From NCBI GenBank assembly GCA_946479925.1, contig CAMLHK010000005.1, positions 23,255 to 87,254 on the forward strand: a stretch of DNA of 64,000 nucleotides, given 5' to 3'. The notes beneath the pieces are model-generated. The model did not search any database, had not been told where the DNA came from, and was given only the letters and a program-made list of their open reading frames with translations. Origin of the DNA: an uncultured Lactobacillus sp. (GTDB lineage: Bacteria > Bacillota > Bacilli > Lactobacillales > Lactobacillaceae). Below are positions 1 to 64,000 of this stretch, one piece after another. Both the position numbers and the translations under genes were made by a program. The first letter of the stretch is position 1. Every line of letters begins with the position of its first letter.

Positions 1-864
1 AGGCTTTTGGTATGAAGAAAAACCGTAGTAAAGAACAGGCTTTCCACCTTGAACGTACATTCTGATGTCGTCTAAGGTCAATTTCTTGTTAGAAATGTTA
101 ATAACATTTTTACCGGTCTTAAAGGTACGAGCATATTTAGCTAAAGCACCTGGGCTGATTACATAGCCAAAACCGACACCGGTGTAAACATTACCTTTTT
201 GACCACCCTTAGTTGGTTGCATTGGTAAGTTGTCCTGTACTTTCTTTAAGAAACTTGCAGTAATCTTTTGACCTTGTGAGCCAAGTAGCATTGACATTGA
301 AGCCCCCGCACAGCCCCAAGGTGTTTTAACTGGAACGTATTGGCTGACATATGGAGCCTTAACAATTTTAGCTTGGTTAGGTGTTGCGACAGCATTTTTG
401 TTAATGTAGCCAATTGCTGGTTTGCCTTTTTGGCTGATCCAGTAGTATTTTTTACCGTTGTGGGTAAAAGTTTTGCTGACATTAAAAGTCTTGTGGAAGT
501 ATTTTGAGCTAGATTTTTTGTTCTCAAAATTGCCTTGATAAATGCCGTAGTTCTTCTTAACAATTGCTACTTTGAAAGCCTTAACCTTTTTATTTGAAGC
601 AGTTGTTGTTTGCTCCTTATTCGTGGTCGAAGGCGCTTTTGTCTGATCAGATGAAGATGGCGTCTTTGTTTGATCAGTTTTACTTGATTGTTCAGTTTGA
701 CTAGGTTGCTGTGTTTGAGTTGTTTGACTGCTTTGAGGTGTTTGTGATTGAGCCTCATCAGCAGCGCTAACAACTGAAACGATACTTGAGCTTGCGATCG
801 GAGCAGCAAGCAAGATTGCAGCAGAAAGTGTCTTTATTTTTTTAAGCACTGATTTTTTATCCAC
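1..864 (-). CDS. Secreted C39-like cysteine peptidase domain protein (3' end beyond window)
   Basis: Seen: a GTG start at 864 with a GGAGG site just upstream opens a frame that runs to the window edge (288 codons, no stop). Residues 1-34 form a signal peptide (lysines, then a hydrophobic core, cleavage probably after VVSAA). A Gln/Thr/Ser-rich linker follows to about residue 85, then an SH3/GW-like segment with YYWISQKGKPAIGYI. Next is a stretch typical of the Peptidase_C39_2 family, with a candidate nucleophile Cys in TPWGCAGASMSMLL. Known: such proteins are exported and wall-associated in lactobacilli. Inferred: a surface peptidase-like protein; the catalytic His lies outside or near the edge, so activity cannot be judged. 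The GTG start explains why an ATG-only search misses it. Confidence 0.72.
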   Translation of the reverse strand, partial: MDKKSVLKKIKTLSAAILLAAPIASSSIVSVVSAADEAQSQTPQSSQTTQTQQPSQTEQSSKTDQTKTPSSSDQTKAPSTTNKEQTTTASNKKVKAFKVAIVKKNYGIYQGNFENKKSSSKYFHKTFNVSKTFTHNGKKYYWISQKGKPAIGYINKNAVATPNQAKIVKAPYVSQYVPVKTPWGCAGASMSMLLGSQGQKITASFLKKVQDNLPMQPTKGGQKGNVYTGVGFGYVISPGALAKYARTFKTGKNVINISNKKLTLDDIRMYVQGGKPVLYYGFSSYQKP

Positions 865-971
865 TTTTTTCCTCCAAAATTTCATATATTATTGTTAAAT
901 GATCTTACCAAAACTAGTTTACTACAATCACCAATTAATTTGTCATATTTTTAGATGAAAAAAATAACAAA

Positions 972-993
972 AAAAGCAATCGTAGTTGCTTTT
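972..993 (-). terminator. Intrinsic terminator of cvpA
   Basis: Arms AAAAGCAA / TTGCTTTT with a 6-nt loop lie just past the minus-strand cvpA stop and are followed on that strand by a T-rich run. Confidence 0.7.
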
Positions 994-1010
994 ACATTTG
1001 TTTAACTTTT

Positions 1011-1547
1011 TTATGCAGCTGTCCGACTAATACTAAAAATATAGTTGAACATACCGTTAGATAGGCCTGGTGTACTATAAATTATAAAACGTAAAAATGA
1101 TGAATTAAGTGTTTGTTGAATAAACCATGGATTTTGCAAAGCATTGAGCATCGACAAAATTATATAGACGAAAAAATAGCTAGCAAAAAATTGAGCGGTC
1201 GCGCCTAAAACACCATCTAAAAGAGTACCAAAACTGGTTGAGTGTGGCTTTTTGCTTGGGAACCACCCTTTAACAATTTTGATTAACCATTTACCAACAA
1301 ATAAAATGATGAAAAAGGCTAAGAATCGAAAAATCATTAAATTGGTGCTAGTGGTCAAACTGGCTTGAATGTTTTGACCAGTAATTTGGCTGTAGAGCCA
1401 ATTGCCAACAGGATTTTGAAATAAGATTGCAGCGATGAAAACAACCGCTGCAAAAATTAAATTAATAACTAATTTGGTAAAACCGGTTTGGTATCCCTTA
1501 TATGTTTTTAGGGCCAAATAGACTAAAACAATTAAAGTAACAATCAT
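1011..1547 (-). CDS. cvpA: CvpA family membrane protein
   Basis: A 178-residue integral membrane protein with about four hydrophobic segments (roughly residues 3-20, 25-45, 70-90 and 110-135). The N-terminal pattern LKTYKGYQTGF followed by a hydrophobic run is typical of the CvpA / colicin V production family. Known: the family is broadly linked to envelope integrity, and its biochemical role is unclear. The gene stands alone on the minus strand, divergent from rsmG, with a purine-rich site (AGGAGA) before the ATG and its own terminator. Confidence 0.8.
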   Translation of the reverse strand: MIVTLIVLVYLALKTYKGYQTGFTKLVINLIFAAVVFIAAILFQNPVGNWLYSQITGQNIQASLTTSTNLMIFRFLAFFIILFVGKWLIKIVKGWFPSKKPHSTSFGTLLDGVLGATAQFFASYFFVYIILSMLNALQNPWFIQQTLNSSFLRFIIYSTPGLSNGMFNYIFSISRTAA

Positions 1548-1678
1548 AATGATCTCCTTTGACGATATTATAGCGTATTTTGCTGATTTAGACTTTGACG
1601 GCAGTCAAAAAATATTTCATAATTAATAAGATATAATGGCTTTACAATAAGCCGCTTTTAGCGTTAAATTTATAGGGT

Positions 1679-1703
1679 GTGAAACAAGGTTTCACGGGTG
1701 AAA
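1679..1703. promoter_or_regulatory. Triple GTGAAA-type half-site cluster upstream of rsmG-noc-parA-parB
   Basis: GTGAAAC, spacer AAG, GTTTCAC, spacer GG, GTGAAA lie immediately before the rsmG start. The half-site matches the arm of ParB sites (TTTCAC / GTGAAA), but the centre of the second palindrome has two extra bases compared with canonical parS. It may be a degenerate ParB/Noc site, an autoregulatory operator, or simply a leader hairpin. Confidence 0.3.
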
Positions 1704-1704
1704 A

Positions 1705-2427
1705 ATGAATCCTGAACAATTTGTCCAAGAATTATCAAAGCGTAATTTTAAATTAAATGAAAAGCAAATCAACCAATTTAACCAATACTTTACTAGTTTG
1801 ATTGAAGCTAATCAGCATGTTAACCTCACACGAATTACTGAAGAAAATGATGTTTATCTTAAGCACTTTTTTGACAGTATTACGCCACTACTCATGTTTG
1901 ATGAACTTTTTAAATCGGGCAGCAATTTATGTGATATCGGTGCTGGCGCGGGTTTTCCATCAATTCCGCTCAAAATTATAAAACCAGAAATCAAAGTCAC
2001 TATTGTCGATTCACTAGGTAAGCGACTAACTTTTTTGCAAGAACTTGTTGATAAGTTAGATTTGAAGGATGTAACACTTGTTCATGGTCGCGCCGAGGAT
2101 GTCGGTCAAAACAAGCAATACCGTGAACAGTTTGATCTTGTAACTGCACGTGCAGTTGCCAATATGGCGGTATTGAGTGAATATTGCTTACCACTAGTCA
2201 AAAAAGGTGGTAGTTTCATTGCACTTAAGGGACCTAAAGCTGATGATGAGTTGAAAGATAGTCAAAAGGCAATCACAACTCTTGGTGGCAAGGTCAGTGA
2301 GGCTGAAGAACTGCAATTACCTTATAGTGACGAAGAAAGAACGCTGATTCTTGTTCAAAAAGTCAAAATGACACCTAAGAAATATCCACGACAAGCGGGA
2401 ACACCGCATCGTAAACCAATTCATTAA
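1705..2427 (+). CDS. rsmG: 16S rRNA (guanine527-N7)-methyltransferase RsmG
   Basis: A 240-residue protein of the GidB/RsmG family, full length. The SAM-binding motif [14 protein letters not shown] is at residues 77-90, and [11 protein letters not shown] (second strand of the Rossmann fold) and [10 protein letters not shown] follow. It methylates G527 of 16S rRNA using S-adenosylmethionine; loss of this enzyme is known to give low-level streptomycin resistance. It is first in the conserved order rsmG-noc-parA-parB, with only 15 bases to noc, so it is probably co-transcribed with it. Confidence 0.95.
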
Positions 2428-2442
2428 TAGGGGGACAATCAT

Positions 2443-3279
2443 ATGTCATTATTTTCTTCTTTAAGACATCACGATGAAATTCCTAAAGATAAACAAATTC
2501 AAGATATTGAATTAACTAAAATCGTGCCCAATTCTTATCAACCAAGACGTGAGTTTTCCGATGAATCAATTCGTGAATTAGCAACGACGCTTGATAAGGA
2601 AGGATTGCTACAACCGATCGTGGTTCGCGAACAAGGCGAGCAATACGAAATCATTGCAGGTGAGCGTCGCTTTCGTGCTGCTAAGCAATTAGGTTGGGAA
2701 ACAATTCCTGCAATTGTTAACAATATGGAGGAAGCTCAGGCAGCATCATTAGCGCTGATTGAGAACTTACAAAGAGAGAATTTAAATCCAATCGATGAGG
2801 CGCAAGCATATAATAATTTAATGAAGCTAAATAATTTGACGCAAACAGCTCTTGCGCAAAATATTGGTAAGTCTCAATCATATGTTGCCAATAAGATGAG
2901 ATTGCTGAAGCTATCACCTAAAGTTCAAAGCTATCTTGCCAGTGGACAAATTTCGCCACGACATGGTCGTTGTCTAGTAGGCTTAAGCCAAAAGGACCAA
3001 GGGCGTGTTTTAGATGAAATCTTGGACAATAATCTTAATGTTAGTGATACAGAAAAGATTGTCAAAGACGTTGCTGGCTACTTTGAAAATAAAAAAGAGC
3101 AGGACAAGGCAGAAAAAACAAAGCGCGCTGTCAGCCGAATACCTAAGGACATGCAGGTCCAAATTAACACAATTAAGCGTGCAGTTAAGTTAGCTAAAGA
3201 ATCTGGCATCAAAGTTAAAGTCAAGGAAAACAATGATCCTGATGATTATATGATTACGATTGAATTAAAGAGAAAGTAG
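2443..3279 (+). CDS. noc: Nucleoid occlusion protein Noc (ParB paralogue)
   Basis: A 278-residue ParB-family protein. The ParB N-terminal domain covers about residues 20-110, with the CTP-binding box GERRFRAA at 73-80. The central helix-turn-helix is at about 130-157 (LTQTALAQNIGKSQSYVANK) and a basic C-terminal dimerisation region follows. Its place between rsmG and parA, plus the second ParB protein two genes on, identifies it as Noc. Known: Noc binds its own chromosomal sites and the membrane, and blocks Z-ring assembly over the nucleoid. The N-terminal MSLFSSLR could act as a short amphipathic membrane anchor (inference). Confidence 0.88.
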   Translation: MSLFSSLRHHDEIPKDKQIQDIELTKIVPNSYQPRREFSDESIRELATTLDKEGLLQPIVVREQGEQYEIIAGERRFRAAKQLGWETIPAIVNNMEEAQAASLALIENLQRENLNPIDEAQAYNNLMKLNNLTQTALAQNIGKSQSYVANKMRLLKLSPKVQSYLASGQISPRHGRCLVGLSQKDQGRVLDEILDNNLNVSDTEKIVKDVAGYFENKKEQDKAEKTKRAVSRIPKDMQVQINTIKRAVKLAKESGIKVKVKENNDPDDYMITIELKRK

Positions 3280-3286
3280 GTTGCAC

Positions 3287-4075
3287 ATGGAAAATATGGT
3301 AAGTGTAATTTCAGTTGCTAACCAAAAGGGTGGTGTTGGTAAAACAACCACCACGATTAATTTGGCGGCTTCGATTGCAGAACGTGGCTACCGCGTTTTA
3401 ATTGTCGATATTGATCCACAGGGGAATGCAACTTCTGGCTTAGGAATTGAAAAATCGGAAATTGATCAAGATATTTACAGTGTGTTGATTAACGATGTTC
3501 CACTCAAAGACACAATTTTCCATACTTCGACTGATAAGCTGGATTTGGTGCCAGCCACCATTAATCTTTCAGGAGCAGAAACGGAATTGATTAGCATGAT
3601 GGCACGTGAAACTCGACTCAAGTCAGCGCTTGATACGGTTAGTGGCGATTATGATTTCATTTTTATTGATTGTCCACCTTCTTTAGGACAATTATCAATT
3701 AATGCCTTTACAGCTTCAAATTCAATTTTAATTCCAGTTCAAAGTGAGTATTATGCAATGGAAGGATTAAGCCAGTTGCTCAATACCATTCGCCTAGTTC
3801 AAAAGCACTTCAATAAGGATTTAGGTGTTGAGGGTGTATTGCTGACCATGCTGGATGCACGTACTAATTTGGGTGCAGAAGTTGTTAAAGAGGTTAAGTC
3901 GTATTTCACAGATAAGGTTTATAAAACTATTATTCCCAGGATAACTAAACTAGCAGAAGCTCCAAGTTACGGCGAAGCAATTACAGAATACGCACCTAAT
4001 TCAAGAGGTGCCAAGGTATACGATGATTTAGCTAAGGAGGTGTTGAAGAATCATGGAAAGAGAATCAAAAAATAA
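3287..4075 (+). CDS. parA: Chromosome partitioning ATPase ParA (Soj)
   Basis: A 262-residue Walker-type ATPase with the deviant Walker A KGGVGKTTTTINLA near the N-terminus, the A' motif VDIDPQGNATSGLG, and Walker B FIFIDCPPSLG. I start it at the ATG at 3287 rather than the in-frame TTG at 3281, because AGTAGG lies at a normal distance from the ATG. It works with ParB in origin segregation and in regulating replication initiation. It overlaps parB by 23 bases, which suggests translational coupling. Confidence 0.93.
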   Translation: MENMVSVISVANQKGGVGKTTTTINLAASIAERGYRVLIVDIDPQGNATSGLGIEKSEIDQDIYSVLINDVPLKDTIFHTSTDKLDLVPATINLSGAETELISMMARETRLKSALDTVSGDYDFIFIDCPPSLGQLSINAFTASNSILIPVQSEYYAMEGLSQLLNTIRLVQKHFNKDLGVEGVLLTMLDARTNLGAEVVKEVKSYFTDKVYKTIIPRITKLAEAPSYGEAITEYAPNSRGAKVYDDLAKEVLKNHGKRIKK

Positions 4076-4940
4076 AGAAATGAAGCGAAAAGGCGGTCTT
4101 GGTCGTGGGATTGAAGCTCTATTTGAAGATGAGCCACAGATTGAAGAAACTGAAGAAGAAATCAAGGAACTTGATCTAGGCGATATGAGACCCAATCCGT
4201 ATCAACCACGTAAGAGTTTTGATGATAAAACTCTGAAAGAATTATCGGATTCAATTAAGGAAAATGGCGTTTTTCAACCAATTATTGTTCGTAAGTCTGT
4301 TAATGGTTATGAGATTATTGCAGGTGAGCGCCGTTTCCGTGCTTCCAAATTAGCCAAGAAAACAACAATTCCAGCAATTGTACGTGAGTTCACCGAAAGC
4401 CAAATGATGGAAGTGGCTGTTCTTGAAAACTTGCAACGTGAAGATTTGACACCGCTAGAAGAAGCGCAAGCCTATGAAATGCTGCAAAAGAATTTAGGTT
4501 TAACACAGGAAGAAGTTTCAAAACGGATGGGCAAATCACGTCCATATATTGCCAACTATCTGCGTTTACTTACTTTGCCTAGCAAAACCAAGCACCTTCT
4601 GCAGCATGGTGACCTTTCAATGGGTCAGGCTAGAACACTGTTAGGGCTAAAAAACAAAGATAAAATTGATGAGGTTGCCAAGCAAGTAGTTAAAGAGGGG
4701 ATGCCTGTTCGTAAGGTAGAAGCCCTGGTAGCTAGTCTTAACGCAAAGAAACCTCATAAGAAACTGACCAAGAAGTCAGCCTTTATTCGGGAAAGTGAGC
4801 ATCAATTATCTGATAAGCTAGGTTCCAAAGTTAATATTTCCGAAAGCAAAAAAGGTAACGGCCGTTTATCAATTGGATTCTCCTCAGTTGATGAGCTGAA
4901 CAGAATTCTCGATATCTTGGGTGTTGATCTTGATGAATAA
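4053..4940 (+). CDS. parB: Chromosome partitioning protein ParB (Spo0J)
   Basis: A 295-residue protein with the N-terminal KGGLGRGIEALF signature (recruitment of ParA), the ParB/sulfiredoxin domain with GERRFRASK, and an HTH around LTQEEVSKRMGKSRPYIANY. The C-terminus is a dimerisation region. AAGGAGG sits 12 bases before the ATG, inside parA. ParB is a parS-binding CTPase clamp that loads condensin near the origin. No exact parS (TGTTTCACGTGAAACA) was found by eye in the window. Confidence 0.94.
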   Translation: MERESKNKEMKRKGGLGRGIEALFEDEPQIEETEEEIKELDLGDMRPNPYQPRKSFDDKTLKELSDSIKENGVFQPIIVRKSVNGYEIIAGERRFRASKLAKKTTIPAIVREFTESQMMEVAVLENLQREDLTPLEEAQAYEMLQKNLGLTQEEVSKRMGKSRPYIANYLRLLTLPSKTKHLLQHGDLSMGQARTLLGLKNKDKIDEVAKQVVKEGMPVRKVEALVASLNAKKPHKKLTKKSAFIRESEHQLSDKLGSKVNISESKKGNGRLSIGFSSVDELNRILDILGVDLDE

Positions 4941-5208
4941 GACGATCAGTTATAACTTGGCAGACACAGTTTTAATGAAAAAACCGCACGCCTGCAAAGT
5001 AAATGAATGGGAAATTTTGCGTTTGGGCGCTGACATTCGTTTAAAGTGTATGGGTTGTGGCCACATTGTAATGATGCCGAGATCAAAGTTTGATCATAAT
5101 CTCAAAAAAGTTTTAACTAAGGCAAATGATCCTGTAAATGAGAAAAACGAATTCTTTGTACCAAAGGAAAATATTGTCCAACCAAATTTTAATCAAGATA
5201 ATAATTAA
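4933..5208 (+). CDS. DUF951 domain protein
   Basis: A 91-residue protein. I choose the ATG at 4933, which overlaps the parB stop by 8 bases; an in-frame GTG at 4921 is the alternative. The DUF951 core has LGADIRLKCMGCGHIVMMPR, where CxxC may bind a metal, and a conserved basic tail. Its function is unknown. It lies between parB and ychF in most lactobacilli, so it belongs to the conserved housekeeping cluster and is probably translated with parB. Confidence 0.82.
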   Translation: MNKTISYNLADTVLMKKPHACKVNEWEILRLGADIRLKCMGCGHIVMMPRSKFDHNLKKVLTKANDPVNEKNEFFVPKENIVQPNFNQDNN

Positions 5209-5232
5209 TTTAGAAAAAAGAAGAGGATAAAG

Positions 5233-6333
5233 ATGTCATTAACTGCTGGTATTGTTGGATTGCCAAACGTTGGGAAGTCAACCTTATTTAACGCAATTAC
5301 TAAGGCGGGGGCCGAAATGGCTAACTACCCATTCGCCACGATTGAACCAAATGTAGGGATGGTCGAAGTACCTGATAAGCGTTTGGCACGAATTCAGGAA
5401 TTAGTACCTGCGAAAAAAATTGTTCACACGACTTTTGAATTTACTGATATTGCAGGCTTGGTTAAGGGTGCGTCAAAAGGTGAAGGGCTTGGTAACAAGT
5501 TCTTAGAGAATATTCGTCAAACAGATGCGATTGTTCATGTGGTACGTGCCTTTGAAGATGACAACATTACCTCTGTAACTGGTAAGGTGGATCCAGAAGA
5601 GGATATCAATACCATTAACTTGGAATTGGCAATTTCCGATTTGGATGCAGTTAACCGTAGAATTGACAAGGTAAAGAAGCTTGCACAACAAAAAGATAAG
5701 GAAGCTAAAGTTGAACTTGCTGTTTTGGAAAAAATCAAGCCAGTTTTAGAAGAAGGCAAGGCTGTACGCTCAATTAACTTCAACGAAGAGGAGCAAAAAA
5801 TTGTTAAAGGCTTGTTCTTATTGACAGCTAAGCCAGTTATCTATGTTGCCAATGTTGCTGAAGATTCTATGGCTGATCCCGAAAGTGACCAATACTTCCA
5901 AATCGTTAAAAAGCATGCAGAAAGCGAAAATGCTGAGTGCTTAGGAATTTCGGCTGCTACTGAAGAAGAAATAGCCGGACTTGATGATGATGAAAAAGCT
6001 GAATTTTTAGAGGCTGAAGGTGTCAGTGAGTCAGGACTGGACCGCTTAATCAGAGCAGCATATCACATCTTAGGACTTAGAACTTTCTTCACAGCTGGTG
6101 GATCAGAAACACGTGCTTGGACTTTCCATGAAGGCATGAAAGCTCCACAAGTTGCTGGTGTAATTCACTCAGATTTTGAACGCGGCTTTATCCGCGCTGA
6201 AGTTGTCTCATTTGCTGACTTAGACAAATATGAAACAATGCAAAAAGTTAAAGAAGCTGGTAAGCTGCGCCTTGAAGGAAAAGACTACGAAGTCCAAGAC
6301 GGCGACATTATTGAATTTAGATTTAATGTTTAG
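5233..6333 (+). CDS. ychF: Obg-family ATPase YchF (OLA1 type)
   Basis: A 366-residue protein of usual length. The G1 loop is GLPNVGKSTLFNA near residue 8, G3 is DIAGLVKGASKGEG, and the G4 position reads NVAE instead of NKxD, which is the basis of ATP preference in this family. A coiled-coil region lies in the middle and a TGS domain at the C-terminus ends with DGDIIEFRFNV. YchF is a ribosome-associated ATPase implicated in stress responses. AGAGGA precedes the start. The gene continues into the DUF1129 gene 10 bases on. Confidence 0.95.
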   Translation: MSLTAGIVGLPNVGKSTLFNAITKAGAEMANYPFATIEPNVGMVEVPDKRLARIQELVPAKKIVHTTFEFTDIAGLVKGASKGEGLGNKFLENIRQTDAIVHVVRAFEDDNITSVTGKVDPEEDINTINLELAISDLDAVNRRIDKVKKLAQQKDKEAKVELAVLEKIKPVLEEGKAVRSINFNEEEQKIVKGLFLLTAKPVIYVANVAEDSMADPESDQYFQIVKKHAESENAECLGISAATEEEIAGLDDDEKAEFLEAEGVSESGLDRLIRAAYHILGLRTFFTAGGSETRAWTFHEGMKAPQVAGVIHSDFERGFIRAEVVSFADLDKYETMQKVKEAGKLRLEGKDYEVQDGDIIEFRFNV

Positions 6334-6342
6334 GAAGAGATA

Positions 6343-7125
6343 ATGGCTGAAAAGAAAACTGAAGAAGAAGTAAAAATAGATACGAATAAGCAAGAAAAGC
6401 TGAAAGAAAAAGTTGAGAGTCAAAATAAAGACGACGAAGTGAAGGAAATGAATCCGGAGCAACTGCGTAAGCAATTGAGTAATAAAAACTCGGATTATAT
6501 TTATCGTTTGCAAAAAGAACTTGAAACCCAAGGCAAAATGAGTGCTGAAGATGCAGATAAACGTGTTGATGATTTATTGGCTGACCTAGTTGTTGCTCAA
6601 CGTCATGGCCAGCCAGCTTCTACTTTTTATGGCATGGCACCAAAGCTCAAGGCAGCTGATATGTTAAAGCCAAAGAAAAAGACTGCAGCTGATATCCCAT
6701 TTTGGCAATATGCAGTAGATAGTGCACTCTTATATATTGCATTATTTGTTGGTATTTTTGGTGTTATTGCACTCTTTACGCCAAACTCAAAGAATAATTC
6801 GCAAATGGGAATTTTGTCGCTGGTTCTTGTAGGTGGTGTAATGGGCGTCTTCATGACCAAATATAATGAATGGGTTTTGCCTTCAGCTGGAAAGAACAGA
6901 AAAATTCCTTGGTCAAAATTGATTTGGGGCTTTATTCTGATGCTGGTGATTCTGTTTGCCTGCTTCTGGGTATTGGCAATTCCAGCATTAAGAATTATTA
7001 ATCCTGTTTTGTCTGGAGTAGCTAACATTATTATTGCAGCTGCGGCATACGGAATCCGTTGGGTATTCCGTCGACACTTCCAAATAATTGGTTCAGTTTT
7101 TAATCCGGCGACAACAAACAAATAG
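6343..7125 (+). CDS. DUF1129 family membrane protein
   Basis: A 260-residue protein with a highly charged N-terminal 75 residues (Glu/Lys rich), a soluble alpha-helical middle (SDYIYRLQKELETQGK) and about four to five C-terminal membrane segments starting near residue 125. This arrangement matches DUF1129, which follows ychF in many lactic acid bacteria. Its function is unknown. It is the last gene of the cluster before the strong terminator at 7175. Confidence 0.8.
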   Translation: MAEKKTEEEVKIDTNKQEKLKEKVESQNKDDEVKEMNPEQLRKQLSNKNSDYIYRLQKELETQGKMSAEDADKRVDDLLADLVVAQRHGQPASTFYGMAPKLKAADMLKPKKKTAADIPFWQYAVDSALLYIALFVGIFGVIALFTPNSKNNSQMGILSLVLVGGVMGVFMTKYNEWVLPSAGKNRKIPWSKLIWGFILMLVILFACFWVLAIPALRIINPVLSGVANIIIAAAAYGIRWVFRRHFQIIGSVFNPATTNK

Positions 7126-7174
7126 GTGCTTTTTATAAAAAAAAGGCCTATAATTAATGACTATATATTTTAAG

Positions 7175-7212
7175 AAGGATAAATAGCTTTTTAAGTCTAT
7201 TTATCCTTTTAA
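7175..7212 (+). terminator. Terminator of the noc-par-ychF cluster
   Basis: A perfect 12-bp stem AAGGATAAATAG / CTATTTATCCTT with a 10-nt loop, followed by TT. Confidence 0.85.
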
Positions 7213-7269
7213 ATTAAAATTTGCACTTCGAGAAATAGCTATTTTCCCGTGGATAGAAAGAGGTACTTA

Positions 7270-8994
7270 ATGATTAATACACTGCGTAAATCAATTAGGC
7301 AGTATAAGAAGCAATCTTTGCTGTCCCCACTTTTTGTTATTTGTGAGGTTATCATTGAAATGCTGATACCATATCTAGTTGGTATTTTAATTGATAATGG
7401 AATCATGAAGGGGAATATGTCATATATCATGAAAACAGGTTTACTGTTGTTCGTGATCACAATTGTGTCACTTGTTTTAGGTGCATGTGCGAGCTATTTC
7501 TCTGCTCACGCTGCAGCAGGGTTTGCTGCTAATCTGCGAAAAGATATGTTTTACCATGTTCAAGATTTTTCGTTTGAAAACATTGATAAATTTTCCAGTT
7601 CCAGTCTTGTAACTAGAATGACGACAGACGTTAACAACATTCAAATGGCATATCAAATGCTGATCAGAATTGCTGTTAGAGCACCAATGATGTTGATTGT
7701 TTCAATCATTATGTCTATAATTATCAGTCCTAGATTGTCATTAATCTTTGTCATTATTGCTCCTGTTTTTGTGATTATCATGGCGCTCATTATTAAAAGC
7801 GCTAATCCATATTTCCCTAAAATTTTTAGAGGCTACGATCAGATGAACCAGGTGGTTCGTGAAAACATCCGTGGTATTCGTGAAGTTAAGACATATGTTC
7901 AAGAAGATGAGCAAACGACTAAGTTTAAGAAGTCGTCTGGCTTTATTTACAAGCTATTTTCAACAGCACAAAAAATCATGTCACTTAACTCAATGGTTGT
8001 GATAGCTGTTTTAAATATTTCAAACTTAGCAATTTGCTGGTTTGGTGCAAAGGAAATCGTTGGTGGTACTCTGCAAGCTGGTCAATTGATTTCAATGTTC
8101 TCATATTCAAACTCCGTTTTAAACAGTCTGAATATTTTAGCAATGATCATTACTCAGCTTGTCGTTTCAGCTGCTAGTGGTCGAAGAATTGCCGAAGTAA
8201 TTAATGAAAAGCCATCCATTGAAAATCCACTTAAGCCATTAAAAGAAGTGACTAATGGTGAAGTCATCTTTGATCACGTTAACTTTAAGTATAATCCAGA
8301 TGACAAAAATTTCGCTTTATGCGATATAAATTTAAAAATCAAACCTGGAGAAACGTTGGGTATCATTGGTAAAACTGGTTCATCAAAATCAACTTTAGTT
8401 TCAATGATTCCGCGTTTATATGATACGGACTCGGGTGCAGTTCGCGTTTCTGGACACAACGTTAAATCCTATAACTTAAAGACTTTACGTGACAATGTTG
8501 CGGTTGTTTTGCAAAATAACGTGTTATTCTCTGGCACAATTAAGGACAATCTGAAATGGGGAAATGAGAATGCAACTGACGACCAAATTTTAGCTGCTTC
8601 AAAGATTGCTCATGCAGATGACTTTATTCAAGAAATGCCTGATAAATACAACACAATGGTTGAACAAGGCGGTAACAACGTTTCTGGTGGACAAAAACAA
8701 AGAATTACTATTGCCAGAGCACTTTTGAAGAAACCGAAAATTTTAATTTTGGACGACTCGACTTCGGCTGTTGATACGCAAACGGAACGTGAAATTCGTG
8801 AATCTTTAGCACAAGAAATGCCTGATACGACTAAAATTATCATTTCCCAACGAATTGTTTCAATTAAGGATGCAGATCGAATTATCGTAATGGATGATGG
8901 AAACATTCAAGATATTGGTAACCATGATGAGTTGATGAAACGTAACGATCTGTATAGCTCAATTGCTAAATTCCAAGAAGAACAAAAGAAGTAG
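7270..8994 (+). CDS. Heterodimeric ABC exporter, subunit with degenerate ATP site
   Basis: A 574-residue half-transporter with about six membrane helices (residues 20-300) followed by a nucleotide-binding domain. I start it at ATG 7270 (AGAGG at 7259-7263), not at an upstream in-frame GTG. The Walker A reads GKTGSSKST. The signature VSGGQKQR is intact. Walker B ends LILDDSTSAVD, so Asp replaces the catalytic Glu, and the H-loop reads ISQRIVS, so Gln replaces His. This is the pattern of the degenerate half of BmrC/LmrC-type heterodimers. The partner follows directly. Substrate unknown; drug or lipid export is common for the family. Confidence 0.88.
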   Translation: MINTLRKSIRQYKKQSLLSPLFVICEVIIEMLIPYLVGILIDNGIMKGNMSYIMKTGLLLFVITIVSLVLGACASYFSAHAAAGFAANLRKDMFYHVQDFSFENIDKFSSSSLVTRMTTDVNNIQMAYQMLIRIAVRAPMMLIVSIIMSIIISPRLSLIFVIIAPVFVIIMALIIKSANPYFPKIFRGYDQMNQVVRENIRGIREVKTYVQEDEQTTKFKKSSGFIYKLFSTAQKIMSLNSMVVIAVLNISNLAICWFGAKEIVGGTLQAGQLISMFSYSNSVLNSLNILAMIITQLVVSAASGRRIAEVINEKPSIENPLKPLKEVTNGEVIFDHVNFKYNPDDKNFALCDINLKIKPGETLGIIGKTGSSKSTLVSMIPRLYDTDSGAVRVSGHNVKSYNLKTLRDNVAVVLQNNVLFSGTIKDNLKWGNENATDDQILAASKIAHADDFIQEMPDKYNTMVEQGGNNVSGGQKQRITIARALLKKPKILILDDSTSAVDTQTEREIRESLAQEMPDTTKIIISQRIVSIKDADRIIVMDDGNIQDIGNHDELMKRNDLYSSIAKFQEEQKK

Positions 8995-8997
8995 GTG

Positions 8998-10866
8998 ATG
9001 AATTTGGATAAAGCAGTGACAAATAAAAATGCAGAAATGAAGGGGCAGCGAACTACTACCTTATTTAGATTATTGAAGTTAATCGCAAATACTAGTCCTT
9101 GGATGCTTATTACATCTATCATCGCCATTATTTTGTCGGCAGGGGCTAACATAATTGGATCACTATTTATTGAGCGGTTAATTAATGTTTATATCATCCC
9201 TCTAACTAAACAAGCACATCCAAATTTTGGTCCACTTTGGCAAGCAATTGTGGTAATGTTTGGTTTTTATGCAATTGGTTTTATTTCTAGTTACCTGTTT
9301 GCCGTTTTAATGGCAGTTTTAGCTCAAAAAGTTCAGTATCGGGTACGTAATGAAATGTTTGAGCACATGGAAAAACTGCCAATTTCATATTTTGATGAAA
9401 ATGACTATGGCGATATCATGAGTCGTTATACAAACGATATTGATACATTAATGCAAATGATTTCCCAGTCAATTCCGCAATTTATGAACTCAACTTTAAA
9501 CATTGTCTTCGCGTTAGTGGCAATGTTTACTTTAAGCTGGCAGTTAACAATTTTTACTTTAGTAATGTTTGTGCTCTCACTGGGAATTGTGCGTTTCCTA
9601 ACTTCTCGTTCATCGCACTACTTCCAATTGCAACAAAAAGAACTTGGGCAAGTTAACGGCTATAACGAAGAAATGCTTAATGGACTGAAAGTTATCAAGG
9701 TCTTCAGTCATGAGCCAGAAGTTGAAGAGGAGTTTGAAACTTACAATCATGCCCTAGAAAATGCAGCTGGTAAGGCAAATACATACGCTACTGTCTTGTT
9801 CCCCATTATGGGTAACATGGGTAACTTACTTTATGTTTTAATTGCAGTTATTGGTGGTGCCGTTTCACTTAACCACCTCGCACCAATTTCATTGGGTGTG
9901 ATTGGTGCCTTCTTGCAGCTAGCAAAACAGTTCTCAATGCCAATTGCACAAATTTCGCAACAATTAAACTCAATCGTAATGGCTTTGGCTGGTGCTAAAC
10001 GAATTTTTGATTTGGAAGATGAACCGGTTGAAACTGATGATGGTGATGTAACTATCACTAAGGACCGCGACGTTAAGGGTGCATGGCACTGGAATGTTCC
10101 TCAAAAAGATGGATCTGTTAAGCAAGTAACTGTCAAAGGTCACATTGTATTTGATAATGTTAACTTTGGCTACTCACCAAATAAACAAATTTTGTATAAT
10201 ATTTCTCTTGATGCAAAACCAGGAATGAAAGTTGCACTTGTTGGTGAAACCGGAGCGGGTAAAACAACTATTTCCAATATGATTAATCGGTTTTATGAGA
10301 TTAATTCAGGAACAATTACCTACGATGGCATTCCAATTAGCAGAATCAAGAAGGATGACTTGCGTCATTCACTATCAATTGTTTTGCAGGAAACTCACCT
10401 GTTTACCGGAACTGTAATGGATAACATCAGATTTGGTAATATGGAAGCAAGTGATGATGATGTTTACCAAGCAGCGCATTTATCGCATGCTGATGAATTC
10501 ATCCATAATCTAGATGAAGGCTATAAGACTGTAATTGATGGTAATGGTGGAGATCTTTCTCAAGGTCAAATGCAGTTACTAAGTATTGCACGAGCAATGA
10601 TTGCTGATGAGCCAGTAATGATTCTGGATGAAGCAACTTCAAGCATTGATACTCAAACTGAGAAACTTGTTCAAGCCGGAATGGATAACCTTTTGGCTGG
10701 ACGAACTAGTTTTGTAATTGCACACCGGTTATCGACAATTGTTAACTCTGACTTGATTCTGGTTCTCGACCATGGTCACATTATTGAAGCTGGTAATCAT
10801 CAAGAACTATTGAAAGAAAAAGGCTATTACTACGAGTTATATACTGGTAAAAAAGAAATCGAATAG
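8998..10866 (+). CDS. Heterodimeric ABC exporter, catalytically intact subunit
   Basis: A 622-residue half-transporter starting just after the first subunit's stop (ATG 8998; a GTG at 8995 is also possible). Six membrane helices come first, then an insertion of about 40 residues before the ATPase domain (KDRDVKGAWHWNVPQKDG), as in BmrD/LmrD-type proteins. Walker A is GETGAGKTT, Walker B is MILDEATSSID with Glu, and the H-loop is IAHRLST with His. Its signature is altered to LSQGQMQ. Its own Walker motifs therefore pair with the intact SGGQ of the other subunit to form the one competent ATP site. It ends at a strong terminator. Confidence 0.88.
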   Translation: MNLDKAVTNKNAEMKGQRTTTLFRLLKLIANTSPWMLITSIIAIILSAGANIIGSLFIERLINVYIIPLTKQAHPNFGPLWQAIVVMFGFYAIGFISSYLFAVLMAVLAQKVQYRVRNEMFEHMEKLPISYFDENDYGDIMSRYTNDIDTLMQMISQSIPQFMNSTLNIVFALVAMFTLSWQLTIFTLVMFVLSLGIVRFLTSRSSHYFQLQQKELGQVNGYNEEMLNGLKVIKVFSHEPEVEEEFETYNHALENAAGKANTYATVLFPIMGNMGNLLYVLIAVIGGAVSLNHLAPISLGVIGAFLQLAKQFSMPIAQISQQLNSIVMALAGAKRIFDLEDEPVETDDGDVTITKDRDVKGAWHWNVPQKDGSVKQVTVKGHIVFDNVNFGYSPNKQILYNISLDAKPGMKVALVGETGAGKTTISNMINRFYEINSGTITYDGIPISRIKKDDLRHSLSIVLQETHLFTGTVMDNIRFGNMEASDDDVYQAAHLSHADEFIHNLDEGYKTVIDGNGGDLSQGQMQLLSIARAMIADEPVMILDEATSSIDTQTEKLVQAGMDNLLAGRTSFVIAHRLSTIVNSDLILVLDHGHIIEAGNHQELLKEKGYYYELYTGKKEIE

Positions 10867-10878
10867 TCTTAAATTAAG

Positions 10879-10916
10879 AAATCCTAATCTCTTATTAGAA
10901 GAGGTTGGGATTTTTT
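10879..10916 (+). terminator. Terminator of the ABC exporter pair
   Basis: AATCCTAATCTCTT / AAGAGGTTGGGATT (two G-T pairs) with a short loop and a T6 run. Confidence 0.85.
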
Positions 10917-10990
10917 GTGTGCTCATAAAAAGCGCTCAAATAAAGGAAATACCGCAAAGCAGATGTTTGGCTTAGAACACTTGTTTGTGT

Positions 10991-11022
10991 TATCATTATA
11001 CAAAGATAAAATTATAATGATA
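10991..11022. promoter_or_regulatory. Palindromic operator candidate upstream of the Opu-type importer
   Basis: A perfect 10-bp inverted repeat TATCATTATA / TATAATGATA separated by 12 bases, 61 bases before the permease start. It has no T-run, so it is not a terminator, and it lies where a promoter is expected. An osmotic regulator is a possible binder; the identity is inference only. Confidence 0.45.
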
Positions 11023-11082
11023 GGTTAAAAATACTATATTCAGCAATTAGCGTGGATGTAGGTAAATAAAAGGAAATTAGTG

Positions 11083-12609
11083 ATGAACCAAATACTTCAA
11101 ATTCTGAGCGAACGTAGGGGCGATTTGTGGGTAGCACTCTTACAGCACTTACAAATTTCGCTTGTTTCGCTATTGTTGGCGATGGTAATTGCCATGCCGC
11201 TTGCTTTTTGGGCAACGAAACACAAAAAAGTAGCGGAATTTCTCTTACAGGTGACTAGTATTTTACAAACGATTCCTTCGCTAGCCCTTTTAGGATTATT
11301 AATTCCACTTGTTGGAATTGGCACTATTCCAGCAGTGATTGCACTTGTTGTCTACGCATTACTGCCAATTTTTCAAAACACTTATATCGGCCTAACTGGA
11401 ATTGATCCGGCATTAGAAGAAGCTGCAAATGCCTTCGGCATGTCAAGGATGCAGAAGTTATGCAAGGTTGAGATACCGCTAGCTTTACCAACAATTATTT
11501 CTGGTATTCGAACTGCACTGGTGTTAATTGTTGGAACGGCGACAATGGCTGCATTAATTGGTGCGGGTGGTCTAGGTAGTTTTATTTTGCTGGGAATAGA
11601 TCGTAATAACACTGCTTTGATTATTATTGGCGCGGTTTGTTCAGGTGCACTGGCAATTTGCTTGAGCGCACTAATTAAATGGCTTGAGCATGCATCTGTG
11701 AAAAAGGCTTTAGGCGTTTTTGCAGTTTGTCTGTTTTTCCTAGCAGGCTCAGGTATTTATCAGGCTGTGGAGAATCACACGGAAACAATTACTATTGCAG
11801 GTAAACTTGGTTCAGAGCCAGAAATATTGATTAATATGTATAAGGAATTAATTGAAGATGGCGATGCACACGTTAAAGTTGTTTTGAAGCCGAATTTTGG
11901 TAAGACTACTTTTTTATATAGTGCACTTAAAAATAATAAAATTGATATTTATCCAGAATTTACCGGGACAATCTTAGAGACTTTTGCTAAAAAGCCAATT
12001 TCAACTTCCGGGCTTGACGAACAGCAAACTTATCAAAAAGCTCGGCAATTAATGAAGCAGCAAGACAAGTTAGCTTTGTTAAAGCCAATGGCGTACGACA
12101 ATACTTATGCGTTAGCAGTAAAAACCTCATTTATGAACAAATATCATCTGCATAAAATCAGCGATTTGGCACCAATTCAGTTCCAATTAAAAGGTGGAAT
12201 GACGATGGAATTCATTGATCGTAGTGATGGTTTTAAAGGAATTAAAAAGCGCTATGATCTTGACTTTCCGGTTAAATCAATGGAACCAGCACTACGTTAC
12301 CAAGCAATTCAACAAAATAAGGTCAATATTGTCGATGCTTATTCCACTGACAGTGAGCTACGGCAATATCATTTGAGTATTCTGCGGGATGATAAACATA
12401 ATTTTCCTATTTATCAGGGTGCGCCTTTAATGAGCTTGGATTTTGCCAATAACCATCCCAAGATTGTTCAAAGCCTAAACAAGCTTGCCGGTAAGATTAC
12501 TGAAAAAGAAATGCAGGAAATGAACTACGAAGTTAATGTAAAAAACGTTGATCCTGGCAAAGTTGCGCACCAATATTTGGTCAAGCATCATTTGATTAAG
12601 GAGAATTAA
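11083..12609 (+). CDS. Glycine betaine/choline-type ABC permease fused to substrate-binding domain
   Basis: A 508-residue fusion. Residues 1-205 are a BPD permease domain (about five to six helices, with the loop EEAANAFGMSRMQKLCKVEIPLALP). A further membrane segment near 210-230 anchors a C-terminal OpuAC-type substrate-binding domain (about 235-508, beginning TITIAGKLGSEPEILINMY). AAAGGA before ATG 11083 sets the start; an in-frame GTG precedes it. Known: OpuBC/ProWX fusions of this kind import quaternary ammonium osmolytes. The ATPase gene begins 2 bases after the stop. Substrate not determined. Confidence 0.9.
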   Translation: MNQILQILSERRGDLWVALLQHLQISLVSLLLAMVIAMPLAFWATKHKKVAEFLLQVTSILQTIPSLALLGLLIPLVGIGTIPAVIALVVYALLPIFQNTYIGLTGIDPALEEAANAFGMSRMQKLCKVEIPLALPTIISGIRTALVLIVGTATMAALIGAGGLGSFILLGIDRNNTALIIIGAVCSGALAICLSALIKWLEHASVKKALGVFAVCLFFLAGSGIYQAVENHTETITIAGKLGSEPEILINMYKELIEDGDAHVKVVLKPNFGKTTFLYSALKNNKIDIYPEFTGTILETFAKKPISTSGLDEQQTYQKARQLMKQQDKLALLKPMAYDNTYALAVKTSFMNKYHLHKISDLAPIQFQLKGGMTMEFIDRSDGFKGIKKRYDLDFPVKSMEPALRYQAIQQNKVNIVDAYSTDSELRQYHLSILRDDKHNFPIYQGAPLMSLDFANNHPKIVQSLNKLAGKITEKEMQEMNYEVNVKNVDPGKVAHQYLVKHHLIKEN

Positions 12610-12610
12610 G

Positions 12611-13591
12611 ATGACGGCAGCAATAAAATTTGAGCATGTAAAAAAATCTTTTGCCGATAAGTTAGTAATTAATGACCTTAATCTGGAAATTAAGCAGGGT
12701 GAATTGTTCGTCTTAGTTGGAAACTCAGGTAGTGGTAAAACAACAACAATTAAGATGATTAACCGATTGGAAGACCCTACGACCGGACAAGTACTGGTAA
12801 ATGAGCAACCAACTACTTCATATGATTTACAGAAATTGCGTTGGAATATTGGTTATGTTTTACAACAAATTGCATTATTTCCGAATATGACCGTTGCTCA
12901 AAACATCTCGCTAATTCCAGAAATTAAGGGCGAATGTCGGCCCAAGGATAAGAAGCAGGAAAAGAAAACTGAACAATTGTTAACCGAAGTAGGACTCGAT
13001 CCTAAAAGCTATTCTTCTCGCTATCCTAGTGAATTATCTGGTGGAGAGCAACAACGAATAGGCATTTTACGTGCGATTGCTTCTCAGCCGCCAATTGTTT
13101 TAATGGACGAACCGTTTAGTGCGCTTGATCCATTATCTCGAACTAATTTACAAGACTTAGTTATCGACCTACATGAAAATCTACATAACACAATTGTGTT
13201 TGTCACCCATGATATGAGCGAGGCACTTAAAATAGCAGATCGAATTGGAATCATGAAAGATGGTGAGCTGCTCCAAGTGGGTGAGCCCAATGAAATCTTG
13301 CGTCATCCGGCTAATCAATTCGTCCAAGACTTTTTCCGTGGCAGCTTGGGTAAGGATATCTACGAAACGCCTGTAAGGCAAGCAATCTTCTTCAATCGAC
13401 TGGCTGAAGATCATGGACAAGAAAGCGAGCAGCTTCCAACAATCAGCGTTGATGAAAAGTTGGCTAAAGTGCTCAGCCTTTTATGTAATGCCGAAAAAGT
13501 TGCGGTTCAGGATCATGATGGTAAATTTATTGGCTTTCTTGACCGGCAATGGGTAATTAAATACTTGAATGGAATAAATGATTTTAGCTAA
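12611..13591 (+). CDS. Osmolyte ABC importer ATP-binding protein
   Basis: A 326-residue ATPase with Walker A GNSGSGKTT, Q-loop YVLQQIALFPNMTV, signature LSGGEQQR, Walker B VLMDEPFSALD and H-loop FVTHDMSEA, which is typical of OpuCA/ProV proteins. After about residue 240 comes a short regulatory tail with one CBS-like unit (GKFIGFLDRQWVIKYL); full-size relatives have two CBS modules, so this one is shortened. It powers the adjacent permease/binding-protein fusion. The terminator follows at once. Confidence 0.9.
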   Translation: MTAAIKFEHVKKSFADKLVINDLNLEIKQGELFVLVGNSGSGKTTTIKMINRLEDPTTGQVLVNEQPTTSYDLQKLRWNIGYVLQQIALFPNMTVAQNISLIPEIKGECRPKDKKQEKKTEQLLTEVGLDPKSYSSRYPSELSGGEQQRIGILRAIASQPPIVLMDEPFSALDPLSRTNLQDLVIDLHENLHNTIVFVTHDMSEALKIADRIGIMKDGELLQVGEPNEILRHPANQFVQDFFRGSLGKDIYETPVRQAIFFNRLAEDHGQESEQLPTISVDEKLAKVLSLLCNAEKVAVQDHDGKFIGFLDRQWVIKYLNGINDFS

Positions 13592-13618
13592 AAGTTGGGC
13601 CAAGTGCCCAGCTTTTTT
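13592..13618 (+). terminator. Terminator of the osmolyte importer operon
   Basis: AGTTGGGC / GCCCAGCT with a 5-nt loop, then T6. Confidence 0.9.
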
Positions 13619-13756
13619 AACAAAAAGATAAGTTATGTGTGAATGCTAGGTGATTGTAACAAAATTAGCTAAAATATGAATTATAGAGTCTGCTACACTA
13701 TAAGTGGTAGAGATTATTCACAATAATTAATAAATAAAAAGAAGGGACAAAGCCCT

Positions 13757-14443
13757 ATGAAAATTTTGGTAGTCGATGACGATAAAGAAATTGTTGAATT
13801 ATTGAGTATTTATCTAAAGAATGAAGGTTATACTCCGGTTATAGCATATAGTGGTAAAGAAGCTATCACTAAATTAACTACTACACCTGATATTTCGTTA
13901 ATGATTTTGGACGTAATGATGCCAAGTATGAGCGGAATTGATGTAATTAAAGAAGTTCGAAAGGACTCTGATATTCCAATTATTATTGTGTCAGCTAAAA
14001 CCGGCGACATGGATAAAATTCAAGGCCTAATTACTGGTGCTGATGACTACGTTTCAAAGCCATTTAATCCGCTTGAAGTAATGGCTCGGGTACGTTCACT
14101 TTTACGTCGGAGTCAAAAGCAAGTTAAGGATGATGAACCAGATGTTTTGGAAATCGGGCCGCTAGTTATTAACCGTGATTCACACGAAGTAAAAACAATT
14201 GATGGCAAAGATATTCAGTTAACAGCATTGGAATTTGGCATTTTGTATTTACTTGCTAGTCATCCAAATCGTGTTTTTTCTGCTGACGAAATTTTCGAAC
14301 GAGTATGGCAACAGGAATCTATTGTCTCGGCCAAGACTGTAATGGTCCACGTTTCGCATTTGCGTGACAAAATCCAGAAAGCTACTGGCGGCGAAGACGT
14401 TATCCAGACTGTCTGGGGTGTAGGTTATAAGGTTGAGGCCTAA
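13757..14443 (+). CDS. OmpR/PhoB-family response regulator
   Basis: A 228-residue regulator. The receiver domain (1-118) has the acidic pocket VVDDDKE, phospho-acceptor Asp in LMILDVMMP, the switch Ser in IIIVSAKTG and Lys in YVSKPF. The C-terminal winged helix (about 130-228) carries LTALEFGILYLLASHP and VGYKVEA. GAAGGGA precedes the ATG. It is followed by its kinase after 6 bases. It resembles VanR-type regulators. Targets are unknown; the downstream wall genes murE-racD are possible ones (inference). Confidence 0.9.
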   Translation: MKILVVDDDKEIVELLSIYLKNEGYTPVIAYSGKEAITKLTTTPDISLMILDVMMPSMSGIDVIKEVRKDSDIPIIIVSAKTGDMDKIQGLITGADDYVSKPFNPLEVMARVRSLLRRSQKQVKDDEPDVLEIGPLVINRDSHEVKTIDGKDIQLTALEFGILYLLASHPNRVFSADEIFERVWQQESIVSAKTVMVHVSHLRDKIQKATGGEDVIQTVWGVGYKVEA

Positions 14444-14449
14444 ATAAAA

Positions 14450-15604
14450 ATGAATAAAGAACATGTCAAGTTAACAGCTACGGAAAAAAGTGAACTGTTT
14501 GCTGAAGGCGTGATTACAATTGTGCTACTCTTGTTGCTCAATTTATCCATTGTTATTTTGATTAATTTGACGATTTTGCAAAATAAGAACTTAGTAAACG
14601 GTATTTATTTTTTGAAAAAAACAATTACGTTTGCTGGAGGCCGACACCTATGGTCCTGGCAAAATACGTTTTTAGTCATGATGGGCGTCGGCGATTTGAT
14701 TGTCTTATATTGGCGTTTAATTAGACGTTATCATCAAATGCAGTTGCGCCATGTTATTTCAGAGCTGCACTATATTGCTCAAGGTCACTTTGACCATACT
14801 ATTTCGTTTAAAGTAAAAACCGATTTACAGAAGGTGATTGATTCAATCAATTCTTTAGTTGACAGTACTGTAAATGCAATTAATGAAGAAAGGGCAATTG
14901 AGCAATCAAAAGATGAATTAATTAGCAACGTCTCGCATGATATTAGGACGCCATTAACATCAATTATCGGTTATCTTGGCTTGCTTAAATCTGGTGTGGA
15001 CGATCCTGAAGAACAGCAACGCTACCTTAACATTGCGTATTCTAAAGCAGAACAAATGAAGTCACTTGCACATGATTTGCTTGAATATACAACGCTAAAA
15101 TCTACTAATACTAGTTTAAACCTGACTTCCCTGCATATTTTTTCAATGCTTGAACAGGTAGCGGCTGGTTTTGAATTTGAAGCAGATGAAAAAGGGGTTG
15201 TTTTTAACATTGAAACAAGACCCAAAGACTTGACGATTCAAGCTGACCCAGAAAAATTAGTGCGTGTGTATAATAATTTGATTACTAATGCCTTGAAATA
15301 TGGTACCGGTGCTACCCAAATAAACTTGATTGCTAATTTAGTTAATAATAATGAGGTTGAATTACGAGTAGAAAATAACGGTGAGCGCATTCCAAAGGAC
15401 TCTTTAAAGAAAATCTTTGAGCGTTTTTATCGTATGGAAGGCTCGCGGAATACTCAAACTGGAGGAACTGGACTTGGCTTAGCTATTACCAAGAGCATAG
15501 TCGACTTGCACCGTGGCAAGATTCGCTGTGAATCCGACGATAAGTGGACACGTTTTATCATTTGTTTGCCATTAGACCCAAAGAACACAAAATCTCTAGC
15601 CTAG
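14450..15604 (+). CDS. Membrane sensor histidine kinase
   Basis: A 384-residue kinase with two membrane segments (about 18-43 and 68-86) enclosing a short extracellular loop, then a HAMP-like linker. The H-box is NVSHDIRTPLTSIIGYL, the N-box NNLITNALKYG and the G-box GGTGLGLAITKSIV. Cognate partner of the preceding response regulator. The short extracellular loop suggests sensing in or at the membrane, as in VanS-like or cell-envelope stress kinases. The signal is unknown. Confidence 0.9.
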   Translation: MNKEHVKLTATEKSELFAEGVITIVLLLLLNLSIVILINLTILQNKNLVNGIYFLKKTITFAGGRHLWSWQNTFLVMMGVGDLIVLYWRLIRRYHQMQLRHVISELHYIAQGHFDHTISFKVKTDLQKVIDSINSLVDSTVNAINEERAIEQSKDELISNVSHDIRTPLTSIIGYLGLLKSGVDDPEEQQRYLNIAYSKAEQMKSLAHDLLEYTTLKSTNTSLNLTSLHIFSMLEQVAAGFEFEADEKGVVFNIETRPKDLTIQADPEKLVRVYNNLITNALKYGTGATQINLIANLVNNNEVELRVENNGERIPKDSLKKIFERFYRMEGSRNTQTGGTGLGLAITKSIVDLHRGKIRCESDDKWTRFIICLPLDPKNTKSLA

Positions 15605-15647
15605 CTGTGTTATAATTTTGACTAGATAACAAATAGAGGGGTATAGC

Positions 15648-17216
15648 ATGAGTATTTCTTTAAATACCTGTATTTTAATATTAAAAGAACATCACTTACT
15701 TAAATCGAGCGCAGTTCAAGATACTGTTATGACCAAAATGGAATATGTGTCATACGATTCACGTGATATTAAAACCAACACCTTGTTTTTCTGTAAAGGT
15801 GCCGGTTTTAGACCAACTTATTTATCAATGGCAAAAGATAATGGTGCTAATTGTTATGTGGCTGAACAGCCCTACCCAGAAGGTAAAGGGATGCACGCAC
15901 TGATTGTTCGCGATGTTTCAAAGGCAATGGCATTGCTATCTGCGGCATTTTTCCGTTTTCCACAAGATGATTTGTATGTAATTGCAATTACTGGAACTAA
16001 GGGCAAGACAACAACCTCTTACTTTTTAAAGGGGATGCTAGATCAAGTTAATGGTGGACGTACTGCATTAATTTCTTCTGTTAACAATGTCGTTGGTCAA
16101 AAGCCAGAAGATACTTTTAAGTCGAGTTTAACTACACCGGAGTCGCTTGATTTGTTCCGTGATATGCGTGAAGCAGTTGATAACGGAATGACTCATTTGG
16201 TAATGGAAGTTTCTAGTCAGGCTTATAAGCGTAACCGTGTCTTTGGCTTAACTTATGATTTAGGCTTCTTTTTGAACATTTCGCCTGATCATATTGGACC
16301 AAATGAACACCCAAACTTTGCGGATTATCTGCATTGTAAGTTACAGCTGTTGGTTAATGCGCGCAAGTGTATTATCAATGCGCAAACAGCCCACTTTGAT
16401 GAAGTCTACGCAGCAGCTACAACGACAACAGATCCCGATAGTATTTACTTATTTGCGGATGAAAAGTTCACCAATCCGAGCTTAAAGCAAACAATTGACT
16501 TCCGCTTTTCTACGGAAGAACTTGATATGGCTCGTACGAAGTTCCAAGTTCTTTGTGTTAGTGACAAGGCAAAGCAGCTTAAGATAGCTGGTGATTATCA
16601 GTTGAAGATGCTTGGTGATTTTAACGAGTCCAACGGAACTGCAGCAGTTATTGGTGCAGGCTTGGCAGGTATGGAACATGATCCTGCTGCCAAAGGTATA
16701 AGTCAAGTATCTGTTCCCGGAAGAATGCAAACTGAAGTTACTAAGGATCATGGTGTGGTAGTTGTTGACTATGCTCATAATGAAGCATCAATGATGGCTT
16801 TAATGGGCTTCATGCAACGCGAATTTGATAATCCAAAAATCATAGTGGTAGTCGGTGCACCTGGTGATAAGGGGATTTCCCGACGTCCGGGTTTTAGTAA
16901 GAGCTTGAATGCATATGCTGACAAGGCCTTTTTGACAACTGATGATCCAGGCTTTGAAGATCCAATGGAGATCTGCCAGGAAATTGACGCGGGAATTGAC
17001 CACTCTAAAGTTGATGTCACAATCGAATTAGATCGACAAAAAGCAATTTATGATGCAATTAGTATGTCAAAAAATGGTGACGTTGTTCTAATCTGTGGTA
17101 AGGGTGAAGATGGCTTCCAAAAGGTTCGCGGAGTCAATACACCTTACCCTTCTGATATCAATGTAGCCCAGCAAATGATTAATGAGCTGGAAGGACAGAA
17201 CGAGCACTTTAAATAG
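15648..17216 (+). CDS. murE: UDP-MurNAc-tripeptide synthetase MurE (probably L-lysine-adding)
   Basis: A 522-residue Mur ligase with the ATP motif ITGTKGKTTTS, the substrate-binding HXN-type stretch, and a C-terminal domain with TTDDPGFEDP at the amino-acid-recognition motif. Diaminopimelate-adding enzymes carry DNPR here, so a lysine-type enzyme is inferred. It adds the third residue to UDP-MurNAc-L-Ala-D-Glu in the cytoplasm. An AGAGGGG site precedes the ATG. It is paired with racD 15 bases on. Confidence 0.9.
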   Translation: MSISLNTCILILKEHHLLKSSAVQDTVMTKMEYVSYDSRDIKTNTLFFCKGAGFRPTYLSMAKDNGANCYVAEQPYPEGKGMHALIVRDVSKAMALLSAAFFRFPQDDLYVIAITGTKGKTTTSYFLKGMLDQVNGGRTALISSVNNVVGQKPEDTFKSSLTTPESLDLFRDMREAVDNGMTHLVMEVSSQAYKRNRVFGLTYDLGFFLNISPDHIGPNEHPNFADYLHCKLQLLVNARKCIINAQTAHFDEVYAAATTTTDPDSIYLFADEKFTNPSLKQTIDFRFSTEELDMARTKFQVLCVSDKAKQLKIAGDYQLKMLGDFNESNGTAAVIGAGLAGMEHDPAAKGISQVSVPGRMQTEVTKDHGVVVVDYAHNEASMMALMGFMQREFDNPKIIVVVGAPGDKGISRRPGFSKSLNAYADKAFLTTDDPGFEDPMEICQEIDAGIDHSKVDVTIELDRQKAIYDAISMSKNGDVVLICGKGEDGFQKVRGVNTPYPSDINVAQQMINELEGQNEHFK

Positions 17217-17231
17217 TGAGAAAAGCGCAAA

Positions 17232-17978
17232 ATGAGAAACTTTTTTACAATTCTTGGTGGTATGGGGACAATTGCAACTGAAAGTCTTGCAAGACAACTT
17301 AACCACCGAATTAAAATCACTAAAGACCAAGACTATTTAAATTATGTTTTGGTTAATGACGCCCAAGTACCTGATCGAACAGCATATATTAAAGACCATT
17401 CCAAACCTAACTTTTTCATCAATTTGCGTGAAGATGTTTTACAACAGGCGCAATTAGGTCCAGATTTCTTTATCATGCCGTGTAATACAGCACACTATTT
17501 TTATGATGACCTTGCTGGTCTAACCGATGTCCCTTTTTTGCATATGATGCGGATCGCGGTGCACCGGTTTGTTGAAGAATATCCTAATGAGCAGAAAATT
17601 GGTGTAATTGCGACTGAGGGATCAATTTATGACCATTTATATGTTGACGAAATTACGGCAGTTGGCCGTCAGGCAGAACTGGGTGGTCCTGAAATTCAGC
17701 CGATGGTTACTGAACTGATTTATACTAACATCAAGCAAAAGGGTGTAGTGGACTCAGAACTATATCATAGTATTTTGCGTAAGATGCATGATGAGTACGG
17801 CTGTAACGTTATTTTGTTAGGCTGTACCGAGCTTTCTTTAGCCCAAGAAAAAGCCCCTGATCATCCTTATAAGGTGATTGACCCACAATCAATCATTGCT
17901 GATGTAGCGATTGAGTTAGAATTGAAAATTCGTGCAGGGATGGATCCTAAAGAAGCTGTAAAGAAGTACTTATATTAA
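17232..17978 (+). CDS. racD: Aspartate racemase
   Basis: A 248-residue Asp/Glu racemase-family protein with both catalytic cysteines visible: MPCNTAHYF (about residue 84) and LLGCTELSL (about residue 197). The N-terminus is ILGGMGTIATESL. Known: in lactic acid bacteria with a Lys-D-Asp cross-bridge, RacD makes D-aspartate for the bridge. The position directly after murE, in the same transcript and before a strong terminator, supports aspartate as substrate over glutamate, because MurI-type glutamate racemases are longer and carry other motifs. Confidence 0.85.
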   Translation: MRNFFTILGGMGTIATESLARQLNHRIKITKDQDYLNYVLVNDAQVPDRTAYIKDHSKPNFFINLREDVLQQAQLGPDFFIMPCNTAHYFYDDLAGLTDVPFLHMMRIAVHRFVEEYPNEQKIGVIATEGSIYDHLYVDEITAVGRQAELGGPEIQPMVTELIYTNIKQKGVVDSELYHSILRKMHDEYGCNVILLGCTELSLAQEKAPDHPYKVIDPQSIIADVAIELELKIRAGMDPKEAVKKYLY

Positions 17979-17980
17979 AA

Positions 17981-18015
17981 AAGTTTCACTTGCTATTGTG
18001 AGTGAAACTTTTTTT
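17981..18015 (+). terminator. Terminator of murE-racD
   Basis: AAGTTTCACT / AGTGAAACTT with a 10-nt loop and a T7 run. Confidence 0.9.
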
Positions 18016-18071
18016 AGTATGTAATTGATATTTTGGTTATTAGAAGACAAAAAATATTGCGGGGGAGAAAG

Positions 18072-18098
18072 ATGATTGCAATCATTTTTTTGATTTGA
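18072..18098 (+). CDS. Possible 8-residue hydrophobic peptide ORF
   Basis: GGGGGAGAAAG stands immediately before ATG, giving MIAIIFLI and stop. The ribosome binding site is strong for such a short frame. It lies between two terminators and overlaps a small hairpin (ATGAT / ATCAT plus a T-run), so it may be chance. Confidence 0.2.
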   Translation: MIAIIFLI

Positions 18099-18107
18099 AA
18101 CAAAAAT

Positions 18108-18141
18108 AAAAGCTCTGAAAGTATTATTCCAGAGCTTTTAT
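18108..18141 (-). terminator. Terminator of the minus-strand ABC importer operon
   Basis: AAAAGCTCTG / CAGAGCTTTT inverted repeat, 10 bases past the ATPase stop, with a T-rich run on the minus strand. Confidence 0.85.
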
Positions 18142-18151
18142 TTTAGAATTT

Positions 18152-18955
18152 TTATACTAGTAACATAGCATCGTCTTCAACTTCAGCACCAACTTGCTTT
18201 TGGAATAATTCCATTAACTTAGGCACTGTTAAGCTTTGCTTTTCTTCACCTGCTAAGTTAACTGCAACTTTTCCTTGATGCAACATAATTAGTCGATTAC
18301 CGTAGCGAATAGCGTCTTCCATGTTGTGTGTAACCATGAAAGCAGTTAGCTTTTGGTCATTAATTAGCTTTTCGGTTAATTCCATTACTGTGATTGAGGT
18401 CTTGGGATCAAGAGCAGCAGTGTGCTCATCAAGTAAAATTAAATCTGGTCGTTGCAATGTGGCCATTAATAATGTAATTGCTTGACGTTGACCACCTGAT
18501 AATAAACCAATTTCTGTATCCAAACGGTTTTCAAGGTTAAGTCCTAACTGAGCGAGTTGTTTTTTGAAGAACTTGCGATCTTGCTTTTTAACTCCCGGAC
18601 GAAAGCCACGTCTTTGTCCACGTTTCATTGCCAAGGCTAAGTTTTCTTCTACAGTCAATCTTACTGCTGTTCCCATTTTAGGGTCTTGAAAAACTCGGCT
18701 TATATTTTTAGCACGCTTGGTAACAGGCAATTTGGTAATATCAGTTCCGTTTAAAATGATTTGTCCTTCTTGCACCGGAATGGTTCCAGCAATACTGTTT
18801 AGTAAAGTGGATTTACCAGCACCATTACTACCGATAATGGTAACAAAATCACCAGCCTCTAAATCTAAATTAACGCCGCGCAGCACTCTGTTTTCATTAA
18901 CGGTGCCACTTTCAAAAGTTTGGTGTAAATTTTTAATCTTTAGTACTTCTGGCAT
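18152..18955 (-). CDS. ABC importer ATP-binding protein (TrpZ-like family)
   Basis: A 267-residue ATPase with Walker A GSNGAGKSTLLN, signature LLSGGQRQAITLLMA, Walker B LILLDEHTAALD (His where Ala or Pro is usual) and H-loop FMVTHNMEDA. GGGAGG precedes the ATG, which lies inside the permease gene (23-base overlap). Known: ATPases of this type work with a BPD_transp_2 permease and an ABC_sub_bind lipoprotein; relatives called TrpXYZ are predicted amino-acid importers. Here the attenuator upstream of the operon points to aromatic amino acid uptake, see findings. Confidence 0.88.
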   Translation of the reverse strand: MPEVLKIKNLHQTFESGTVNENRVLRGVNLDLEAGDFVTIIGSNGAGKSTLLNSIAGTIPVQEGQIILNGTDITKLPVTKRAKNISRVFQDPKMGTAVRLTVEENLALAMKRGQRRGFRPGVKKQDRKFFKKQLAQLGLNLENRLDTEIGLLSGGQRQAITLLMATLQRPDLILLDEHTAALDPKTSITVMELTEKLINDQKLTAFMVTHNMEDAIRYGNRLIMLHQGKVAVNLAGEEKQSLTVPKLMELFQKQVGAEVEDDAMLLV

Positions 18956-19850
18956 GATTTTTTCCTCCCTTTAGATTACGCGGTAAATGGAAATTAGGTA
19001 ATACAAGACAAACAACTAGAACTAAGGCAGAAGCCAATTTGGCATCTGCAGGTTCAACGTTCATCTGGAAAACTAGCGCTAAAATCAAGCGGTAAATAAT
19101 TGCACCCAAGACTAAAGTTAGTAAACGTCCCCAGATTGGCAAGTTGCGTACAAGAACTTCTGCGATAATGATTGAAGCTAAACCGATAACTAGGGTACCT
19201 ACACCAGAGTTTAAGTCTGCAAAACCATTATTTTGGGCAAGTAACGCACCGGAAAGAGCAATACAACCGTTAGAAATCATGTAACCTAAAATCTTCATTT
19301 GTTCAGTTTTGATACCATTTGCGGCACTCATTTGTGGATTATCACCAGTTGCACGCATTGCTAAACCAATTTCAGTTCTGAAGAAAATTACAAGTAAAGC
19401 TATTACTAGTAGGGCAATGATTAATCCCATAACGATAACTGCATTATTTCTGGATAAGCCCCATTTTTGCGCGATTGAGAAAATTGTTTCTTTACCTAAG
19501 AGAGAAACATTAGCGGCATTTTGCATGACTCTTGAAGTAATCGAGTACAAACCAGTCATTGTGATGATTCCGGCCAATAACGACGGAATTCGTAATTTAG
19601 TATTTAAAACTCCTGTCACTAGTCCTGCAATTAAGCCACCGCCAAAAGCTGCTAGTGTAGCTATAAAAGGATTAACACCTTTAACTAGACACATTGTGGC
19701 GATTGCTCCGCCCAAGGGAAAACTGCCTTCTGCGGTCATATCGGCCAAGTCAAGAATCCGAAAAGTTAAGTATACGCCAATGGCCATTAGTGACCAAAGC
19801 AATCCTTGTGAGGATGCTGAGAGAAGTAATTCCCAAAAAGTATTTAACAT
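18933..19850 (-). CDS. ABC importer permease (BPD_transp_2 type, TrpY-like)
   Basis: A 305-residue protein with about eight hydrophobic segments and the family motif LRIPSLLAGIITMTGLYSI, matching branched-chain-amino-acid/TrpY-like permeases. The start at ATG 19850 has only a distant AGG (about 18 bases away), so it may depend on coupling to the lipoprotein gene, which ends 30 bases upstream. It is the second gene of the minus-strand operon: lipoprotein, permease, ATPase. Confidence 0.88.
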   Translation of the reverse strand: MLNTFWELLLSASSQGLLWSLMAIGVYLTFRILDLADMTAEGSFPLGGAIATMCLVKGVNPFIATLAAFGGGLIAGLVTGVLNTKLRIPSLLAGIITMTGLYSITSRVMQNAANVSLLGKETIFSIAQKWGLSRNNAVIVMGLIIALLVIALLVIFFRTEIGLAMRATGDNPQMSAANGIKTEQMKILGYMISNGCIALSGALLAQNNGFADLNSGVGTLVIGLASIIIAEVLVRNLPIWGRLLTLVLGAIIYRLILALVFQMNVEPADAKLASALVLVVCLVLPNFHLPRNLKGGKNHARSTKD

Positions 19851-19880
19851 TGTTCTACATTCACGCTACCTTTCTGCTAT

Positions 19881-20852
19881 TTATTTAGGGGCTTTAATGG
19901 AATTAGGATCAATTCCAAGTGCCTTAGCCATCTTTTTGTTAACAACTAATTGTAATTTTTCTGCTTTTTCAACTGGCATATCAGCAGGTTTAGCTTTACC
20001 ATCTAAAATTTTAGCGGCCATTTTTCCTGTTTGTTCGCCAAGTGATTCATAGTCGATACCGATTGAAGCTAAACCACCAGTTTTAACTTGGTCAGTTGAG
20101 CCGGCAACCAACGGAATTTTCTTTTCTTTAACAACTTTACCAATGATTGAAGCAGCTGAAGCAAAAGTATTGTCAGTTGGAACATAGATGCCTTGAACTT
20201 TTCCTGCCAAAGTTTCAGTTACTTGTTGAACGTCATTAGTTGTATTAGCTGTTTTAACTACTACTTTTACACCAGCTTTTTTAAGAGCCTTGATTGCTAA
20301 ATCTGCCTGAATCTTTGAATTTGATTCACCAGCATTGTACATAACACCAATTGTTTTAGCTTTTGGAACAATTGATAAAAGCAATTTAATTTGCTTGTCA
20401 ATTGAAACCATGTCGGTTGTACCAGTAATATTTCTGCCTGGTTTTGCGTTTGAATCAACTAACTTAGCAGCTTTTAAATCCGTTACGGCAGTGACAACTA
20501 CTGGGATATCTTGAGTTGAGTTAGCCACACTTTGTGCTGCTGGAGTTGCTATTCCAAGAATTAAGTCTGACTTCTCGTTCACAAGTTTTTCACTCATACT
20601 CTTTAAGTTGTCTTGACTATTTTGAGCGTTTTGGTAGTCAATCTTAAGGTTTTTACCTTCAACGTAACCACCTTTTTTTAGACCCTTTTTAAATCCAGCA
20701 TATGCTTTGTCAAGGGATGGGTGCTGTACAACTTGCAAAATCCCCACATGCTTAACTTCTGAACTGTTATCAGCTTTTTTATTATTGCTGCATCCACCCA
20801 ATAAGAGTAATCCGGCTAAACTTAGCCCTGCCATTAATTTTTTGATCTGCAT
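19881..20852 (-). CDS. Substrate-binding lipoprotein of the importer (ABC_sub_bind, copy 1)
   Basis: A 323-residue lipoprotein. The signal peptide MQIKKLMAGLSLAGLLLLGG ends at lipobox Cys in LLGGC. The periplasmic-binding fold of the ABC_sub_bind family follows (VGILQVVQHPSLD, GTTDMVSIDKQIKLL, YVPTDNTF, GGLASIGIDYESLG). I start at ATG 20852 because the earlier in-frame ATG at 20867 overlaps the GGAGG ribosome binding site itself. It is the first gene of the operon with permease and ATPase, and sits directly behind a transcription attenuator. It is closely similar to copy 2 at 21255. Confidence 0.9.
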   Translation of the reverse strand: MQIKKLMAGLSLAGLLLLGGCSNNKKADNSSEVKHVGILQVVQHPSLDKAYAGFKKGLKKGGYVEGKNLKIDYQNAQNSQDNLKSMSEKLVNEKSDLILGIATPAAQSVANSTQDIPVVVTAVTDLKAAKLVDSNAKPGRNITGTTDMVSIDKQIKLLLSIVPKAKTIGVMYNAGESNSKIQADLAIKALKKAGVKVVVKTANTTNDVQQVTETLAGKVQGIYVPTDNTFASAASIIGKVVKEKKIPLVAGSTDQVKTGGLASIGIDYESLGEQTGKMAAKILDGKAKPADMPVEKAEKLQLVVNKKMAKALGIDPNSIKAPK

Positions 20853-20867
20853 TTTGCAATCCTCCAT

Positions 20868-20899
20868 AAAAAAATACCCACTTACTTCTAAGTGGGTAT
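20868..20899 (-). terminator. Attenuator terminator 1, before the importer operon
   Basis: A perfect 11-bp stem ATACCCACTTA / TAAGTGGGTAT with a 4-nt loop, followed on the minus strand by T7 and immediately by ATGGAGGA (the lipoprotein ribosome binding site). It lies inside the transcript leader, after the leader peptide, so it works as an attenuator rather than as an end-of-gene terminator. Confidence 0.85.
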
Positions 20900-20934
20900 C
20901 ACAAAAATTATTTTGTAATTTTAATAGTTGCGCC

Positions 20935-21064
20935 TAGCCACTTAAAAGTTATGTGGCTAACCGTAAACAAATCGCTCTAGCCATCATAGATAAACTCAAA
21001 CTTGCGTTTTGTTTGAACTCACCTTGATGAATTCAAACACTATCTAAAGTAGCTAAAGTAATAA
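20935..21064 (-). promoter_or_regulatory. Attenuator RNA 1 with alternative pairings
   Basis: Minus-strand segments in order: A (leader codons, 21040-21060), hairpin H1 (21011-21038, GTTTGAA / TTCAAAC), B (20975-20994, with TATCTATGATGGCTAG), C (20953-20960, TTAGCCAC), D (20935-20945, TTAAGTGGCTA), then terminator arms E (ACCCACTTA) and F. A pairs with B, C with D and E with F (off state). Alternatively B pairs with C (TGGCTA / TAGCCA) and D with E (TAAGTGG / CCACTTA), which leaves F unpaired (on state). Stalling of a ribosome on segment A would select the on state. Structures are read by eye, not computed. Confidence 0.7.
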
Positions 21065-21099
21065 CGGTTATTCAGTTGTGAATTTTGACAAATATTCAT
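21040..21099 (-). CDS. Tyr/Phe-rich leader peptide 1
   Basis: A 19-residue frame, MNICQNSQLNNRYYFSYFR, preceded by GGAGG at a good distance and located between the promoter at 21129-21157 and the attenuator. Its end has three Tyr and two Phe codons in seven positions (RYYFSYFR). The same codons form RNA segment A. The second copy upstream of the paralogous lipoprotein keeps NNRYY.SY.R, which argues for selection on the peptide. Confidence 0.75.
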   Translation of the reverse strand: MNICQNSQLNNRYYFSYFR

Positions 21100-21128
21100 T
21101 ATCAAATACCTCCAACCTTGATGAAAAA

Positions 21129-21157
21129 ATTATAGGAAAAAAAGAAGAAAAAGTCAA
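21129..21157 (-). promoter_or_regulatory. Promoter of the importer operon
   Basis: On the minus strand: -35 TTGACT (21152-21157), 17-base spacer, -10 TATAAT (21129-21134). About 25-30 bases before the leader peptide start. Confidence 0.75.
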
Positions 21158-21209
21158 GTTTTGTAATAGTTGTATCTGGAAAAAGGGAAGGAGGATGTTT
21201 TAGTCGAAT

Positions 21210-21235
21210 AAAAAAGGTCGCTGATATCAGCGGCC
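21210..21235 (-). terminator. Terminator of lipoprotein copy 2
   Basis: GGCCGCTGAT / ATCAGCGACC on the minus strand followed by T6. It separates the copy 2 transcript from the leader of the importer operon. Confidence 0.85.
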
Positions 21236-21254
21236 AGAATTACATTTCTTACAG

Positions 21255-22226
21255 TTATTTAGGTGCTTTGATTGACTTGGGATCAATTCCAAGCGCCTTA
21301 GCCATTTTCTTGTTGACAACTAACTTCATGTCATGAGCTTTCTCAACCGGCATGTCAGCTGGCTTAGCTTTACCAGCTAAAATCTTAGCTGCCATTTTCC
21401 CAGTTTGTTCGCCAAGTAATTCGTAATCAATTCCGATTGAAGCAAGTCCACCAGTTTTAACTTGATCAACTGAACTTGCCACTAGCGGCACTTTCTTTTC
21501 TTTAACAACTTTACCAACAACGTCTGCAGCGGAATCGAAAGTATTGTCGGTAGGAACGAAAATACCGTCAACCTTTGAAGCTAAAGTTTCAGTTACTTGC
21601 TGAACATCGTTAGTTGAATTAGCTGTCTTAATTAAAACTTTGACTCCTGCTTTTTTAAGGGCAGCTGTGGCTAAATCTGCTTGAATTTTTGAATTTGACT
21701 CACCAGCATTGTACATAATACCGATTGTTTTAGCTTTAGGTACAATTGATAGAAGCAGCTTAATTTGTCTCTCGATTGAAACCATGTCAGTGGTCCCAGT
21801 AACGTTTTTCCCAGGCTTAGCATCCGATTTAACTAGCTTAGCTGCCTTTAAGTCGGTGACTGCGGTAACTACAATTGGGATATCTTGACTAGCATTTGCC
21901 AAACTTTGAGCAGCAGGAGTTGCAATACCAAGCATTAAATCGGATTTCTCATTAACCAATTTTTCACTCATACTCTTCAGATTATCTTGATTATTCTGTG
22001 CATTCTGGTAATCAATCTTAAGGTTTTTACCTTCGACATAGCCTTCTTCCTTTAACCCTTTTTTAAAGCCCTTGTATGCTTTGTCTAAAGAAGGGTGTTG
22101 AACGACTTGTAAAACACCAACGTGTTTTACGTCTGAATCATTATCAGCTTTTTTATTATTGCTGCAGCCTCCTAATAATAGTAATCCAGCTAAACTTAAT
22201 CCTGCCATTAATTTTTTGATTTGCAT
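21255..22226 (-). CDS. Substrate-binding lipoprotein, stand-alone copy 2
   Basis: A 323-residue lipoprotein of the same length as copy 1 and near-identical in most segments (signal peptide, lipobox LLGGC, VVQHPSLDKAY, GTTDMVSIERQIKLL, GGLASIGIDYELLG). It differs in scattered residues, mostly in the second lobe. It has its own promoter, leader peptide, attenuator and terminator, and no permease or ATPase follows, so it must feed the neighbouring transporter or act alone. The start at ATG 22226 is chosen for the same reason as in copy 1. Tandem duplication is the simplest origin. Confidence 0.9.
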   Translation of the reverse strand: MQIKKLMAGLSLAGLLLLGGCSNNKKADNDSDVKHVGVLQVVQHPSLDKAYKGFKKGLKEEGYVEGKNLKIDYQNAQNNQDNLKSMSEKLVNEKSDLMLGIATPAAQSLANASQDIPIVVTAVTDLKAAKLVKSDAKPGKNVTGTTDMVSIERQIKLLLSIVPKAKTIGIMYNAGESNSKIQADLATAALKKAGVKVLIKTANSTNDVQQVTETLASKVDGIFVPTDNTFDSAADVVGKVVKEKKVPLVASSVDQVKTGGLASIGIDYELLGEQTGKMAAKILAGKAKPADMPVEKAHDMKLVVNKKMAKALGIDPKSIKAPK

Positions 22227-22241
22227 TTTGCAATCCTCCAT

Positions 22242-22272
22242 AAAAAATACCCACTTATTTCTAAGTGGGTAT
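22242..22272 (-). terminator. Attenuator terminator 2, before lipoprotein copy 2
   Basis: A perfect 11-bp stem ATACCCACTTA / TAAGTGGGTAT with a 4-nt loop and T6, directly before ATGGAGGA of the lipoprotein gene. Same design as attenuator 1. Confidence 0.85.
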
Positions 22273-22320
22273 CATTAACTAATCTGTAAATTAATTATTA
22301 GTACTATTTTGCTCTAATAA

Positions 22321-22446
22321 TTAGCCACTTAGAAACCTATGTGACTAATTACACTCAAAAAGCTATAGCCATCATAGATAAATTTAAACTTTTTAGTCTA
22401 AATTCATCTAGATGAACTTAGACCTTATCTATAGTAGCTATAGTAA
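22321..22446 (-). promoter_or_regulatory. Attenuator RNA 2 with alternative pairings
   Basis: Segments on the minus strand: A (leader codons, CTATAGCTACTATAGATAA), hairpin H1 (22392-22421, GTCTAA / TTAGAC arms), B (22363-22381, TTATCTATGATGGCTATAG), C (22341-22348, TTAGTCAC), D (22321-22332, CTAAGTGGCTAA). A:B pairs over about 17 bases. C:D is TTAGTCAC / GTGGCTAA. The alternatives are B:C (TGGCTA / TAGTCA) and D:E (CTAAGTGG / CCACTTAG). Compared with copy 1, H1 arms and the A:B stem change on both sides while pairing is kept. Confidence 0.7.
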
Positions 22447-22484
22447 TAACGGTTATTCTGCTGTAATTGTTGATTAGAAATCAT
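22425..22484 (-). CDS. Tyr-rich leader peptide 2
   Basis: A 19-residue frame, MISNQQLQQNNRYYYSYYR, with GGAGG before the ATG. It has five Tyr codons in its last seven residues. The N-terminal half differs from leader 1 while the NNRYY.SY.R end is kept; the two Phe codons of leader 1 are Tyr codons here. Confidence 0.75.
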   Translation of the reverse strand: MISNQQLQQNNRYYYSYYR

Positions 22485-22513
22485 CAAATTACCTCCAAAC
22501 CTTTAATATGATT

Positions 22514-22542
22514 AGCATAAAGTATTAATAAAAATGTGTCAA
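22514..22542 (-). promoter_or_regulatory. Promoter of leader 2 / lipoprotein copy 2
   Basis: Minus strand: -35 TTGACA (22537-22542), 17-base spacer, -10 TATGCT (22514-22519). Confidence 0.75.
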
Positions 22543-22637
22543 CTGGATCTAAATATATGCGGCAGTGCAAAAGGCTTATTAATTAGTGTTTTCGCCTAGG
22601 AAAAACATTTTTCAAAATTTCTTTAGTTTTTTGCAAT

Positions 22638-22651
22638 GGAAAGCGCTATTA
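22638..22651 (+). promoter_or_regulatory. cre-like site upstream of rpoN
   Basis: GGAAAGCGCTATTA agrees with TGAAAGCGCTTTCA at 11 of 14 positions, including the central AAAGCGCT. It suggests CcpA control of rpoN; mismatches at both ends lower the confidence. Confidence 0.4.
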
Positions 22652-22708
22652 TTTATAACTAGAATACCAGTAATATAGTTATTTACTAAATTAGAAGGAG
22701 AAAAGCCG

Positions 22709-23971
22709 ATGACACGATTGCAAAAAATGGTCTTAAAACCGAAAGAGCAGTTAGTTACGCGGCTTTTTTTGTCGCCTAAACTTCAGCAAAACCTAACTGT
22801 TTTATCTTATAGCACCTATGATTTGGTTAGTGCAATGAAGGAATTAAGCGAGAGTAATCCCTTTGTTTCATTGGCTGAACCTAAGAGTGAAACTCATAGC
22901 CTGGAATGGATTGGTGATACTGGGAGTGAAAGCTTGCCCGATCATCTTTTATTGCAGGTAAGGATGAGTGACTGGAGTAATAGGGAAAAGAGTGCTGTTA
23001 AGTTACTAATTTATAATTTGGATGATAATGGATACTTGCGCGCCAAATTAAATGAACTTGCTCAAGCATCAGAATTTTCACTTGCAGATTTGGAGCAAGC
23101 AAAAGTGCTATTGCATAGTTTAGACCCATGTGGGATTGGTGCAAGTAGTCTAAATGAATGTCTGTTAATTCAAGCTTGTCAAAAAGAGAACTTTGATGAA
23201 ACTGCAATGCAAATTTTGCTTTCTGACAGTTTGGAATTACTTGCGGATCCACAAAAATGGGAGCAGTCAGATTTTTCGGCTAGTCAATTAACTCAGGCAC
23301 TAGCTAACATTCAGACACTAGATCCGACACCAGCAGGTGAATATGTGACTGAGCAAAACATTCAATATTTGCTACCTGATTTGATTTTTAAAGTTGAAGT
23401 TGGACGCCTAACAATTGAAACAGCGAAGTCGCAAATTCCCGAATTACTATTTGATGAAAAAACTTACAAGGAATTAAAAACACAATCTGACCAAGGTGAA
23501 TATTTTTCGCAACAACGTCAAGATTATTTAGAAATGAAAAATGCAATAGACCAGCGGCAACAAACTATCCTTCGCTTGGGAAAATATGCTGGTGAATATC
23601 AAAGAGCATTTTTAACTACAATACAAACGCAGGAATTAAAACCTTTAGGTTTAAAAGATGCGGCTAATGCATTGAACTTAGCACCAAGTACGATTAGTAG
23701 GGCAATAAAAGACAAGTACATCCAGTGTCAGAATAAAATTTTTAGTTTAAAAATTCTATTTCCACGCAAAGTTACGACCGATTTATCTCAGGCACGAATT
23801 GAGTATGATTTGCAAAAGTTAATTGACCAAGAAAGTCCTCAGCAGCCGTTAAGTGATCAGCAATTAGTCGAACATTTTGCGGATCACGGTGTTACTTTGA
23901 GCAGGAGGGTAATTGCGAAATATCGTAAAAAACTAAATATTCCCAATAGCTATCAGCGTAAAAGAGACTGA
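22709..23971 (+). CDS. rpoN: RNA polymerase sigma-54 factor RpoN
   Basis: A 420-residue protein. The N-terminal region has LSPKLQQNLTVLSYSTYDL (activator-interacting region I). The core-binding domain contains DPCGIGASSLNECL. The DNA-binding part has an HTH at LGLKDAANALNLAPSTISRAIKD, and an RpoN box near the end reads SRRVIAKYRKKLNI, close to the consensus ARRTVAKYRE. AAGGAG precedes the start. Known: in lactobacilli sigma-54 mainly drives mannose-type PTS operons together with a LevR activator. Neither an activator nor a PTS is in this window. Confidence 0.92.
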   Translation: MTRLQKMVLKPKEQLVTRLFLSPKLQQNLTVLSYSTYDLVSAMKELSESNPFVSLAEPKSETHSLEWIGDTGSESLPDHLLLQVRMSDWSNREKSAVKLLIYNLDDNGYLRAKLNELAQASEFSLADLEQAKVLLHSLDPCGIGASSLNECLLIQACQKENFDETAMQILLSDSLELLADPQKWEQSDFSASQLTQALANIQTLDPTPAGEYVTEQNIQYLLPDLIFKVEVGRLTIETAKSQIPELLFDEKTYKELKTQSDQGEYFSQQRQDYLEMKNAIDQRQQTILRLGKYAGEYQRAFLTTIQTQELKPLGLKDAANALNLAPSTISRAIKDKYIQCQNKIFSLKILFPRKVTTDLSQARIEYDLQKLIDQESPQQPLSDQQLVEHFADHGVTLSRRVIAKYRKKLNIPNSYQRKRD

Positions 23972-24017
23972 CAAAAGTAAAAATTTTTCTGACTTCTATT
24001 TATTAATTGTTTAGAAT

Positions 24018-24255
24018 GTGGAATTTAAAGTTTCTGATATGCATGCTGGAGCTAAATATGGAGAATTGGAAATCTGTGTTACTTATGATACTCCTCAAAA
24101 GATGGCTAAAAGGCCAGTTTGTATATGAAGACGCTAAGGCCAAGTATGCTCATAGAGATGATTTAAAAAGCAAAACATTAAAAACTATTGGAATTGGTTT
24201 AGCTGTTACGTACTATGATGGATATGATTCAAACGGTAACGTCCGTTGTAAGTAA
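24018..24255 (+). pseudogene. Remnant of an unidentified gene, frameshifted
   Basis: Two adjacent frames read as coherent protein: EFKVSDMHAGAKYGELEICV to about 24125, then in another frame YEDAKAKYAHRDDLK and TYYDGYDSNGNVRCK to the stop at 24255. No convincing ribosome binding site precedes the first part. It looks like a short 3' fragment with a frameshift. I do not recognise the family. A terminator follows at 24292. Confidence 0.35.
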
Positions 24256-24291
24256 AAATCTTTAGAATACTATTCTAATCATTACATCAAT

Positions 24292-24322
24292 AAAAAAGCC
24301 TAGACAACAATCTAGGCTTTTT
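24292..24322. terminator. Bidirectional terminator
   Basis: AAAAAGCCTAGA / TCTAGGCTTTTT with a 6-nt loop; works for the remnant on the plus strand and for the aldo/keto reductase gene on the minus strand. Confidence 0.85.
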
Positions 24323-24376
24323 ATATTTAGTTAGCTTTTCTTTACAAATGCTAGAGTATTATTTCTAGATGGAAAT

Positions 24377-25318
24377 TTAAGGCAAGTCATTGCCAGCAGC
24401 TAGGTAAATATCGTACCATTCTTGAGCTGTTAGTGAGACGCCTGCACCTTTAGCACTGTCAACAATGTGTTCTGGTGTCATGGTTCCAATGATTACCTGA
24501 CCAATTGCTGGGTGACGTAGTATCCAGGCGGCTGCAATTGCGTTTTTGGAAACGCCCTTTTTATCTGCTAATTTTTGTAACGCGTCGTTAACTTCTGGGA
24601 ACTTAGGGTTGCCGATAAAGTTACCTTCAATTTGACCATATTGGAATGGCGACCAAGCTTGAACTGTCATATTGTGTAAGCGTGAATAGTCTAAGACACC
24701 GCGGTCGTGGTCAATACTGCGAGCATCAGTCATATTAGTATGGATGTTAAAGTCAATTGGGCCAGTGTGCATGACACTCAGTTGCAATTGATTAATCAGC
24801 AATTTTTGACTTAAACCTGCTTGCAATAGTTCGACTTGCATTGGGTTAAAGTTGGACACACCAAAGTGACGCACCTTACCATCTTTTTGCAGTTCATCAA
24901 ACGCAGCCGCAATTTCGGCAGGATCCATCAAAGCATCTGGACGATGCAAAAGTAGGCTGTCTAAATAGTCAATTTTCATGCGAGAAAGAATGCCATCAAC
25001 ACTTTTAATGATATGTTCTTTTGAAAAATCATAGCGAGTTGTCTTATAGTTTTGCGATTCATCCTCAAAAATTCCGGTTTTTGATTGAATGTAAAAATCA
25101 TCACGACTAAGTGAGGACTTTTCCAAAGCTTCGCCAAAAATTTCTCCTGATTTGCCATGACCATATATGTCTGAAGAATCAATAAAGTTAATTCCTGTGT
25201 CATGAGCAGTTTCTAATGCTTTAACAGCTTCATCAACCGACAGCTTGTTCATCCGCATTATCCCAAATGCGATTGCAGAAGCACTAAAGTTAGTGTTACC
25301 AATTTTTATTTGTCTCAT
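24377..25318 (-). CDS. Aldo/keto reductase (YdhF-like)
   Basis: A 313-residue (alpha/beta)8-barrel oxidoreductase, full length. The catalytic tetrad is visible: Asp and Tyr in FIDSSDIYGHG, Lys in YIQSKTG and His in SLLLHRPD. NADPH-binding motifs lie near the C-terminus (VIIGTMTPEHIVD). AGGAGGT precedes the ATG. It reduces aldehydes or ketones with NAD(P)H; the physiological substrate is unknown. It is monocistronic. Confidence 0.9.
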   Translation of the reverse strand: MRQIKIGNTNFSASAIAFGIMRMNKLSVDEAVKALETAHDTGINFIDSSDIYGHGKSGEIFGEALEKSSLSRDDFYIQSKTGIFEDESQNYKTTRYDFSKEHIIKSVDGILSRMKIDYLDSLLLHRPDALMDPAEIAAAFDELQKDGKVRHFGVSNFNPMQVELLQAGLSQKLLINQLQLSVMHTGPIDFNIHTNMTDARSIDHDRGVLDYSRLHNMTVQAWSPFQYGQIEGNFIGNPKFPEVNDALQKLADKKGVSKNAIAAAWILRHPAIGQVIIGTMTPEHIVDSAKGAGVSLTAQEWYDIYLAAGNDLP

Positions 25319-25515
25319 AATGTACCTCCTAATGCTTAGTATAGTTCATGAAAGATAAAAAGAGTTGAAATCATTTTTTAATTTTTGTTGAAACTTTGTT
25401 AGTTAGTCTAATTATTTTTTAAATTTAAGTTCATCTTTAATAAAAAACAGCTATAATGAGAGATAACAAATTTTTTAGATAATACTTTAAATTACTTTCT
25501 AGGAGGACAAATATC

Positions 25516-26421
25516 ATGAGTAATAAGATCGGTATCATAGGTGATGGTCATGTTGGTAGCACAGTAGCACATCAGTTACTTGTTTCAGGTTTGGTTGATG
25601 ACTTGGTTTTAATTGATGTAAATGAGGCAAAAGTCACTGCGGATGAGCTTGATTTCCAAGATGCAATGGCTAACTTGAAGCATCACACCAACATTGTAAT
25701 TAATGACTATTCTGCCTTAAAAGATGCCGATATTATTATTAGTGCTTTTGGCAACATTAGCTTAGAAGCTGGTGGAGAGCGTTTTGCGGAATTAAACTAT
25801 AACAGAGAACGAATTGGGGATATTGCAGCTTCAATCAAAAAGAGTGGTTTTGATGGCATTTTGGTCGCAATTACCAATCCTGTTGATGCAATTACTAATA
25901 TGTATCAAGAATTGACTGGTTTGCCTAAAAAGCATGTTATTGGAACGGGTACACTTCTTGATACTTCAAGAATGAAAAGGGCTGTCGGCTCGCGTTTGAA
26001 CGTTGATCCTCGTTCAGTTGAAGGCTTTAACTTAGGTGAGCACGGTAATTCGCAATTTACTGCTTGGTCAACTGTTAAAGTTTTGGAGCAACCAATTACG
26101 GAATTGGTTAAAGACAAGCCTTGGAAGCTTGAAGACTTAAATGATGAAATTAAATTTGGCGGTCAAACTGTTTATAAGGGTAAGCAATACACCAATTATG
26201 GGATTGCAGCAGCTGTTACTAGATTAGTAGAAACAATTGAAAGTGACGCTCGCACAGAGCTTCCGGTTTCAAATTACCAGGAGAAATATGGTACTTACTT
26301 ATCATACCCAGCAATCGTTGGACGTGACGGCATAGTTCAACAAGTCCAATTGGCTTTGACTGATGAAGAAGAAAAACTGCTGGCAAAATCTGCAGAAACA
26401 ATTAAAGAAAAATCGAAATAA
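25516..26421 (+). CDS. L-2-hydroxyisocaproate dehydrogenase-type LDH family enzyme
   Basis: A 301-residue LDH/MDH-family protein. The Rossmann motif GIIGDGHVGSTVAHQL starts at residue 5, the NAD-ribose Asp is in LIDVNEAK, ITNPVD follows, and the active-site His is in NLGEHGNSQF. Stretches such as DFQDAMANL, GTGTLLDTSRM and YLSYPAIVGRDG agree well with the biochemically known Weissella L-HicDH, and less well with glycolytic LDH. It reduces branched or bulky 2-oxo acids from amino acid transamination. A TATAAT box is at 25452. Monocistronic. Confidence 0.85.
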   Translation: MSNKIGIIGDGHVGSTVAHQLLVSGLVDDLVLIDVNEAKVTADELDFQDAMANLKHHTNIVINDYSALKDADIIISAFGNISLEAGGERFAELNYNRERIGDIAASIKKSGFDGILVAITNPVDAITNMYQELTGLPKKHVIGTGTLLDTSRMKRAVGSRLNVDPRSVEGFNLGEHGNSQFTAWSTVKVLEQPITELVKDKPWKLEDLNDEIKFGGQTVYKGKQYTNYGIAAAVTRLVETIESDARTELPVSNYQEKYGTYLSYPAIVGRDGIVQQVQLALTDEEEKLLAKSAETIKEKSK

Positions 26422-26432
26422 GTACTTTTGCT

Positions 26433-26462
26433 AAATGATGGCTAGTTAAGCCATCATTTTTC
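26433..26462 (+). terminator. Terminator of the 2-hydroxy acid dehydrogenase gene
   Basis: AAATGATGGCT / AGCCATCATTT with a 5-nt loop, then a T-run. Confidence 0.9.
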
Positions 26463-26539
26463 GTATACTAAAAAATAGAGGTTATATTCCTTTTTAAGTG
26501 TATGATTATAGTAATTAAAAAATCATTAGGAGAAGGAAA

Positions 26540-27377
26540 ATGAGTCAAAAAAAGGATGACTATATATTAGGTCTCGATATCGGGACAAACTCATGTGGTT
26601 GGGCTGCAGCCGACAAGAAAAAAGTTACGTGGTAAAACCGCTATCGGTTCACATTTATTTGAAGAAGGACATTCAGCCGCAGATCGTCGCGGCTTTAGAA
26701 CTCCACGCCGTCGGCTTAAACGAAGAAAATGGCGTTTAGGATTGTTAGAAGAAATTTTTGCGGAGCCAATGGCTGAAGTTGATCCAAGTTTCTTCGTTCG
26801 TCTTCATCAACCATGGGTTTCCCCTTTAGATAAAGATCGGAAAAAGTACGCCGCAATTGTTTTCCCAACTGCCAAAGAAGATGCAAAGTTTTATCAGAAA
26901 TATCCGACAATTTAACATCTGCGTCAAGCTTTAATGACAGAAAATCGCAAATTTGATTTACGTGAGATTTTTTTGGCGATGCACCACATTGTTAAATACC
27001 GTGGCAATTTTTTGCAGGATACTCCTGTCAAAAGCTTTGAAGCTTCAAAAATCGATGTAGCACCAACATTAGAATCAATTAATGCTGCTTTTAACAATAA
27101 AGCTGATGAAGACTGCGAAAAGCTAGAATTAAACTTAAAAAATGCACATGCTATTGAAGAGGTGATAAAGGGTGAGGACCAGGATAAAACGACTTATAAA
27201 AAGGACAAAGTCAAAAAAATCGCGTTATTGTTACCAACCTCTACGGATAAAAATGCAAAAAATGCAGCTAAACAGATTGCTAATGCCATTATGGGCTATA
27301 AAACGTAATTTGAAACTATCCTAGCTAAAGAAATTGATAAAAGCGATAAAGCAAGATGGGAATTGGGAAAGTTTTAG
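26540..27377 (+). pseudogene. cas9: Decayed type II-A cas9 (5' fragment only)
   Basis: AGGAGAAGG precedes ATG 26540, and the frame gives YILGLDIGTNSCGWA, the RuvC-I motif with its Asp, but stops at 26626 after a small deletion. The next frame (from 26595) continues with GKTAIGSHLFEEGHSAADR and the bridge helix RRGFRTPRRRLKRRKWRL, then the start of the REC lobe (DLREIFLAMHHIVKYRGNF). In-frame stops occur at 26914, 27308 and 27375. Only about 280 of an expected 1300-plus residues remain; HNH and PAM-interacting domains are gone. No cas1, cas2, csn2, tracrRNA or repeat array is seen nearby. A relic of a lost CRISPR locus. Confidence 0.9.
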
Positions 27378-27466
27378 ATGGTTGTTAAATCAACGATGAT
27401 TAGAAACGAAAAGCCTCTTCCTCCAATTAATTGAATTTGTCCAAGACATAATATAATCGCATAAAG

Positions 27467-27494
27467 AAAAACGCGCTAGATAAAGCGCGTTTTA
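27467..27494. terminator. Bidirectional terminator between the cas9 relic and the glycosyltransferase gene
   Basis: AAAACGCGCT / AGCGCGTTTT with a 6-nt loop, T/A-rich on both sides. Confidence 0.85.
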
Positions 27495-27511
27495 TTTTGC
27501 CAAAGTAAAGC

Positions 27512-28765
27512 TTAAGTATGACTAGTTTTGGTCCAAGAGTTATTGCCAATTAATTCTCTACCAATTGAACGGTAGGGGATAAATGATAATACCCAGCGGT
27601 AAATACCAAAACTAAAAATGATTCTTAAAATCTCAATTGGGTTGCTAACTGTACTAAAGCCAGTTTCAAACCACTGCTTTTTAATCATTAAACCATTAAT
27701 GGTATATTCAGTTAATAAAAGGGCTAAGATAATTGCTAAGCTTGCCCCCAAATTGTATCTGGCATAAGCAATCAGCGTAATAACCGACACGATTGAGGAT
27801 GGGACTACGATAACTGATACATAAGGCACTAATAAAAACAATAAAATAAATGCCTTAATTCCAGCTGATATCCGGTCAGATTTGATAATTTTCTCACCAT
27901 AAATTTTTAGACATTGCAGACCACCTTGACACCATCTTGTGCGTTGCCGGATTAGCTTGCTAAGATTAGTGATACCTTCTTGTCTAATTGCAACGGTATT
28001 TAAGAAGGTGCCATAATAACCTTTTAACAGTCCTTTTAGTGAAAACTCACAATCTTCAAGTAGAGAAGAGGACCAACCAACTTTTTCCGCCATGGTTAAT
28101 GTAACAAATTGTCCATTGCCAGATGCGAGAGCCGTGCCCCAATTAGTACGGGCCATTTGCAACAAACCGTTGTAAATGGATAATTCAAAATTTTGCATAA
28201 TCGTCAGATTGTCTACTGTATTATAGACATCTACGCGTGTTTGAACCAAGTCATAATTTGAATTTTCAAAGGCATTAACTACTTTGTTTAAATAGTTACT
28301 ATCAAAATGACTATCTGCATCAATAATTCCAACTAATGTTTGTTTTACAGGAAAATTCATTTTAAGCAGATGATTAATTGCGTCTTGCAGCGCCGGTCCT
28401 TTACCTTGCTGTGCATTAGGCTTAATACGATGGATAATGTAGAGATTTTCAGGGTTAGATTGTGACCATTCATCTAGCAATTCTGTAGTGCCATCGCTAG
28501 AAGCATCGTCTATAAAAACTAGTTTCAAATCAATAAATTTTTTGCATTTATCGTGTAATGTAAGCAATCCGGGAATATCTCGCTTCAATGTCGAATATTC
28601 ATTCATTGCAGGGATTAAAAGAAGCAATGTGCTGAATTTACGCTGGAAGTGAGAATATTTTTCCTGCTTAATATGTTGACTAAATGTTAAGTAAAGGCTA
28701 AAACACAAGTCGAAAATAAAGGCAGACCCACTGATGATAAGCATAGCCGCTATAAAATACCTCAT
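27512..28765 (-). CDS. Membrane family 2 glycosyltransferase
   Basis: A 417-residue processive-type GT2. One N-terminal membrane helix (about 5-27) precedes the catalytic domain with DDASSDGT, DADSHFD, the acid in LLEDCEFS and QRTRWCQGG (the Q..RW motif of processive enzymes). Three to four membrane helices follow from about residue 305. This is the layout of PgaC/hyaluronan/cellulose synthase-like enzymes that polymerise and export a polysaccharide. No deacetylase or other polymer gene is adjacent, so the product is unknown. An AGGAGCTG site precedes the ATG. Confidence 0.85.
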   Translation of the reverse strand: MRYFIAAMLIISGSAFIFDLCFSLYLTFSQHIKQEKYSHFQRKFSTLLLLIPAMNEYSTLKRDIPGLLTLHDKCKKFIDLKLVFIDDASSDGTTELLDEWSQSNPENLYIIHRIKPNAQQGKGPALQDAINHLLKMNFPVKQTLVGIIDADSHFDSNYLNKVVNAFENSNYDLVQTRVDVYNTVDNLTIMQNFELSIYNGLLQMARTNWGTALASGNGQFVTLTMAEKVGWSSSLLEDCEFSLKGLLKGYYGTFLNTVAIRQEGITNLSKLIRQRTRWCQGGLQCLKIYGEKIIKSDRISAGIKAFILLFLLVPYVSVIVVPSSIVSVITLIAYARYNLGASLAIILALLLTEYTINGLMIKKQWFETGFSTVSNPIEILRIIFSFGIYRWVLSFIPYRSIGRELIGNNSWTKTSHT

Positions 28766-28918
28766 TTTATCAGCTCCTTGTTATTTAACAGTTACTATTT
28801 TTCATGTTCATCTTACCACCATTATTAAGAAATCAGTTAGAAAATGACTTATCAGTTAAGACTAAATTGATATACAAAAATATAGAATAAATAGTGTCTG
28901 TGACTTAATAGCTAAAAT

Positions 28919-28948
28919 AAAAATCAAGTAGAGTTCTACTTGATTTTT
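28919..28948 (-). terminator. Terminator of the iminopeptidase gene
   Basis: AAAAATCAAGTAG / CTACTTGATTTTT with a 4-nt loop, 5 bases past the minus-strand stop. Confidence 0.85.
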
Positions 28949-28953
28949 ACTAG

Positions 28954-29868
28954 TTATTCACCTTTAAAACTGCCGTTTTCTACTTCACGAATGAAATCAG
29001 CTAAATGCTTGTAATAAACATCTGGATTATCAACCATGTGGTGGTGTCCACCATCTGGAGTTGTAACTAGACGTGAGTTTGGAATCTCTTTTTGCATAGT
29101 TTTAGCAGTTGAGATTGGCATTGTTTCTTCTTCGCCAAAAGTTAATAAGGTCGGGACAGTGATCTTCTTCAATTGATCTCTAAAGTGCCAGTCCTTTAAT
29201 TTACCAGTGATAACAAACTCATTGTCACCTTGAAAAGCATTATATACTGCGCTTCCACCAATATCATTTAAGTGGTAGAGCTTAGAAGGCTGCTTACGAT
29301 CAACAAAATTGATGTTTAAAATGTTGACATCCTCTTGATAACGAGTGTTGTCATAGTCATTTTTTTCTTCACATTCGTGCATGAAGTCAATTTCTGTTTG
29401 TGGCAAAACTTGTTGACGGCGGCGGTTAACAGAAGCGACGTATTCATCGATCTCGTCAACCATGGAAGAAATAATTGCGCCTTTTAAGTGGTTACCATAT
29501 TTGACAGCATATTCTTGAACAAGAAGACCGCCCCAGCTTTGGCCGATTAGGTAAAAGTTGTCTAAGCCGAGCTTTTCACAAACTTCATCAACTTCATCTA
29601 AGAAATATTCATAAGTCAGGTATTTTTTAGCGATTTCGGGATCGGAATAGTCAGGTTGATCTGAATAAAGTGATCCTAGTTGGTCATACATTGTTACTTG
29701 AACGTCTAGACCTTGCTTTTTAAGTTGATCAGCAGTATCTTCCCAATATTCATGGTTACCGCCAGGGCCGCCATGTAAGCAAAGTAAATGAATGTCGCCT
29801 TGTCCTTGGGTATTAGTCCAAAGGTGGTAACCGTTGTCTAAAGTAATAATTTTGGATCCAGTTTTCAT
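28954..29868 (-). CDS. pepI: Proline iminopeptidase (alpha/beta hydrolase, peptidase S33)
   Basis: A 304-residue cytosolic hydrolase. The oxyanion motif HGGPGGNHEYWE and MYDQLG are characteristic of prolyl aminopeptidases. The nucleophile Ser is in IGQSWGGLL (about residue 110), the acid is in the EEETMP region or the preceding Asp, and His is in PDGGHHHMVDNP. It removes N-terminal proline from peptides, part of the casein-peptide degradation set of lactobacilli. AGGGGA precedes the ATG. Monocistronic, with a terminator. Confidence 0.85.
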   Translation of the reverse strand: MKTGSKIITLDNGYHLWTNTQGQGDIHLLCLHGGPGGNHEYWEDTADQLKKQGLDVQVTMYDQLGSLYSDQPDYSDPEIAKKYLTYEYFLDEVDEVCEKLGLDNFYLIGQSWGGLLVQEYAVKYGNHLKGAIISSMVDEIDEYVASVNRRRQQVLPQTEIDFMHECEEKNDYDNTRYQEDVNILNINFVDRKQPSKLYHLNDIGGSAVYNAFQGDNEFVITGKLKDWHFRDQLKKITVPTLLTFGEEETMPISTAKTMQKEIPNSRLVTTPDGGHHHMVDNPDVYYKHLADFIREVENGSFKGE

Positions 29869-30146
29869 ATTTTTCCCCTTACTTTTTATTAATCAATCTC
29901 TATTTTAGCCTATAACGAGTTAAAGCAAAACAGGACAAAAAGAAATAGAGTATGCTTTTGGAGCTAAATTTACCTAGCAAGCTTGAATCAATCACTTCTG
30001 ATGAGTCTTTGCTATACTTAAATTAGGTGGCTTTATTTGCTCAGCTAGCTAGTGAAAAAGCTGATTATAAAGCCATAAACGAAGTTATAGCGCAACTACT
30101 TGCCGGCTTTTGGGTAGCTGCTATTTTTAAAAAAGGTGGGAATGTT

Positions 30147-30596
30147 ATGACTTTTTATACACTTAAGTATATTGAGCAGAATCAAAATACTAACAAAACA
30201 ATTTTGTATATTCTAATTGCGGTTGCAGCGGTTGCTATGATTGCTTTTACTGTCCTCTATTTGCGACACCGGTTTAACACCCGCTACCGTGATTTAGGTA
30301 TTATCGCGTTATTGTTCTTGCTTTTATTTGGTGGCACACAATATGAAAAATACGTTCAAACCAACCTAGTTAAGTCTCAATCAGAGCAAATTACACCGTT
30401 TATTAAGTCTGTTGCCAAGGATTTTGGGGTGCCTAATAGTGATGTTTTGGTGAGTTCGACGACACTTCAAGACGGTTTGATAGTACGGATCAACTCAAAG
30501 GATATTGATTATCAGTTAGAACTAAATGATGACAATAACACTTATTCTTTGAAACAAGCGCATGTAATTAATCATCAAGTTGATATAAAGAATTAG
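30147..30596 (+). CDS. DUF3290 family membrane protein
   Basis: A 149-residue protein with two N-terminal membrane helices (about 18-37 and 50-65) and a soluble tail. I start at ATG 30147 (AGGTGGG six bases before), although the frame is open upstream to a GTG at 30027. DUF3290 proteins are regularly encoded just before a DUF421 protein, as here (12 bases apart, with GGAGG between). The function of the pair is unknown. Confidence 0.8.
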   Translation: MTFYTLKYIEQNQNTNKTILYILIAVAAVAMIAFTVLYLRHRFNTRYRDLGIIALLFLLLFGGTQYEKYVQTNLVKSQSEQITPFIKSVAKDFGVPNSDVLVSSTTLQDGLIVRINSKDIDYQLELNDDNNTYSLKQAHVINHQVDIKN

Positions 30597-30608
30597 GAGG
30601 AGATTGAG

Positions 30609-31244
30609 ATGGACTATACACAGCTCTTTATTAAGTTCGTTTTAGGTGTGTTAACTTTAATTTTTCAAATAAATGTTTTTGGTAAAACCAATATTGCTCC
30701 AACCACAGCTCTTGATCAACTACAGAACTATGTTCTTGGTGGGATTATCGGTGGTGTAATCTATAATTCCAGCATTTCAGTTTTACAGTTTTTACTAGTA
30801 CTAATTGTTTGGACATTAGTAGTCTTTATTTTGAAGTTTGCGCGTGAGCACAGTAATTTTATTCGCAGTTTAATTGACGGTAAGCCGATTCAGATCATCA
30901 AGGACGGACAAGTTTTAGTAAAAAACTGCTTAAAAGCTGGTATTTCTGCCAATGAATTAATGTTTAAATTACGTAGTCAGGGAATCTATTCTGTTGATAA
31001 AGTAAAGAACTGTATTTTTGAAAAAAATGGGCAATTGACTGTAATTAAAACTGATGAGAAAAATGTCCGTTTTCCTTTAATAAATGATGGTCAAATCAAT
31101 CAAGATGTGCTTGAATCTATTGATGAGGATGAAAAATGGCTGAAAGAAGAAGTGAAAAAAGCTGGCTTTAATGATCCTAGTGATATCTTTTTAGCTGATT
31201 TTGAAGATGGTCATGTCTCTTTCACGGGGTATGATCGAAAATAA
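30609..31244 (+). CDS. DUF421 (YetF-like) membrane protein
   Basis: A 211-residue protein with three N-terminal membrane helices (about 5-25, 40-62 and 65-85), then the conserved cytosolic DUF421 domain (GKPIQIIKDGQVLVKN, ANELMFKLRSQGIYSVDKV). Known: YetF/YdfS-like proteins have been linked to spore or membrane phenotypes in bacilli, but no activity is established. Encoded with DUF3290 and followed by the sirtuin-like gene 14 bases on, so probably one transcript. Confidence 0.85.
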   Translation: MDYTQLFIKFVLGVLTLIFQINVFGKTNIAPTTALDQLQNYVLGGIIGGVIYNSSISVLQFLLVLIVWTLVVFILKFAREHSNFIRSLIDGKPIQIIKDGQVLVKNCLKAGISANELMFKLRSQGIYSVDKVKNCIFEKNGQLTVIKTDEKNVRFPLINDGQINQDVLESIDEDEKWLKEEVKKAGFNDPSDIFLADFEDGHVSFTGYDRK

Positions 31245-31257
31245 GAAAGAGTAATTA

Positions 31258-32082
31258 ATGGAAAATCTGAATAAAGCACAGCAATTGCTTGACGATGCGG
31301 ATGTTGTAATTGTCACTGCAGGCAATAAAATGGCAAAAAATGAAGGACTTGATTTGCTGGGAACAGAAAATTTTGAGCAAGATTTTCCGGAAGTTGCTAG
31401 TAAATATCATGTGAATTCAATTGGGGCTGCTCTTGATCACAAGTTTGATTCCTGGGCTGAACAATGGTTATTTTGGAGTCAATTAATTGAAAAATATTCA
31501 CTTAATTATGTTCCAAGTTCGGCAATGAAAAAATTGCGTAAACTAATTGGCGAGAAAAAGACTTTTATTGCTACCTCAACTTTTGGACATTTTTTTGAAC
31601 AGGCTGATTTCAATAAAAATCGAATCTTCAATGCGTTTGGTGACTGGACGATGATGCAGTGTTCAAGTGGCGTTAATCATGGTGCTAAAAGTGACCAAGA
31701 ATTTGTTCGTCAAATATTGACAGCCCACCAAAGTGGGCAAGACATAACTAAGCTAGTTCCGAAGTGTGAGCAGTGTGGTCAACCAATGGAGATTCACATG
31801 CCGTTAAACGAGCACTTTTACCCAGATACAGACGCTAATACCCGTTTTCGCTGGTTTTTAACTGGGAACGAAGAGGAAAAAGTGGTCTTTTTGGAGCTCG
31901 GTGTTGATGAAACAAGCCCTCAATTATTTGAACCAATCATCAGATTAGTTCAACAGTTCCCACAATGGACTTATGTAGCGGCAGATTATCAACAAGAAAT
32001 GTTACCACTGGACATTCAAGATAGAAGCGCAGCCGTAAATGCGGATACTGCGAGTTTATTGCAGGCTTTAGTTACAGGTTAG
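31258..32082 (+). CDS. Degenerate SIR2/sirtuin-fold protein
   Basis: A 274-residue protein recognisable as a bacterial sirtuin relative. The NAD-binding start VVIVTAGNKMAKNEGLDLLG replaces the usual GAGISxxSGIPDFR. ATSTFGHFFEQADF occupies the NxDxLhxxAG region. Where catalytic HG is expected the sequence reads NAFGDWTMMQCSSG, so His is absent. The zinc knuckle has CSSG and CEQCG, three Cys rather than four. Class M sirtuins also lack this His, but other features differ. It may bind NAD or ADP-ribose without deacetylation, or be an ADP-ribosyl transferase. It lies in a run with DUF3290, DUF421 and dnaQ-like genes. Confidence 0.65.
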   Translation: MENLNKAQQLLDDADVVIVTAGNKMAKNEGLDLLGTENFEQDFPEVASKYHVNSIGAALDHKFDSWAEQWLFWSQLIEKYSLNYVPSSAMKKLRKLIGEKKTFIATSTFGHFFEQADFNKNRIFNAFGDWTMMQCSSGVNHGAKSDQEFVRQILTAHQSGQDITKLVPKCEQCGQPMEIHMPLNEHFYPDTDANTRFRWFLTGNEEEKVVFLELGVDETSPQLFEPIIRLVQQFPQWTYVAADYQQEMLPLDIQDRSAAVNADTASLLQALVTG

Positions 32083-32091
32083 GAAGATTGC

Positions 32092-33045
32092 ATGAGTATT
32101 TATGTCAAAAATGGCGTTTTGCACGTCACGGGTTCTCAGGATAAATTGCGTGCGAAAGGTGAAGAAAAACCAAGCTTTATTTCTGATTACACAATGCTTG
32201 ATATTGAAACGACTGGACTTAATCCCTATCGTGACCATGTGACTGAGCTGGGTGCGGTCAAGGTGCGCAATAACGAAATTGTTGCAGAATTTAATAAGCT
32301 AGTCTTTTACCCAAGATCAAATAAGGTTCCTACCTTTATAACTAAATTAAACGGGATTACCACCGAGCTTTTACTTAGCGAAGGTGTGCCTGTTAAAGAA
32401 GCGATGACTGAATTTCGCGAATTTATTGGCGATGACATTATTATTGGCTATAACGTTAACTTTGACTTGAACTTTTTATATGATTTGACGGAAAAATTCC
32501 ATTTGCCAGCATTAAATAATGACTATGTTGATGTTTTGCGACTTGCACGTGCGTACTATCCTTTCCAACATAACCGATTGCTAGACTGTATTCAACGTGC
32601 TGGGATTGCAGAAGAAGAGCAGCATCATGGCTTGGCTGATTCAATCGATACCAAAAAGGTTTACGATGATTTTCGCGATCATTTTACCGATGAACTTTTG
32701 GTAGAGGCGCAAGGCAAAATCAAAAACGTGGACTTACTTGAAGCAGAACTTGAGGCTTGGGAACTGGGCTTTCGCAATCCGATTAGTAATAAGCTGATCA
32801 CATTTGCAGATGGAATTGGCATGGATAATGATGAAGCAGCTTTAATGGTTAATAACATGGGTGGCCAAGCCCAAACCATTGTTACTCCAGAAACCAATTA
32901 TTTGATTATTGATGATGATCACTTTTTCAGTAAAAACAATGTGGCATGGCAGAAAGCTCAGGAATACAATAAGGATGGTAGTAAGATTAAGCGACTATCC
33001 GAAAGTTACTTCTTAAATATGCTTGATGAATGGGCTAGGTCTTAA
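32092..33045 (+). CDS. DnaQ-like 3'-5' exonuclease with C-terminal BRCT domain
   Basis: A 317-residue protein. The DEDDh exonuclease domain (about 32-195) shows ExoI MLDIETTGLNP, ExoII GYNVNFDLNFLYD and ExoIII HHGLADSIDT. The C-terminal 90 residues (from SNKLITFADGIGMDND to the end) fit a BRCT domain. Stand-alone DnaQ-BRCT proteins occur in lactobacilli and are distinct from the PolC proofreading domain; a role in repair or RNA/DNA trimming is inferred. Start ATG 32092, with AGGAAG before it. Confidence 0.85.
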   Translation: MSIYVKNGVLHVTGSQDKLRAKGEEKPSFISDYTMLDIETTGLNPYRDHVTELGAVKVRNNEIVAEFNKLVFYPRSNKVPTFITKLNGITTELLLSEGVPVKEAMTEFREFIGDDIIIGYNVNFDLNFLYDLTEKFHLPALNNDYVDVLRLARAYYPFQHNRLLDCIQRAGIAEEEQHHGLADSIDTKKVYDDFRDHFTDELLVEAQGKIKNVDLLEAELEAWELGFRNPISNKLITFADGIGMDNDEAALMVNNMGGQAQTIVTPETNYLIIDDDHFFSKNNVAWQKAQEYNKDGSKIKRLSESYFLNMLDEWARS

Positions 33046-33048
33046 AGT

Positions 33049-33081
33049 AAAAAGCAGAGAGAGCAATCTTTGCTTTTTTTA
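33049..33081 (+). terminator. Terminator after the exonuclease gene
   Basis: A 12-bp stem AAAAAGCAGAGA / TCTTTGCTTTTT (with one G-T pair), then a T-run. Confidence 0.8.
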
Positions 33082-33150
33082 TTTACCTTTGTTGCAAACA
33101 GCAGTTCGATTGGCTATACTTAGTTATTATTTAAGTAAGGGACTGACTAA

Positions 33151-34038
33151 ATGGCTCGCAAGCGAAGACGGCAAAGCAAAAAAACTAGTGGTAGTGATTT
33201 TTGGGCAATTGTCATTATCATTCTTTTTTTGTTGTGGTTTGTTTCAACCAAAGGTGGCTCAGATCCTAGTGGACATCAAGCAATCGAACGAATTGGACGC
33301 AATGAACCAGCTAAGAAAAACAAAATTGACCAGGCTAAGCCAGCTGCCAAAGTGTACGGTGGCTTATCACAGGAAGATTACGCTAAATTAGCTAAGCTTG
33401 ATTTTAAGAGTGGCGATGAAGCATACATTACAGTGAATAATGATAAGTCAACGCTAATTAAAAATGCATGGCGCGTTAACCGCGTTATTTATGCAAACTT
33501 GGATAGTTTAAATCGGACTTCTCACTCAAACACTGCCTTTTTGGAAAAAAGAAATGTTGCTAATGATAGTTTACGAGTTCAGCAATATGTTCAACCGACA
33601 GCTTGGCACTACAATCGACGCAATGGGACGCAAATTTATAACCGTGGACACCTAATTGCGTATTCTGTTTCTGCGGGAATCGATCAAGCAGGTAATTTCA
33701 ACCCTCGTAATCTTTCCGGTGACCAGAATAATCCTAAAAATTTATTTACGCAGTCGGCCTATTCAAACCAAAGGGTACAAACTATTTTTGAAAGTAAGGT
33801 GCGAAAAGCACTAAGAGAAAATAAACGAGTTATCTATCAGGCTACGCCAATATTTCGTGGCGAGGAGCTAATGGCACGAGGAATCAACCTGCAGGCTGTT
33901 TCAACTGACGGCACACTCGACTTTAATGTTTATTTGTTCAATGTTCAACCTGGTTTTTCGTTCAATTATCAAAATGGACGCGCAAAGGTTAACCGCGAAA
34001 TACAAGTTAAAAGTGAAAATCAAAAAGCTTACTACTAA
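33151..34038 (+). CDS. Membrane-anchored DNA/RNA non-specific endonuclease (EndA type)
   Basis: A 295-residue protein with a basic N-terminus and one membrane helix (about 16-36), then an extracellular nuclease domain. The catalytic motif reads IYNRGHLIAYSVS (DRGH-type, Asn in place of Asp), followed by LSGDQNNPKNLFTQ with the metal-binding Asn. It resembles streptococcal EndA, which makes surface DNA single-stranded during competence or degrades extracellular DNA. Its gene is monocistronic, and the stop lies inside its own terminator. Confidence 0.88.
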   Translation: MARKRRRQSKKTSGSDFWAIVIIILFLLWFVSTKGGSDPSGHQAIERIGRNEPAKKNKIDQAKPAAKVYGGLSQEDYAKLAKLDFKSGDEAYITVNNDKSTLIKNAWRVNRVIYANLDSLNRTSHSNTAFLEKRNVANDSLRVQQYVQPTAWHYNRRNGTQIYNRGHLIAYSVSAGIDQAGNFNPRNLSGDQNNPKNLFTQSAYSNQRVQTIFESKVRKALRENKRVIYQATPIFRGEELMARGINLQAVSTDGTLDFNVYLFNVQPGFSFNYQNGRAKVNREIQVKSENQKAYY

Positions 34039-34057
34039 TTATGTAGTAAGCTTTTTT
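34022..34057 (+). terminator. Terminator overlapping the nuclease stop codon
   Basis: AAAAAGCTTACTAC / GTAGTAAGCTTTTT; the left arm encodes the last residues of the nuclease. Confidence 0.9.
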
Positions 34058-34279
34058 CGCACAAAATGTGAAATAATGGAACATTTTTAAATGGTAGTGA
34101 TTCACCCTCTTAGAATTTAGAGTAAAGGAGGATGATTAGCATAGGCAACGGGGAAAGTCAGATAAATTAAAGTCGGCTTTCCTAAATATAATTCTATTTT
34201 GTAAAAACAATAAAAATATACCCTTCTAGAGACTGCTTAAATAAATTAGCGGTCTTTAGTCTTGTCTGTTGTAATCGCG

Positions 34280-35104
34280 TTAAGACAAGCGGGAATCAAA
34301 CTGCTCAATTTCATTTTTCAATCCATTATAGACATCGTCTGCTTCAATCTCTTTAAGCACTTTTAAACAATAAAGTGCTTCTTTTTTCTCTTTTTGGCAA
34401 ATTGCGAGTCGCCCTTTAGCCATTAGTAATTTATCATAGCGAAAGGTTGCTTTGGCCAAGGTAATTGCTTTAACTAATATCATTGCAGCATCATCAAAGT
34501 TCTGTCTGTTCATCAATATGGCTGCTTTGTTAAGAACAAAATTGGTTTCTAGCGATTTTAAAAATGGATATTTTTCTTCAATTGTTTTAATAGCACGATT
34601 TGAAATACCAATCATTGTGTCATCGTCAAAAACGAAGAAAATCATGTTAAGTAAATAGAGATCAAGAACATTCCAGTTGTCAGTTTTGGACACCTGGGTT
34701 TTCCAAAGTGGTATGACTAAGCTACGTGCTTCGCGTAAACTGCTTGCATTAAATGCTTTTAGAATGACTTTGATTTTTTGAATCTCCTGATCATTAGGAA
34801 ATTGCTCACAGCGGTTAAGCAAAGAAGCTATTTTATTAACTTCAGAATTATAGGCAATATTGAAAAGATCAAAAATAATTTGTTCTTTGGCATTAAACTG
34901 ATAATCGTTTCTTATGTAATCAAATTCAATTTGGGTGATGCCCAATCGTTTGATCAATTTTGTTGCATTTTCATAAGAAGGTTCTTCAAATGAATTTTCG
35001 ATTTTAGAGAGCGTGGTTCGATTAATTAAAGAGCCAGCTAACTCAGATTGGGTAATACCGCGCGCCGTTCTGATCTCTTTTATTGTTTCCCCGAAAGATT
35101 TCAC
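34280..35104 (-). CDS. Rgg/GadR/MutR family transcriptional regulator
   Basis: A 274-residue protein with an N-terminal HTH (residues 5-60: IRTARGITQSELAGSLINRTTLSKIEN) and an all-helical TPR-like C-terminal domain of the length usual for Rgg proteins. Known: many Rgg regulators bind short secreted hydrophobic peptides encoded beside them. Here a 14-residue hydrophobic ORF lies divergently 188 bases away, after a near-palindrome. AGGGG precedes the ATG. Targets unknown; the peptide transcript and autoregulation are the first candidates. Confidence 0.85.
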   Translation of the reverse strand: MKSFGETIKEIRTARGITQSELAGSLINRTTLSKIENSFEEPSYENATKLIKRLGITQIEFDYIRNDYQFNAKEQIIFDLFNIAYNSEVNKIASLLNRCEQFPNDQEIQKIKVILKAFNASSLREARSLVIPLWKTQVSKTDNWNVLDLYLLNMIFFVFDDDTMIGISNRAIKTIEEKYPFLKSLETNFVLNKAAILMNRQNFDDAAMILVKAITLAKATFRYDKLLMAKGRLAICQKEKKEALYCLKVLKEIEADDVYNGLKNEIEQFDSRLS

Positions 35105-35211
35105 TGCAAGTTACCCCTTTCAATGGCTTATCTGAATAAGGTTAATGTGAAATAAGCCAACAATTCACTAAACTAATCTTTAGTTAGTACTATTATTTAA
35201 TTGTAAGGGAT

Positions 35212-35248
35212 ATATTATCATCACTTTATGAATAAATGATGAATATAT
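35212..35248. promoter_or_regulatory. Near-palindrome between rgg and the short peptide ORF
   Basis: ATATTATCATCA and TGATGAATATAT form an imperfect inverted repeat around a 13-base centre, 44 bases before the peptide start. A candidate Rgg operator. Confidence 0.4.
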
Positions 35249-35291
35249 GTATTCTTTAAAACTTATAGGTTTCATAGAAAGAAGGGAAAAA

Positions 35292-35336
35292 ATGATTTCT
35301 AACTTTATTTTCTTATTTGGCTGCTTAGCAGCATGA
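35292..35336 (+). CDS. Candidate short hydrophobic pheromone peptide (SHP-like)
   Basis: The 14-residue frame MISNFIFLFGCLAA has AGAAGGGA as ribosome binding site, eight bases upstream. It is divergent from the Rgg gene and its transcript is closed by a good terminator at 35511 with no other gene in between. Size and hydrophobicity resemble SHP precursors, but it is shorter than the usual 20-23 residues and lacks the Asp or Glu found in streptococcal SHPs. Confidence 0.45.
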   Translation: MISNFIFLFGCLAA

Positions 35337-35510
35337 TGCCGAATTGAGTAAGTTAAACTTCATTTAATAGTTCATACTAATTAAATTGCAAATGCAAAAT
35401 TATATTTTCAATAACATTGTAGACAAGCAGATTATTTTGTAGTTATTAGTAAGCTATAGAATGAAATATTGTAGTGGGTTTATTGAGTGCATTTTATGAA
35501 TGCATGATCT

Positions 35511-35552
35511 AAAAGCACATTCCTAACGACAGTCATGGGAGTGTGCTTTTTG
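35511..35552 (+). terminator. Terminator downstream of the short peptide ORF
   Basis: A 13-bp stem AAAAGCACATTCC / GGAGTGTGCTTTT (one G-T pair), then T. No longer gene lies upstream on this strand, so it supports a short transcript. Confidence 0.85.
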
Positions 35553-35620
35553 TATGCAGTCAAAGATGATATTATTCTTAATTTATTTTATATATATAAA
35601 TACCTAATTAACTGAATTAG

Positions 35621-35799
35621 GTGAAAAAAGATAAAATTAATATTCGGATTAAAAAAGCACTTTATGGAAAAATTGCTTCAAAGTTGACTTGGCAAGTTTA
35701 GTTAGCAATTGGAATGAAATGATAGATTAGCAAAAGTGGAACATTACGAATAAATATGCGTCAATAATTTGTGATTTTGACTACACAAACGAATATTGA
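35621..35799 (+). pseudogene. Possible gene remnant in the gene-poor stretch
   Basis: From a GTG at 35621 one frame reads KKDKINIRIKKALYGKIASK to a stop at 35701. A second frame from 35686 reads DLASLVSNWNEMID, stop, then QKWNITNKYASIICDFDYTN to 35799. The residue composition looks protein-like across the frame change. No family recognised. It could be chance. Otherwise 35337-35930 holds only the terminator at 35511 and the hairpin at 35848. Confidence 0.2.
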
Positions 35800-35847
35800 A
35801 AGAAAAAGCAAGTGTTTTTTAATCGAAGTACGAATTTTTATTAGATA

Positions 35848-35871
35848 AAACCGGTTGTATTCAGCTGGTTT
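35848..35871 (+). terminator. Hairpin upstream of the Ugp-like operon
   Basis: AAACCGGTTG / CAGCTGGTTT with loop TATT (two G-T pairs), then TTATC. A weak terminator of the remnant or a leader hairpin of the operon, 60 bases before its first start. Confidence 0.5.
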
Positions 35872-35930
35872 TTATCATAAAATTAGTGAAGAAAAACTTT
35901 AAGCAATACAAGATATAGTGGTGCAGATTA

Positions 35931-37016
35931 ATGGATAACAACAAATTCGTTGAAGTGAAAAATCTCAGAAAAGTTTACGATAATGGACATGAAGCAATCA
36001 AAAACGTCAGCTTTTCTGTTAAAAAAGGTGATTTGGTTTGTCTCTTAGGACCTTCTGGCTGTGGGAAGACAACCATTCTGAATATTTTAGCAGGTTTGCT
36101 TAATCCAACTTCAGGTGAAATTCTTTTTGACGGGAAGTCAGTAGTAAATGTCGAGCCTAAGGACCGACATATTGGTTACGTTTTTCAAAACTACGCATTG
36201 TATCCTCATATGACAGTCTTGCAAAACGTAATGTTTCCTTTAATAGTAGGCAAAAACAAAAAGTCTAAACCTGAGGCGCAAAAAATTGCCGAAAAGTATA
36301 TGGAATTAACGCAGATTACTGAATTAGCTGATCAAAAGCCTGGTAATTTATCTGGTGGACAGCAACAGCGAGTAGCGATTGCGCGTGCGTTAGTTCAAGA
36401 ACCTAAGATTCTTCTGATGGATGAGCCTTTGAGTAACCTTGATGCCAGATTGAGATTGAAGATTCGTGAAGAAATTCGTTCTTTGGTTAAATCTGTTGGT
36501 ATTACAACCTTATTTGTTACTCACGACCAAGAAGAAGCCTTATCAATTGGTGATAAAATTATTTTATTTAATGATGGAGTTATTCAACAAGATGACTTGG
36601 GTGAAAACTTCTATTTAGAGCCTAATAATTATTTTGTTGCTAACTTTGTTGGTAACCCCGTAATTGACAACTTTAAGGTAACAAAGACCGATGATGAATT
36701 GCAGGGAACTGACTTCACTATCAAGTTAGCCGATTTAGATGAATCACGCTTTAAACGCTCAATTCCTAATGGCGAATATTTATTATCCGTTCGCCCTGAG
36801 AACATTGTTCCTGCTTCAGACGGTATCCTTAACGTGAAAGTTGATGATGTCGAATTAATTGGTCGAGAACGTATACTGAAATTTACACATGATGACTCTC
36901 AAGCGCGTTCTTTGATTAGTCTTGAAGTACCAGTTAATCATGGTGATCAAGTTAACCTTAAGATGAGACTTGATCGTGTATTTCTATTTACACCTGATGG
37001 GGAGCGGGTTTACTAA
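35931..37016 (+). CDS. UgpC/MsmK-type carbohydrate ABC ATPase
   Basis: A 361-residue ATPase with Walker A GPSGCGKTT, Q-loop FQNYALYPHMTV, signature LSGGQQQRVAIARAL, Walker B LLMDEPLSNLDARL and H-loop FVTHDQEEAL, followed by a C-terminal TOBE/MalK-like domain from about residue 240 (SVRPENI). It energises the two permeases that follow; the permease ATG overlaps its stop by one base. Substrate class by family is sugars, polyols or glycerol-3-phosphate derivatives. Confidence 0.9.
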   Translation: MDNNKFVEVKNLRKVYDNGHEAIKNVSFSVKKGDLVCLLGPSGCGKTTILNILAGLLNPTSGEILFDGKSVVNVEPKDRHIGYVFQNYALYPHMTVLQNVMFPLIVGKNKKSKPEAQKIAEKYMELTQITELADQKPGNLSGGQQQRVAIARALVQEPKILLMDEPLSNLDARLRLKIREEIRSLVKSVGITTLFVTHDQEEALSIGDKIILFNDGVIQQDDLGENFYLEPNNYFVANFVGNPVIDNFKVTKTDDELQGTDFTIKLADLDESRFKRSIPNGEYLLSVRPENIVPASDGILNVKVDDVELIGRERILKFTHDDSQARSLISLEVPVNHGDQVNLKMRLDRVFLFTPDGERVY

Positions 37017-37882
37017 TGAAGACCAATCAGAAAAAAGCGTGGCTGTATTTAGCACCAACAATTATCTTTGTAACTTTATTCAGTATTTATCCTATTTTAC
37101 GTGCCTTTGGTATGAGTTTCCAAAGTGGATCATTAATCGATTTAACTTGGACGGGATTCAATAATTATAAGTACATTTTTAATGATCCCGAGTTTTGGTT
37201 GGCAATTAAAAACACCTTACTCTATGCCGTGATTTCGGTACCGGTTGGTCTAGCAATTTCAATTATGCTAGCTTGGATTATTTTTGACAAAGTTAAACAT
37301 AAGGCATTGTTTGAGACCACCTTTTTCATGCCATATGTAACGTCAACGATTGCAATCGGAATTGTCTTTCGTTACATTTTCAACGGCGATTATGGGATGT
37401 TGAACTTTTTGTTGCGGGCTGTGCATTTGCCTGCACCGGATTGGATTGACGACCCAGCAATGTCTTTAACAACTATTATTATTTTCGGTATTTGGTCTTC
37501 TTTGGCCTTCAATATTGTTATTCTGATGGGTGCACTTAGGAACATTGATCCTAACTTCTACACGATTGCCGATATGTATGGTGCTAGCGGCAAAGACAAG
37601 TTTTGGCGAATTACAATGCCACAACTAGTTCCAACAATTGCCTTTTTGCTGACAATGAATATCATTGGTGCCTTCAAGATATACACATCAGTCTATGCGC
37701 TATTTAATGGTGCTGCTGGTGTTGGTAATTCTGGAACCACTGCTGTGTTCTACATTTACAATAAATTCCAAACAGTAGGTACTCCAGGGGTTGCAATGGC
37801 AGCGACGGTTGTCTTGTTCCTGATTATCTTATTTGCAACATTCTTACAACGTAAGATGATGAAGAAGATAGGAGAAAATTAA
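37016..37882 (+). CDS. Carbohydrate ABC permease, UgpA/MalF type
   Basis: A 288-residue permease with six membrane helices and the EAA-type loop ADMYGASGKDKFWRITMPQLVP (Glu replaced by Asp and Gly kept). Start ATG overlaps the ATPase stop (TAATG), and the stop is followed at once by the next permease ATG. Forms the membrane channel together with that second permease. Confidence 0.9.
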   Translation: MKTNQKKAWLYLAPTIIFVTLFSIYPILRAFGMSFQSGSLIDLTWTGFNNYKYIFNDPEFWLAIKNTLLYAVISVPVGLAISIMLAWIIFDKVKHKALFETTFFMPYVTSTIAIGIVFRYIFNGDYGMLNFLLRAVHLPAPDWIDDPAMSLTTIIIFGIWSSLAFNIVILMGALRNIDPNFYTIADMYGASGKDKFWRITMPQLVPTIAFLLTMNIIGAFKIYTSVYALFNGAAGVGNSGTTAVFYIYNKFQTVGTPGVAMAATVVLFLIILFATFLQRKMMKKIGEN

Positions 37883-38707
37883 ATGAAAAAGATTCGTTTA
37901 GGTGTTGTCTTCAGTTATATTATCTTATTCATCTTTGCCTTCATCACCGTTTTTCCATTCATTTACATGATACTAGGCGGATTGATGAACTTTCAGGAAA
38001 CAACATCAATTCCACCAACATTAATTCCGCACCATTTTGAGTGGTCTAACTATGCAAAGGTTTTTGCTAGAGCCCCATTCGGTCGCTACTTCTTTAACAC
38101 AGTTTTGACGGCAACAGTTACGACTGTAGTTAGTCTATTTAATTCACTACTTGGTGCCTTTGCAATGGTTAACTTGCGTTTCAAGGGGAAGGGGGTCATC
38201 CAGATGGTGATGCTTTCTCTTTTGATGGTTCCAGGTGAAGCAATTATTTTTACTAACTACAATACAATTGCTCATCTTGGCTTGCTCAACACCTATATTG
38301 GTTTGGTTTTACCATTTCTAACCTCGATTTTCTACATGTACTATTTACAAAGCTATTTTGGCTCAATTTCAACCACGATTTACAAAGCGGCAATGATTGA
38401 TGGGGCAAGCGACTGGGATTACATTTGGAAAATTTTGGTACCAATGTCAAAGAGTGGTCTTTTTACAGTTGGTTTGTTGAGTTTTATTTCAGGTTGGAAT
38501 TCATTTTTGTGGCCATTACTTGTTACCAACGAAGACACGATGAGATTGTTAAACAATGGTCTGTCTGCTTTTGCTTCTGATGCTGGTAGCGAAACCCAAC
38601 TGCAACTAGCAGCAGCAACACTAACTGTTTTACCAATTTTAATTTTGTATTTCATCTTTAGAAAACAGATTATTAGGGGAGTAGTACGTAATGACATCAA
38701 AGGCTAA
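37883..38707 (+). CDS. Carbohydrate ABC permease, UgpE/MalG type
   Basis: A 274-residue permease, six membrane helices, EAA loop AAMIDGASDWDYIWKILVPMS. It begins directly after the first permease, and its last 17 bases overlap the next gene (metallo-hydrolase), so translation is coupled through the operon. Confidence 0.9.
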   Translation: MKKIRLGVVFSYIILFIFAFITVFPFIYMILGGLMNFQETTSIPPTLIPHHFEWSNYAKVFARAPFGRYFFNTVLTATVTTVVSLFNSLLGAFAMVNLRFKGKGVIQMVMLSLLMVPGEAIIFTNYNTIAHLGLLNTYIGLVLPFLTSIFYMYYLQSYFGSISTTIYKAAMIDGASDWDYIWKILVPMSKSGLFTVGLLSFISGWNSFLWPLLVTNEDTMRLLNNGLSAFASDAGSETQLQLAAATLTVLPILILYFIFRKQIIRGVVRNDIKG

Positions 38708-39986
38708 AACGACGATCACTTTTTATAATGGGTTAACGACTATTGGCGGTCCAATGATTGAAGTAGCTTATAACAAATCACATGTTTTGTTTGATTTAGG
38801 TGAAGTATATCGTCCAGAATTAGATTTGCCTGATGAAAAATATCAAACATTGATTGCAAATCAGTTGATTGGTGATGTCCCTAATTTTTACGATCCTGAA
38901 TTTACTGGAAAACTAATTGATCATGAACGCTGGGAACATGCTGCTGCCTACATATCACACTTGCACCTTGATCACAGTAAGGCAATGAACTTCTTGGCAC
39001 CAGAGATTCCGTTATATGCGGGCCCACTTACTGCCAAGATGATGCCAGCTTTAAACGAACACGGTAATTTTTTATTACCAGCTGCTGGTCATGAAGCAAG
39101 TTACGTTCGACCAATTATTGCAGCGGAGTACCGCAAGCCAATTCAGGTAGGTGATATTACGCTTGAAGTTTGGCCAAGTGACCATGATGCATATGGTGCA
39201 ACAGGTCTAATTATTACTACTCCAGATAAGCGAATTGCTTACACTGGTGATATTCGCTTGCACGGTTATCACCCCGACTGGGTGCGCGAGTTTTTAGCAG
39301 CTGCCAAGAACTGTGATGCCCTAATTATTGAAGGTACCGGTGTTTCTTGGCCAGAAGAAAAACACGATCAATCAAGTGAAGAATTCACTGGTCCGAAGAA
39401 TGAAAATGAACTGACTGCTCAATTTGTTGAATTGCAAAAAGACAATCCTGAGCGGCAGATTACATTTAATACGTATCCTACTAATGTTGAGCGACTTTTA
39501 CGTATTATTGCAGATTCACCGCGCCGCGTTGTTTTGCATGCGCAAAGAGCGCACTTGCTCAAGGAAAGCTTGGGCAAGGACTTTGATTACTATTACTTGC
39601 CAGGGGAAGAGAAATTTGCAGATTTGCAACCGGAACTAGCAGTTTCTTATCAGGAACTGCTAAACGACGATCATGCATACCTCTGGCAAGCAGTTGGTAA
39701 TTATACTGACTTACAGGAAGGTGGATTATACATCCACTCAAACGCTGAACCGCTGGGCGATTTTGATCCGGCTTATCAGCCTTTCCTGCAAGCTTTGTCA
39801 GATAAAAAGATTGAGTTCAAAGGATTGCGTTGTTCCGGTCACGCAGATGAAAAAGAGCTCAAGGAAATTATTAAGGAGGTTCAACCAGCAAACTTAATTC
39901 CGGTGCACACATTGCATCCGGAGCTGGAAGAGAACCCATTTGGAGAACGGATTTTACCGAAGCGCAATCAAACTATTACGCTTTAG
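38691..39986 (+). CDS. Metallo-beta-lactamase-fold hydrolase in the transporter operon
   Basis: A 431-residue cytosolic protein (no signal peptide). The metal site shows SHLHLDHSKAM (HxHxDH), the bridging Asp in AYTGDIRLHG and a late His in RCSGHADEKEL, with a C-terminal VHTLHPE. A beta-CASP-like insert with TYPTNVERLLRI and HAQRAHLL suggests relation to RNase J/CPSF-type or phosphodiesterase enzymes. It overlaps the permease gene and lies before the binding protein, so it probably acts on the imported compound. In classical Ugp operons a glycerophosphodiesterase (UgpQ) fills such a role. Confidence 0.8.
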   Translation: MTSKAKTTITFYNGLTTIGGPMIEVAYNKSHVLFDLGEVYRPELDLPDEKYQTLIANQLIGDVPNFYDPEFTGKLIDHERWEHAAAYISHLHLDHSKAMNFLAPEIPLYAGPLTAKMMPALNEHGNFLLPAAGHEASYVRPIIAAEYRKPIQVGDITLEVWPSDHDAYGATGLIITTPDKRIAYTGDIRLHGYHPDWVREFLAAAKNCDALIIEGTGVSWPEEKHDQSSEEFTGPKNENELTAQFVELQKDNPERQITFNTYPTNVERLLRIIADSPRRVVLHAQRAHLLKESLGKDFDYYYLPGEEKFADLQPELAVSYQELLNDDHAYLWQAVGNYTDLQEGGLYIHSNAEPLGDFDPAYQPFLQALSDKKIEFKGLRCSGHADEKELKEIIKEVQPANLIPVHTLHPELEENPFGERILPKRNQTITL

Positions 39987-40034
39987 TTAATCAAAAAATT
40001 GTTGTTTAGTTTTTATTTTTGGGAGGTTTACCAA

Positions 40035-41348
40035 ATGAAGTTAAGTAAAAAGCTTGCTGCTGCTTTTGCAGTTAGTTTGACATTAGTAGGTACTGCGGCT
40101 TGTTCTAATGGCGGAAGCAATTCTTCTTCGTCATCATCATCTAGCAGTTCATCTAAGATTACTAAGGTTAAGAAGAATACCACTATTACTTTGTGGCACG
40201 GAATGACTGGGGTACAACAGGATACCTTGAAGGAATTAACAAAGGAATTCGAAAAGGATAATCCTAAGATCAAGGTTAAGTTAGAAAACCAAGGTCAATA
40301 TACTGACTTGCAAGCTAAGATTAATTCAACTTTGCAGTCGCCAAACAATTTGCCCACAATTACCCAAGCTTATCCTGATTGGCTACAAACTGCAGCCAAG
40401 AATAAGATGCTGGTAGATATGACACCATACATTAACAACAAAGAAGTTGGTTGGGGAAGTGCTAAGGCTTCTGATATTAAGACCGCTCTTTTAGATGGTG
40501 CTAAGATTAACGGAACTCAATATGGTATTCCATTTAACAAGTCAATTGAAACATTAACTTACAATGCTGACATGTTTAAGAAATATGGTATCAAGAAAGC
40601 TCCTGCTACAATGGAAGAATTGAAGCAGGATGCTAAGACAATTTATGAAAAGAGTAACCATAAAGTTGTTGGTGCTGGTTTTGACTCATTATCAAACTAC
40701 TACACTTTAGGTATGAAGAACGAAGGCGTAGACTTTTCAAGCAAGATTGATTTTGCTGGTGCAACTTCTAAGAAAGTTATCAACTACTATGCTGATGGTA
40801 TCAAGGATGGTTACTTCAGAGTAGCCGGTTCAGAACACTACCTATCAGGACCATTCGCTAACCAAAAAGTTGCAATGTACATCGGTACTTCAGCTGGTGA
40901 AGGTTTTGTTAAGCAAGGTGTAGGTAACAAGTTTACTTACGATGTTGCTCCACGTCCTGGCAAATACACTATGTCACAAGGTACTGACATCTACATGTTT
41001 AACCACGCATCTGCTGATCAAAAGGCTGCTGCATTCATGTACATCAAGTTCTTAGTTTCAAAGACTAGCCAACTTAAATGGGCAAACGCAACTGGTTACA
41101 TCCCAGTTAATAATGCTGCTGCAGAATCTTCTGAATACAAAGACAACAAGAAGATTAAGTTACCAGCTAAATTAGAAGACGCAATGAAGAACCTCTACAG
41201 TGTTCCTGTTGTTAAAAATGCTGGAGCTGCATATGGTCAATTAAACCCAATTATGCAAAATATTTTCGCTGCTGCACAAAAGAAACAAAATGTTAATAAT
41301 GCAATTAACACAGGCAAGTCAAAATTTGATGCTGCTTGGAAGCAATAA
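40035..41348 (+). CDS. Extracellular solute-binding lipoprotein, carbohydrate type (copy 1)
   Basis: A 437-residue lipoprotein. GGGAGG 8 bases before ATG 40035 sets the start. The signal peptide ends at VGTAAC, then a Ser-rich linker of about 20 residues. The binding fold begins ITLWHGMTGVQQDTL and belongs to the UgpB/family 1 SBPs. It is the last gene of the operon, with its own Shine-Dalgarno after a 48-base gap and a strong terminator. It closely resembles the protein encoded at 45439. Confidence 0.9.
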   Translation: MKLSKKLAAAFAVSLTLVGTAACSNGGSNSSSSSSSSSSSKITKVKKNTTITLWHGMTGVQQDTLKELTKEFEKDNPKIKVKLENQGQYTDLQAKINSTLQSPNNLPTITQAYPDWLQTAAKNKMLVDMTPYINNKEVGWGSAKASDIKTALLDGAKINGTQYGIPFNKSIETLTYNADMFKKYGIKKAPATMEELKQDAKTIYEKSNHKVVGAGFDSLSNYYTLGMKNEGVDFSSKIDFAGATSKKVINYYADGIKDGYFRVAGSEHYLSGPFANQKVAMYIGTSAGEGFVKQGVGNKFTYDVAPRPGKYTMSQGTDIYMFNHASADQKAAAFMYIKFLVSKTSQLKWANATGYIPVNNAAAESSEYKDNKKIKLPAKLEDAMKNLYSVPVVKNAGAAYGQLNPIMQNIFAAAQKKQNVNNAINTGKSKFDAAWKQ

Positions 41349-41368
41349 AAACTAAATAGCAAGATTAT

Positions 41369-41402
41369 AAAAAGGATTCGTTTTGATGACGAATCCTTTT
41401 TG
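41369..41402. terminator. Bidirectional terminator between the importer operon and lysR
   Basis: AAAAAGGATTCG / CGAATCCTTTTT with a 9-nt loop; T-run on the plus side, A-rich start serves the minus strand. Confidence 0.9.
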
Positions 41403-41404
41403 CT

Positions 41405-42316
41405 TTACCACTGCGTTTTGGAAATGTTAATGGCTTGTGCAATGTACTTATTAATTATGTTAATGTTAGCTCTTTTTTCTGAGCTGACTAGCGACAAAAT
41501 GCCGTAAGACAGTTTTTGATTCGTCTTTAAAGGAATATAGCGCAGATCGGTATCGTCTTTGTTGTATAAAATGCTGGGGACAATACCAATTCCCATTTTT
41601 GCCCGGACATATGCAATTAAAATCGAAGAGTCAATTTCCTCTTGGTAGTTAATGTCGTAGGGACTACTTTGTAAACTAAACTTCAGACTTTCAATTGCAG
41701 GAAAATTATCGTGGCCATTCCACAAATAAATTTGGCGGTTAGCCAAGTCACTAAAATCGATGTTGTTTTTAATAAAAAGACTGTCACCCTGTGGAACAAC
41801 AACGGAAAAGCCTTTTTGCAAAACTTCGACGTAATGCGTTTCATCCTTTTCGTTAATAATATCTTTTTGCATGAGCATCAAATCAATTGTCCCGTCGCAA
41901 ATTAGCTTGTTGATATTGTGTTCTTGTCCAGGATCAACGAAAAACGGCTTAAGTTCAAGATTAGTCTGTGTGTTGATCAGCCTTAGTGCAACAGGTAACC
42001 ACTTTTTTTCAAAGGGCAGATCCGTGTAGCCCATCTTGATTTTAGGACGCAGAACGGTGCTACTTTGGCGCAGATTAGTGATTGTGTCGTTAATTTCGGA
42101 CGTGGAAAGCACCATTTGATTAAAAAAAATCTTTCCTTTATCGGTTAATGCGATTTGGTGATAGCCACGTTTGAAGAGCTTTACCTGTAATTCCTTTTCT
42201 AAGTTCTTGATGTTTTTAGAAACAGTTGATTGTGAGAGGTACATTTTTTGTGCAGTTTGCGTGAAGTTTAGTGTTTTAGCCAAAGTTAAAAAACAGTTCA
42301 CCTGAGTTGAATTCAT
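41405..42316 (-). CDS. LysR-family transcriptional regulator
   Basis: A 303-residue regulator with an N-terminal winged HTH (residues 3-60: FLTLAKTLNFTQTAQKMYLS, QSTVSKNIKNLE) and a periplasmic-binding-like effector domain. It is divergent from the MFS/flavoprotein genes with a 111-base gap, the usual arrangement for a LysR activator and its targets. Confidence 0.9.
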   Translation of the reverse strand: MNSTQVNCFLTLAKTLNFTQTAQKMYLSQSTVSKNIKNLEKELQVKLFKRGYHQIALTDKGKIFFNQMVLSTSEINDTITNLRQSSTVLRPKIKMGYTDLPFEKKWLPVALRLINTQTNLELKPFFVDPGQEHNINKLICDGTIDLMLMQKDIINEKDETHYVEVLQKGFSVVVPQGDSLFIKNNIDFSDLANRQIYLWNGHDNFPAIESLKFSLQSSPYDINYQEEIDSSILIAYVRAKMGIGIVPSILYNKDDTDLRYIPLKTNQKLSYGILSLVSSEKRANINIINKYIAQAINISKTQW

Positions 42317-42427
42317 GATTTAATATTCCTTTTTGTCATTATGCTATTCGGTTTTCAGTTTATCACATGGTTGTTATTGATGTAATATCAAGCTATATTC
42401 AAGAATTAGTATTTAGAGGTGATTTTG

Positions 42428-43675
42428 ATGAATAATCAAAAAAGGAATATTAGGCCCTGGGTAGTTATGTGCTGTATAGGTTTAATTTCCGCAGCATGTT
42501 TAGGCTCAAGTATGGTTCTAATGGGTTCATTTTTAGCTCCACTAAGCCAAGCTCTGCACACTCAAGTTTCAACCTTATCTTACTACTACACGGTTTTAGT
42601 TTTAACAATGGCTGTGATGACGCCAAATGTTCCCAAAATTTTGGCTAAGGTAAACAATCGCTTGTTATATGTAATTGCCAGTTTGGCAGTTGCAGTCAGC
42701 TTAATTCTGATGCCGCACTTTACCAATATTTGGCTCTTTTTCATTATAGCCATCATTATCGGGATTGCGATTTCATTTATGTCGTTTACACCAGTTGGCA
42801 TTTTGCTTGATAACTGGTTTGCGGAAAAAGCTGGTTTTGCGGTTGGACTTTGCTGGGCAATTACTTCTGTTTTCCAAGGAATCATGAGCCCAATCTTATC
42901 AGTTTTAATTGAAAAGGTTGGTTGGCAAAGTAGCTTAACGATTTTAGCTGTGATTGTAGCCGTTTTAAGTGTGCCTTGTGCTTTGTTTGGCGTTAACTTC
43001 TCACCTGAAAAAGAAGGACGCAAGCCATATGGTTTTAATGAAAAGACGGCACAAAACGATGCAGCTGAAACGGTTAAACCTATTTCTAATCATGAACTCT
43101 TCAAGTCAGCCACTTTTTGGATTCTATTAGTAATCGTAATTTTGTTACAATTCCCAGCTGTCTTAAATCAGATGTTTCCAACTTACGCTGTTTCTGCAGG
43201 CTTTGATGGTGCTGCGGGCGGCTTCATGGTTACTTCAGCAATGCTATTTGATATTTTCCTTAATCCATTAGTTGGTTCAACTTGTGACAAGTATGGGGCC
43301 GAAAAAGCAAGTTTAGCATGGCTTTTGTTAGCAGTTATCTCTTATGCACTACTAATCATTGCCACCAATACTCGTTCGGCTGGCTTGGCAATTTTCAGCG
43401 CAGGGATTAATGATGTTTTCTATGTATATCTCGGAACTGGTATTACGACAATTGCAACTGCAGCTTTAGGTAGGAGAGCATTTGCTAAAGGATTTTCTTA
43501 TATTAACTCAATTGCCTTTTTAATTGGTGCATTCGCAATGCCAGTTAATAACTTGATTGCGGAAAAAATGGGCGGCTTTGTTGCGGTATACATTTTCTTT
43601 GCAATTATCACAGTAGTAATTATGGCCTTAGTAGCCGTTATTGCTAAAAATCACTTTGATCAATCACATAGTTAG
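42428..43675 (+). CDS. MFS transporter (OFA-like)
   Basis: A 415-residue protein with twelve hydrophobic segments in two halves joined by a soluble loop near residue 195-225. Start ATG 42428 follows AGAGGTG; an in-frame GTG at 42419 is less likely. It resembles oxalate/formate-antiporter-type MFS proteins that move small carboxylates. It is encoded 11 bases before a fumarate-reductase-like flavoprotein, so import of the reductase substrate or exchange with its product is the likely role (inference). Confidence 0.85.
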   Translation: MNNQKRNIRPWVVMCCIGLISAACLGSSMVLMGSFLAPLSQALHTQVSTLSYYYTVLVLTMAVMTPNVPKILAKVNNRLLYVIASLAVAVSLILMPHFTNIWLFFIIAIIIGIAISFMSFTPVGILLDNWFAEKAGFAVGLCWAITSVFQGIMSPILSVLIEKVGWQSSLTILAVIVAVLSVPCALFGVNFSPEKEGRKPYGFNEKTAQNDAAETVKPISNHELFKSATFWILLVIVILLQFPAVLNQMFPTYAVSAGFDGAAGGFMVTSAMLFDIFLNPLVGSTCDKYGAEKASLAWLLLAVISYALLIIATNTRSAGLAIFSAGINDVFYVYLGTGITTIATAALGRRAFAKGFSYINSIAFLIGAFAMPVNNLIAEKMGGFVAVYIFFAIITVVIMALVAVIAKNHFDQSHS

Positions 43676-43686
43676 GAAGTATTTTT

Positions 43687-45189
43687 ATGAACAACCAAGA
43701 ATATGATGTAATCGTTGTTGGTGCAAGTAACGCTGGTGGAATGGCCGCTGCGGCTGCTGCCGAAAAGGGTGCCAAGGTTTTGGTCATTGATAAAATGGGT
43801 AGTGCTGGCTATTTATACCGCGAAACGATTGCTGCAATTCACAGTAAAGCACAAAAGAAGGCCGGTGTTGAAATCGACCGTAACGAATTAGTTAACTTTA
43901 TTTCTACTTTTAACCAAGGAAACGTTGATCAGCGTCTATTAAACGTTTGGGCAGACAACAGTTCAGAAATGGTTGATTGGCTCGATGATGAAGTTTTACA
44001 ACCCCATGGTGCCTACATTAAGGCAACGCCAGATGCGCATTACGAAACTGAGCGTAACCGTGCCTTTCCTACAGGAAATGAAGCAACTGCTCCTGACGGT
44101 AAGTACTGGCAAATGGGTTACGGTAATTGGGTAATTGCTAAGGCAGAAGAGCTCGGTGCAAAATTTGCTTGGCATACAAAACTAGAAGAACTAATTGCTG
44201 AAAATGGTCGGGTTGTCGGTTTAGTTGCCAAAAACATGAAATCCAAGAAAACTTCAACTTTTAGAGCGCGTAAAGGCGTAATCCTATGTACTGGTGGTTA
44301 CGGCTCTAACCAAGCGCTAATGCAAAAATGGAATCCACTTGGCTTAAAAACAAACGTTTATACGGATAGTCAAAGAGACGATGGCTCAGGAATTGTAGCT
44401 GCTTTGAAAGTAGGTGCTGCTAAAGATGAAGAACCTGCTTCAATTGTGTTCAACCGTGGTGCAGTTCCAGTTGGAACAAATGCGGAAGACTTCTATGAAG
44501 TTGACTTGACTCCTCCTGATGATCCAGGTTACTTATGGCTAGGTTCCTATCCAATGCTAAAAGTTAACTTAAATGGTGAACGTTTCTTTAACGAAAGTGC
44601 ACCATATCAATTCCAAATGACAGCTGCTTCAAAACAGCCTGGTTACTTAAGTGCAATGATCTGGACAGAAGAAACAATGAGTGATGAAAGCCTCAAGCAA
44701 TATCATACATTGGGTTGTTCAAGATTAGGTTTCCCAGGAATCTTTACTGGAGAAGAAGCACGTAAGGAAGTAAATGATCGTTTGAACGAAGGCTTGGTTC
44801 AAAAAGCTGACACGATCGAAGAGCTGGCTGAAAAGTTAGGTTTACCAAAAGAAAACTTGCAAAAGACCGTTGACCGTTACAATGAAGTGGTAAGCAAAGG
44901 TCAAGATAGTGACTTTGGTAAAGAAAGCTATCGTTTAGAGCCAGTTAATAAGGCACCATATTATGGGGCGATTGTTGGGGGCAGATTATTAGCTACACTC
45001 GATGGACTGCGAGTTAACACCAAGATGCAAGTAATCAACAAGCAAGACAAGGTAATTGAAGGCTTGTATGCAGCTGGTAATTGCTCTGGCGGGTTCTTCT
45101 GGGGCATCTATCCAGATCATGTTCCTGGTTTAACTGCTAGCCATGCTTTAACTTTTGGCCGCTTAGCTGGTAAATACGCAGCAGAATAG
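43687..45189 (+). CDS. Soluble FAD-dependent fumarate-reductase-like flavoprotein
   Basis: A 500-residue FAD_binding_2 protein without signal peptide, heme or FMN-binding domain. The dinucleotide motif reads VVGASNAGGMAAAAAAEKG (a Ser-Asn where the central GxG is normal) and the C-terminal FAD motif reads GLYAAGNCSGGFFWG. Relatives reduce C=C bonds of acids such as fumarate, urocanate or hydroxycinnamates. The LysR-MFS-reductase set recalls the hydroxycinnamate reductase (hcr) genes of L. plantarum, but the substrate cannot be read from sequence. A terminator follows. Confidence 0.82.
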   Translation: MNNQEYDVIVVGASNAGGMAAAAAAEKGAKVLVIDKMGSAGYLYRETIAAIHSKAQKKAGVEIDRNELVNFISTFNQGNVDQRLLNVWADNSSEMVDWLDDEVLQPHGAYIKATPDAHYETERNRAFPTGNEATAPDGKYWQMGYGNWVIAKAEELGAKFAWHTKLEELIAENGRVVGLVAKNMKSKKTSTFRARKGVILCTGGYGSNQALMQKWNPLGLKTNVYTDSQRDDGSGIVAALKVGAAKDEEPASIVFNRGAVPVGTNAEDFYEVDLTPPDDPGYLWLGSYPMLKVNLNGERFFNESAPYQFQMTAASKQPGYLSAMIWTEETMSDESLKQYHTLGCSRLGFPGIFTGEEARKEVNDRLNEGLVQKADTIEELAEKLGLPKENLQKTVDRYNEVVSKGQDSDFGKESYRLEPVNKAPYYGAIVGGRLLATLDGLRVNTKMQVINKQDKVIEGLYAAGNCSGGFFWGIYPDHVPGLTASHALTFGRLAGKYAAE

Positions 45190-45197
45190 AAATTTAC

Positions 45198-45228
45198 AAG
45201 ACTTGTCCTTTTAGGGCGAGTCTTTTTT
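45198..45228 (+). terminator. Terminator of the MFS-flavoprotein operon
   Basis: AAGACTTGTCC / GGGCGAGTCTT (two wobble pairs), then T6. Confidence 0.85.
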
Positions 45229-45438
45229 GTTGCCAAAATTGATCAAGTAGAACAAAAAAATACCATTAGCAAGTTTATCGCTTCAAAAACGAACTTTAAT
45301 TGCAAAAATAGATTAATATTGAGATAAAAGCGAATGTTTTTGTTGTAATCTTTCTTTTACTGCTATACAATAGACAAGAATAAAATAATTGACAAGAACT
45401 TGTTGATTAATCATCGATTTTTGGAGGAAAAATCAAAA

Positions 45439-46749
45439 ATGAATTTTGGTAAAAAACTGGCAGCATTAGCTGTAGCCGGATTAGCTTTAGTAGGTACTGC
45501 TGCTTGTTCGAATGGTGGCTCGTCGTCATCTTCAACATCTGACACAAATAAGATACCAAAGGTAACCAAGAAAACGACTGTTGTTTTCTGGCATGGGATG
45601 CAAGGTCAGCAAGAGACTACGCTAAAGAAACTTGCCAAAGAATTTGAAGCTAAAAATTCTAATATTAAAATTAAGCTTGAACAACAAGGCGATTACGACA
45701 ATTTACAGGCTAAGTTGACTTCTACAATGCAGTCACCAAAGAACTTGCCAACAATTACCCAGGCATATCCTGGTTGGCTTCAAAGTGCCGCTAAGAACAA
45801 GATGTTAGTAAACCTAACTCCTTACATTAATAACAAAGAAGTTGGTTGGGGAAGCGTTGCTGCATCAGAAATTAAGCAAGGTATGCTTGATGGTGCCCAA
45901 ATTAACGGTACACAATACGGTATTCCATTTAACAAGTCAATCGAAGTTTTGATTTACAATCCGGACATGTTGAAGAAGTACGGTATCACTAAAGTACCTT
46001 CAACTAATGCTGAATTAAAGCAGGCAGCACAAACAATTTACCAAAAGAGCGATCACAAGGTTGTAGGTGCAGGCTTTGATAATCTTAACAACTACTACGT
46101 ATTAGGCATGAAAAATGAAGGCCAAAGCTTCTCCAGCAAGGTTGATTTTACTGGCAAGGAATCTTCACGCGTTTTAGACTACTTTGTAAAAGGTGAAAAA
46201 GCAGGCTACTTCAGAATGCCCGGCTCTGATAAGTACCTATATGTACCATTCACTAACCAAAAACTAGCAATGTTTGTTACTTCATCATCAACCGAAACTT
46301 GGATTAAGCAAGCTGCTAAGAAAGGCTTTAAATATGAAGTGGCTGCTCGTCCTGGTAAATACACAATGCAACAAGGTACTGACATCTATATGTTTAGCCA
46401 CGCTAGCGCGATGGAAAAAGCAGCTGCATTCAAATTTATGAGGTTCCTATCATCTAAGGAAAACCAAATTAAGTGGGCAAAAGAAACCGGCTATATTCCA
46501 GTTAATGAAGACGCTACGAAGTCAGCTGAATATAAGGAAAATAAAGAGTTTATGTTACCTGCTAAGTTAGAGGATATTCTGTCAACTAACTCACTATACA
46601 GTGTGCCTGTAATTAAAAATTCTAATGCAGTATTTAGCCAATTAAATCCAATTATGCAATCAATTTTATCTGCTGCACAAAAGGACCGTAACGTTAATAG
46701 TGCAATTAAAACTGGTAAGACAAAATTTGATGCTGCATGGAAACAATAA
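45439..46749 (+). CDS. Extracellular solute-binding lipoprotein, carbohydrate type (copy 2, orphan)
   Basis: A 436-residue lipoprotein. GGAGG 12 bases before ATG 45439 sets the start. The signal peptide ends at VGTAAC. It parallels copy 1 along its full length (GTQYGIPFNKSIE, MQQGTDIYMF against MSQGTDIYMF, and an identical end FDAAWKQ), with many substitutions elsewhere. It has its own promoter region and terminator and no transporter genes, so it must share the permeases at 37016-38707 or be regulated separately for another ligand. Confidence 0.9.
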   Translation: MNFGKKLAALAVAGLALVGTAACSNGGSSSSSTSDTNKIPKVTKKTTVVFWHGMQGQQETTLKKLAKEFEAKNSNIKIKLEQQGDYDNLQAKLTSTMQSPKNLPTITQAYPGWLQSAAKNKMLVNLTPYINNKEVGWGSVAASEIKQGMLDGAQINGTQYGIPFNKSIEVLIYNPDMLKKYGITKVPSTNAELKQAAQTIYQKSDHKVVGAGFDNLNNYYVLGMKNEGQSFSSKVDFTGKESSRVLDYFVKGEKAGYFRMPGSDKYLYVPFTNQKLAMFVTSSSTETWIKQAAKKGFKYEVAARPGKYTMQQGTDIYMFSHASAMEKAAAFKFMRFLSSKENQIKWAKETGYIPVNEDATKSAEYKENKEFMLPAKLEDILSTNSLYSVPVIKNSNAVFSQLNPIMQSILSAAQKDRNVNSAIKTGKTKFDAAWKQ

Positions 46750-46763
46750 AAATATAAATAATT

Positions 46764-46792
46764 AAAAAGTGGGCTTTTTAGCCTGCTTTTTT
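46764..46792 (+). terminator. Terminator of solute-binding protein copy 2
   Basis: AAAAGTGGGCT / AGCCTGCTTTT (two wobble pairs), T6. Confidence 0.85.
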
Positions 46793-46838
46793 AGTTGTCG
46801 TTTTGCAAAGGAATGGTAAGATAAGATAAGCAAATCAA

Positions 46839-46864
46839 TAGCTTTCATTATAACTAGAAAGCTA
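46839..46864 (+). promoter_or_regulatory. Inverted repeat in the leader of corA
   Basis: TAGCTTTC / GAAAGCTA, perfect over 8 bp with a 10-nt loop, about 20 bases before the corA start. No T-run. It could be an operator or a leader hairpin; I see no M-box. Confidence 0.35.
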
Positions 46865-46885
46865 ACCAATCTAAGGATGGGGAAA

Positions 46886-47803
46886 ATGATCAAAGAGCAA
46901 AGATTTCCGGTAGAAACTAAGTATAAGTGGTATGATATCAGCAATTTGAGTGAAGAAGACAGTAACAAACTGCAAGATGATTTTAATTTCACGCCCGATA
47001 TGATCTCTTATATTTCCGACCGTCATGAACGTCCGCACTATGATTATGATACCCATACCCATATTCACTTGCTTGTTTACGATGTACCAATCTGGCCGAC
47101 ACAAACCATCAAGCATTTTACAGCTCACCCGGTAACCTTTTTAGTATCCGGAGAAAACATTTTTACCTTCCATACAGAATCAACTAGTTATGTATTTGAC
47201 GAGTTTAATGACCGTGCAATGAGACGCGAATTATCATTAGCGCAAGATGTAACCGAATTGTTGATGAAATTTTTGCTGTTTTTATCGCAGTATTTCCAGC
47301 GTGCAGTTACGCAGCTAGATGTTCAGCGCAATACTTTGGATCAAAAACTGTCTGGCGATATTGATAATAGGGACTTGGTTGAATTATCTAATATTGAAAA
47401 AAGTTTGGTTTACTTGTCTAGTTCAATCCAAACCAATTTGATGATGCTTCACAGTTTGAAACTTTCAGAACTTGATTTTACCAAGTCTGCTCGTGAGCGC
47501 TTAGATGATGTTTTAATTGAGTCTAATCAGTCCGCAGAAATGGTCAAAATTTCGCAGCAGGTTACGCAAACTTTATCTGCGACATCTAATAATATGATGA
47601 ACAATAACCTGAACGATACGATGAAGTTTTTGACAGTTTGGTCTTTGGTTCTGACTATTCCAACTATCCTAACCGGTTTTTACGGCATGAACGTAAGTTT
47701 ACCTGTAGGTCATAGTTCAACCGATTGGATTTTTATTTCGCTGATTGGAATTGTGTTAATGCTTTGGCTGATCATCTTGATGAAACGACACCACTTCTTT
47801 TAA
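46886..47803 (+). CDS. corA: CorA-family divalent metal ion channel
   Basis: A 305-residue protein: large soluble N-terminal domain, long helical stalk (about 150-245), then two C-terminal membrane helices with the signature YGMNVSLP between them and a basic end KRHH. This is the CorA layout for Mg2+ (or Co2+/Zn2+) transport as a pentamer. The GGATGGGG ahead of ATG 46886 favours this start over an ATG nine bases upstream. Confidence 0.9.
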   Translation: MIKEQRFPVETKYKWYDISNLSEEDSNKLQDDFNFTPDMISYISDRHERPHYDYDTHTHIHLLVYDVPIWPTQTIKHFTAHPVTFLVSGENIFTFHTESTSYVFDEFNDRAMRRELSLAQDVTELLMKFLLFLSQYFQRAVTQLDVQRNTLDQKLSGDIDNRDLVELSNIEKSLVYLSSSIQTNLMMLHSLKLSELDFTKSARERLDDVLIESNQSAEMVKISQQVTQTLSATSNNMMNNNLNDTMKFLTVWSLVLTIPTILTGFYGMNVSLPVGHSSTDWIFISLIGIVLMLWLIILMKRHHFF

Positions 47804-47816
47804 TTGAGGTAGATAT

Positions 47817-48746
47817 ATGAAAAACAAGGTTATTATTGGCTCACTGATTACGACATTACTTGCTTTTATGCTCTATTCGTTAAACCTAAAGCGAGTACAA
47901 AATACAAGTGTTGAAATTGTGGGTCAAAGCCAAAGTGTTAAAAAAGAGCGTGGCAAAGGTAAGCTATCGCATGAGCCAAAAGTTGCTGAAGTAGAATATC
48001 CGACTCATGTTCAAATTGCTTCAGGTAGTGATCAAACTTGGGCCAAGCAGATTGAGAAGCTAATGGGAAAGGATCAGAGCTACCAAGTTGCAGTTCAGGA
48101 CCTTAATTCTGGCAAGTTTGCACGCGTGGCAAATACCACTAAAGCACATGGAGTTACTGGGACTGGGCGGTTATTTTTACTAGCAGCAGTTTTTTACCAA
48201 GAAGAACACGGCAAGCTTACCAGTCATTCAGCAATTAAGGTCAAAAAGTCGGACCGTGCTAAAGGTGAAAAGGCCTTACAACCTGGAATAGCTTATGGAA
48301 CATCTTTTTTAAGGCAGACACTGATGCAGGGGAATAAAACCGCAGGAAATGTTTTACTCCGCAAGGTCAAACCGCAAAAAGTTAATGCTATGGCTAAAAA
48401 GATGGGGGCTAGTTCCACTAAATTTAGTAAAAAATATACAGCCAATCCTTTAGCTCAAACAACAGCAAACGATTTGGTCGCTGTAATGGATGACTTGTAC
48501 AAAAATAAAACACTAAGTCGTCAGTATTCTAATTTAACACTTGGATCATTGAATCAAAATGCGACAGGACAAAAACCAAAATTAGTACAAAAGGTTCATG
48601 GTGCGACTGTATATGCGATTGGTGACGATCGGTCTAGTGTTGCTATTATTGAAAATAATGGTCAAGCATACTGTGTAGCCGTGTGGAGCAATTCAAATAA
48701 AAAGTTTGCTAAACTCGGACAAGTCGTCAGCAATTTCTTTAAATAG
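47817..48746 (+). CDS. Membrane-anchored beta-lactamase-fold protein lacking the active site
   Basis: A 309-residue protein with an N-terminal membrane anchor (residues 5-23) and a basic linker. A serine beta-lactamase/PBP-like domain follows (from about residue 75: VAVQDLNSGKFARV). Where SxxK is expected the sequence reads TGTGRLFLLAAV, so neither the nucleophilic Ser nor the Lys is present. The region that usually has KTG-like residues reads VQKVHGATVYAIGDD. It is therefore likely a non-catalytic surface protein. 13 bases after corA, so probably co-transcribed. Confidence 0.7.
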   Translation: MKNKVIIGSLITTLLAFMLYSLNLKRVQNTSVEIVGQSQSVKKERGKGKLSHEPKVAEVEYPTHVQIASGSDQTWAKQIEKLMGKDQSYQVAVQDLNSGKFARVANTTKAHGVTGTGRLFLLAAVFYQEEHGKLTSHSAIKVKKSDRAKGEKALQPGIAYGTSFLRQTLMQGNKTAGNVLLRKVKPQKVNAMAKKMGASSTKFSKKYTANPLAQTTANDLVAVMDDLYKNKTLSRQYSNLTLGSLNQNATGQKPKLVQKVHGATVYAIGDDRSSVAIIENNGQAYCVAVWSNSNKKFAKLGQVVSNFFK

Positions 48747-48760
48747 ATAAAATAAATTTA

Positions 48761-48800
48761 AAAATGCCTTAAGAGCTAACTTGCTTTTGAGGTATTTTTA
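48761..48800 (+). terminator. Terminator of corA and the beta-lactamase-fold gene
   Basis: AAAATGCCTTA / TGAGGTATTTT type stem with wobble pairs and a long loop, T-rich end. Moderate strength. Confidence 0.65.
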
Positions 48801-48849
48801 ATGCAGAAATACTGTTAAATCAAGATTTTAGTCAATTTGGAAATTTTTT

Positions 48850-48880
48850 GAATACAATCTACAGTCTGTAGATTGTATTC
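48850..48880. promoter_or_regulatory. Perfect palindromic operator before the TetR-MMPL operon
   Basis: GAATACAATCTACA and TGTAGATTGTATTC form a perfect 14-bp inverted repeat with a 3-base centre, 52 bases before the regulator start. Size and position fit a TetR-type autoregulatory operator. Confidence 0.75.
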
Positions 48881-48932
48881 TGCGGTTTGTAGTGTTATAT
48901 TGTTTCCTATGCTGTCAGAGGGAGGGATGAAG

Positions 48933-49496
48933 TTGGTTAAAAAAAGAAGCCTTGATCTTGATAAAGTGATTGCTAAGGCAACAGAAATGATTGGTCAAAA
49001 AGGATTATCGGCAACAACGCTGCCCAGCTTAGCTAAGGAGCTTGGCGTTCGCTCGCAATCTCTTTACCACTATGTTTCTGGTCGTAAGCAATTATTATCA
49101 CTTGTTGGTGCAAGTAGGATTAAAATTCTAAGTAAACAGTTAGTTGACAATCTGATTGGACTTTCAGGTAAAGAGGCATTATTTAAATTTGCAGATATCG
49201 TTCGCAATTTTATTTTGAACGATCCTGCATTGTTTAGCATTCTTTATCACCTCAATGAGTATAAGCCGGAAGATGCAATTACTAAGGAAATCATGAACGT
49301 AATTGCATTTGCTGACAAACTGAATTTAAGAAGCGACAGCACTGTTTCGCTTCATTCCTTAATTGGCGCTGTTTTGGGCTATATCTTTTTAGATGTGTCC
49401 GCGTCGATTGAGGGTGAAACCAGTACCGAGGCTGATCAAGGCTACCATGATATGATTATCAAACTGGTCCAGCCGAAAAATATTTTGGAAGAATAG
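48933..49496 (+). CDS. TetR-family regulator
   Basis: A 187-residue protein with an N-terminal HTH (LDLDKVIAKATEMIGQKGLS, then LPSLAKELGVRSQSLYHYV, TetR type) and a helical ligand domain (TetR_C WHG-like). GGAGG is one base from an ATG at 48927 but 7 bases from the in-frame TTG at 48933, so I favour the TTG. The perfect palindrome upstream is its likely operator and the MMPL gene 14 bases downstream its target. Confidence 0.85.
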   Translation: MVKKRSLDLDKVIAKATEMIGQKGLSATTLPSLAKELGVRSQSLYHYVSGRKQLLSLVGASRIKILSKQLVDNLIGLSGKEALFKFADIVRNFILNDPALFSILYHLNEYKPEDAITKEIMNVIAFADKLNLRSDSTVSLHSLIGAVLGYIFLDVSASIEGETSTEADQGYHDMIIKLVQPKNILEE

Positions 49497-49510
49497 AGAG
49501 GAAAAACAAA

Positions 49511-52459
49511 GTGCAAAAATTATTTAAAAATCATATTTTTTCATTTATTGCATGGGTTTTAATTCTGATTATTTCTGTTGTGGCACTGCCAGACGTTACT
49601 GGGTTAACGCGTGAGCACTCAAACATTTCCTTACCACAGGATGTTCAAAGTGAGGTCGCACAATCAATTCAAAATGATTGGGGACCTAAGCAAAAGAACA
49701 CTTATCAAATTGCAGTTGTTTTTAATAAGAAAAACGGCAAATTAACTGCAGACGATAAGAATGCAATTAATGACACAATTGATCGCATTAAAGAAAATCA
49801 GGATAAATACGGTATTAAGATGGTCTTAGCACCAGACGATAATATCGCTACCAAGAAGCAACTACAGTCAAAAGATAAGACTACTTGGATTTTACAAGTT
49901 AACGTTGCGAAAAAACATGCTCCAATTAATGAAGTAGAGCAGGAATTAACTAAGGCCGTTAAAACTGCAGGTATCAGAACTTATGTTACTGGCGCAGATG
50001 TTTTACAGAACGCTTTCTCGAACTCAATTCAAGAGGGAATTAAAAAGACTGAAGTCATTACCATTGTCTTCATTTTCATTGTTCTAGTAATTGTCTTTAA
50101 GTCACCAATCGTGCCATTAATTTCTTTGTTAACAGTTGGTGTTTCATTTATCACTGCTTTCTCGATTGTTACCAATCTAGTTAAGTATCAAAACTTCCCA
50201 TTTTCAAACTTTACACAAGTCTTTATGATCATTGTGTTGTTCGGAATCGGAACGGATTACAACATCTTACTGTATGATAAATTCAAAGAAAATCTAGGTA
50301 ATGGCCTTGATCGCTATGGTGCGATGAAGGATGCACTTAAGGTAGCAGGTAAGACGATCTTGTATTCAGGATCATCGATCTTAATTGGTTTTTCAGCTCT
50401 TAGCTTAGCTAAATTCTCAATTTACCAATCTGCAGTCGGCGTTGCAGTTGGTGTCGCTATCCTACTAGTTGTTTTGTTAACACTGAACCCATTCTTCATG
50501 GCTGTTTTAGGTGAAAAAATGTTCTGGCCAGTTAAGAAATTTACTGGTGAACATGAAGATAAGCTCTGGCATGGTATCTCTAAGAGCACTATGGCTCATC
50601 CAATTATCTATTTAGTAGTTTTAGCAGTTGTGGTAACACCATTTGCTTTAATGTACTCAGGTCATCTTAATTATGATGATACTGATGAAATTGATAATGC
50701 TACCCCTGCAAAGGCCGGAATGCTTGTAGTTGAAAAGCACTTCTCCAAGGGGATGGCAGAACCATCAACCCTTTATATCAAGAGTGATCATAGATTAGAC
50801 AATGAAGCAGATTTAAGACTGCTTGATCAACTTACTAGACAAATTCAATCTTCTGGGGATGTTTCTCTAGTAACTTCTGTTACTCAACCATATGGAGAAC
50901 GAATTGATCAACTTTATGTTAACAACCAATTAAACACAGTTAATAAGGGTGTCGACCAAGCTCGAGCTGGTTTAAGTAAACTAAGTAAAGCAAGTAAACA
51001 GTTATCAACTGGTGCGAGTCAGTTGGCTAGTGGAACAAGCCAATTACAAAATGGTACCGGACAGCTCCAAAGCGGAACCGGCCAACTCCAAAGTGGTGCT
51101 GGTCAATTGCAAGGTGGTGCTGGAAGACTCCAAAGCGGTACGCAACAAATGACTAGCGGCTTGAACCAACTTAATTCTCAATTAGCAGCTGGTTCTCAAG
51201 GTATTGCTTCAGCTCAAGCCAATACTAAAGCAGCCTTGGAAAAGAGCTACAAGGCTAACTTGGCTCAAAGCATGAATAGCATTCCAGGCTTGACACCACA
51301 ACAAAAAATGGCTGCAATGCAAGCAGCAGGTGCTGCACTTGAAAAATCATGGGCACAAGCTTCAGCTTCAATGCCAAATGTTTCTGGCCAGATGGGTCAA
51401 TTACAATCAGGTGTTGGTAGACTAGCTTCAGCTTCAGGTCAATTAAGCAGCGGTGCCTCCACTTTAAACGGCGGCATAGGCCAACTTAATTCTAGTCTTG
51501 GTCAATTGAACTCAAGCGTAGGTCAACTGAACTCAAGTGTAGGAAAATTGAATTCCGGTGCAGGTCAGTTAGCAGATAATACTCCTAAGTTAACTTCAGG
51601 TTTAGATGAAGTTAACAGTGGCTTGGGTCAAGGTGGAGCTTATCTTACTGGACTTGCTAGTTCATCAGCAGCAGATAGCTTCTATATTCCTAAGGAATTT
51701 ATCAAGAATGATATGTTCCAAACCTCGGTTAAGAACTATCTGAGCCCTGATAAAAAATCAGCAATGATTATGATTGTCTTTAGTTCAAACCCAAGTGGCA
51801 CTAAGGCAACCAAAAAGGCACAAGACTTAAGCTTAATGGCTAAAAAGTCTTTAGCAGGTACAAGACTTGATAAAGCAACTATCGCAATGGGTGGAGAAAG
51901 CTCAAACATTGCTGATATTAAGGATATTGCCAACAAGGACTTTATCAGAACAGCCGCAATTATGTTGATTGGTATCGGAATCGCATTGATTTTCGTTACT
52001 CGTTCATTATTGCAACCTCTATATATTTTGGGTACATTACTTATTGCGTACTTCTGCTCATTATCAATTACTGAATGGGTAGTTAAGGCAACAATGGGCA
52101 AAGACATGTTAACTTGGAATACACCATTCTTTGGCTTTATTTTGTTAATTGCCTTAGGTGTAGACTATAGTATCTTCTTGATGACGCGCTATCGTGCAAT
52201 TGAGGGAGGCAAGCCGAGTGAACGAATGCTTAAAGCTTGTGGTATTATCGGAACGGTTGTTGTTTCAGCTGCAATTATTTTAGGTGGTACCTTCGCTGCA
52301 TTGATTCCATCAGGTATTCCAACTTTAATTGAAGTTGCTTTAACTGTAATTATCGGACTAATTATTTTAGTCTTCATTATGCCAATCACGCTATCTGCAG
52401 CAGTTAAGCTGACTTATGAAGGTGTGCACTGGAATAAGAGTAAACGAGTTAAACAATAG
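49511..52459 (+). CDS. MMPL/RND-type membrane transporter with repetitive extracellular stalk
   Basis: A 982-residue protein starting at GTG 49511 (GAGAGG upstream). Two halves each carry a large loop and about five to six membrane helices with MMPL motifs (FGIGTDYNILLYDKF in the first, ALGVDYSIFLMTRYR in the second). The second extracellular loop (about residues 490-715) is built of repeated QLxSG/QLNSS units such as GTGQLQSGTGQLQSGAGQL, similar to YhgE/Pip-like domains. Such transporters export lipids, peptides or toxic compounds. Control by the adjacent TetR suggests induction by a compound. Confidence 0.88.
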   Translation: MQKLFKNHIFSFIAWVLILIISVVALPDVTGLTREHSNISLPQDVQSEVAQSIQNDWGPKQKNTYQIAVVFNKKNGKLTADDKNAINDTIDRIKENQDKYGIKMVLAPDDNIATKKQLQSKDKTTWILQVNVAKKHAPINEVEQELTKAVKTAGIRTYVTGADVLQNAFSNSIQEGIKKTEVITIVFIFIVLVIVFKSPIVPLISLLTVGVSFITAFSIVTNLVKYQNFPFSNFTQVFMIIVLFGIGTDYNILLYDKFKENLGNGLDRYGAMKDALKVAGKTILYSGSSILIGFSALSLAKFSIYQSAVGVAVGVAILLVVLLTLNPFFMAVLGEKMFWPVKKFTGEHEDKLWHGISKSTMAHPIIYLVVLAVVVTPFALMYSGHLNYDDTDEIDNATPAKAGMLVVEKHFSKGMAEPSTLYIKSDHRLDNEADLRLLDQLTRQIQSSGDVSLVTSVTQPYGERIDQLYVNNQLNTVNKGVDQARAGLSKLSKASKQLSTGASQLASGTSQLQNGTGQLQSGTGQLQSGAGQLQGGAGRLQSGTQQMTSGLNQLNSQLAAGSQGIASAQANTKAALEKSYKANLAQSMNSIPGLTPQQKMAAMQAAGAALEKSWAQASASMPNVSGQMGQLQSGVGRLASASGQLSSGASTLNGGIGQLNSSLGQLNSSVGQLNSSVGKLNSGAGQLADNTPKLTSGLDEVNSGLGQGGAYLTGLASSSAADSFYIPKEFIKNDMFQTSVKNYLSPDKKSAMIMIVFSSNPSGTKATKKAQDLSLMAKKSLAGTRLDKATIAMGGESSNIADIKDIANKDFIRTAAIMLIGIGIALIFVTRSLLQPLYILGTLLIAYFCSLSITEWVVKATMGKDMLTWNTPFFGFILLIALGVDYSIFLMTRYRAIEGGKPSERMLKACGIIGTVVVSAAIILGGTFAALIPSGIPTLIEVALTVIIGLIILVFIMPITLSAAVKLTYEGVHWNKSKRVKQ
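51010..51640 (+). repeat. Internal repeats encoding the QLxSG stalk
   Basis: Tandem degenerate 21-base units (Gly-x-Gly-Gln-Leu-x-Ser pattern), two blocks at about 51010-51150 and 51395-51600, separated by an Ala/Gln-rich helix. Confidence 0.7.
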
Positions 52460-52467
52460 AATTTCAA

Positions 52468-52507
52468 AAGATTGAACTGCTCATTTTGAGTGTTCAATCT
52501 TTTTTTG
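52468..52507 (+). terminator. Terminator of the TetR-MMPL operon
   Basis: AAGATTGAAC / GTTCAATCTT with further pairing inside, T7. Confidence 0.9.
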
Positions 52508-52593
52508 TATATCTGGACTAGCTTTACAAAACTTTTAAGATAAACTAAAATAGTGCTAATTAATTTATTAACAGAATTATGAGGAAAACTGAA

Positions 52594-52620
52594 ATGTCAA
52601 GAGATGTAAATAATCAATAA
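52594..52620 (+). CDS. Possible leader peptide upstream of the ABC-F gene
   Basis: GAGGAAAA before ATG gives MSRDVNNQ and stop; an in-frame ATG at 52579 would give MRKTEMSRDVNNQ. It lies 137 bases before the ABC-F start. Known: antibiotic-resistance ABC-F genes are often controlled by such short upstream ORFs. No clear terminator hairpin was found between the two. Confidence 0.3.
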   Translation: MSRDVNNQ

Positions 52621-52757
52621 AGCTCTACAGATAGCTAAATAATTAAATCACTTTTCAAACATAAAAAGTTAATTATCAGCTCAAAGTAGGGCGAGGCAAG
52701 ATATTAGTTTGGCAAAAAAGCAAATTAATAGCGTACTTACACATTGAGGTGTTTAAA

Positions 52758-54314
52758 GTGGAATTAATTAAAATAGATCATTTACAAATTGACGTTGCAG
52801 CTACCAAATTACTTGAAATTGACAGTTTAAATGTTACTTCAGGTCAAAAAATCGGTTTAATTGGAGACAACGGAGTTGGCAAAACTACTCTAGTTAACAT
52901 ACTTGCTCAACAAGATATGACCGATTCATTTACAATTAAAGGCAAAATTACCAGAAATTGTAATTTTGCTTATGTTCCCCAATTGCTCGATGCAAAGGAC
53001 AAGAGCGGTGGACAACGAGAAAAATTGGCTATTAAACTAGCAATTGCTAAATTAAAAAACATGTCCAATGGCTTATTATTGTTGGACGAACCAACTTCTA
53101 ATTTGGACGTTAAACAGCAAAAATGGTTGGTTCAATTACTACAAAAAAGCAAGATTGCGTGTTTAATAGTTAGTCATGATCAAAATTTTCTAAGTCAAGT
53201 TTGCAATAATATTTGGTACATTCAAAAGCAAAAGGCCAGCGGTTTTACAGGAACATATTCTGAATTTCAACAGTTTCAAGCTGATAAGCGGCACTTTCTT
53301 GAAAAAGAGTATGAGCAACAAAAAAAGCGTGTTAATCAATTGCAAGTTAGTTCCAATCAGAAACTCAATAAGGCAAGAACTTTTAATAAGAATAAAAAAG
53401 GTCTGTCATCGTCTGATTGGCGGTCGAAATCAATGGGTAAGCAAAGAGCCAAGAACAGCGTCATTAAGGCTAGTAAAAACCTGACTAATAAACTTAACCG
53501 AGAGAAAGCTAAGCTCGAAAAGCCACAGGTTCGGCGTTCTATTACATTTAAAAATGGAACAGAAAATCAGGCTATTGCAGATATCAGTAATGATAAAGCA
53601 ATTAGACTAAATAAGCAGAAAGTTCAGGCTTTTAAGTGTAATCTCTTTACCATTGACAATGAAATTAACATAGATTTCCAAACAAAAGTGTTATTGGCTG
53701 GCCAAAATGGAGTAGGCAAAACCGTCTTTTTAAAACAAATTAAGCATCGGGAACTAGTGGGCTATTATAGCCCCAAATTAAAAATTGGCTATTTTGATCA
53801 GAATATTTGTGTAAAACAAACTGATCAAACATTGATAGCATCGCTTAATGAAACCAGTATGTTTGATGACAGTTCAACAATGCAGATTCTAGGTGATTTG
53901 CACTTGAAGCAGTTTGCACAACAAAAGATTAGTAGTTTAAGCGGTGGACAGCTGGTCTGCTTTAATTTAGCTAAGATCATTACCGGGCAATATAATTTGC
54001 TGCTATTAGACGAGCCAACTAACTTTTTGGATATTGGGTCAATTAACGCATTAGCCGAATTCATCACAAATTATCCATTTGCAATTATTTTGGTATCTCA
54101 TGACCAAGCATTTGTTAATCAAATTAAGCTGAAAGAGTGGCAGATTAAGAGTAAAAAATTGCTGGTTTCTGAACCACCAGATAATGAAAATGAGAAAAGC
54201 ATCGCAAATGAACTTGAATTGCTTAAGTTTAAATTGGATAGCTTAATGCTGTCGTCTAATGCAACAATTGCGGAAATCAAAGAACTTAAAGCAAAAATTG
54301 AAGGTTTACAATGA
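52758..54314 (+). CDS. ABC-F ATPase, Msr/Vga-like ribosome protection type
   Basis: A 518-residue protein without membrane segments and with two ATPase domains. First: Walker A GDNGVGKTT, signature KSGGQREKLA, Walker B LLLLDEPTSNLD. Second: GQNGVGKTVFLK, LSGGQLVCF, LLLLDEPTNFLD. A basic linker of about 80 residues joins them (the ribosome-contacting arm). GAGGTG six bases before GTG 52758 sets the start. The gap between Walker A and signature in the first domain is short (about 60 residues), as in Msr/Vga/Lsa-type proteins that displace antibiotics from ribosomes. Drug specificity cannot be read. Confidence 0.82.
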   Translation: MELIKIDHLQIDVAATKLLEIDSLNVTSGQKIGLIGDNGVGKTTLVNILAQQDMTDSFTIKGKITRNCNFAYVPQLLDAKDKSGGQREKLAIKLAIAKLKNMSNGLLLLDEPTSNLDVKQQKWLVQLLQKSKIACLIVSHDQNFLSQVCNNIWYIQKQKASGFTGTYSEFQQFQADKRHFLEKEYEQQKKRVNQLQVSSNQKLNKARTFNKNKKGLSSSDWRSKSMGKQRAKNSVIKASKNLTNKLNREKAKLEKPQVRRSITFKNGTENQAIADISNDKAIRLNKQKVQAFKCNLFTIDNEINIDFQTKVLLAGQNGVGKTVFLKQIKHRELVGYYSPKLKIGYFDQNICVKQTDQTLIASLNETSMFDDSSTMQILGDLHLKQFAQQKISSLSGGQLVCFNLAKIITGQYNLLLLDEPTNFLDIGSINALAEFITNYPFAIILVSHDQAFVNQIKLKEWQIKSKKLLVSEPPDNENEKSIANELELLKFKLDSLMLSSNATIAEIKELKAKIEGLQ

Positions 54315-54324
54315 TTTTTCATTA

Positions 54325-54363
54325 AAAAGAGTGATAAAGAAATTTTCTTTATCACCTTTTTTG
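54325..54363 (+). terminator. Terminator of the ABC-F gene
   Basis: GTGATAAAG / CTTTATCAC plus flanking A/T pairs, T6. Confidence 0.9.
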
Positions 54364-54410
54364 TTTTATGATTAGTGTATTAATTTAACTACAAGCAAAG
54401 GATGTTTTTT

Positions 54411-55445
54411 ATGACTACTTGTCCAAATTGTGGAAGGAAAATCTCAGCAGAGGATACGATTTGTCCTAACTGTCACTTCAATGTGCAAAAATATCGTGAT
54501 CTCTTTTTTGCTGATGCCCCCCGCGAACCTCAAAATAAAGAAAACCAGGAAGCAGAACGAACTGTTACAAGAAGAGAAGACTACCGCCAAGAGTTTTACC
54601 CTAAAAAGCAAAATATAATTGTTGCAAGGATGCTCGATTGGATTCGTGCCAATAGTATGATTGTTTTGTTATTGGGTATTTTATTGCTACTGATTATGAG
54701 TTTTTCTCGTAGCATCGGTTGGATTTGCTTTTTTGCATTATTTATCTGGCTCTATGTGGTATGTGTACGAACAGACAAAATAGAGCGCTATACAGTCGAT
54801 AAGCGGTTAACTGAAAAGGTCAATCAGCTTGGCTCTAATATGTTCAATAATGTTGATGAGTCTAAGGAAAAAGTTAAGTCTAAAAGAAAAGGCAAAGAGC
54901 CTTCCAAGGGCGAAAGGCGAGTGGAAGAAGAAGTTGCAACGGTCAAAAAGCACTTTAATTACACCCAACTGCTAGTCATTTTAATGGCAATTATTAATCT
55001 AATTGTTTTATTTACTGGTTCTGGTGCTTCCGTTTCTGACATTTCATACACAGGTAAAATGTCAATTACACGTGTTTTATTTGGACTGGCCGGACGCTTA
55101 TTTTCATCAAGTAGCACTTTGGTGCCAGGAATCGAAGTCTGTGTAATCTGGCTATTGATTTTCCTATTCCCAATTGTGATTACTTATAATACGCTGAAGG
55201 ATACAAAAAAGAATTGCAATATTGCATTTGCTTTGTCGATAATTGAGTCACTTTTCCTGGTTTATCTAATTTTCCGCTTATCAAATACCACACTTTCAAA
55301 TACAGGTTTCTTGAAGAACATTACTAGTCAATTACTTTTATATGCTGTTTCGATAGGTGCTTCGACCTATTTCTTAATTTTATCAAGCATCATGACGACA
55401 ATTTTATTAGGCTATAACCTGTACAAAAAATATAAGCAAAAGTAA
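54411..55445 (+). CDS. Zinc-ribbon membrane protein
   Basis: A 344-residue protein. The N-terminal zinc ribbon MTTCPNCGRKISAEDTICPN has two CxxC knuckles. One to two membrane helices lie near residues 85-120, then a charged segment (VKSKRKGKEPSKGERRVEEE) and four more helices from about residue 185. ATG 54411 is preferred (AAAGGA eight bases before) over one nine bases earlier. Function unknown; such proteins are common in lactobacilli and resemble zinc-ribbon (DUF2116/zf-ribbon) membrane proteins. Confidence 0.75.
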   Translation: MTTCPNCGRKISAEDTICPNCHFNVQKYRDLFFADAPREPQNKENQEAERTVTRREDYRQEFYPKKQNIIVARMLDWIRANSMIVLLLGILLLLIMSFSRSIGWICFFALFIWLYVVCVRTDKIERYTVDKRLTEKVNQLGSNMFNNVDESKEKVKSKRKGKEPSKGERRVEEEVATVKKHFNYTQLLVILMAIINLIVLFTGSGASVSDISYTGKMSITRVLFGLAGRLFSSSSTLVPGIEVCVIWLLIFLFPIVITYNTLKDTKKNCNIAFALSIIESLFLVYLIFRLSNTTLSNTGFLKNITSQLLLYAVSIGASTYFLILSSIMTTILLGYNLYKKYKQK

Positions 55446-55482
55446 TAAAAAAGCTGGACATTATGGCTGTCCAGCTTTTTTA
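55446..55482. terminator. Bidirectional terminator
   Basis: AAAAAAGCTGGACA / TGTCCAGCTTTTTT; ends the zinc-ribbon gene and the convergent aldehyde dehydrogenase gene. Confidence 0.9.
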
Positions 55483-55493
55483 TTTATAAAATA

Positions 55494-56870
55494 TTATTCC
55501 GTTGGCATATCAATTACCAAGTGTTCGTTGACAAATGCCATCATACCTAAATCACTCAATTCGCGGCCATAACCCGATTTTTTAATTCCGCCAAAAGGTA
55601 ATTCTCCAGAGCTAATCCAGGTTCCGTTAATAACGGTCATTCCAGTCTCAATTTGAGCTGCAACTTCTTGTGCATGTTTAACATCTGCGCTGATGACAGA
55701 TGAACCTAGACCATAGCTTGAGTCGTTAGCAAGTGCAATAGCCTCATCTTCATCTTCTACTTCGTAAACAATTGCAACTGGGCCGAAGAATTCTTGGTCA
55801 TAAGCTGGGTTATTTTTATCAACATCCGTTAAAATAATTGGTCTGAAAAATGCTCCATCAGAATTAATCTCAGGATATTCGTAGAAAACTTTTGCGCCAG
55901 CGTCAATGGCTTCGTCAACTTGCTTACTTAATTTATCCCTTGATCTAGTTGAATTCATTGGTGGTAATGTCGTGCTAGTGTCGAGTGGGTCCCCCGCTTT
56001 TAAGACTGAAAAAGCATTTTTCAGTTCATGCAAAACTTCATCATAGCGTGATTTAACCACAATAATACGTTTAGATGAAGTACATACTTGACCGTCGTTA
56101 TACGTTCTAGCAGAACTTAAGGCTTTCTTCAATACTAATGGATCCGCATCATCTAAAACGATGAAGGCATCATTACCGCCAAGTTCCATAGTTGACTTCT
56201 TTAGGTTCTTTCCGGCATTTTCTGCAACAGAAGCCCCGCCGCGCTCTGAACCAGTTAGTGCAACACCCTGTATACGAGGATCAGCAATAATTTGGTCAAG
56301 TTGATCGTAGCTGGGGTAAAGGTTGATGAGGCTACCTTCAGGTGCACCAGCCTGTTTAATTATTTTGGCAGTTAATGCGGCAGAACCAGGAACATTATGT
56401 GCGTGCTTTAATAAAATTGGATTACCGACAATAAAGTTTGGCGCAAAAACACGAATGACTTGATAAAGAGGGAAGTTCCAAGGTTCACAAGCCATGATTA
56501 CTCCTGTAGCTTGCTTAAGATAATAAGCATTACCCAAGTTTGATTCGATCAGTTGTGGCTTAAGCATTTGTGGACCATGATCAGCGTAGTAATCGCAAAT
56601 TGATGCGCATAGTTCAACTTCTCCTTTGGACTCGTTGATCATTTTGCCCATTTCTAGAGTCATTATTTTAGCCATTTCTTCCTCATTTTGACGGAAGCCA
56701 TCGGCAACTTGGTGTAAAATTTCAGCGCGACTTTCTGGAGTCTCGTGACACCATTTATGATAAAGTGCATCTGCCAAGTTGATTGCATCTTCAATTTGAC
56801 TAGCTGTTGGATTATCGTAACTGGCAAAAGTTTCATTGGTATATGGATTGACTGATTGATATTTAGCCAT
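55494..56870 (-). CDS. NAD(P)-dependent aldehyde dehydrogenase (succinate-semialdehyde type)
   Basis: A 458-residue ALDH. The cofactor region has [18 protein letters not shown], the general base Glu is in [15 protein letters not shown], and the nucleophile Cys is in [11 protein letters not shown]. The C-terminus [20 protein letters not shown] fits the succinate-semialdehyde/GabD-like branch. It oxidises aldehydes to acids. AGGAG precedes the ATG on the minus strand. Monocistronic; substrate not known. Confidence 0.88.
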
Positions 56871-56984
56871 ATTAATTCTCCTTAAAAGATACTTTTCTAC
56901 GTTACAAATAGATAAACTCTATTATAAACCGTTTTCAATAAAAAGTTGCACTAGCTAATAATTTTAACTTTTAATTAACCGGCA

Positions 56985-57773
56985 TTACTGCTGGTTATTC
57001 ATTAGACTATTTTCGAGATAAGCTAAAGAAAAATCAATGTACTCGCTGGCATACGCCATTGCATGACGTTTTCCAGGGATTAATTTCAGTTCAACCCCAA
57101 GATTTTGACTGGCTAAAAAATTGATAAAAGCAAGCAAATATTTAGTTGGTGCTAATTCATTTGTTGAATTAATCATTAAAAGCTGCTGAAGATTGTGGTA
57201 ATCATATGAAGCTGCATCGATTAGTTTGAGCGTGCTCATTTTTGGTGAGCCGGCATAGGCTAAAGTGAAGTACTTATAAAATGAGTCATTGATTTCATTT
57301 AGGTCTTCTGTTCCAAAATCTTTATGAGCTTGGGGTGATGGCTTAACTGCGGGATGATCTTGTATCCAATTAGAAAAGGAGACGGGCGCAGACCACGTAA
57401 CGGTTGGAAAGCCATATTTTCCTGCCGCTAGTAAGGCTAGCGTACCCCCACTGCTAACGCCAATTTGACTGATTGGTGTTCCTTCTGCGACATATTTACT
57501 GCTTAATAGCCACTTAACAAAATTATTGCTGTCTTCATGTGCAGCAGGAAAAGTTGCTTGAGGAGCAAGTGAATAATTAGGGGCAAAAACAAGAAAACCA
57601 CGATTAGCTGCCATCAGGCATAACTCTTTAAGATTACTTTTATCGCCACGGAACCAACCGCCACCGTGCCAAAATAGCAAAATTTCAGTTTTTGCGTTGC
57701 CTTGGGGCAAATAAATATCTGTCGCTAATTGCTTTTGCTCGTCGAAGATGATATCAGTTAAAATCTCTGTCAT
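56985..57773 (-). CDS. Alpha/beta hydrolase, esterase/lipase (HSL-like)
   Basis: A 262-residue hydrolase. The oxyanion motif HGGGWFRGDK is near residue 35, the nucleophile Ser in IGVSSGGTLAL near 105-115 and the late His in PGKRHAMAYASE. Typical of small carboxylesterases acting on short acyl esters. GGGAGG stands before the ATG. Monocistronic. Confidence 0.85.
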   Translation of the reverse strand: MTEILTDIIFDEQKQLATDIYLPQGNAKTEILLFWHGGGWFRGDKSNLKELCLMAANRGFLVFAPNYSLAPQATFPAAHEDSNNFVKWLLSSKYVAEGTPISQIGVSSGGTLALLAAGKYGFPTVTWSAPVSFSNWIQDHPAVKPSPQAHKDFGTEDLNEINDSFYKYFTLAYAGSPKMSTLKLIDAASYDYHNLQQLLMINSTNELAPTKYLLAFINFLASQNLGVELKLIPGKRHAMAYASEYIDFSLAYLENSLMNNQQ

Positions 57774-58015
57774 TGTCTATTTCCTCCCAATTATTTAGGC
57801 TACTATTTTTTAATTGTTTAGATGGACTATACTTAAATAAAAGTTATTAGTACGTTTAATTTCTTCTTTTTAGTTTATCATTAAGTTACATGATGCAAAT
57901 TTAAGTGCAATCTTTAAAAAAGTTAAAATATTTTAATTATTAAGTCAAATGACGTAAAAACTAATCATTAGACTAAGTTTTTTGGTAAAATGAGCCCTAA
58001 TATTGGAGGTAAGCT

Positions 58016-58621
58016 ATGCATCTGTCAGCTAAAACCAGTCGAAAATTAATTAACATCTTGACCGTTGTTAGCGGGATTATCATCATTTTATTATGTATTT
58101 ACTGGTACAACTTAGGGATTTTTACTAGTCAAACGAAAATGAAAGCATATCTGGCTGATAAAAGAATTATTGGCCCAGTTATTTTTGTGTTAATCCAGAT
58201 TATTCAAGTGGTCATTCCAATTATTCCAGGCGGAGTGTCTTTGCTGGGTGGGGTTGTGTTCTTTGGCCCTCTAGCAGGCTTTATCTATAACTACGTTGGT
58301 GTCTGCATTGGCTCGATTATCAACTTCTTCTTAGCCCGCTTTTATGGTAGGCCCTTTATTCTGCACATTGTGTCCGAAAAGACCCTTGATAAGTATATGA
58401 AATGGACTAAAAATCAGAATAAGTTCAACTGGTTCTTTGCAATCTGTATAGTTGCGCCAATGGCTCCGGATGATGTCTTATGTTTATTAGCAGGATTGAC
58501 AGACATGAAATTCTGGACATATTTCTGGATCATTATTTTAGGTAAGCCATGGACAATTGCAGCTTATAGTTTCGCCTTAATGTTTGGGATGGACTGGCTT
58601 CTAAAGATTGTTGGTAAGTAA
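58016..58621 (+). CDS. TVP38/TMEM64 (DedA-like, VTT domain) membrane protein
   Basis: A 201-residue protein with about five hydrophobic segments and the VTT motif FFGPLAGFIYNYVGVCIGSIINF, then FLARFYGRPF and APMAPDDVLCLLAGLTDM. Known: the VTT superfamily includes lipid scramblases and flippases for undecaprenyl phosphate or phosphatidylethanolamine. AGGTAAG before the ATG. Its stop shares one base with the next start. Confidence 0.85.
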   Translation: MHLSAKTSRKLINILTVVSGIIIILLCIYWYNLGIFTSQTKMKAYLADKRIIGPVIFVLIQIIQVVIPIIPGGVSLLGGVVFFGPLAGFIYNYVGVCIGSIINFFLARFYGRPFILHIVSEKTLDKYMKWTKNQNKFNWFFAICIVAPMAPDDVLCLLAGLTDMKFWTYFWIIILGKPWTIAAYSFALMFGMDWLLKIVGK

Positions 58622-59148
58622 TGAGTAGTCGGGTGTTTTTAAGACCTTTTCAAAATACTGATGCAGAAGTATTGTTAAAATGGGGTCAGGACGATTATTA
58701 CAAGCAGCTGGCTGCCTTCCAGCACTATGACAATTTTGCCCAAGCAGAAGTTGCTGTTGGTCAATACGCTGCTCGCAAGTATAGTTATGCAGTTTGTCTA
58801 ATGCAAACAGAAGAAGTAATTGGCTTGGTTGAACTATATGAACGAGGAACGAGCGAAAAAGAACTGCTAGATACTAAGGAAGTTGGCTTTTTGCTTGATC
58901 GTGCATTTGAAGGCCGTGGTTATATGACAGAAGCGTTAACCTTGCTATTTGATTTTGCATTTAAAAAGTTGCAACAAAAAGAAATTTGGGCCGGCACTTT
59001 TAAGCAGAATCTGCGTTCACAAAAATTGCTCAAGACGCTAGGTTTCGACTATGTTTATGCGGTTGACTTGAGTCAGATTAGTAAGCTATTTAAATACGAA
59101 GAAAAATATTACGTGTTGAAAAAAGCACAGTGGTTGAAAGATCATTAA
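58621..59148 (+). CDS. GNAT-family N-acetyltransferase (RimJ/RimL type)
   Basis: A 175-residue protein. The N-terminal LRPFQNTDAEVLLKW and the acetyl-CoA loop GFLLDRAFEGRGYMTEAL (Q/RxxGxG/A variant), followed by GTFKQNLRSQKLLKTLGF, are typical of the RimJ/RimL acetyltransferase subfamily. Start ATG overlaps the previous stop (TAATG), so translation is coupled. Substrate unknown. Confidence 0.85.
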   Translation: MSSRVFLRPFQNTDAEVLLKWGQDDYYKQLAAFQHYDNFAQAEVAVGQYAARKYSYAVCLMQTEEVIGLVELYERGTSEKELLDTKEVGFLLDRAFEGRGYMTEALTLLFDFAFKKLQQKEIWAGTFKQNLRSQKLLKTLGFDYVYAVDLSQISKLFKYEEKYYVLKKAQWLKDH

Positions 59149-59153
59149 ACTTG

Positions 59154-59187
59154 AGTCTAGGAAACAGTGTTTCCCAGACTTTTTTTA
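59154..59187 (+). terminator. Terminator after the acetyltransferase gene
   Basis: AGTCTAGGAAAC / GTTTCCCAGACT with a 3-nt loop (one A-C mismatch), T7. Confidence 0.9.
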
Positions 59188-59338
59188 TTAAAAATAGTTA
59201 CGCTAAGCATTAAATTGAGTCTGTAAAAAGTGCTAATTCCCTTAAGTAAGCTAATTGTTTGAACTTGCTACATAAAGGGAATACCCTGAAAGTGTTAGTA
59301 AATGAATATATTATTGCACAGATGGGAGAGTGTCCAAA

Positions 59339-60982
59339 ATGGATAAGATAGGTCAAACAAGATTAAATGATCCGTTTTTGAATCGTGGCACTGCTTATAC
59401 AAAAGAGCAGCGTGAACAATATCATTTAGAAGGAATGCTGCCGCCAAAACAGCAAACGCTTGAGGAACAAGCGCGTGAAGTTTATCTGCAATACCAAGAG
59501 AAAAAGACTAATTTGGAAAAGCGCATTTTTCTCATGACTGTTTTTAATACAAATCGTGTTTTGTTTTTTAAAATCTTTAGTGAACACGTAACTGAGTTTA
59601 TGCCCATTGTTTATGATCCGACAATTGCGGAATCAATTGAAAATTATAGTCATTTGTTTGTTAATCCACAGAATGCCGCTTTTCTTTCTATTGATGAGCC
59701 TGATCAAATTGAGGCTAGCCTGAAAAATGCAGCTGACGGACGAGACATCAAACTAATCGTAGTAACCGATGGTGAAGAAATTCTTGGAATAGGTGACTGG
59801 GGCACGCAAGGTGTCGACATTTCTGTTGGTAAGTTGATGGTTTATACTGCTGCGGCTGGTGTCGATCCAGCATGTGTTTTACCAGTAGTACTTGATGTTG
59901 GAACAAACAATGAGAAGCTGCTGAATGATTCGCTTTATCTGGGTAATCATCATCGGCGCATAAATGGCGAACCATATTATCAATTTGTTGATCGTTTTGT
60001 TCAGGCGGTTGAAAAACTTTTTCCTGGGCTATACCTCCACTTTGAAGATTTTGGTCGTGACAATGCTGACAATTTGTTGAAACACTATCGCGGACAAATC
60101 CTAACTTTTAACGATGATATCCAAGGAACTGGTGTAATTGTTTTAGCGGGAATTTTAGGCGCGCTAAAAATCAGTGGCCAAAAGCTAACCGAACAAAAAT
60201 ATGTTTGCTTTGGTGCTGGGACTGCTGGAACCGGGATTGTTGAACAAGTATATGCTGAAATGTTGCAAATGGGGATGAAACCAGATGAAGCACGCAAACA
60301 TTTTTACCTAGTTGATAAACAGGGACTGCTATTTGAGGATACCTCTGATTTAACTCCTGCCCAGAAGCCTTTTGTTAGAAAAAAGGCTGAGTTTGCCCAT
60401 CCGGATCAACTAATAGATTTAAAGAGTGTTGTGCAAGCAGTACATCCAGACATTTTAGTCGGAACTTCGACTAGATCTGGTGCTTTTACGCAGGAAATTG
60501 TGACAGAAATGGCAGACCATACTGAGCGTCCAATTATTTTCCCACTGTCTAATCCGACACAGTTAGCTGAAGCAAAAGCCCAGGACTTGATTCAATGGAC
60601 TAAAGGAAAGGCTTTGGTGGCAACCGGTATCCCAGCTGATCCAGTTGAATATCAGGGGACAAAATATGAAATTGGTCAGGCTAATAATGCATTAGTATAT
60701 CCTGGACTTGGCCTAGGAGCATTAGCAGTCAATGCTAAGATTTTGAGTGATGAGATGATTAGTGTTGCTGCCCATTCTCTAGGTGGAATTGTTGATTCAA
60801 GTGAGCCGGGAGCCGCAGTTTTACCACCGGTTGAAAAATTAAACGTCTTTTCGCAAACTGTGGCAAAGGCTGTAGCTAACCAAGCAATTAAAGACCACCT
60901 TAATCAAAACGATTATCAAGATGGTGAAGAAGCAGTGCAAGCTTTGCGCTGGTCTCCAGTTTATTCAGATGATTGGAAGTGA
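59339..60982 (+). CDS. mleA: Malolactic enzyme / NAD-malic enzyme family
   Basis: A 547-residue protein of the malic enzyme family. The N-terminal domain has [20 protein letters not shown], the metal-binding Glu/Asp region [11 protein letters not shown] and [16 protein letters not shown], and the NAD-binding [13 protein letters not shown]. Downstream is [17 protein letters not shown] 59339 is preferred over GTG 59330 because GGGAGAG then has a good spacing. With the adjacent permease it forms the malolactic pair, which converts L-malate to L-lactate and CO2 and raises internal pH. A LysR-type MleR is not adjacent. Confidence 0.88.
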
Positions 60983-60988
60983 GAATAA

Positions 60989-61954
60989 ATGCAAGCCTTT
61001 CTTACATCTTTGACTAGTGTTGTCGAACTTTTGTTAGTGATTGCATTAGGGTATTGGTTGCGTAGTAGTGGCAAGCTTGGTGACCAATTTAAAAGTAACA
61101 TTTCGTATTTGATTATGAATATTGCTTTACCGGCTTCAATTTTTGTTTCGGTTTTAAAGTATTTAACGAGAGAAAAACTATTTGGCTTAACTGGTGGCCT
61201 GATTTATGCAATCATCTGTTTTGCCTTAAGCTATTTGTTTGCTTGGCTGCTGTGCAAAGTCTTACGAATCCGTAAAGGTAGACGAGGGACATTTATTAAT
61301 GCGATTACTAATGCCAATACGATTTTTATTGGATTACCATTAAATATTGCGCTGTTTGGCCAAAAAAGTATGCCGTATTTTTTGATTTACTACGTATTAA
61401 ATACAGTTTCAACTTGGGCGATCGGTGTCTTCTTTATTTCCAGTGATGATCCAACTGTACAAAAACAGAAACAACAAAAGTTTAACTGGAAGAAATTATT
61501 ACCAGCGCCACTAGTAGGCTTCTTAATTGCTTTGCTCTGCTTGCTAGTTGAAGTGCCAATTCCAAGTTGGATTACTGCTGTTTTAGGCATGGTTGGTGGA
61601 ATTGTAACACCAATGTCGTTAATTTATATTGGTATTATTTTGGCTGATGCTGGTTTAAAGTCTATTCACCTCGACCGTGATACAATTTGGGCTTTACTTG
61701 GTAGATTTGTATTAGTTCCAGCATTGATGATTATCTTAATTGTTGTTGGTGGAAGCTGGGGACCAGCATTAACGGGGCTAGCAAAACAAACTTTGATAGT
61801 ACAGTCTGCAACACCTGCTTTAGCAGTTTTGCCAATTCTTGTAGGTGAATCGCATGGGGATGTACAATATGCAACTAATGTCGTAACTACTTCGACTGTA
61901 TTGTTTGTGGTTGTTGTCCCGCTCGTTTTAGAAATATCGCAAATGCTTTTGTAA
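60989..61954 (+). CDS. mleP: AEC-family malate permease
   Basis: A 321-residue protein with about ten membrane helices in the auxin-efflux-carrier fold (LPASIFVSVLKYL, NANTIFIGLPLNIALFG, QSATPALAVLPILVGE). It starts 6 bases after mleA. Known: such permeases exchange malate and lactate. The pairing with the malolactic enzyme makes malate the likely substrate. Confidence 0.85.
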   Translation: MQAFLTSLTSVVELLLVIALGYWLRSSGKLGDQFKSNISYLIMNIALPASIFVSVLKYLTREKLFGLTGGLIYAIICFALSYLFAWLLCKVLRIRKGRRGTFINAITNANTIFIGLPLNIALFGQKSMPYFLIYYVLNTVSTWAIGVFFISSDDPTVQKQKQQKFNWKKLLPAPLVGFLIALLCLLVEVPIPSWITAVLGMVGGIVTPMSLIYIGIILADAGLKSIHLDRDTIWALLGRFVLVPALMIILIVVGGSWGPALTGLAKQTLIVQSATPALAVLPILVGESHGDVQYATNVVTTSTVLFVVVVPLVLEISQMLL

Positions 61955-61967
61955 TAAATGATGTAAA

Positions 61968-62005
61968 TAAAAGGAAACCCAAGAAATGCTTGGGTTTCCT
62001 TTTTG
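61968..62005 (+). terminator. Terminator of mleA-mleP
   Basis: AAAAGGAAACCCAAG / CTTGGGTTTCCTTTT with a 5-nt loop. Confidence 0.9.
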
Positions 62006-62119
62006 CAGGTAAGAATTAACTTGATGCTGTAGTAAGTATAGTGGTTTTATTTTGGTTAAAAAATGTTCATATAATTAAAAATAGTATTTGCCAAACGGGT
62101 AGGAATGACTTAAAATAAT

Positions 62120-62349
62120 TTCAAAACACGGAGTCCTAAGACTGATTCAGAGAGTTCGCATTTTGGTGCAAGCGAATAGAAGTCGTTTCCAGATTCCATT
62201 AATGTGGGTAATTAATAGTTACACGGCATTGCGGCACCGTTATCGCCAACTTAATGAAGTGCAACTGCGAAATTCGCGGTTGAAACTGGGTGGTACCGCG
62301 AAGCCATGTAGAGCCAATTCGTCCCAATTTGAGGGATGAATTGGCTTTT
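62120..62349 (+). promoter_or_regulatory. T-box leader of serS
   Basis: The T-box sequence GGGTGGTACCGCG is at 62289-62301. Upstream is a stem I-like region with AGAGAG and a distal loop TTTTGGTGCAA. Two UCC-A triplets (62188-62190 and 62195-62197) are candidate serine specifier codons. The terminator AGCCAATTCGTCCC / GGGATGAATTGGCT plus T6 ends at 62349. Uncharged tRNA-Ser is expected to stabilise the antiterminator and raise serS expression. Confidence 0.9.
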
Positions 62350-62364
62350 TTGTGGAGGTTAACT

Positions 62365-63672
62365 ATGTTAGATATTAAAGTTATTCGCGAGAATCTTGAT
62401 TGGGCTAAGGACAAACTTAGTAGACGTGGCATTAAGCCTGAAGAACTCGATGAATTGGTAAAAATTGATGCCAATCGTCGTGAGGGCTTGAACCGTAGTG
62501 AACAATTGAAGGCAGAGCGTAACAAAGTTTCAAAGGAAATTGCTGAAAAGAAGAGAAACAAGGAAGATGCAACTCCTGCGATTGAAAAAATGCGTGAAGT
62601 TGGTCAAGAAATCAAAGAACTTGATGAAAAAGTTGCTGACTTGACCGAAAAACAAAATTATATTTTGTTGAGATTGCCTAACTTTCCAGACGATTCAGAC
62701 CCAATTGGTCCTGATGAAAGCTTCAATGAAGAAGTACGTAAATGGCATGAGCCTACTAAATTATCTTTTAAACCAAAAGCACATTGGGAATTAGGAACTG
62801 ATTTAGACATTTTAGACTGGGATCGTGGTGCAAAAGTTTCTGGAGCACGTTTTGTTTACTATAAAGGTGCCGGTGCATTGCTTGAACGTGCTGTATTTAA
62901 CTTTTTCTTAGATGAAAATACTAAAGAAGGATACACAGAAGTAATTCCACCATACTTAGTTAACGATGAATCAATGCAAGGTACGGGCCAATTCCCTAAG
63001 TTCCGCGAAGATGTTTACACGATTGTAGATAATGACGATCCCGACAAGCCACTTGATTTAACTTTAATTCCAACTGCTGAAGTTCCATTGGTTAACTACT
63101 TCCGTGATGAAATTATTCATGAAGATCGCTTACCAATTAGTGTAACTGCACTTTCTCCAGCATTTAGAAGTGAAGCAGGTTCAGCTGGTCGTGATACTCG
63201 TGGTTTAATTAGAATGCATGAATTCAGAAAGGTTGAAATGGTTAAAATCTGTAAGCCTGAAGAGTCATGGAATGAACTTGATAAATTAACCAAGAATGCT
63301 GAGCACTTACTCCAAAAACTGAACTTGCCATACCATGTCGTTGCATTGTCAACAGGGGATGCAAGTTTTACTAGTGCAAAAACTTATGATCTAGAAGTAT
63401 GGATGCCAGCTCAAGATAAGTACCGTGAAATTTCCAGTTGTTCAAACTGTACTGATTTCCAAGCTCGTCGTGCCCAAATTCGTTATCGTGATGAAGATGG
63501 CAAATTACACTTGGCTCACACGTTGAACGGCTCAGGATTGGCAGTAGGTAGAACAGTCGCAGCAATTCTAGAAAACTACCAAAATGAAGACGGAACAGTA
63601 ACTGTTCCTGAAGCTTTAGTTCCTTATATGAATGGTAAAACAAAGATTACTAAGGAAGAAAGCTTAATCTAA
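62365..63672 (+). CDS. serS: Seryl-tRNA synthetase
   Basis: A 435-residue class II synthetase of usual length. An N-terminal coiled-coil arm covers about residues 30-105 ([18 protein letters not shown]). Class II motifs include [20 protein letters not shown] (motif 2) and [19 protein letters not shown] (motif 3). TGGAGG precedes ATG 62365; a longer in-frame extension upstream runs through the T-box terminator and is not coding. Controlled by the T-box. Confidence 0.96.
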
Positions 63673-63679
63673 ATAACTT

Positions 63680-63706
63680 AAAAGGTCGATTTCGACCTTT
63701 TTTTAT
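63680..63706 (+). terminator. Terminator of serS
   Basis: AAAAGGTCG / CGACCTTTT with a 4-nt loop, T7. Confidence 0.9.
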
Positions 63707-63871
63707 TAAAATTTTTTTGCCATAAAATTGCAAAATCCAACCCAAAAATGAACAAATTACGAATATTTTATTTTAAAGTAAATATTATAATTAGAGATAA
63801 TGATGATATTAGTAATTAGCTTAAACTAATTTTGATTTAGTACTCCTCGAATACCGAACATAAAAAATTAT

Positions 63872-63900
63872 TTGACGAGTTCTACCAATTGGAGTAAAGT
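63872..63900 (+). promoter_or_regulatory. Strong promoter P1 near the right edge
   Basis: -35 TTGACG (63872-63877), 17-base spacer, -10 TAAAGT (63895-63900). No ORF follows inside the window. The rest of 63707-64000 is AT-rich and shows no gene. Confidence 0.5.
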
Positions 63901-63965
63901 ATTATTTGTTCTTGACGAAGTGCTCAAAAGCACTGTCGGACAAAGAAAAAATCAAGCAAAACCAG

Positions 63966-63994
63966 TTGACAAAAGTTAGCGGGTTTAGTAAGAT
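63966..63994 (+). promoter_or_regulatory. Strong promoter P2 at the right edge
   Basis: -35 TTGACA (63966-63971), 17-base spacer, -10 TAAGAT (63989-63994). Tandem arrangement with P1, about 94 bases apart, pointing out of the window. Confidence 0.65.
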
Positions 63995-64000
63995 AACAAA

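Follow-up and report, generated by a model that had tools for sequence, protein, structure and literature searches.

In the his, trp and pheA attenuators of enterobacteria, a leader peptide with many residues of the amino acid under control is combined with mutually exclusive hairpins and a terminator before the operon, and the his attenuator is drawn as a relay of six segments, A to F. Leader-peptide attenuation has also been described in Firmicutes, with a Leu-rich peptide at the ilv genes of S. aureus (PMC5794164) and with a His-rich one in bacilli (PMC2965389). The uORFC-13-1 motif before aroF is presented as a predicted Phe-codon uORF, with Acholeplasma and environmental DNA as the sources of its 24 sequences (PMC8632094), while the trpB motif (RF04312) was published as a strong riboswitch candidate, without attenuation being ruled out (PMC11109978).

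Two leaders were analysed here in a 64,000-nucleotide stretch of DNA from an uncultured Lactobacillus sp. (the window). Both correspond to Rfam family RF02863, "Enterococcus sRNA 2410" (sRNA_2410), which is filed under the type 'Gene; sRNA': leader 2 matched it at 20891-21056 on the minus strand with 74.9 bits (cut-off 61), and leader 1 at 22275-22441, also minus, with 59.6 bits (E 1.2e-8), just under the cut-off. The initial annotation, which knew of no description of such an element, has to be corrected in this respect, the trpB motif being likewise in print. The RF02863 model begins within the uORF, hence the leader peptide lies outside it. A manA-II match across leader 2 (25.7 bits against a cut-off of 100) was set aside as chance. 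We propose that each leader is very probably a ribosome-mediated transcription attenuator for Tyr/Phe, a reading drawn from the frame of the uORF, its aromatic codons, the exclusive folds and the pathway genes found downstream in related genomes.

Layout of the two leaders and the proposed switch

Leader 1
22537-22542 and 22514-22519, minus: promoter-like -35 TTGACA and -10 TATGCT (consensus scan 10/12)
22491-22496, minus: SD GGAGGT
22425-22484, minus: leader peptide ORF, MISNQQLQQNNRYYYSYYR*, frame kept in relatives
22425-22442, minus: segment A, the last five codons and the stop
22396-22423, minus: hairpin H1 (H1a 22412-22423, H1b 22396-22407), 12/12 pairs, helix covaries
22378-22389, minus: segment 4a, alternative partner of H1b, 12/12 pairs
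22366-22380, minus: segment B
22338-22348, minus: segment C
22321-22333, minus: segment D, pairing with C or E
22246-22273, minus: intrinsic terminator E:F (E 22262-22273, F 22246-22257)

Leader 2
21152-21157 and 21129-21134, minus: promoter-like -35 TTGACT and -10 TATAAT (consensus scan 11/12)
21108-21113, minus: SD GGAGGT
21040-21099, minus: leader peptide ORF, MNICQNSQLNNRYYFSYFR*
21040-21057, minus: segment A
21011-21038, minus: hairpin H1 (H1a 21027-21038, H1b 21011-21022)
20990-21001, minus: segment 4a, alternative partner of H1b
20978-20992, minus: segment B
20950-20960, minus: segment C
20935-20945, minus: segment D
20873-20900, minus: intrinsic terminator E:F (E 20889-20900, F 20873-20884)

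Downstream genes
21255-22226, minus: lipoprotein 1, TrpX-like substrate-binding protein (PF04392, 285.5 bits)
21219-21232, minus: terminator-like site 3' of lipoprotein 1
19881-20852, minus: lipoprotein 2, TrpX-like substrate-binding protein (PF04392, 288.6 bits)
18933-19850, minus: ABC permease (PF02653)
18152-18955, minus: ABC ATPase (PF00005)

The plan that the initial annotation had read from the two copies was confirmed in the sequence: both possess a promoter-like site, GGAGG, a 19-codon uORF, the segments A to F with their two exclusive folds (A:B, C:D and E:F, or B:C and D:E), and a terminator abutting the ribosome binding site of the lipoprotein gene. It was also right that the stems are altered on both sides while the pairing is kept, since the H1 arms are paired in 12 of 12 positions in either leader, and the first A:B pair of the alignment is A-U in leader 1 and U-G in leader 2. 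H1b and 4a form 12 of 12 pairs in each leader's own register; 4a is displaced by four nucleotides in both of them and in one relative (L090), so that a fixed register gives only 6-7 pairs. The scanned 1.9 kb contained four terminator-like sites, two of them the leader terminators, against 0.9 in shuffles. Promoter-like matches in the same 1.9 kb were not in excess (7, shuffle mean 7.0), thus it is position and near-consensus sequence that speak for the two promoters. The lipoprotein genes have SD-preceded starts at 22226 and 20852. The starts in the mechanical ORF list, 22241 and 20867, overlap the ribosome binding sites. Since lipoprotein 1 has its own terminator-like site, the genes are organized in two separate units, one leader standing at the head of each.

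In the model proposed here we infer the stall, the ribosome footprint, the kinetics and the starvation response. The signal sensed would be charged tRNA-Tyr, and in leader 2 also tRNA-Phe. With ample aromatic amino acids the ribosome would reach the stop codon and cover H1a, which starts within a few nucleotides of it; H1b, thus freed, could pair with 4a and hide B. Once the ribosome is released, B would be hidden by A:B plus H1 instead, and in either case C:D could form, followed by the E:F intrinsic terminator 5' of the lipoprotein ribosome binding site. When Tyr/Phe is scarce, the ribosome would stall when an aromatic codon occupies its A site, codons -7 to -3 counted from the stop being the most favourable, and would cover A while H1 remains intact; B:C would then form, D would be free for D:E, and transcription could proceed into the importer genes. 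That stalling frees B for C, and D for E, had been suggested from the two copies, and the comparison of related genomes supports it.

The leader peptide in related genomes

The uORF, its codons, the exclusive folds, the terminators and the target genes are established by sequence comparison. An ATG uORF preceded by an SD, of at least 14 codons and ending near the homologous stop, was found in frame 0 at 147 of 164 distinct loci and at none in each other frame, and shuffles gave 6 in 820. The strict rule was failed by 17 of 164 loci. Three loci without an ORF by a separate, earlier rule were inspected by eye: one (L106) has MNKKQAVTMNQNFYFSYFR preceded by a weak SD, and the other two (L056 and L110) have their stop a few codons farther on. 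Tyr or Phe occupies codons -6, -5, -3 and -2 in all 112 leaders (a count that includes near-repeats) and codon -7 in 91 of them, and the peptides end in Tyr/Phe codons, as in QLNNYYFSYFR. Segment A takes in codons -5 to -1, so that the cognate codons are located on or beside the 5' arm of the hairpin that forms first in order, and the conservation of codons -5 to -1 may be due in part to the A:B stem. The specificity for tyrosine, as originally claimed, had to be widened: aromatic control stood and tyrosine alone did not, because leader 1 has five Tyr codons and no Phe codon, leader 2 has three Tyr and two Phe codons, and 14 of 161 relatives lack any Tyr codon. Both the Tyr/Phe uORF and the pairings, on whose conservation in related genomes the initial annotation had staked its reading, were kept.

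Exact QLN occurs in 105 of 161 peptides, encoded by eleven codon strings (CAACTGAAT in 59, CAATTGAAT in 25, and nine rarer ones). QLN is thus kept with synonymous codons; stalling by starvation does not require it, which is a point against the codon-starvation reading.

Nascent-peptide arrest, for which TnaC is the model with a tunnel ligand, has to be weighed here. The QLN..FSYFR peptide itself would stall the ribosome, perhaps with Tyr/Phe as the tunnel ligand, and starvation would not be the main signal. It is the preservation of QLN across different codon strings, and its presence in many Trp-type leaders (QLNNAWQSWRR and others), that favours this explanation; nevertheless the peptides differ from one another at the C-terminal end, where several aromatic-rich forms occur (FAFSFFFR, YYYGYFG, YYYFRFFR, FFFSDFR), a variation that an arrest peptide would hardly tolerate, and B:C is favoured by stalls at -7 to -3 and not at the stop codon. 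We regard arrest as unlikely, and attenuation by codon starvation as the preferred reading.

Covariation and folding of the alternative structures

It was found that the exclusive terminator and antiterminator folds claimed for the two copies are conserved in relatives, with most stems covarying, the third fold, H1b:4a, among them. Over 42 leaders, 93.7% of the cells were paired in the terminator-side fold (17 double-change pairs, 5.5 in shuffles), 94.2% in the antiterminator-side fold and 91.4% in the H1b:4a helix, and none of 500 shuffles was equally good in the whole-structure measures. The swap test on 39 leaders gave z values of -11.3 for H1a:H1b, -8.0 for H1b:4a, -4.7 for A:B, -8.3 for D:E and -17.7 for E:F, the controls being at +0.8, +1.4 and +1.0. 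B:C is backed by conserved complementarity (94.9% of the cells) and hardly by covariation (z -1.8; 92 of 2000 permutations equally good). An intrinsic terminator, defined as a hairpin of -11 kcal/mol or below followed by T's, is present in 111 of the 112 leaders; the remaining one, L100, is on a truncated contig. Of the 112 leaders, 40 stayed under the similarity limit, and all of these except L100 entered the swap and folding tests; the partition-function set and alignment A2 also omitted L095, in which C and D were not located, and A2, whose row ends were taken from the D:E duplex, included four further close leaders and omitted L091 (segment D not located).

Equilibrium partition functions with a ribosome mask were calculated for 38 leaders, with segment F not yet transcribed. 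The mean number of B:C pairs was 0.80 in the ribosome-free RNA, 7.46 when codon -4 was in the A site and 2.22 at the stop, the corresponding values of H1b:4a being 1.42, 4.21 and 10.94; D:E dropped only from 8.55 (codon -4) to 5.71 (stop). The folds of the two window leaders, whose computation had been proposed as a check, bore out the expectation in one helix each. In leader 2, B:C behaved as expected (0.0 with no ribosome, 5.2 at -5, 1.5 at the stop), but D:E was flat (4.8 to 5.2). In leader 1, D:E was as expected (3.4, 5.7 and 1.4 at the same positions), but B:C was contrary to expectation, with at most 1.2 pairs at A-site positions -8 to -3 and 3.95 at the stop, and H1b:4a was dominant at all ribosome positions tested. 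Leader 1 is upheld only in part by equilibrium folding.

Target genes and relation to known systems

RF02863 was found in 215 of 395 Lactobacillales genomes, its distribution being patchy (3 of 15 genomes) in the genus of the window, and its top-scoring relatives sit 5' of TrpX-like lipoproteins. In many lactic acid bacteria, and in some of their relatives, the same device precedes genes concerned with aromatic amino acids; the counts are of loci, which are not independent events. At 161 distinct loci with the peptide read, the targets (families verified on representatives) were ABC_sub_bind (106), aroE (34), aminotransferase (6), DAHP synthase (4), pheA, i.e. prephenate dehydratase (2), transketolase (2), MFS-chorismate mutase (2), aroC (1) and others (4).

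The entry in Rfam raises a further alternative, that the RNA is a trans-acting small RNA with the downstream genes as mere neighbours, and the RNA was indeed named as an sRNA in E. faecium, where two transcripts are described from Northern blots (PMC5593968). We consider this highly improbable: of the 191 loci read, a number that includes 27 repeats, 187 have an aromatic transport or synthesis gene cluster represented by the first ORF of 120 amino acids or more within about 110-750 nt, the terminal terminator can be pre-empted by the RNA's own segment D, and a blot of the terminated leader would resemble an sRNA.

Both lipoproteins scored under the 390-bit cut-off of the TrpX equivalog NF041285 (345 bits for lipoprotein 1, 337 for lipoprotein 2), and the solved structure nearest to lipoprotein 2 is 6HNI. 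Compared with the Tyr-binding residues Glu-263 and Tyr-279 given for CD0873 (PMC6816091), both have Tyr at the 279 position and Ser instead of Glu at 263. At 125 leader-linked binding-protein loci this 279 position is Tyr in 122 and Phe in 3, whereas the known Trp-binding relative has Gln. In the 18 genomes searched, the leader was present at 13 of 13 Tyr/Phe-type loci versus 0 of 14 Gln-type loci, and several Gln-type paralogs are preceded by a T-box (four) or by the trpB motif. A metabolite- or tRNA-binding riboswitch, either a T-box or an orphan aptamer, with an accidental uORF might be suspected from these four T-boxes, from the T-box described for S. suis trpX (PMC9382623) and from the candidacy of the related trpB motif (PMC11109978), but this is scarcely credible, given that no T-box (RF00230) reached the cut-off in the window or in the 20 leader loci tested, that the frame and codons of the uORF are conserved, and that the Trp-type leaders contain Trp codons.

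The trpB motif itself looks like the Trp sister of the RF02863 leaders, since an SD-preceded uORF containing Trp stands at 30 of its 33 loci; QLN is common to many of its uORFs. By eye its plan is alike, and its P1, as depicted for RF04312, resembles the H1b:4a stem; the trpB-motif model gave eight matches on Tyr/Phe leaders, all below the cut-off. We think it likely that RF02863, as the Tyr/Phe branch, and RF04312, as the Trp branch, belong to a single Firmicutes superfamily of leader-peptide attenuators, reaching Clostridia, with a common QLN-aromatic-R peptide and a three-way switch in which H1b distinguishes a stall at aromatic codons from a ribosome at the stop codon, and that the codons match transporter residue 279 (Tyr or Phe with Tyr/Phe codons, Gln with Trp codons or T-boxes). 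If so, much of the control of Phe/Tyr genes in lactic acid bacteria would depend on classical attenuation by a device listed as a small RNA in Rfam, and the trpB motif, although published as a riboswitch candidate, might work without a ligand. Leader codons would predict the cargo of ABC_sub_bind transporters, for which the nearest NCBIfam model says tryptophan, and short constructs would allow tests of how these bacteria sense aromatic amino acids.

The cascade with an extra relay, considered unusual at the outset, is not new in principle, as the six segments of the enterobacterial his attenuator demonstrate. Compared by plan with the his, trp and pheA attenuators, the present leaders belong to another phylum, are specific for Tyr/Phe and have an extra fold that could sense a ribosome at the stop. 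The S. aureus ilv (PMC5794164) and bacilli His leaders (PMC2965389) concern other genes and, by their descriptions, other RNAs. The uORFC-13-1 motif likewise has an aromatic-codon uORF 5' of a DAHP synthase gene, its structure, as described (PMC8632094), being different from that of the leaders presented here.

Tyr/Phe leader peptides

Lead 1 and lead 2, the minus-strand leaders of about 270 nt each that stand 5' of the TrpX-like genes of lipoproteins 1 and 2, were found to contain GGAGGT with a 19-codon leader-peptide ORF (uORF; MISNQQLQQNNRYYYSYYR and MNICQNSQLNNRYYFSYFR) and, adjoining the lipoprotein ribosome binding site, an intrinsic terminator; this confirms the shared plan proposed in the initial annotation. 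Promoter-like sites near consensus occur in both leaders, by count not above chance. The lipoprotein 2 unit runs on into a permease and an ATPase gene, and directly 3' of lipoprotein 1 there is a terminator-like site of its own. An RpoN sigma-54 gene (TIGR02395, window 22709-23971) is divergent from the lead 1 promoter, and two adjoining ORFs (window 26595-27308) resemble pieces of a Cas9 gene.

The leaders had also been read as attenuators for Tyr. The attenuation part is supported by the uORF frame, the aromatic codons and the folds, but Tyr alone had to be given up: judged from the sequence, both leaders are supported as putative leader-peptide attenuators for Tyr/Phe. In the literature searched, mostly open-access papers, no report of such a Tyr/Phe attenuator in these bacteria was found; aromatic regulation in low-GC Gram-positives was reportedly studied by Panina and others in 2003, as cited in PMC2494555.

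The 191 loci examined include 164 distinct ones. At 147 of these a strict rule found, in frame 0, an ATG start behind an SD and an ORF of 14 or more codons with its end close to the homologous stop (6/820 in shuffles); neither frame 1 nor frame 2 gave any. Counted back from the uORF stop, codons -6, -5, -3 and -2 were Tyr or Phe in all 112 leaders compared and -7 in 91 of them, while -4 was Ser in 111 and Gly in one, and -3 was written as TAT 70, TAC 32, TTC 7 and TTT 3 times (near-repeats included). Among 161 peptides 14 were without Tyr, four without Phe and five contained Trp; of the latter, two precede a transketolase gene and three an aminotransferase gene. L179 adds a sixth leader with Trp, again 5' of transketolase. 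A Phe-only leader, recognized by a laxer SD rule, precedes a pheA-like gene (L172), and at the other pheA locus (L099) the leader has Tyr as well as Phe. QLN stands 5' of the aromatic run in 105/161 peptides, at about codons -11 to -9 in most leaders; it is encoded by eleven codon strings with synonymous Leu and Gln codons and is common to many Trp leaders, and its conservation is unexplained by simple codon starvation.

Alternative folds of the leader RNA

The leader consists of segments A (the last uORF codons and stop), H1 (arms H1a and H1b), 4a, B, C, D, E and F, where the pairings A:B, C:D and E:F (the terminator) compete with the antiterminator-side pairings B:C and D:E. In 42 aligned leaders 93.7% of the cells of the terminator-side fold (A:B, H1, C:D) were paired (90.1 shuffled, 31-42 slid), and both sides had changed at 17 pairs against 5.5 in shuffles. 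The antiterminator-side fold (H1, B:C) had 94.2% of cells paired, and for each fold 0/500 shuffles were as good in the whole-structure measures. A partner-swap test across 39 leaders (control z +0.8, +1.4, +1.0) gave z -8.3 for D:E, -17.7 for E:F and only -1.8 for B:C, which is conserved more than covarying (double change in 3/11 pairs of the alignment of 42). By eye, the Clostridium sartagoforme leader differs in the sequence of C, D, E and F and keeps the plan.

The 3' arm of H1 (H1b) has a second possible partner in 4a, the strand running into B. This third fold had 91.4% of cells paired in a common register, with double change at five pairs (42 leaders), a partner-swap z of -8.0 (39 leaders) and 12/12 pairs in both copies of the window. 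Measured from the homologous stop position (first base), H1a starts 2-4 nt further on in 39/40 leaders, the actual stop being later in a few. At L069, L094, L097, L101, L103 and L108 the stop falls three codons later (..SYFRYCL, ..FRSCL), inside H1a.

Partition functions were calculated for 38 leaders with F not yet made and with a ribosome mask at an assumed distance of 16 nt, counted from the first base of the P site; the model describes equilibrium only. The mean number of B:C pairs was 0.80 without ribosome. With the ribosomal A site on one of codons -7 to -4 it rose to 6.4-7.5, falling to 5.8 at -3 and 3.0 at -2 and reaching 2.2 at the stop. The corresponding values without ribosome, at -4 and at the stop were 3.8, 8.6 and 5.7 for D:E and 1.4, 4.2 and 10.9 for H1b:4a. 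By the B:C and D:E values, the D-freeing fold would peak where most aromatic codons lie. Lead 2 is in line with the set in B:C (0.0 without ribosome, 5.2 at -5, 1.5 at the stop), and its D:E is flat; lead 1 is in line in D:E (3.4, 5.7 and 1.4, respectively) and not in B:C, since H1b:4a wins there at every ribosome position.

Target genes and transporter specificity

The first downstream ORF cluster was taken as target at the 161 distinct loci with a peptide read, and its identity was checked with Pfam and NCBIfam, using a single representative of each named cluster (the two window proteins for ABC_sub_bind). ABC_sub_bind was found 106 times, aroE 34, aminotransferase 6, DAHP synthase 4, pheA, transketolase and MFS with chorismate mutase 2 each, aroC once and others 4 times. 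At L182 the gene behind the leader encodes a fusion of an MFS transporter and a chorismate mutase domain (PF07690 and PF01817); the L186 and L187 targets cluster with it. Of the loci from the exact core pattern search, L225 has a sodium symporter 3' of the leader and L214 a BrnQ-like carrier, the latter not named as an aromatic gene. The leaders of L189 and L070 precede a PTS_EIIC_2 protein and a protein of 1011 aa; we know of no aromatic substrates for these two kinds of product or for that of L214, and the leader suggests that all three may handle Phe/Tyr.

The solved structures nearest to both lipoproteins are, in order, 6HNI (CD0873), 3LFT and 3LKV. According to PMC6816091 these bind Tyr, Trp and Phe, and the preference is set by two residues of CD0873: Tyr-279, which corresponds to Gln-284 in the Trp binder, and Glu-263, where the others have Ala. 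Over 125 leader-linked loci (repeats included) the 279 position was Tyr in 122 and Phe in three, and the 263 position Ser in 104, Ala in 10, Asp in eight, Val in two and Glu in one. With Ser at 263 the predicted substrate may be either Tyr or Phe. In 18 genomes searched with PF04392, 28 places were found, spread over 16 of the genomes: 13 of the Tyr/Phe type at 279 and 15 of the Gln type, the latter forming 14 loci (two places are one fused ORF). A leader match was present 5' of 13/13 Tyr/Phe-type loci and 0/14 Gln-type loci in these genomes. The two types are paralogs, so that the 27 loci are not independent events.

Distribution and the relation to the trpB motif

Lead 2 scored 74.9 bits and lead 1 59.6 bits with RF02863 (Rfam "Enterococcus sRNA 2410"; cut-off 61). 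Its source (PMC5593968) describes a 195-nt E. faecium RNA with two transcripts on Northern blots, and in the accessible main text the words 'leader', 'attenuat', 'trpX' and 'ABC transporter' were not found. At E <= 0.001 RF02863 matched 215/395 Lactobacillales genomes in 52/80 genera, 99/395 genomes above the cut-off, and 0/14 control genomes; in the window's genus it is patchy (3/15 genomes). Model R1, built from the 42 aligned leaders, matched 78/251 genomes (15/40 genera) of the family, 35/398 (12/145 genera) of the class and 4/398 of the phylum, one of the four outside the class. There, a weak match (L308 in G1281, E 3.1e-6) lies 3' of a Phe-containing short ORF, and by eye the gene 3' of it resembles the L225 symporter. 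An exact core pattern search of named records gave at least 118 stretches; among the 80 listed are Enterococcus, Vagococcus, Tetragenococcus, Aerococcus, Alkalibacterium, Atopococcus, Aliicoccus, Lactobacillus helsingborgensis, melliventris, bombicola and huangpiensis, Terrisporobacter mayombei and Clostridium sartagoforme. Several genomes of the window's family (G757, G778, G795, G811 with three, G164, G222, G330, G849 and G095) carry leader matches in tandem, spaced by about 1.3-2.4 kb, which resemble the doubled lipoprotein of the window.

The 14 Gln-type loci had a T-box in four and the trpB motif (RF04312) in two at the cut-off, and the trpB motif below it in three more; five had neither, save a fragmentary T-box match in one. 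PMC11109978 treats the trpB motif as a riboswitch candidate, commonest 5' of an uncharacterised ABC transporter, and allows a classic attenuator too. In 30/33 loci (L339-L371, several of them close relatives; 12/660 in shuffles) a Trp-containing SD-preceded uORF ends within 60 nt 5' of the motif, with peptides like WQSWRR and WQNWRR, and the three loci without it are the three outside the order. Eight RF04312 matches, all below cut-off, coincide with Tyr/Phe leaders. The trpB motif looks like the Trp sister of the Tyr/Phe leader and, from these uORFs and matches, RF02863 and RF04312 look like branches of one superfamily.
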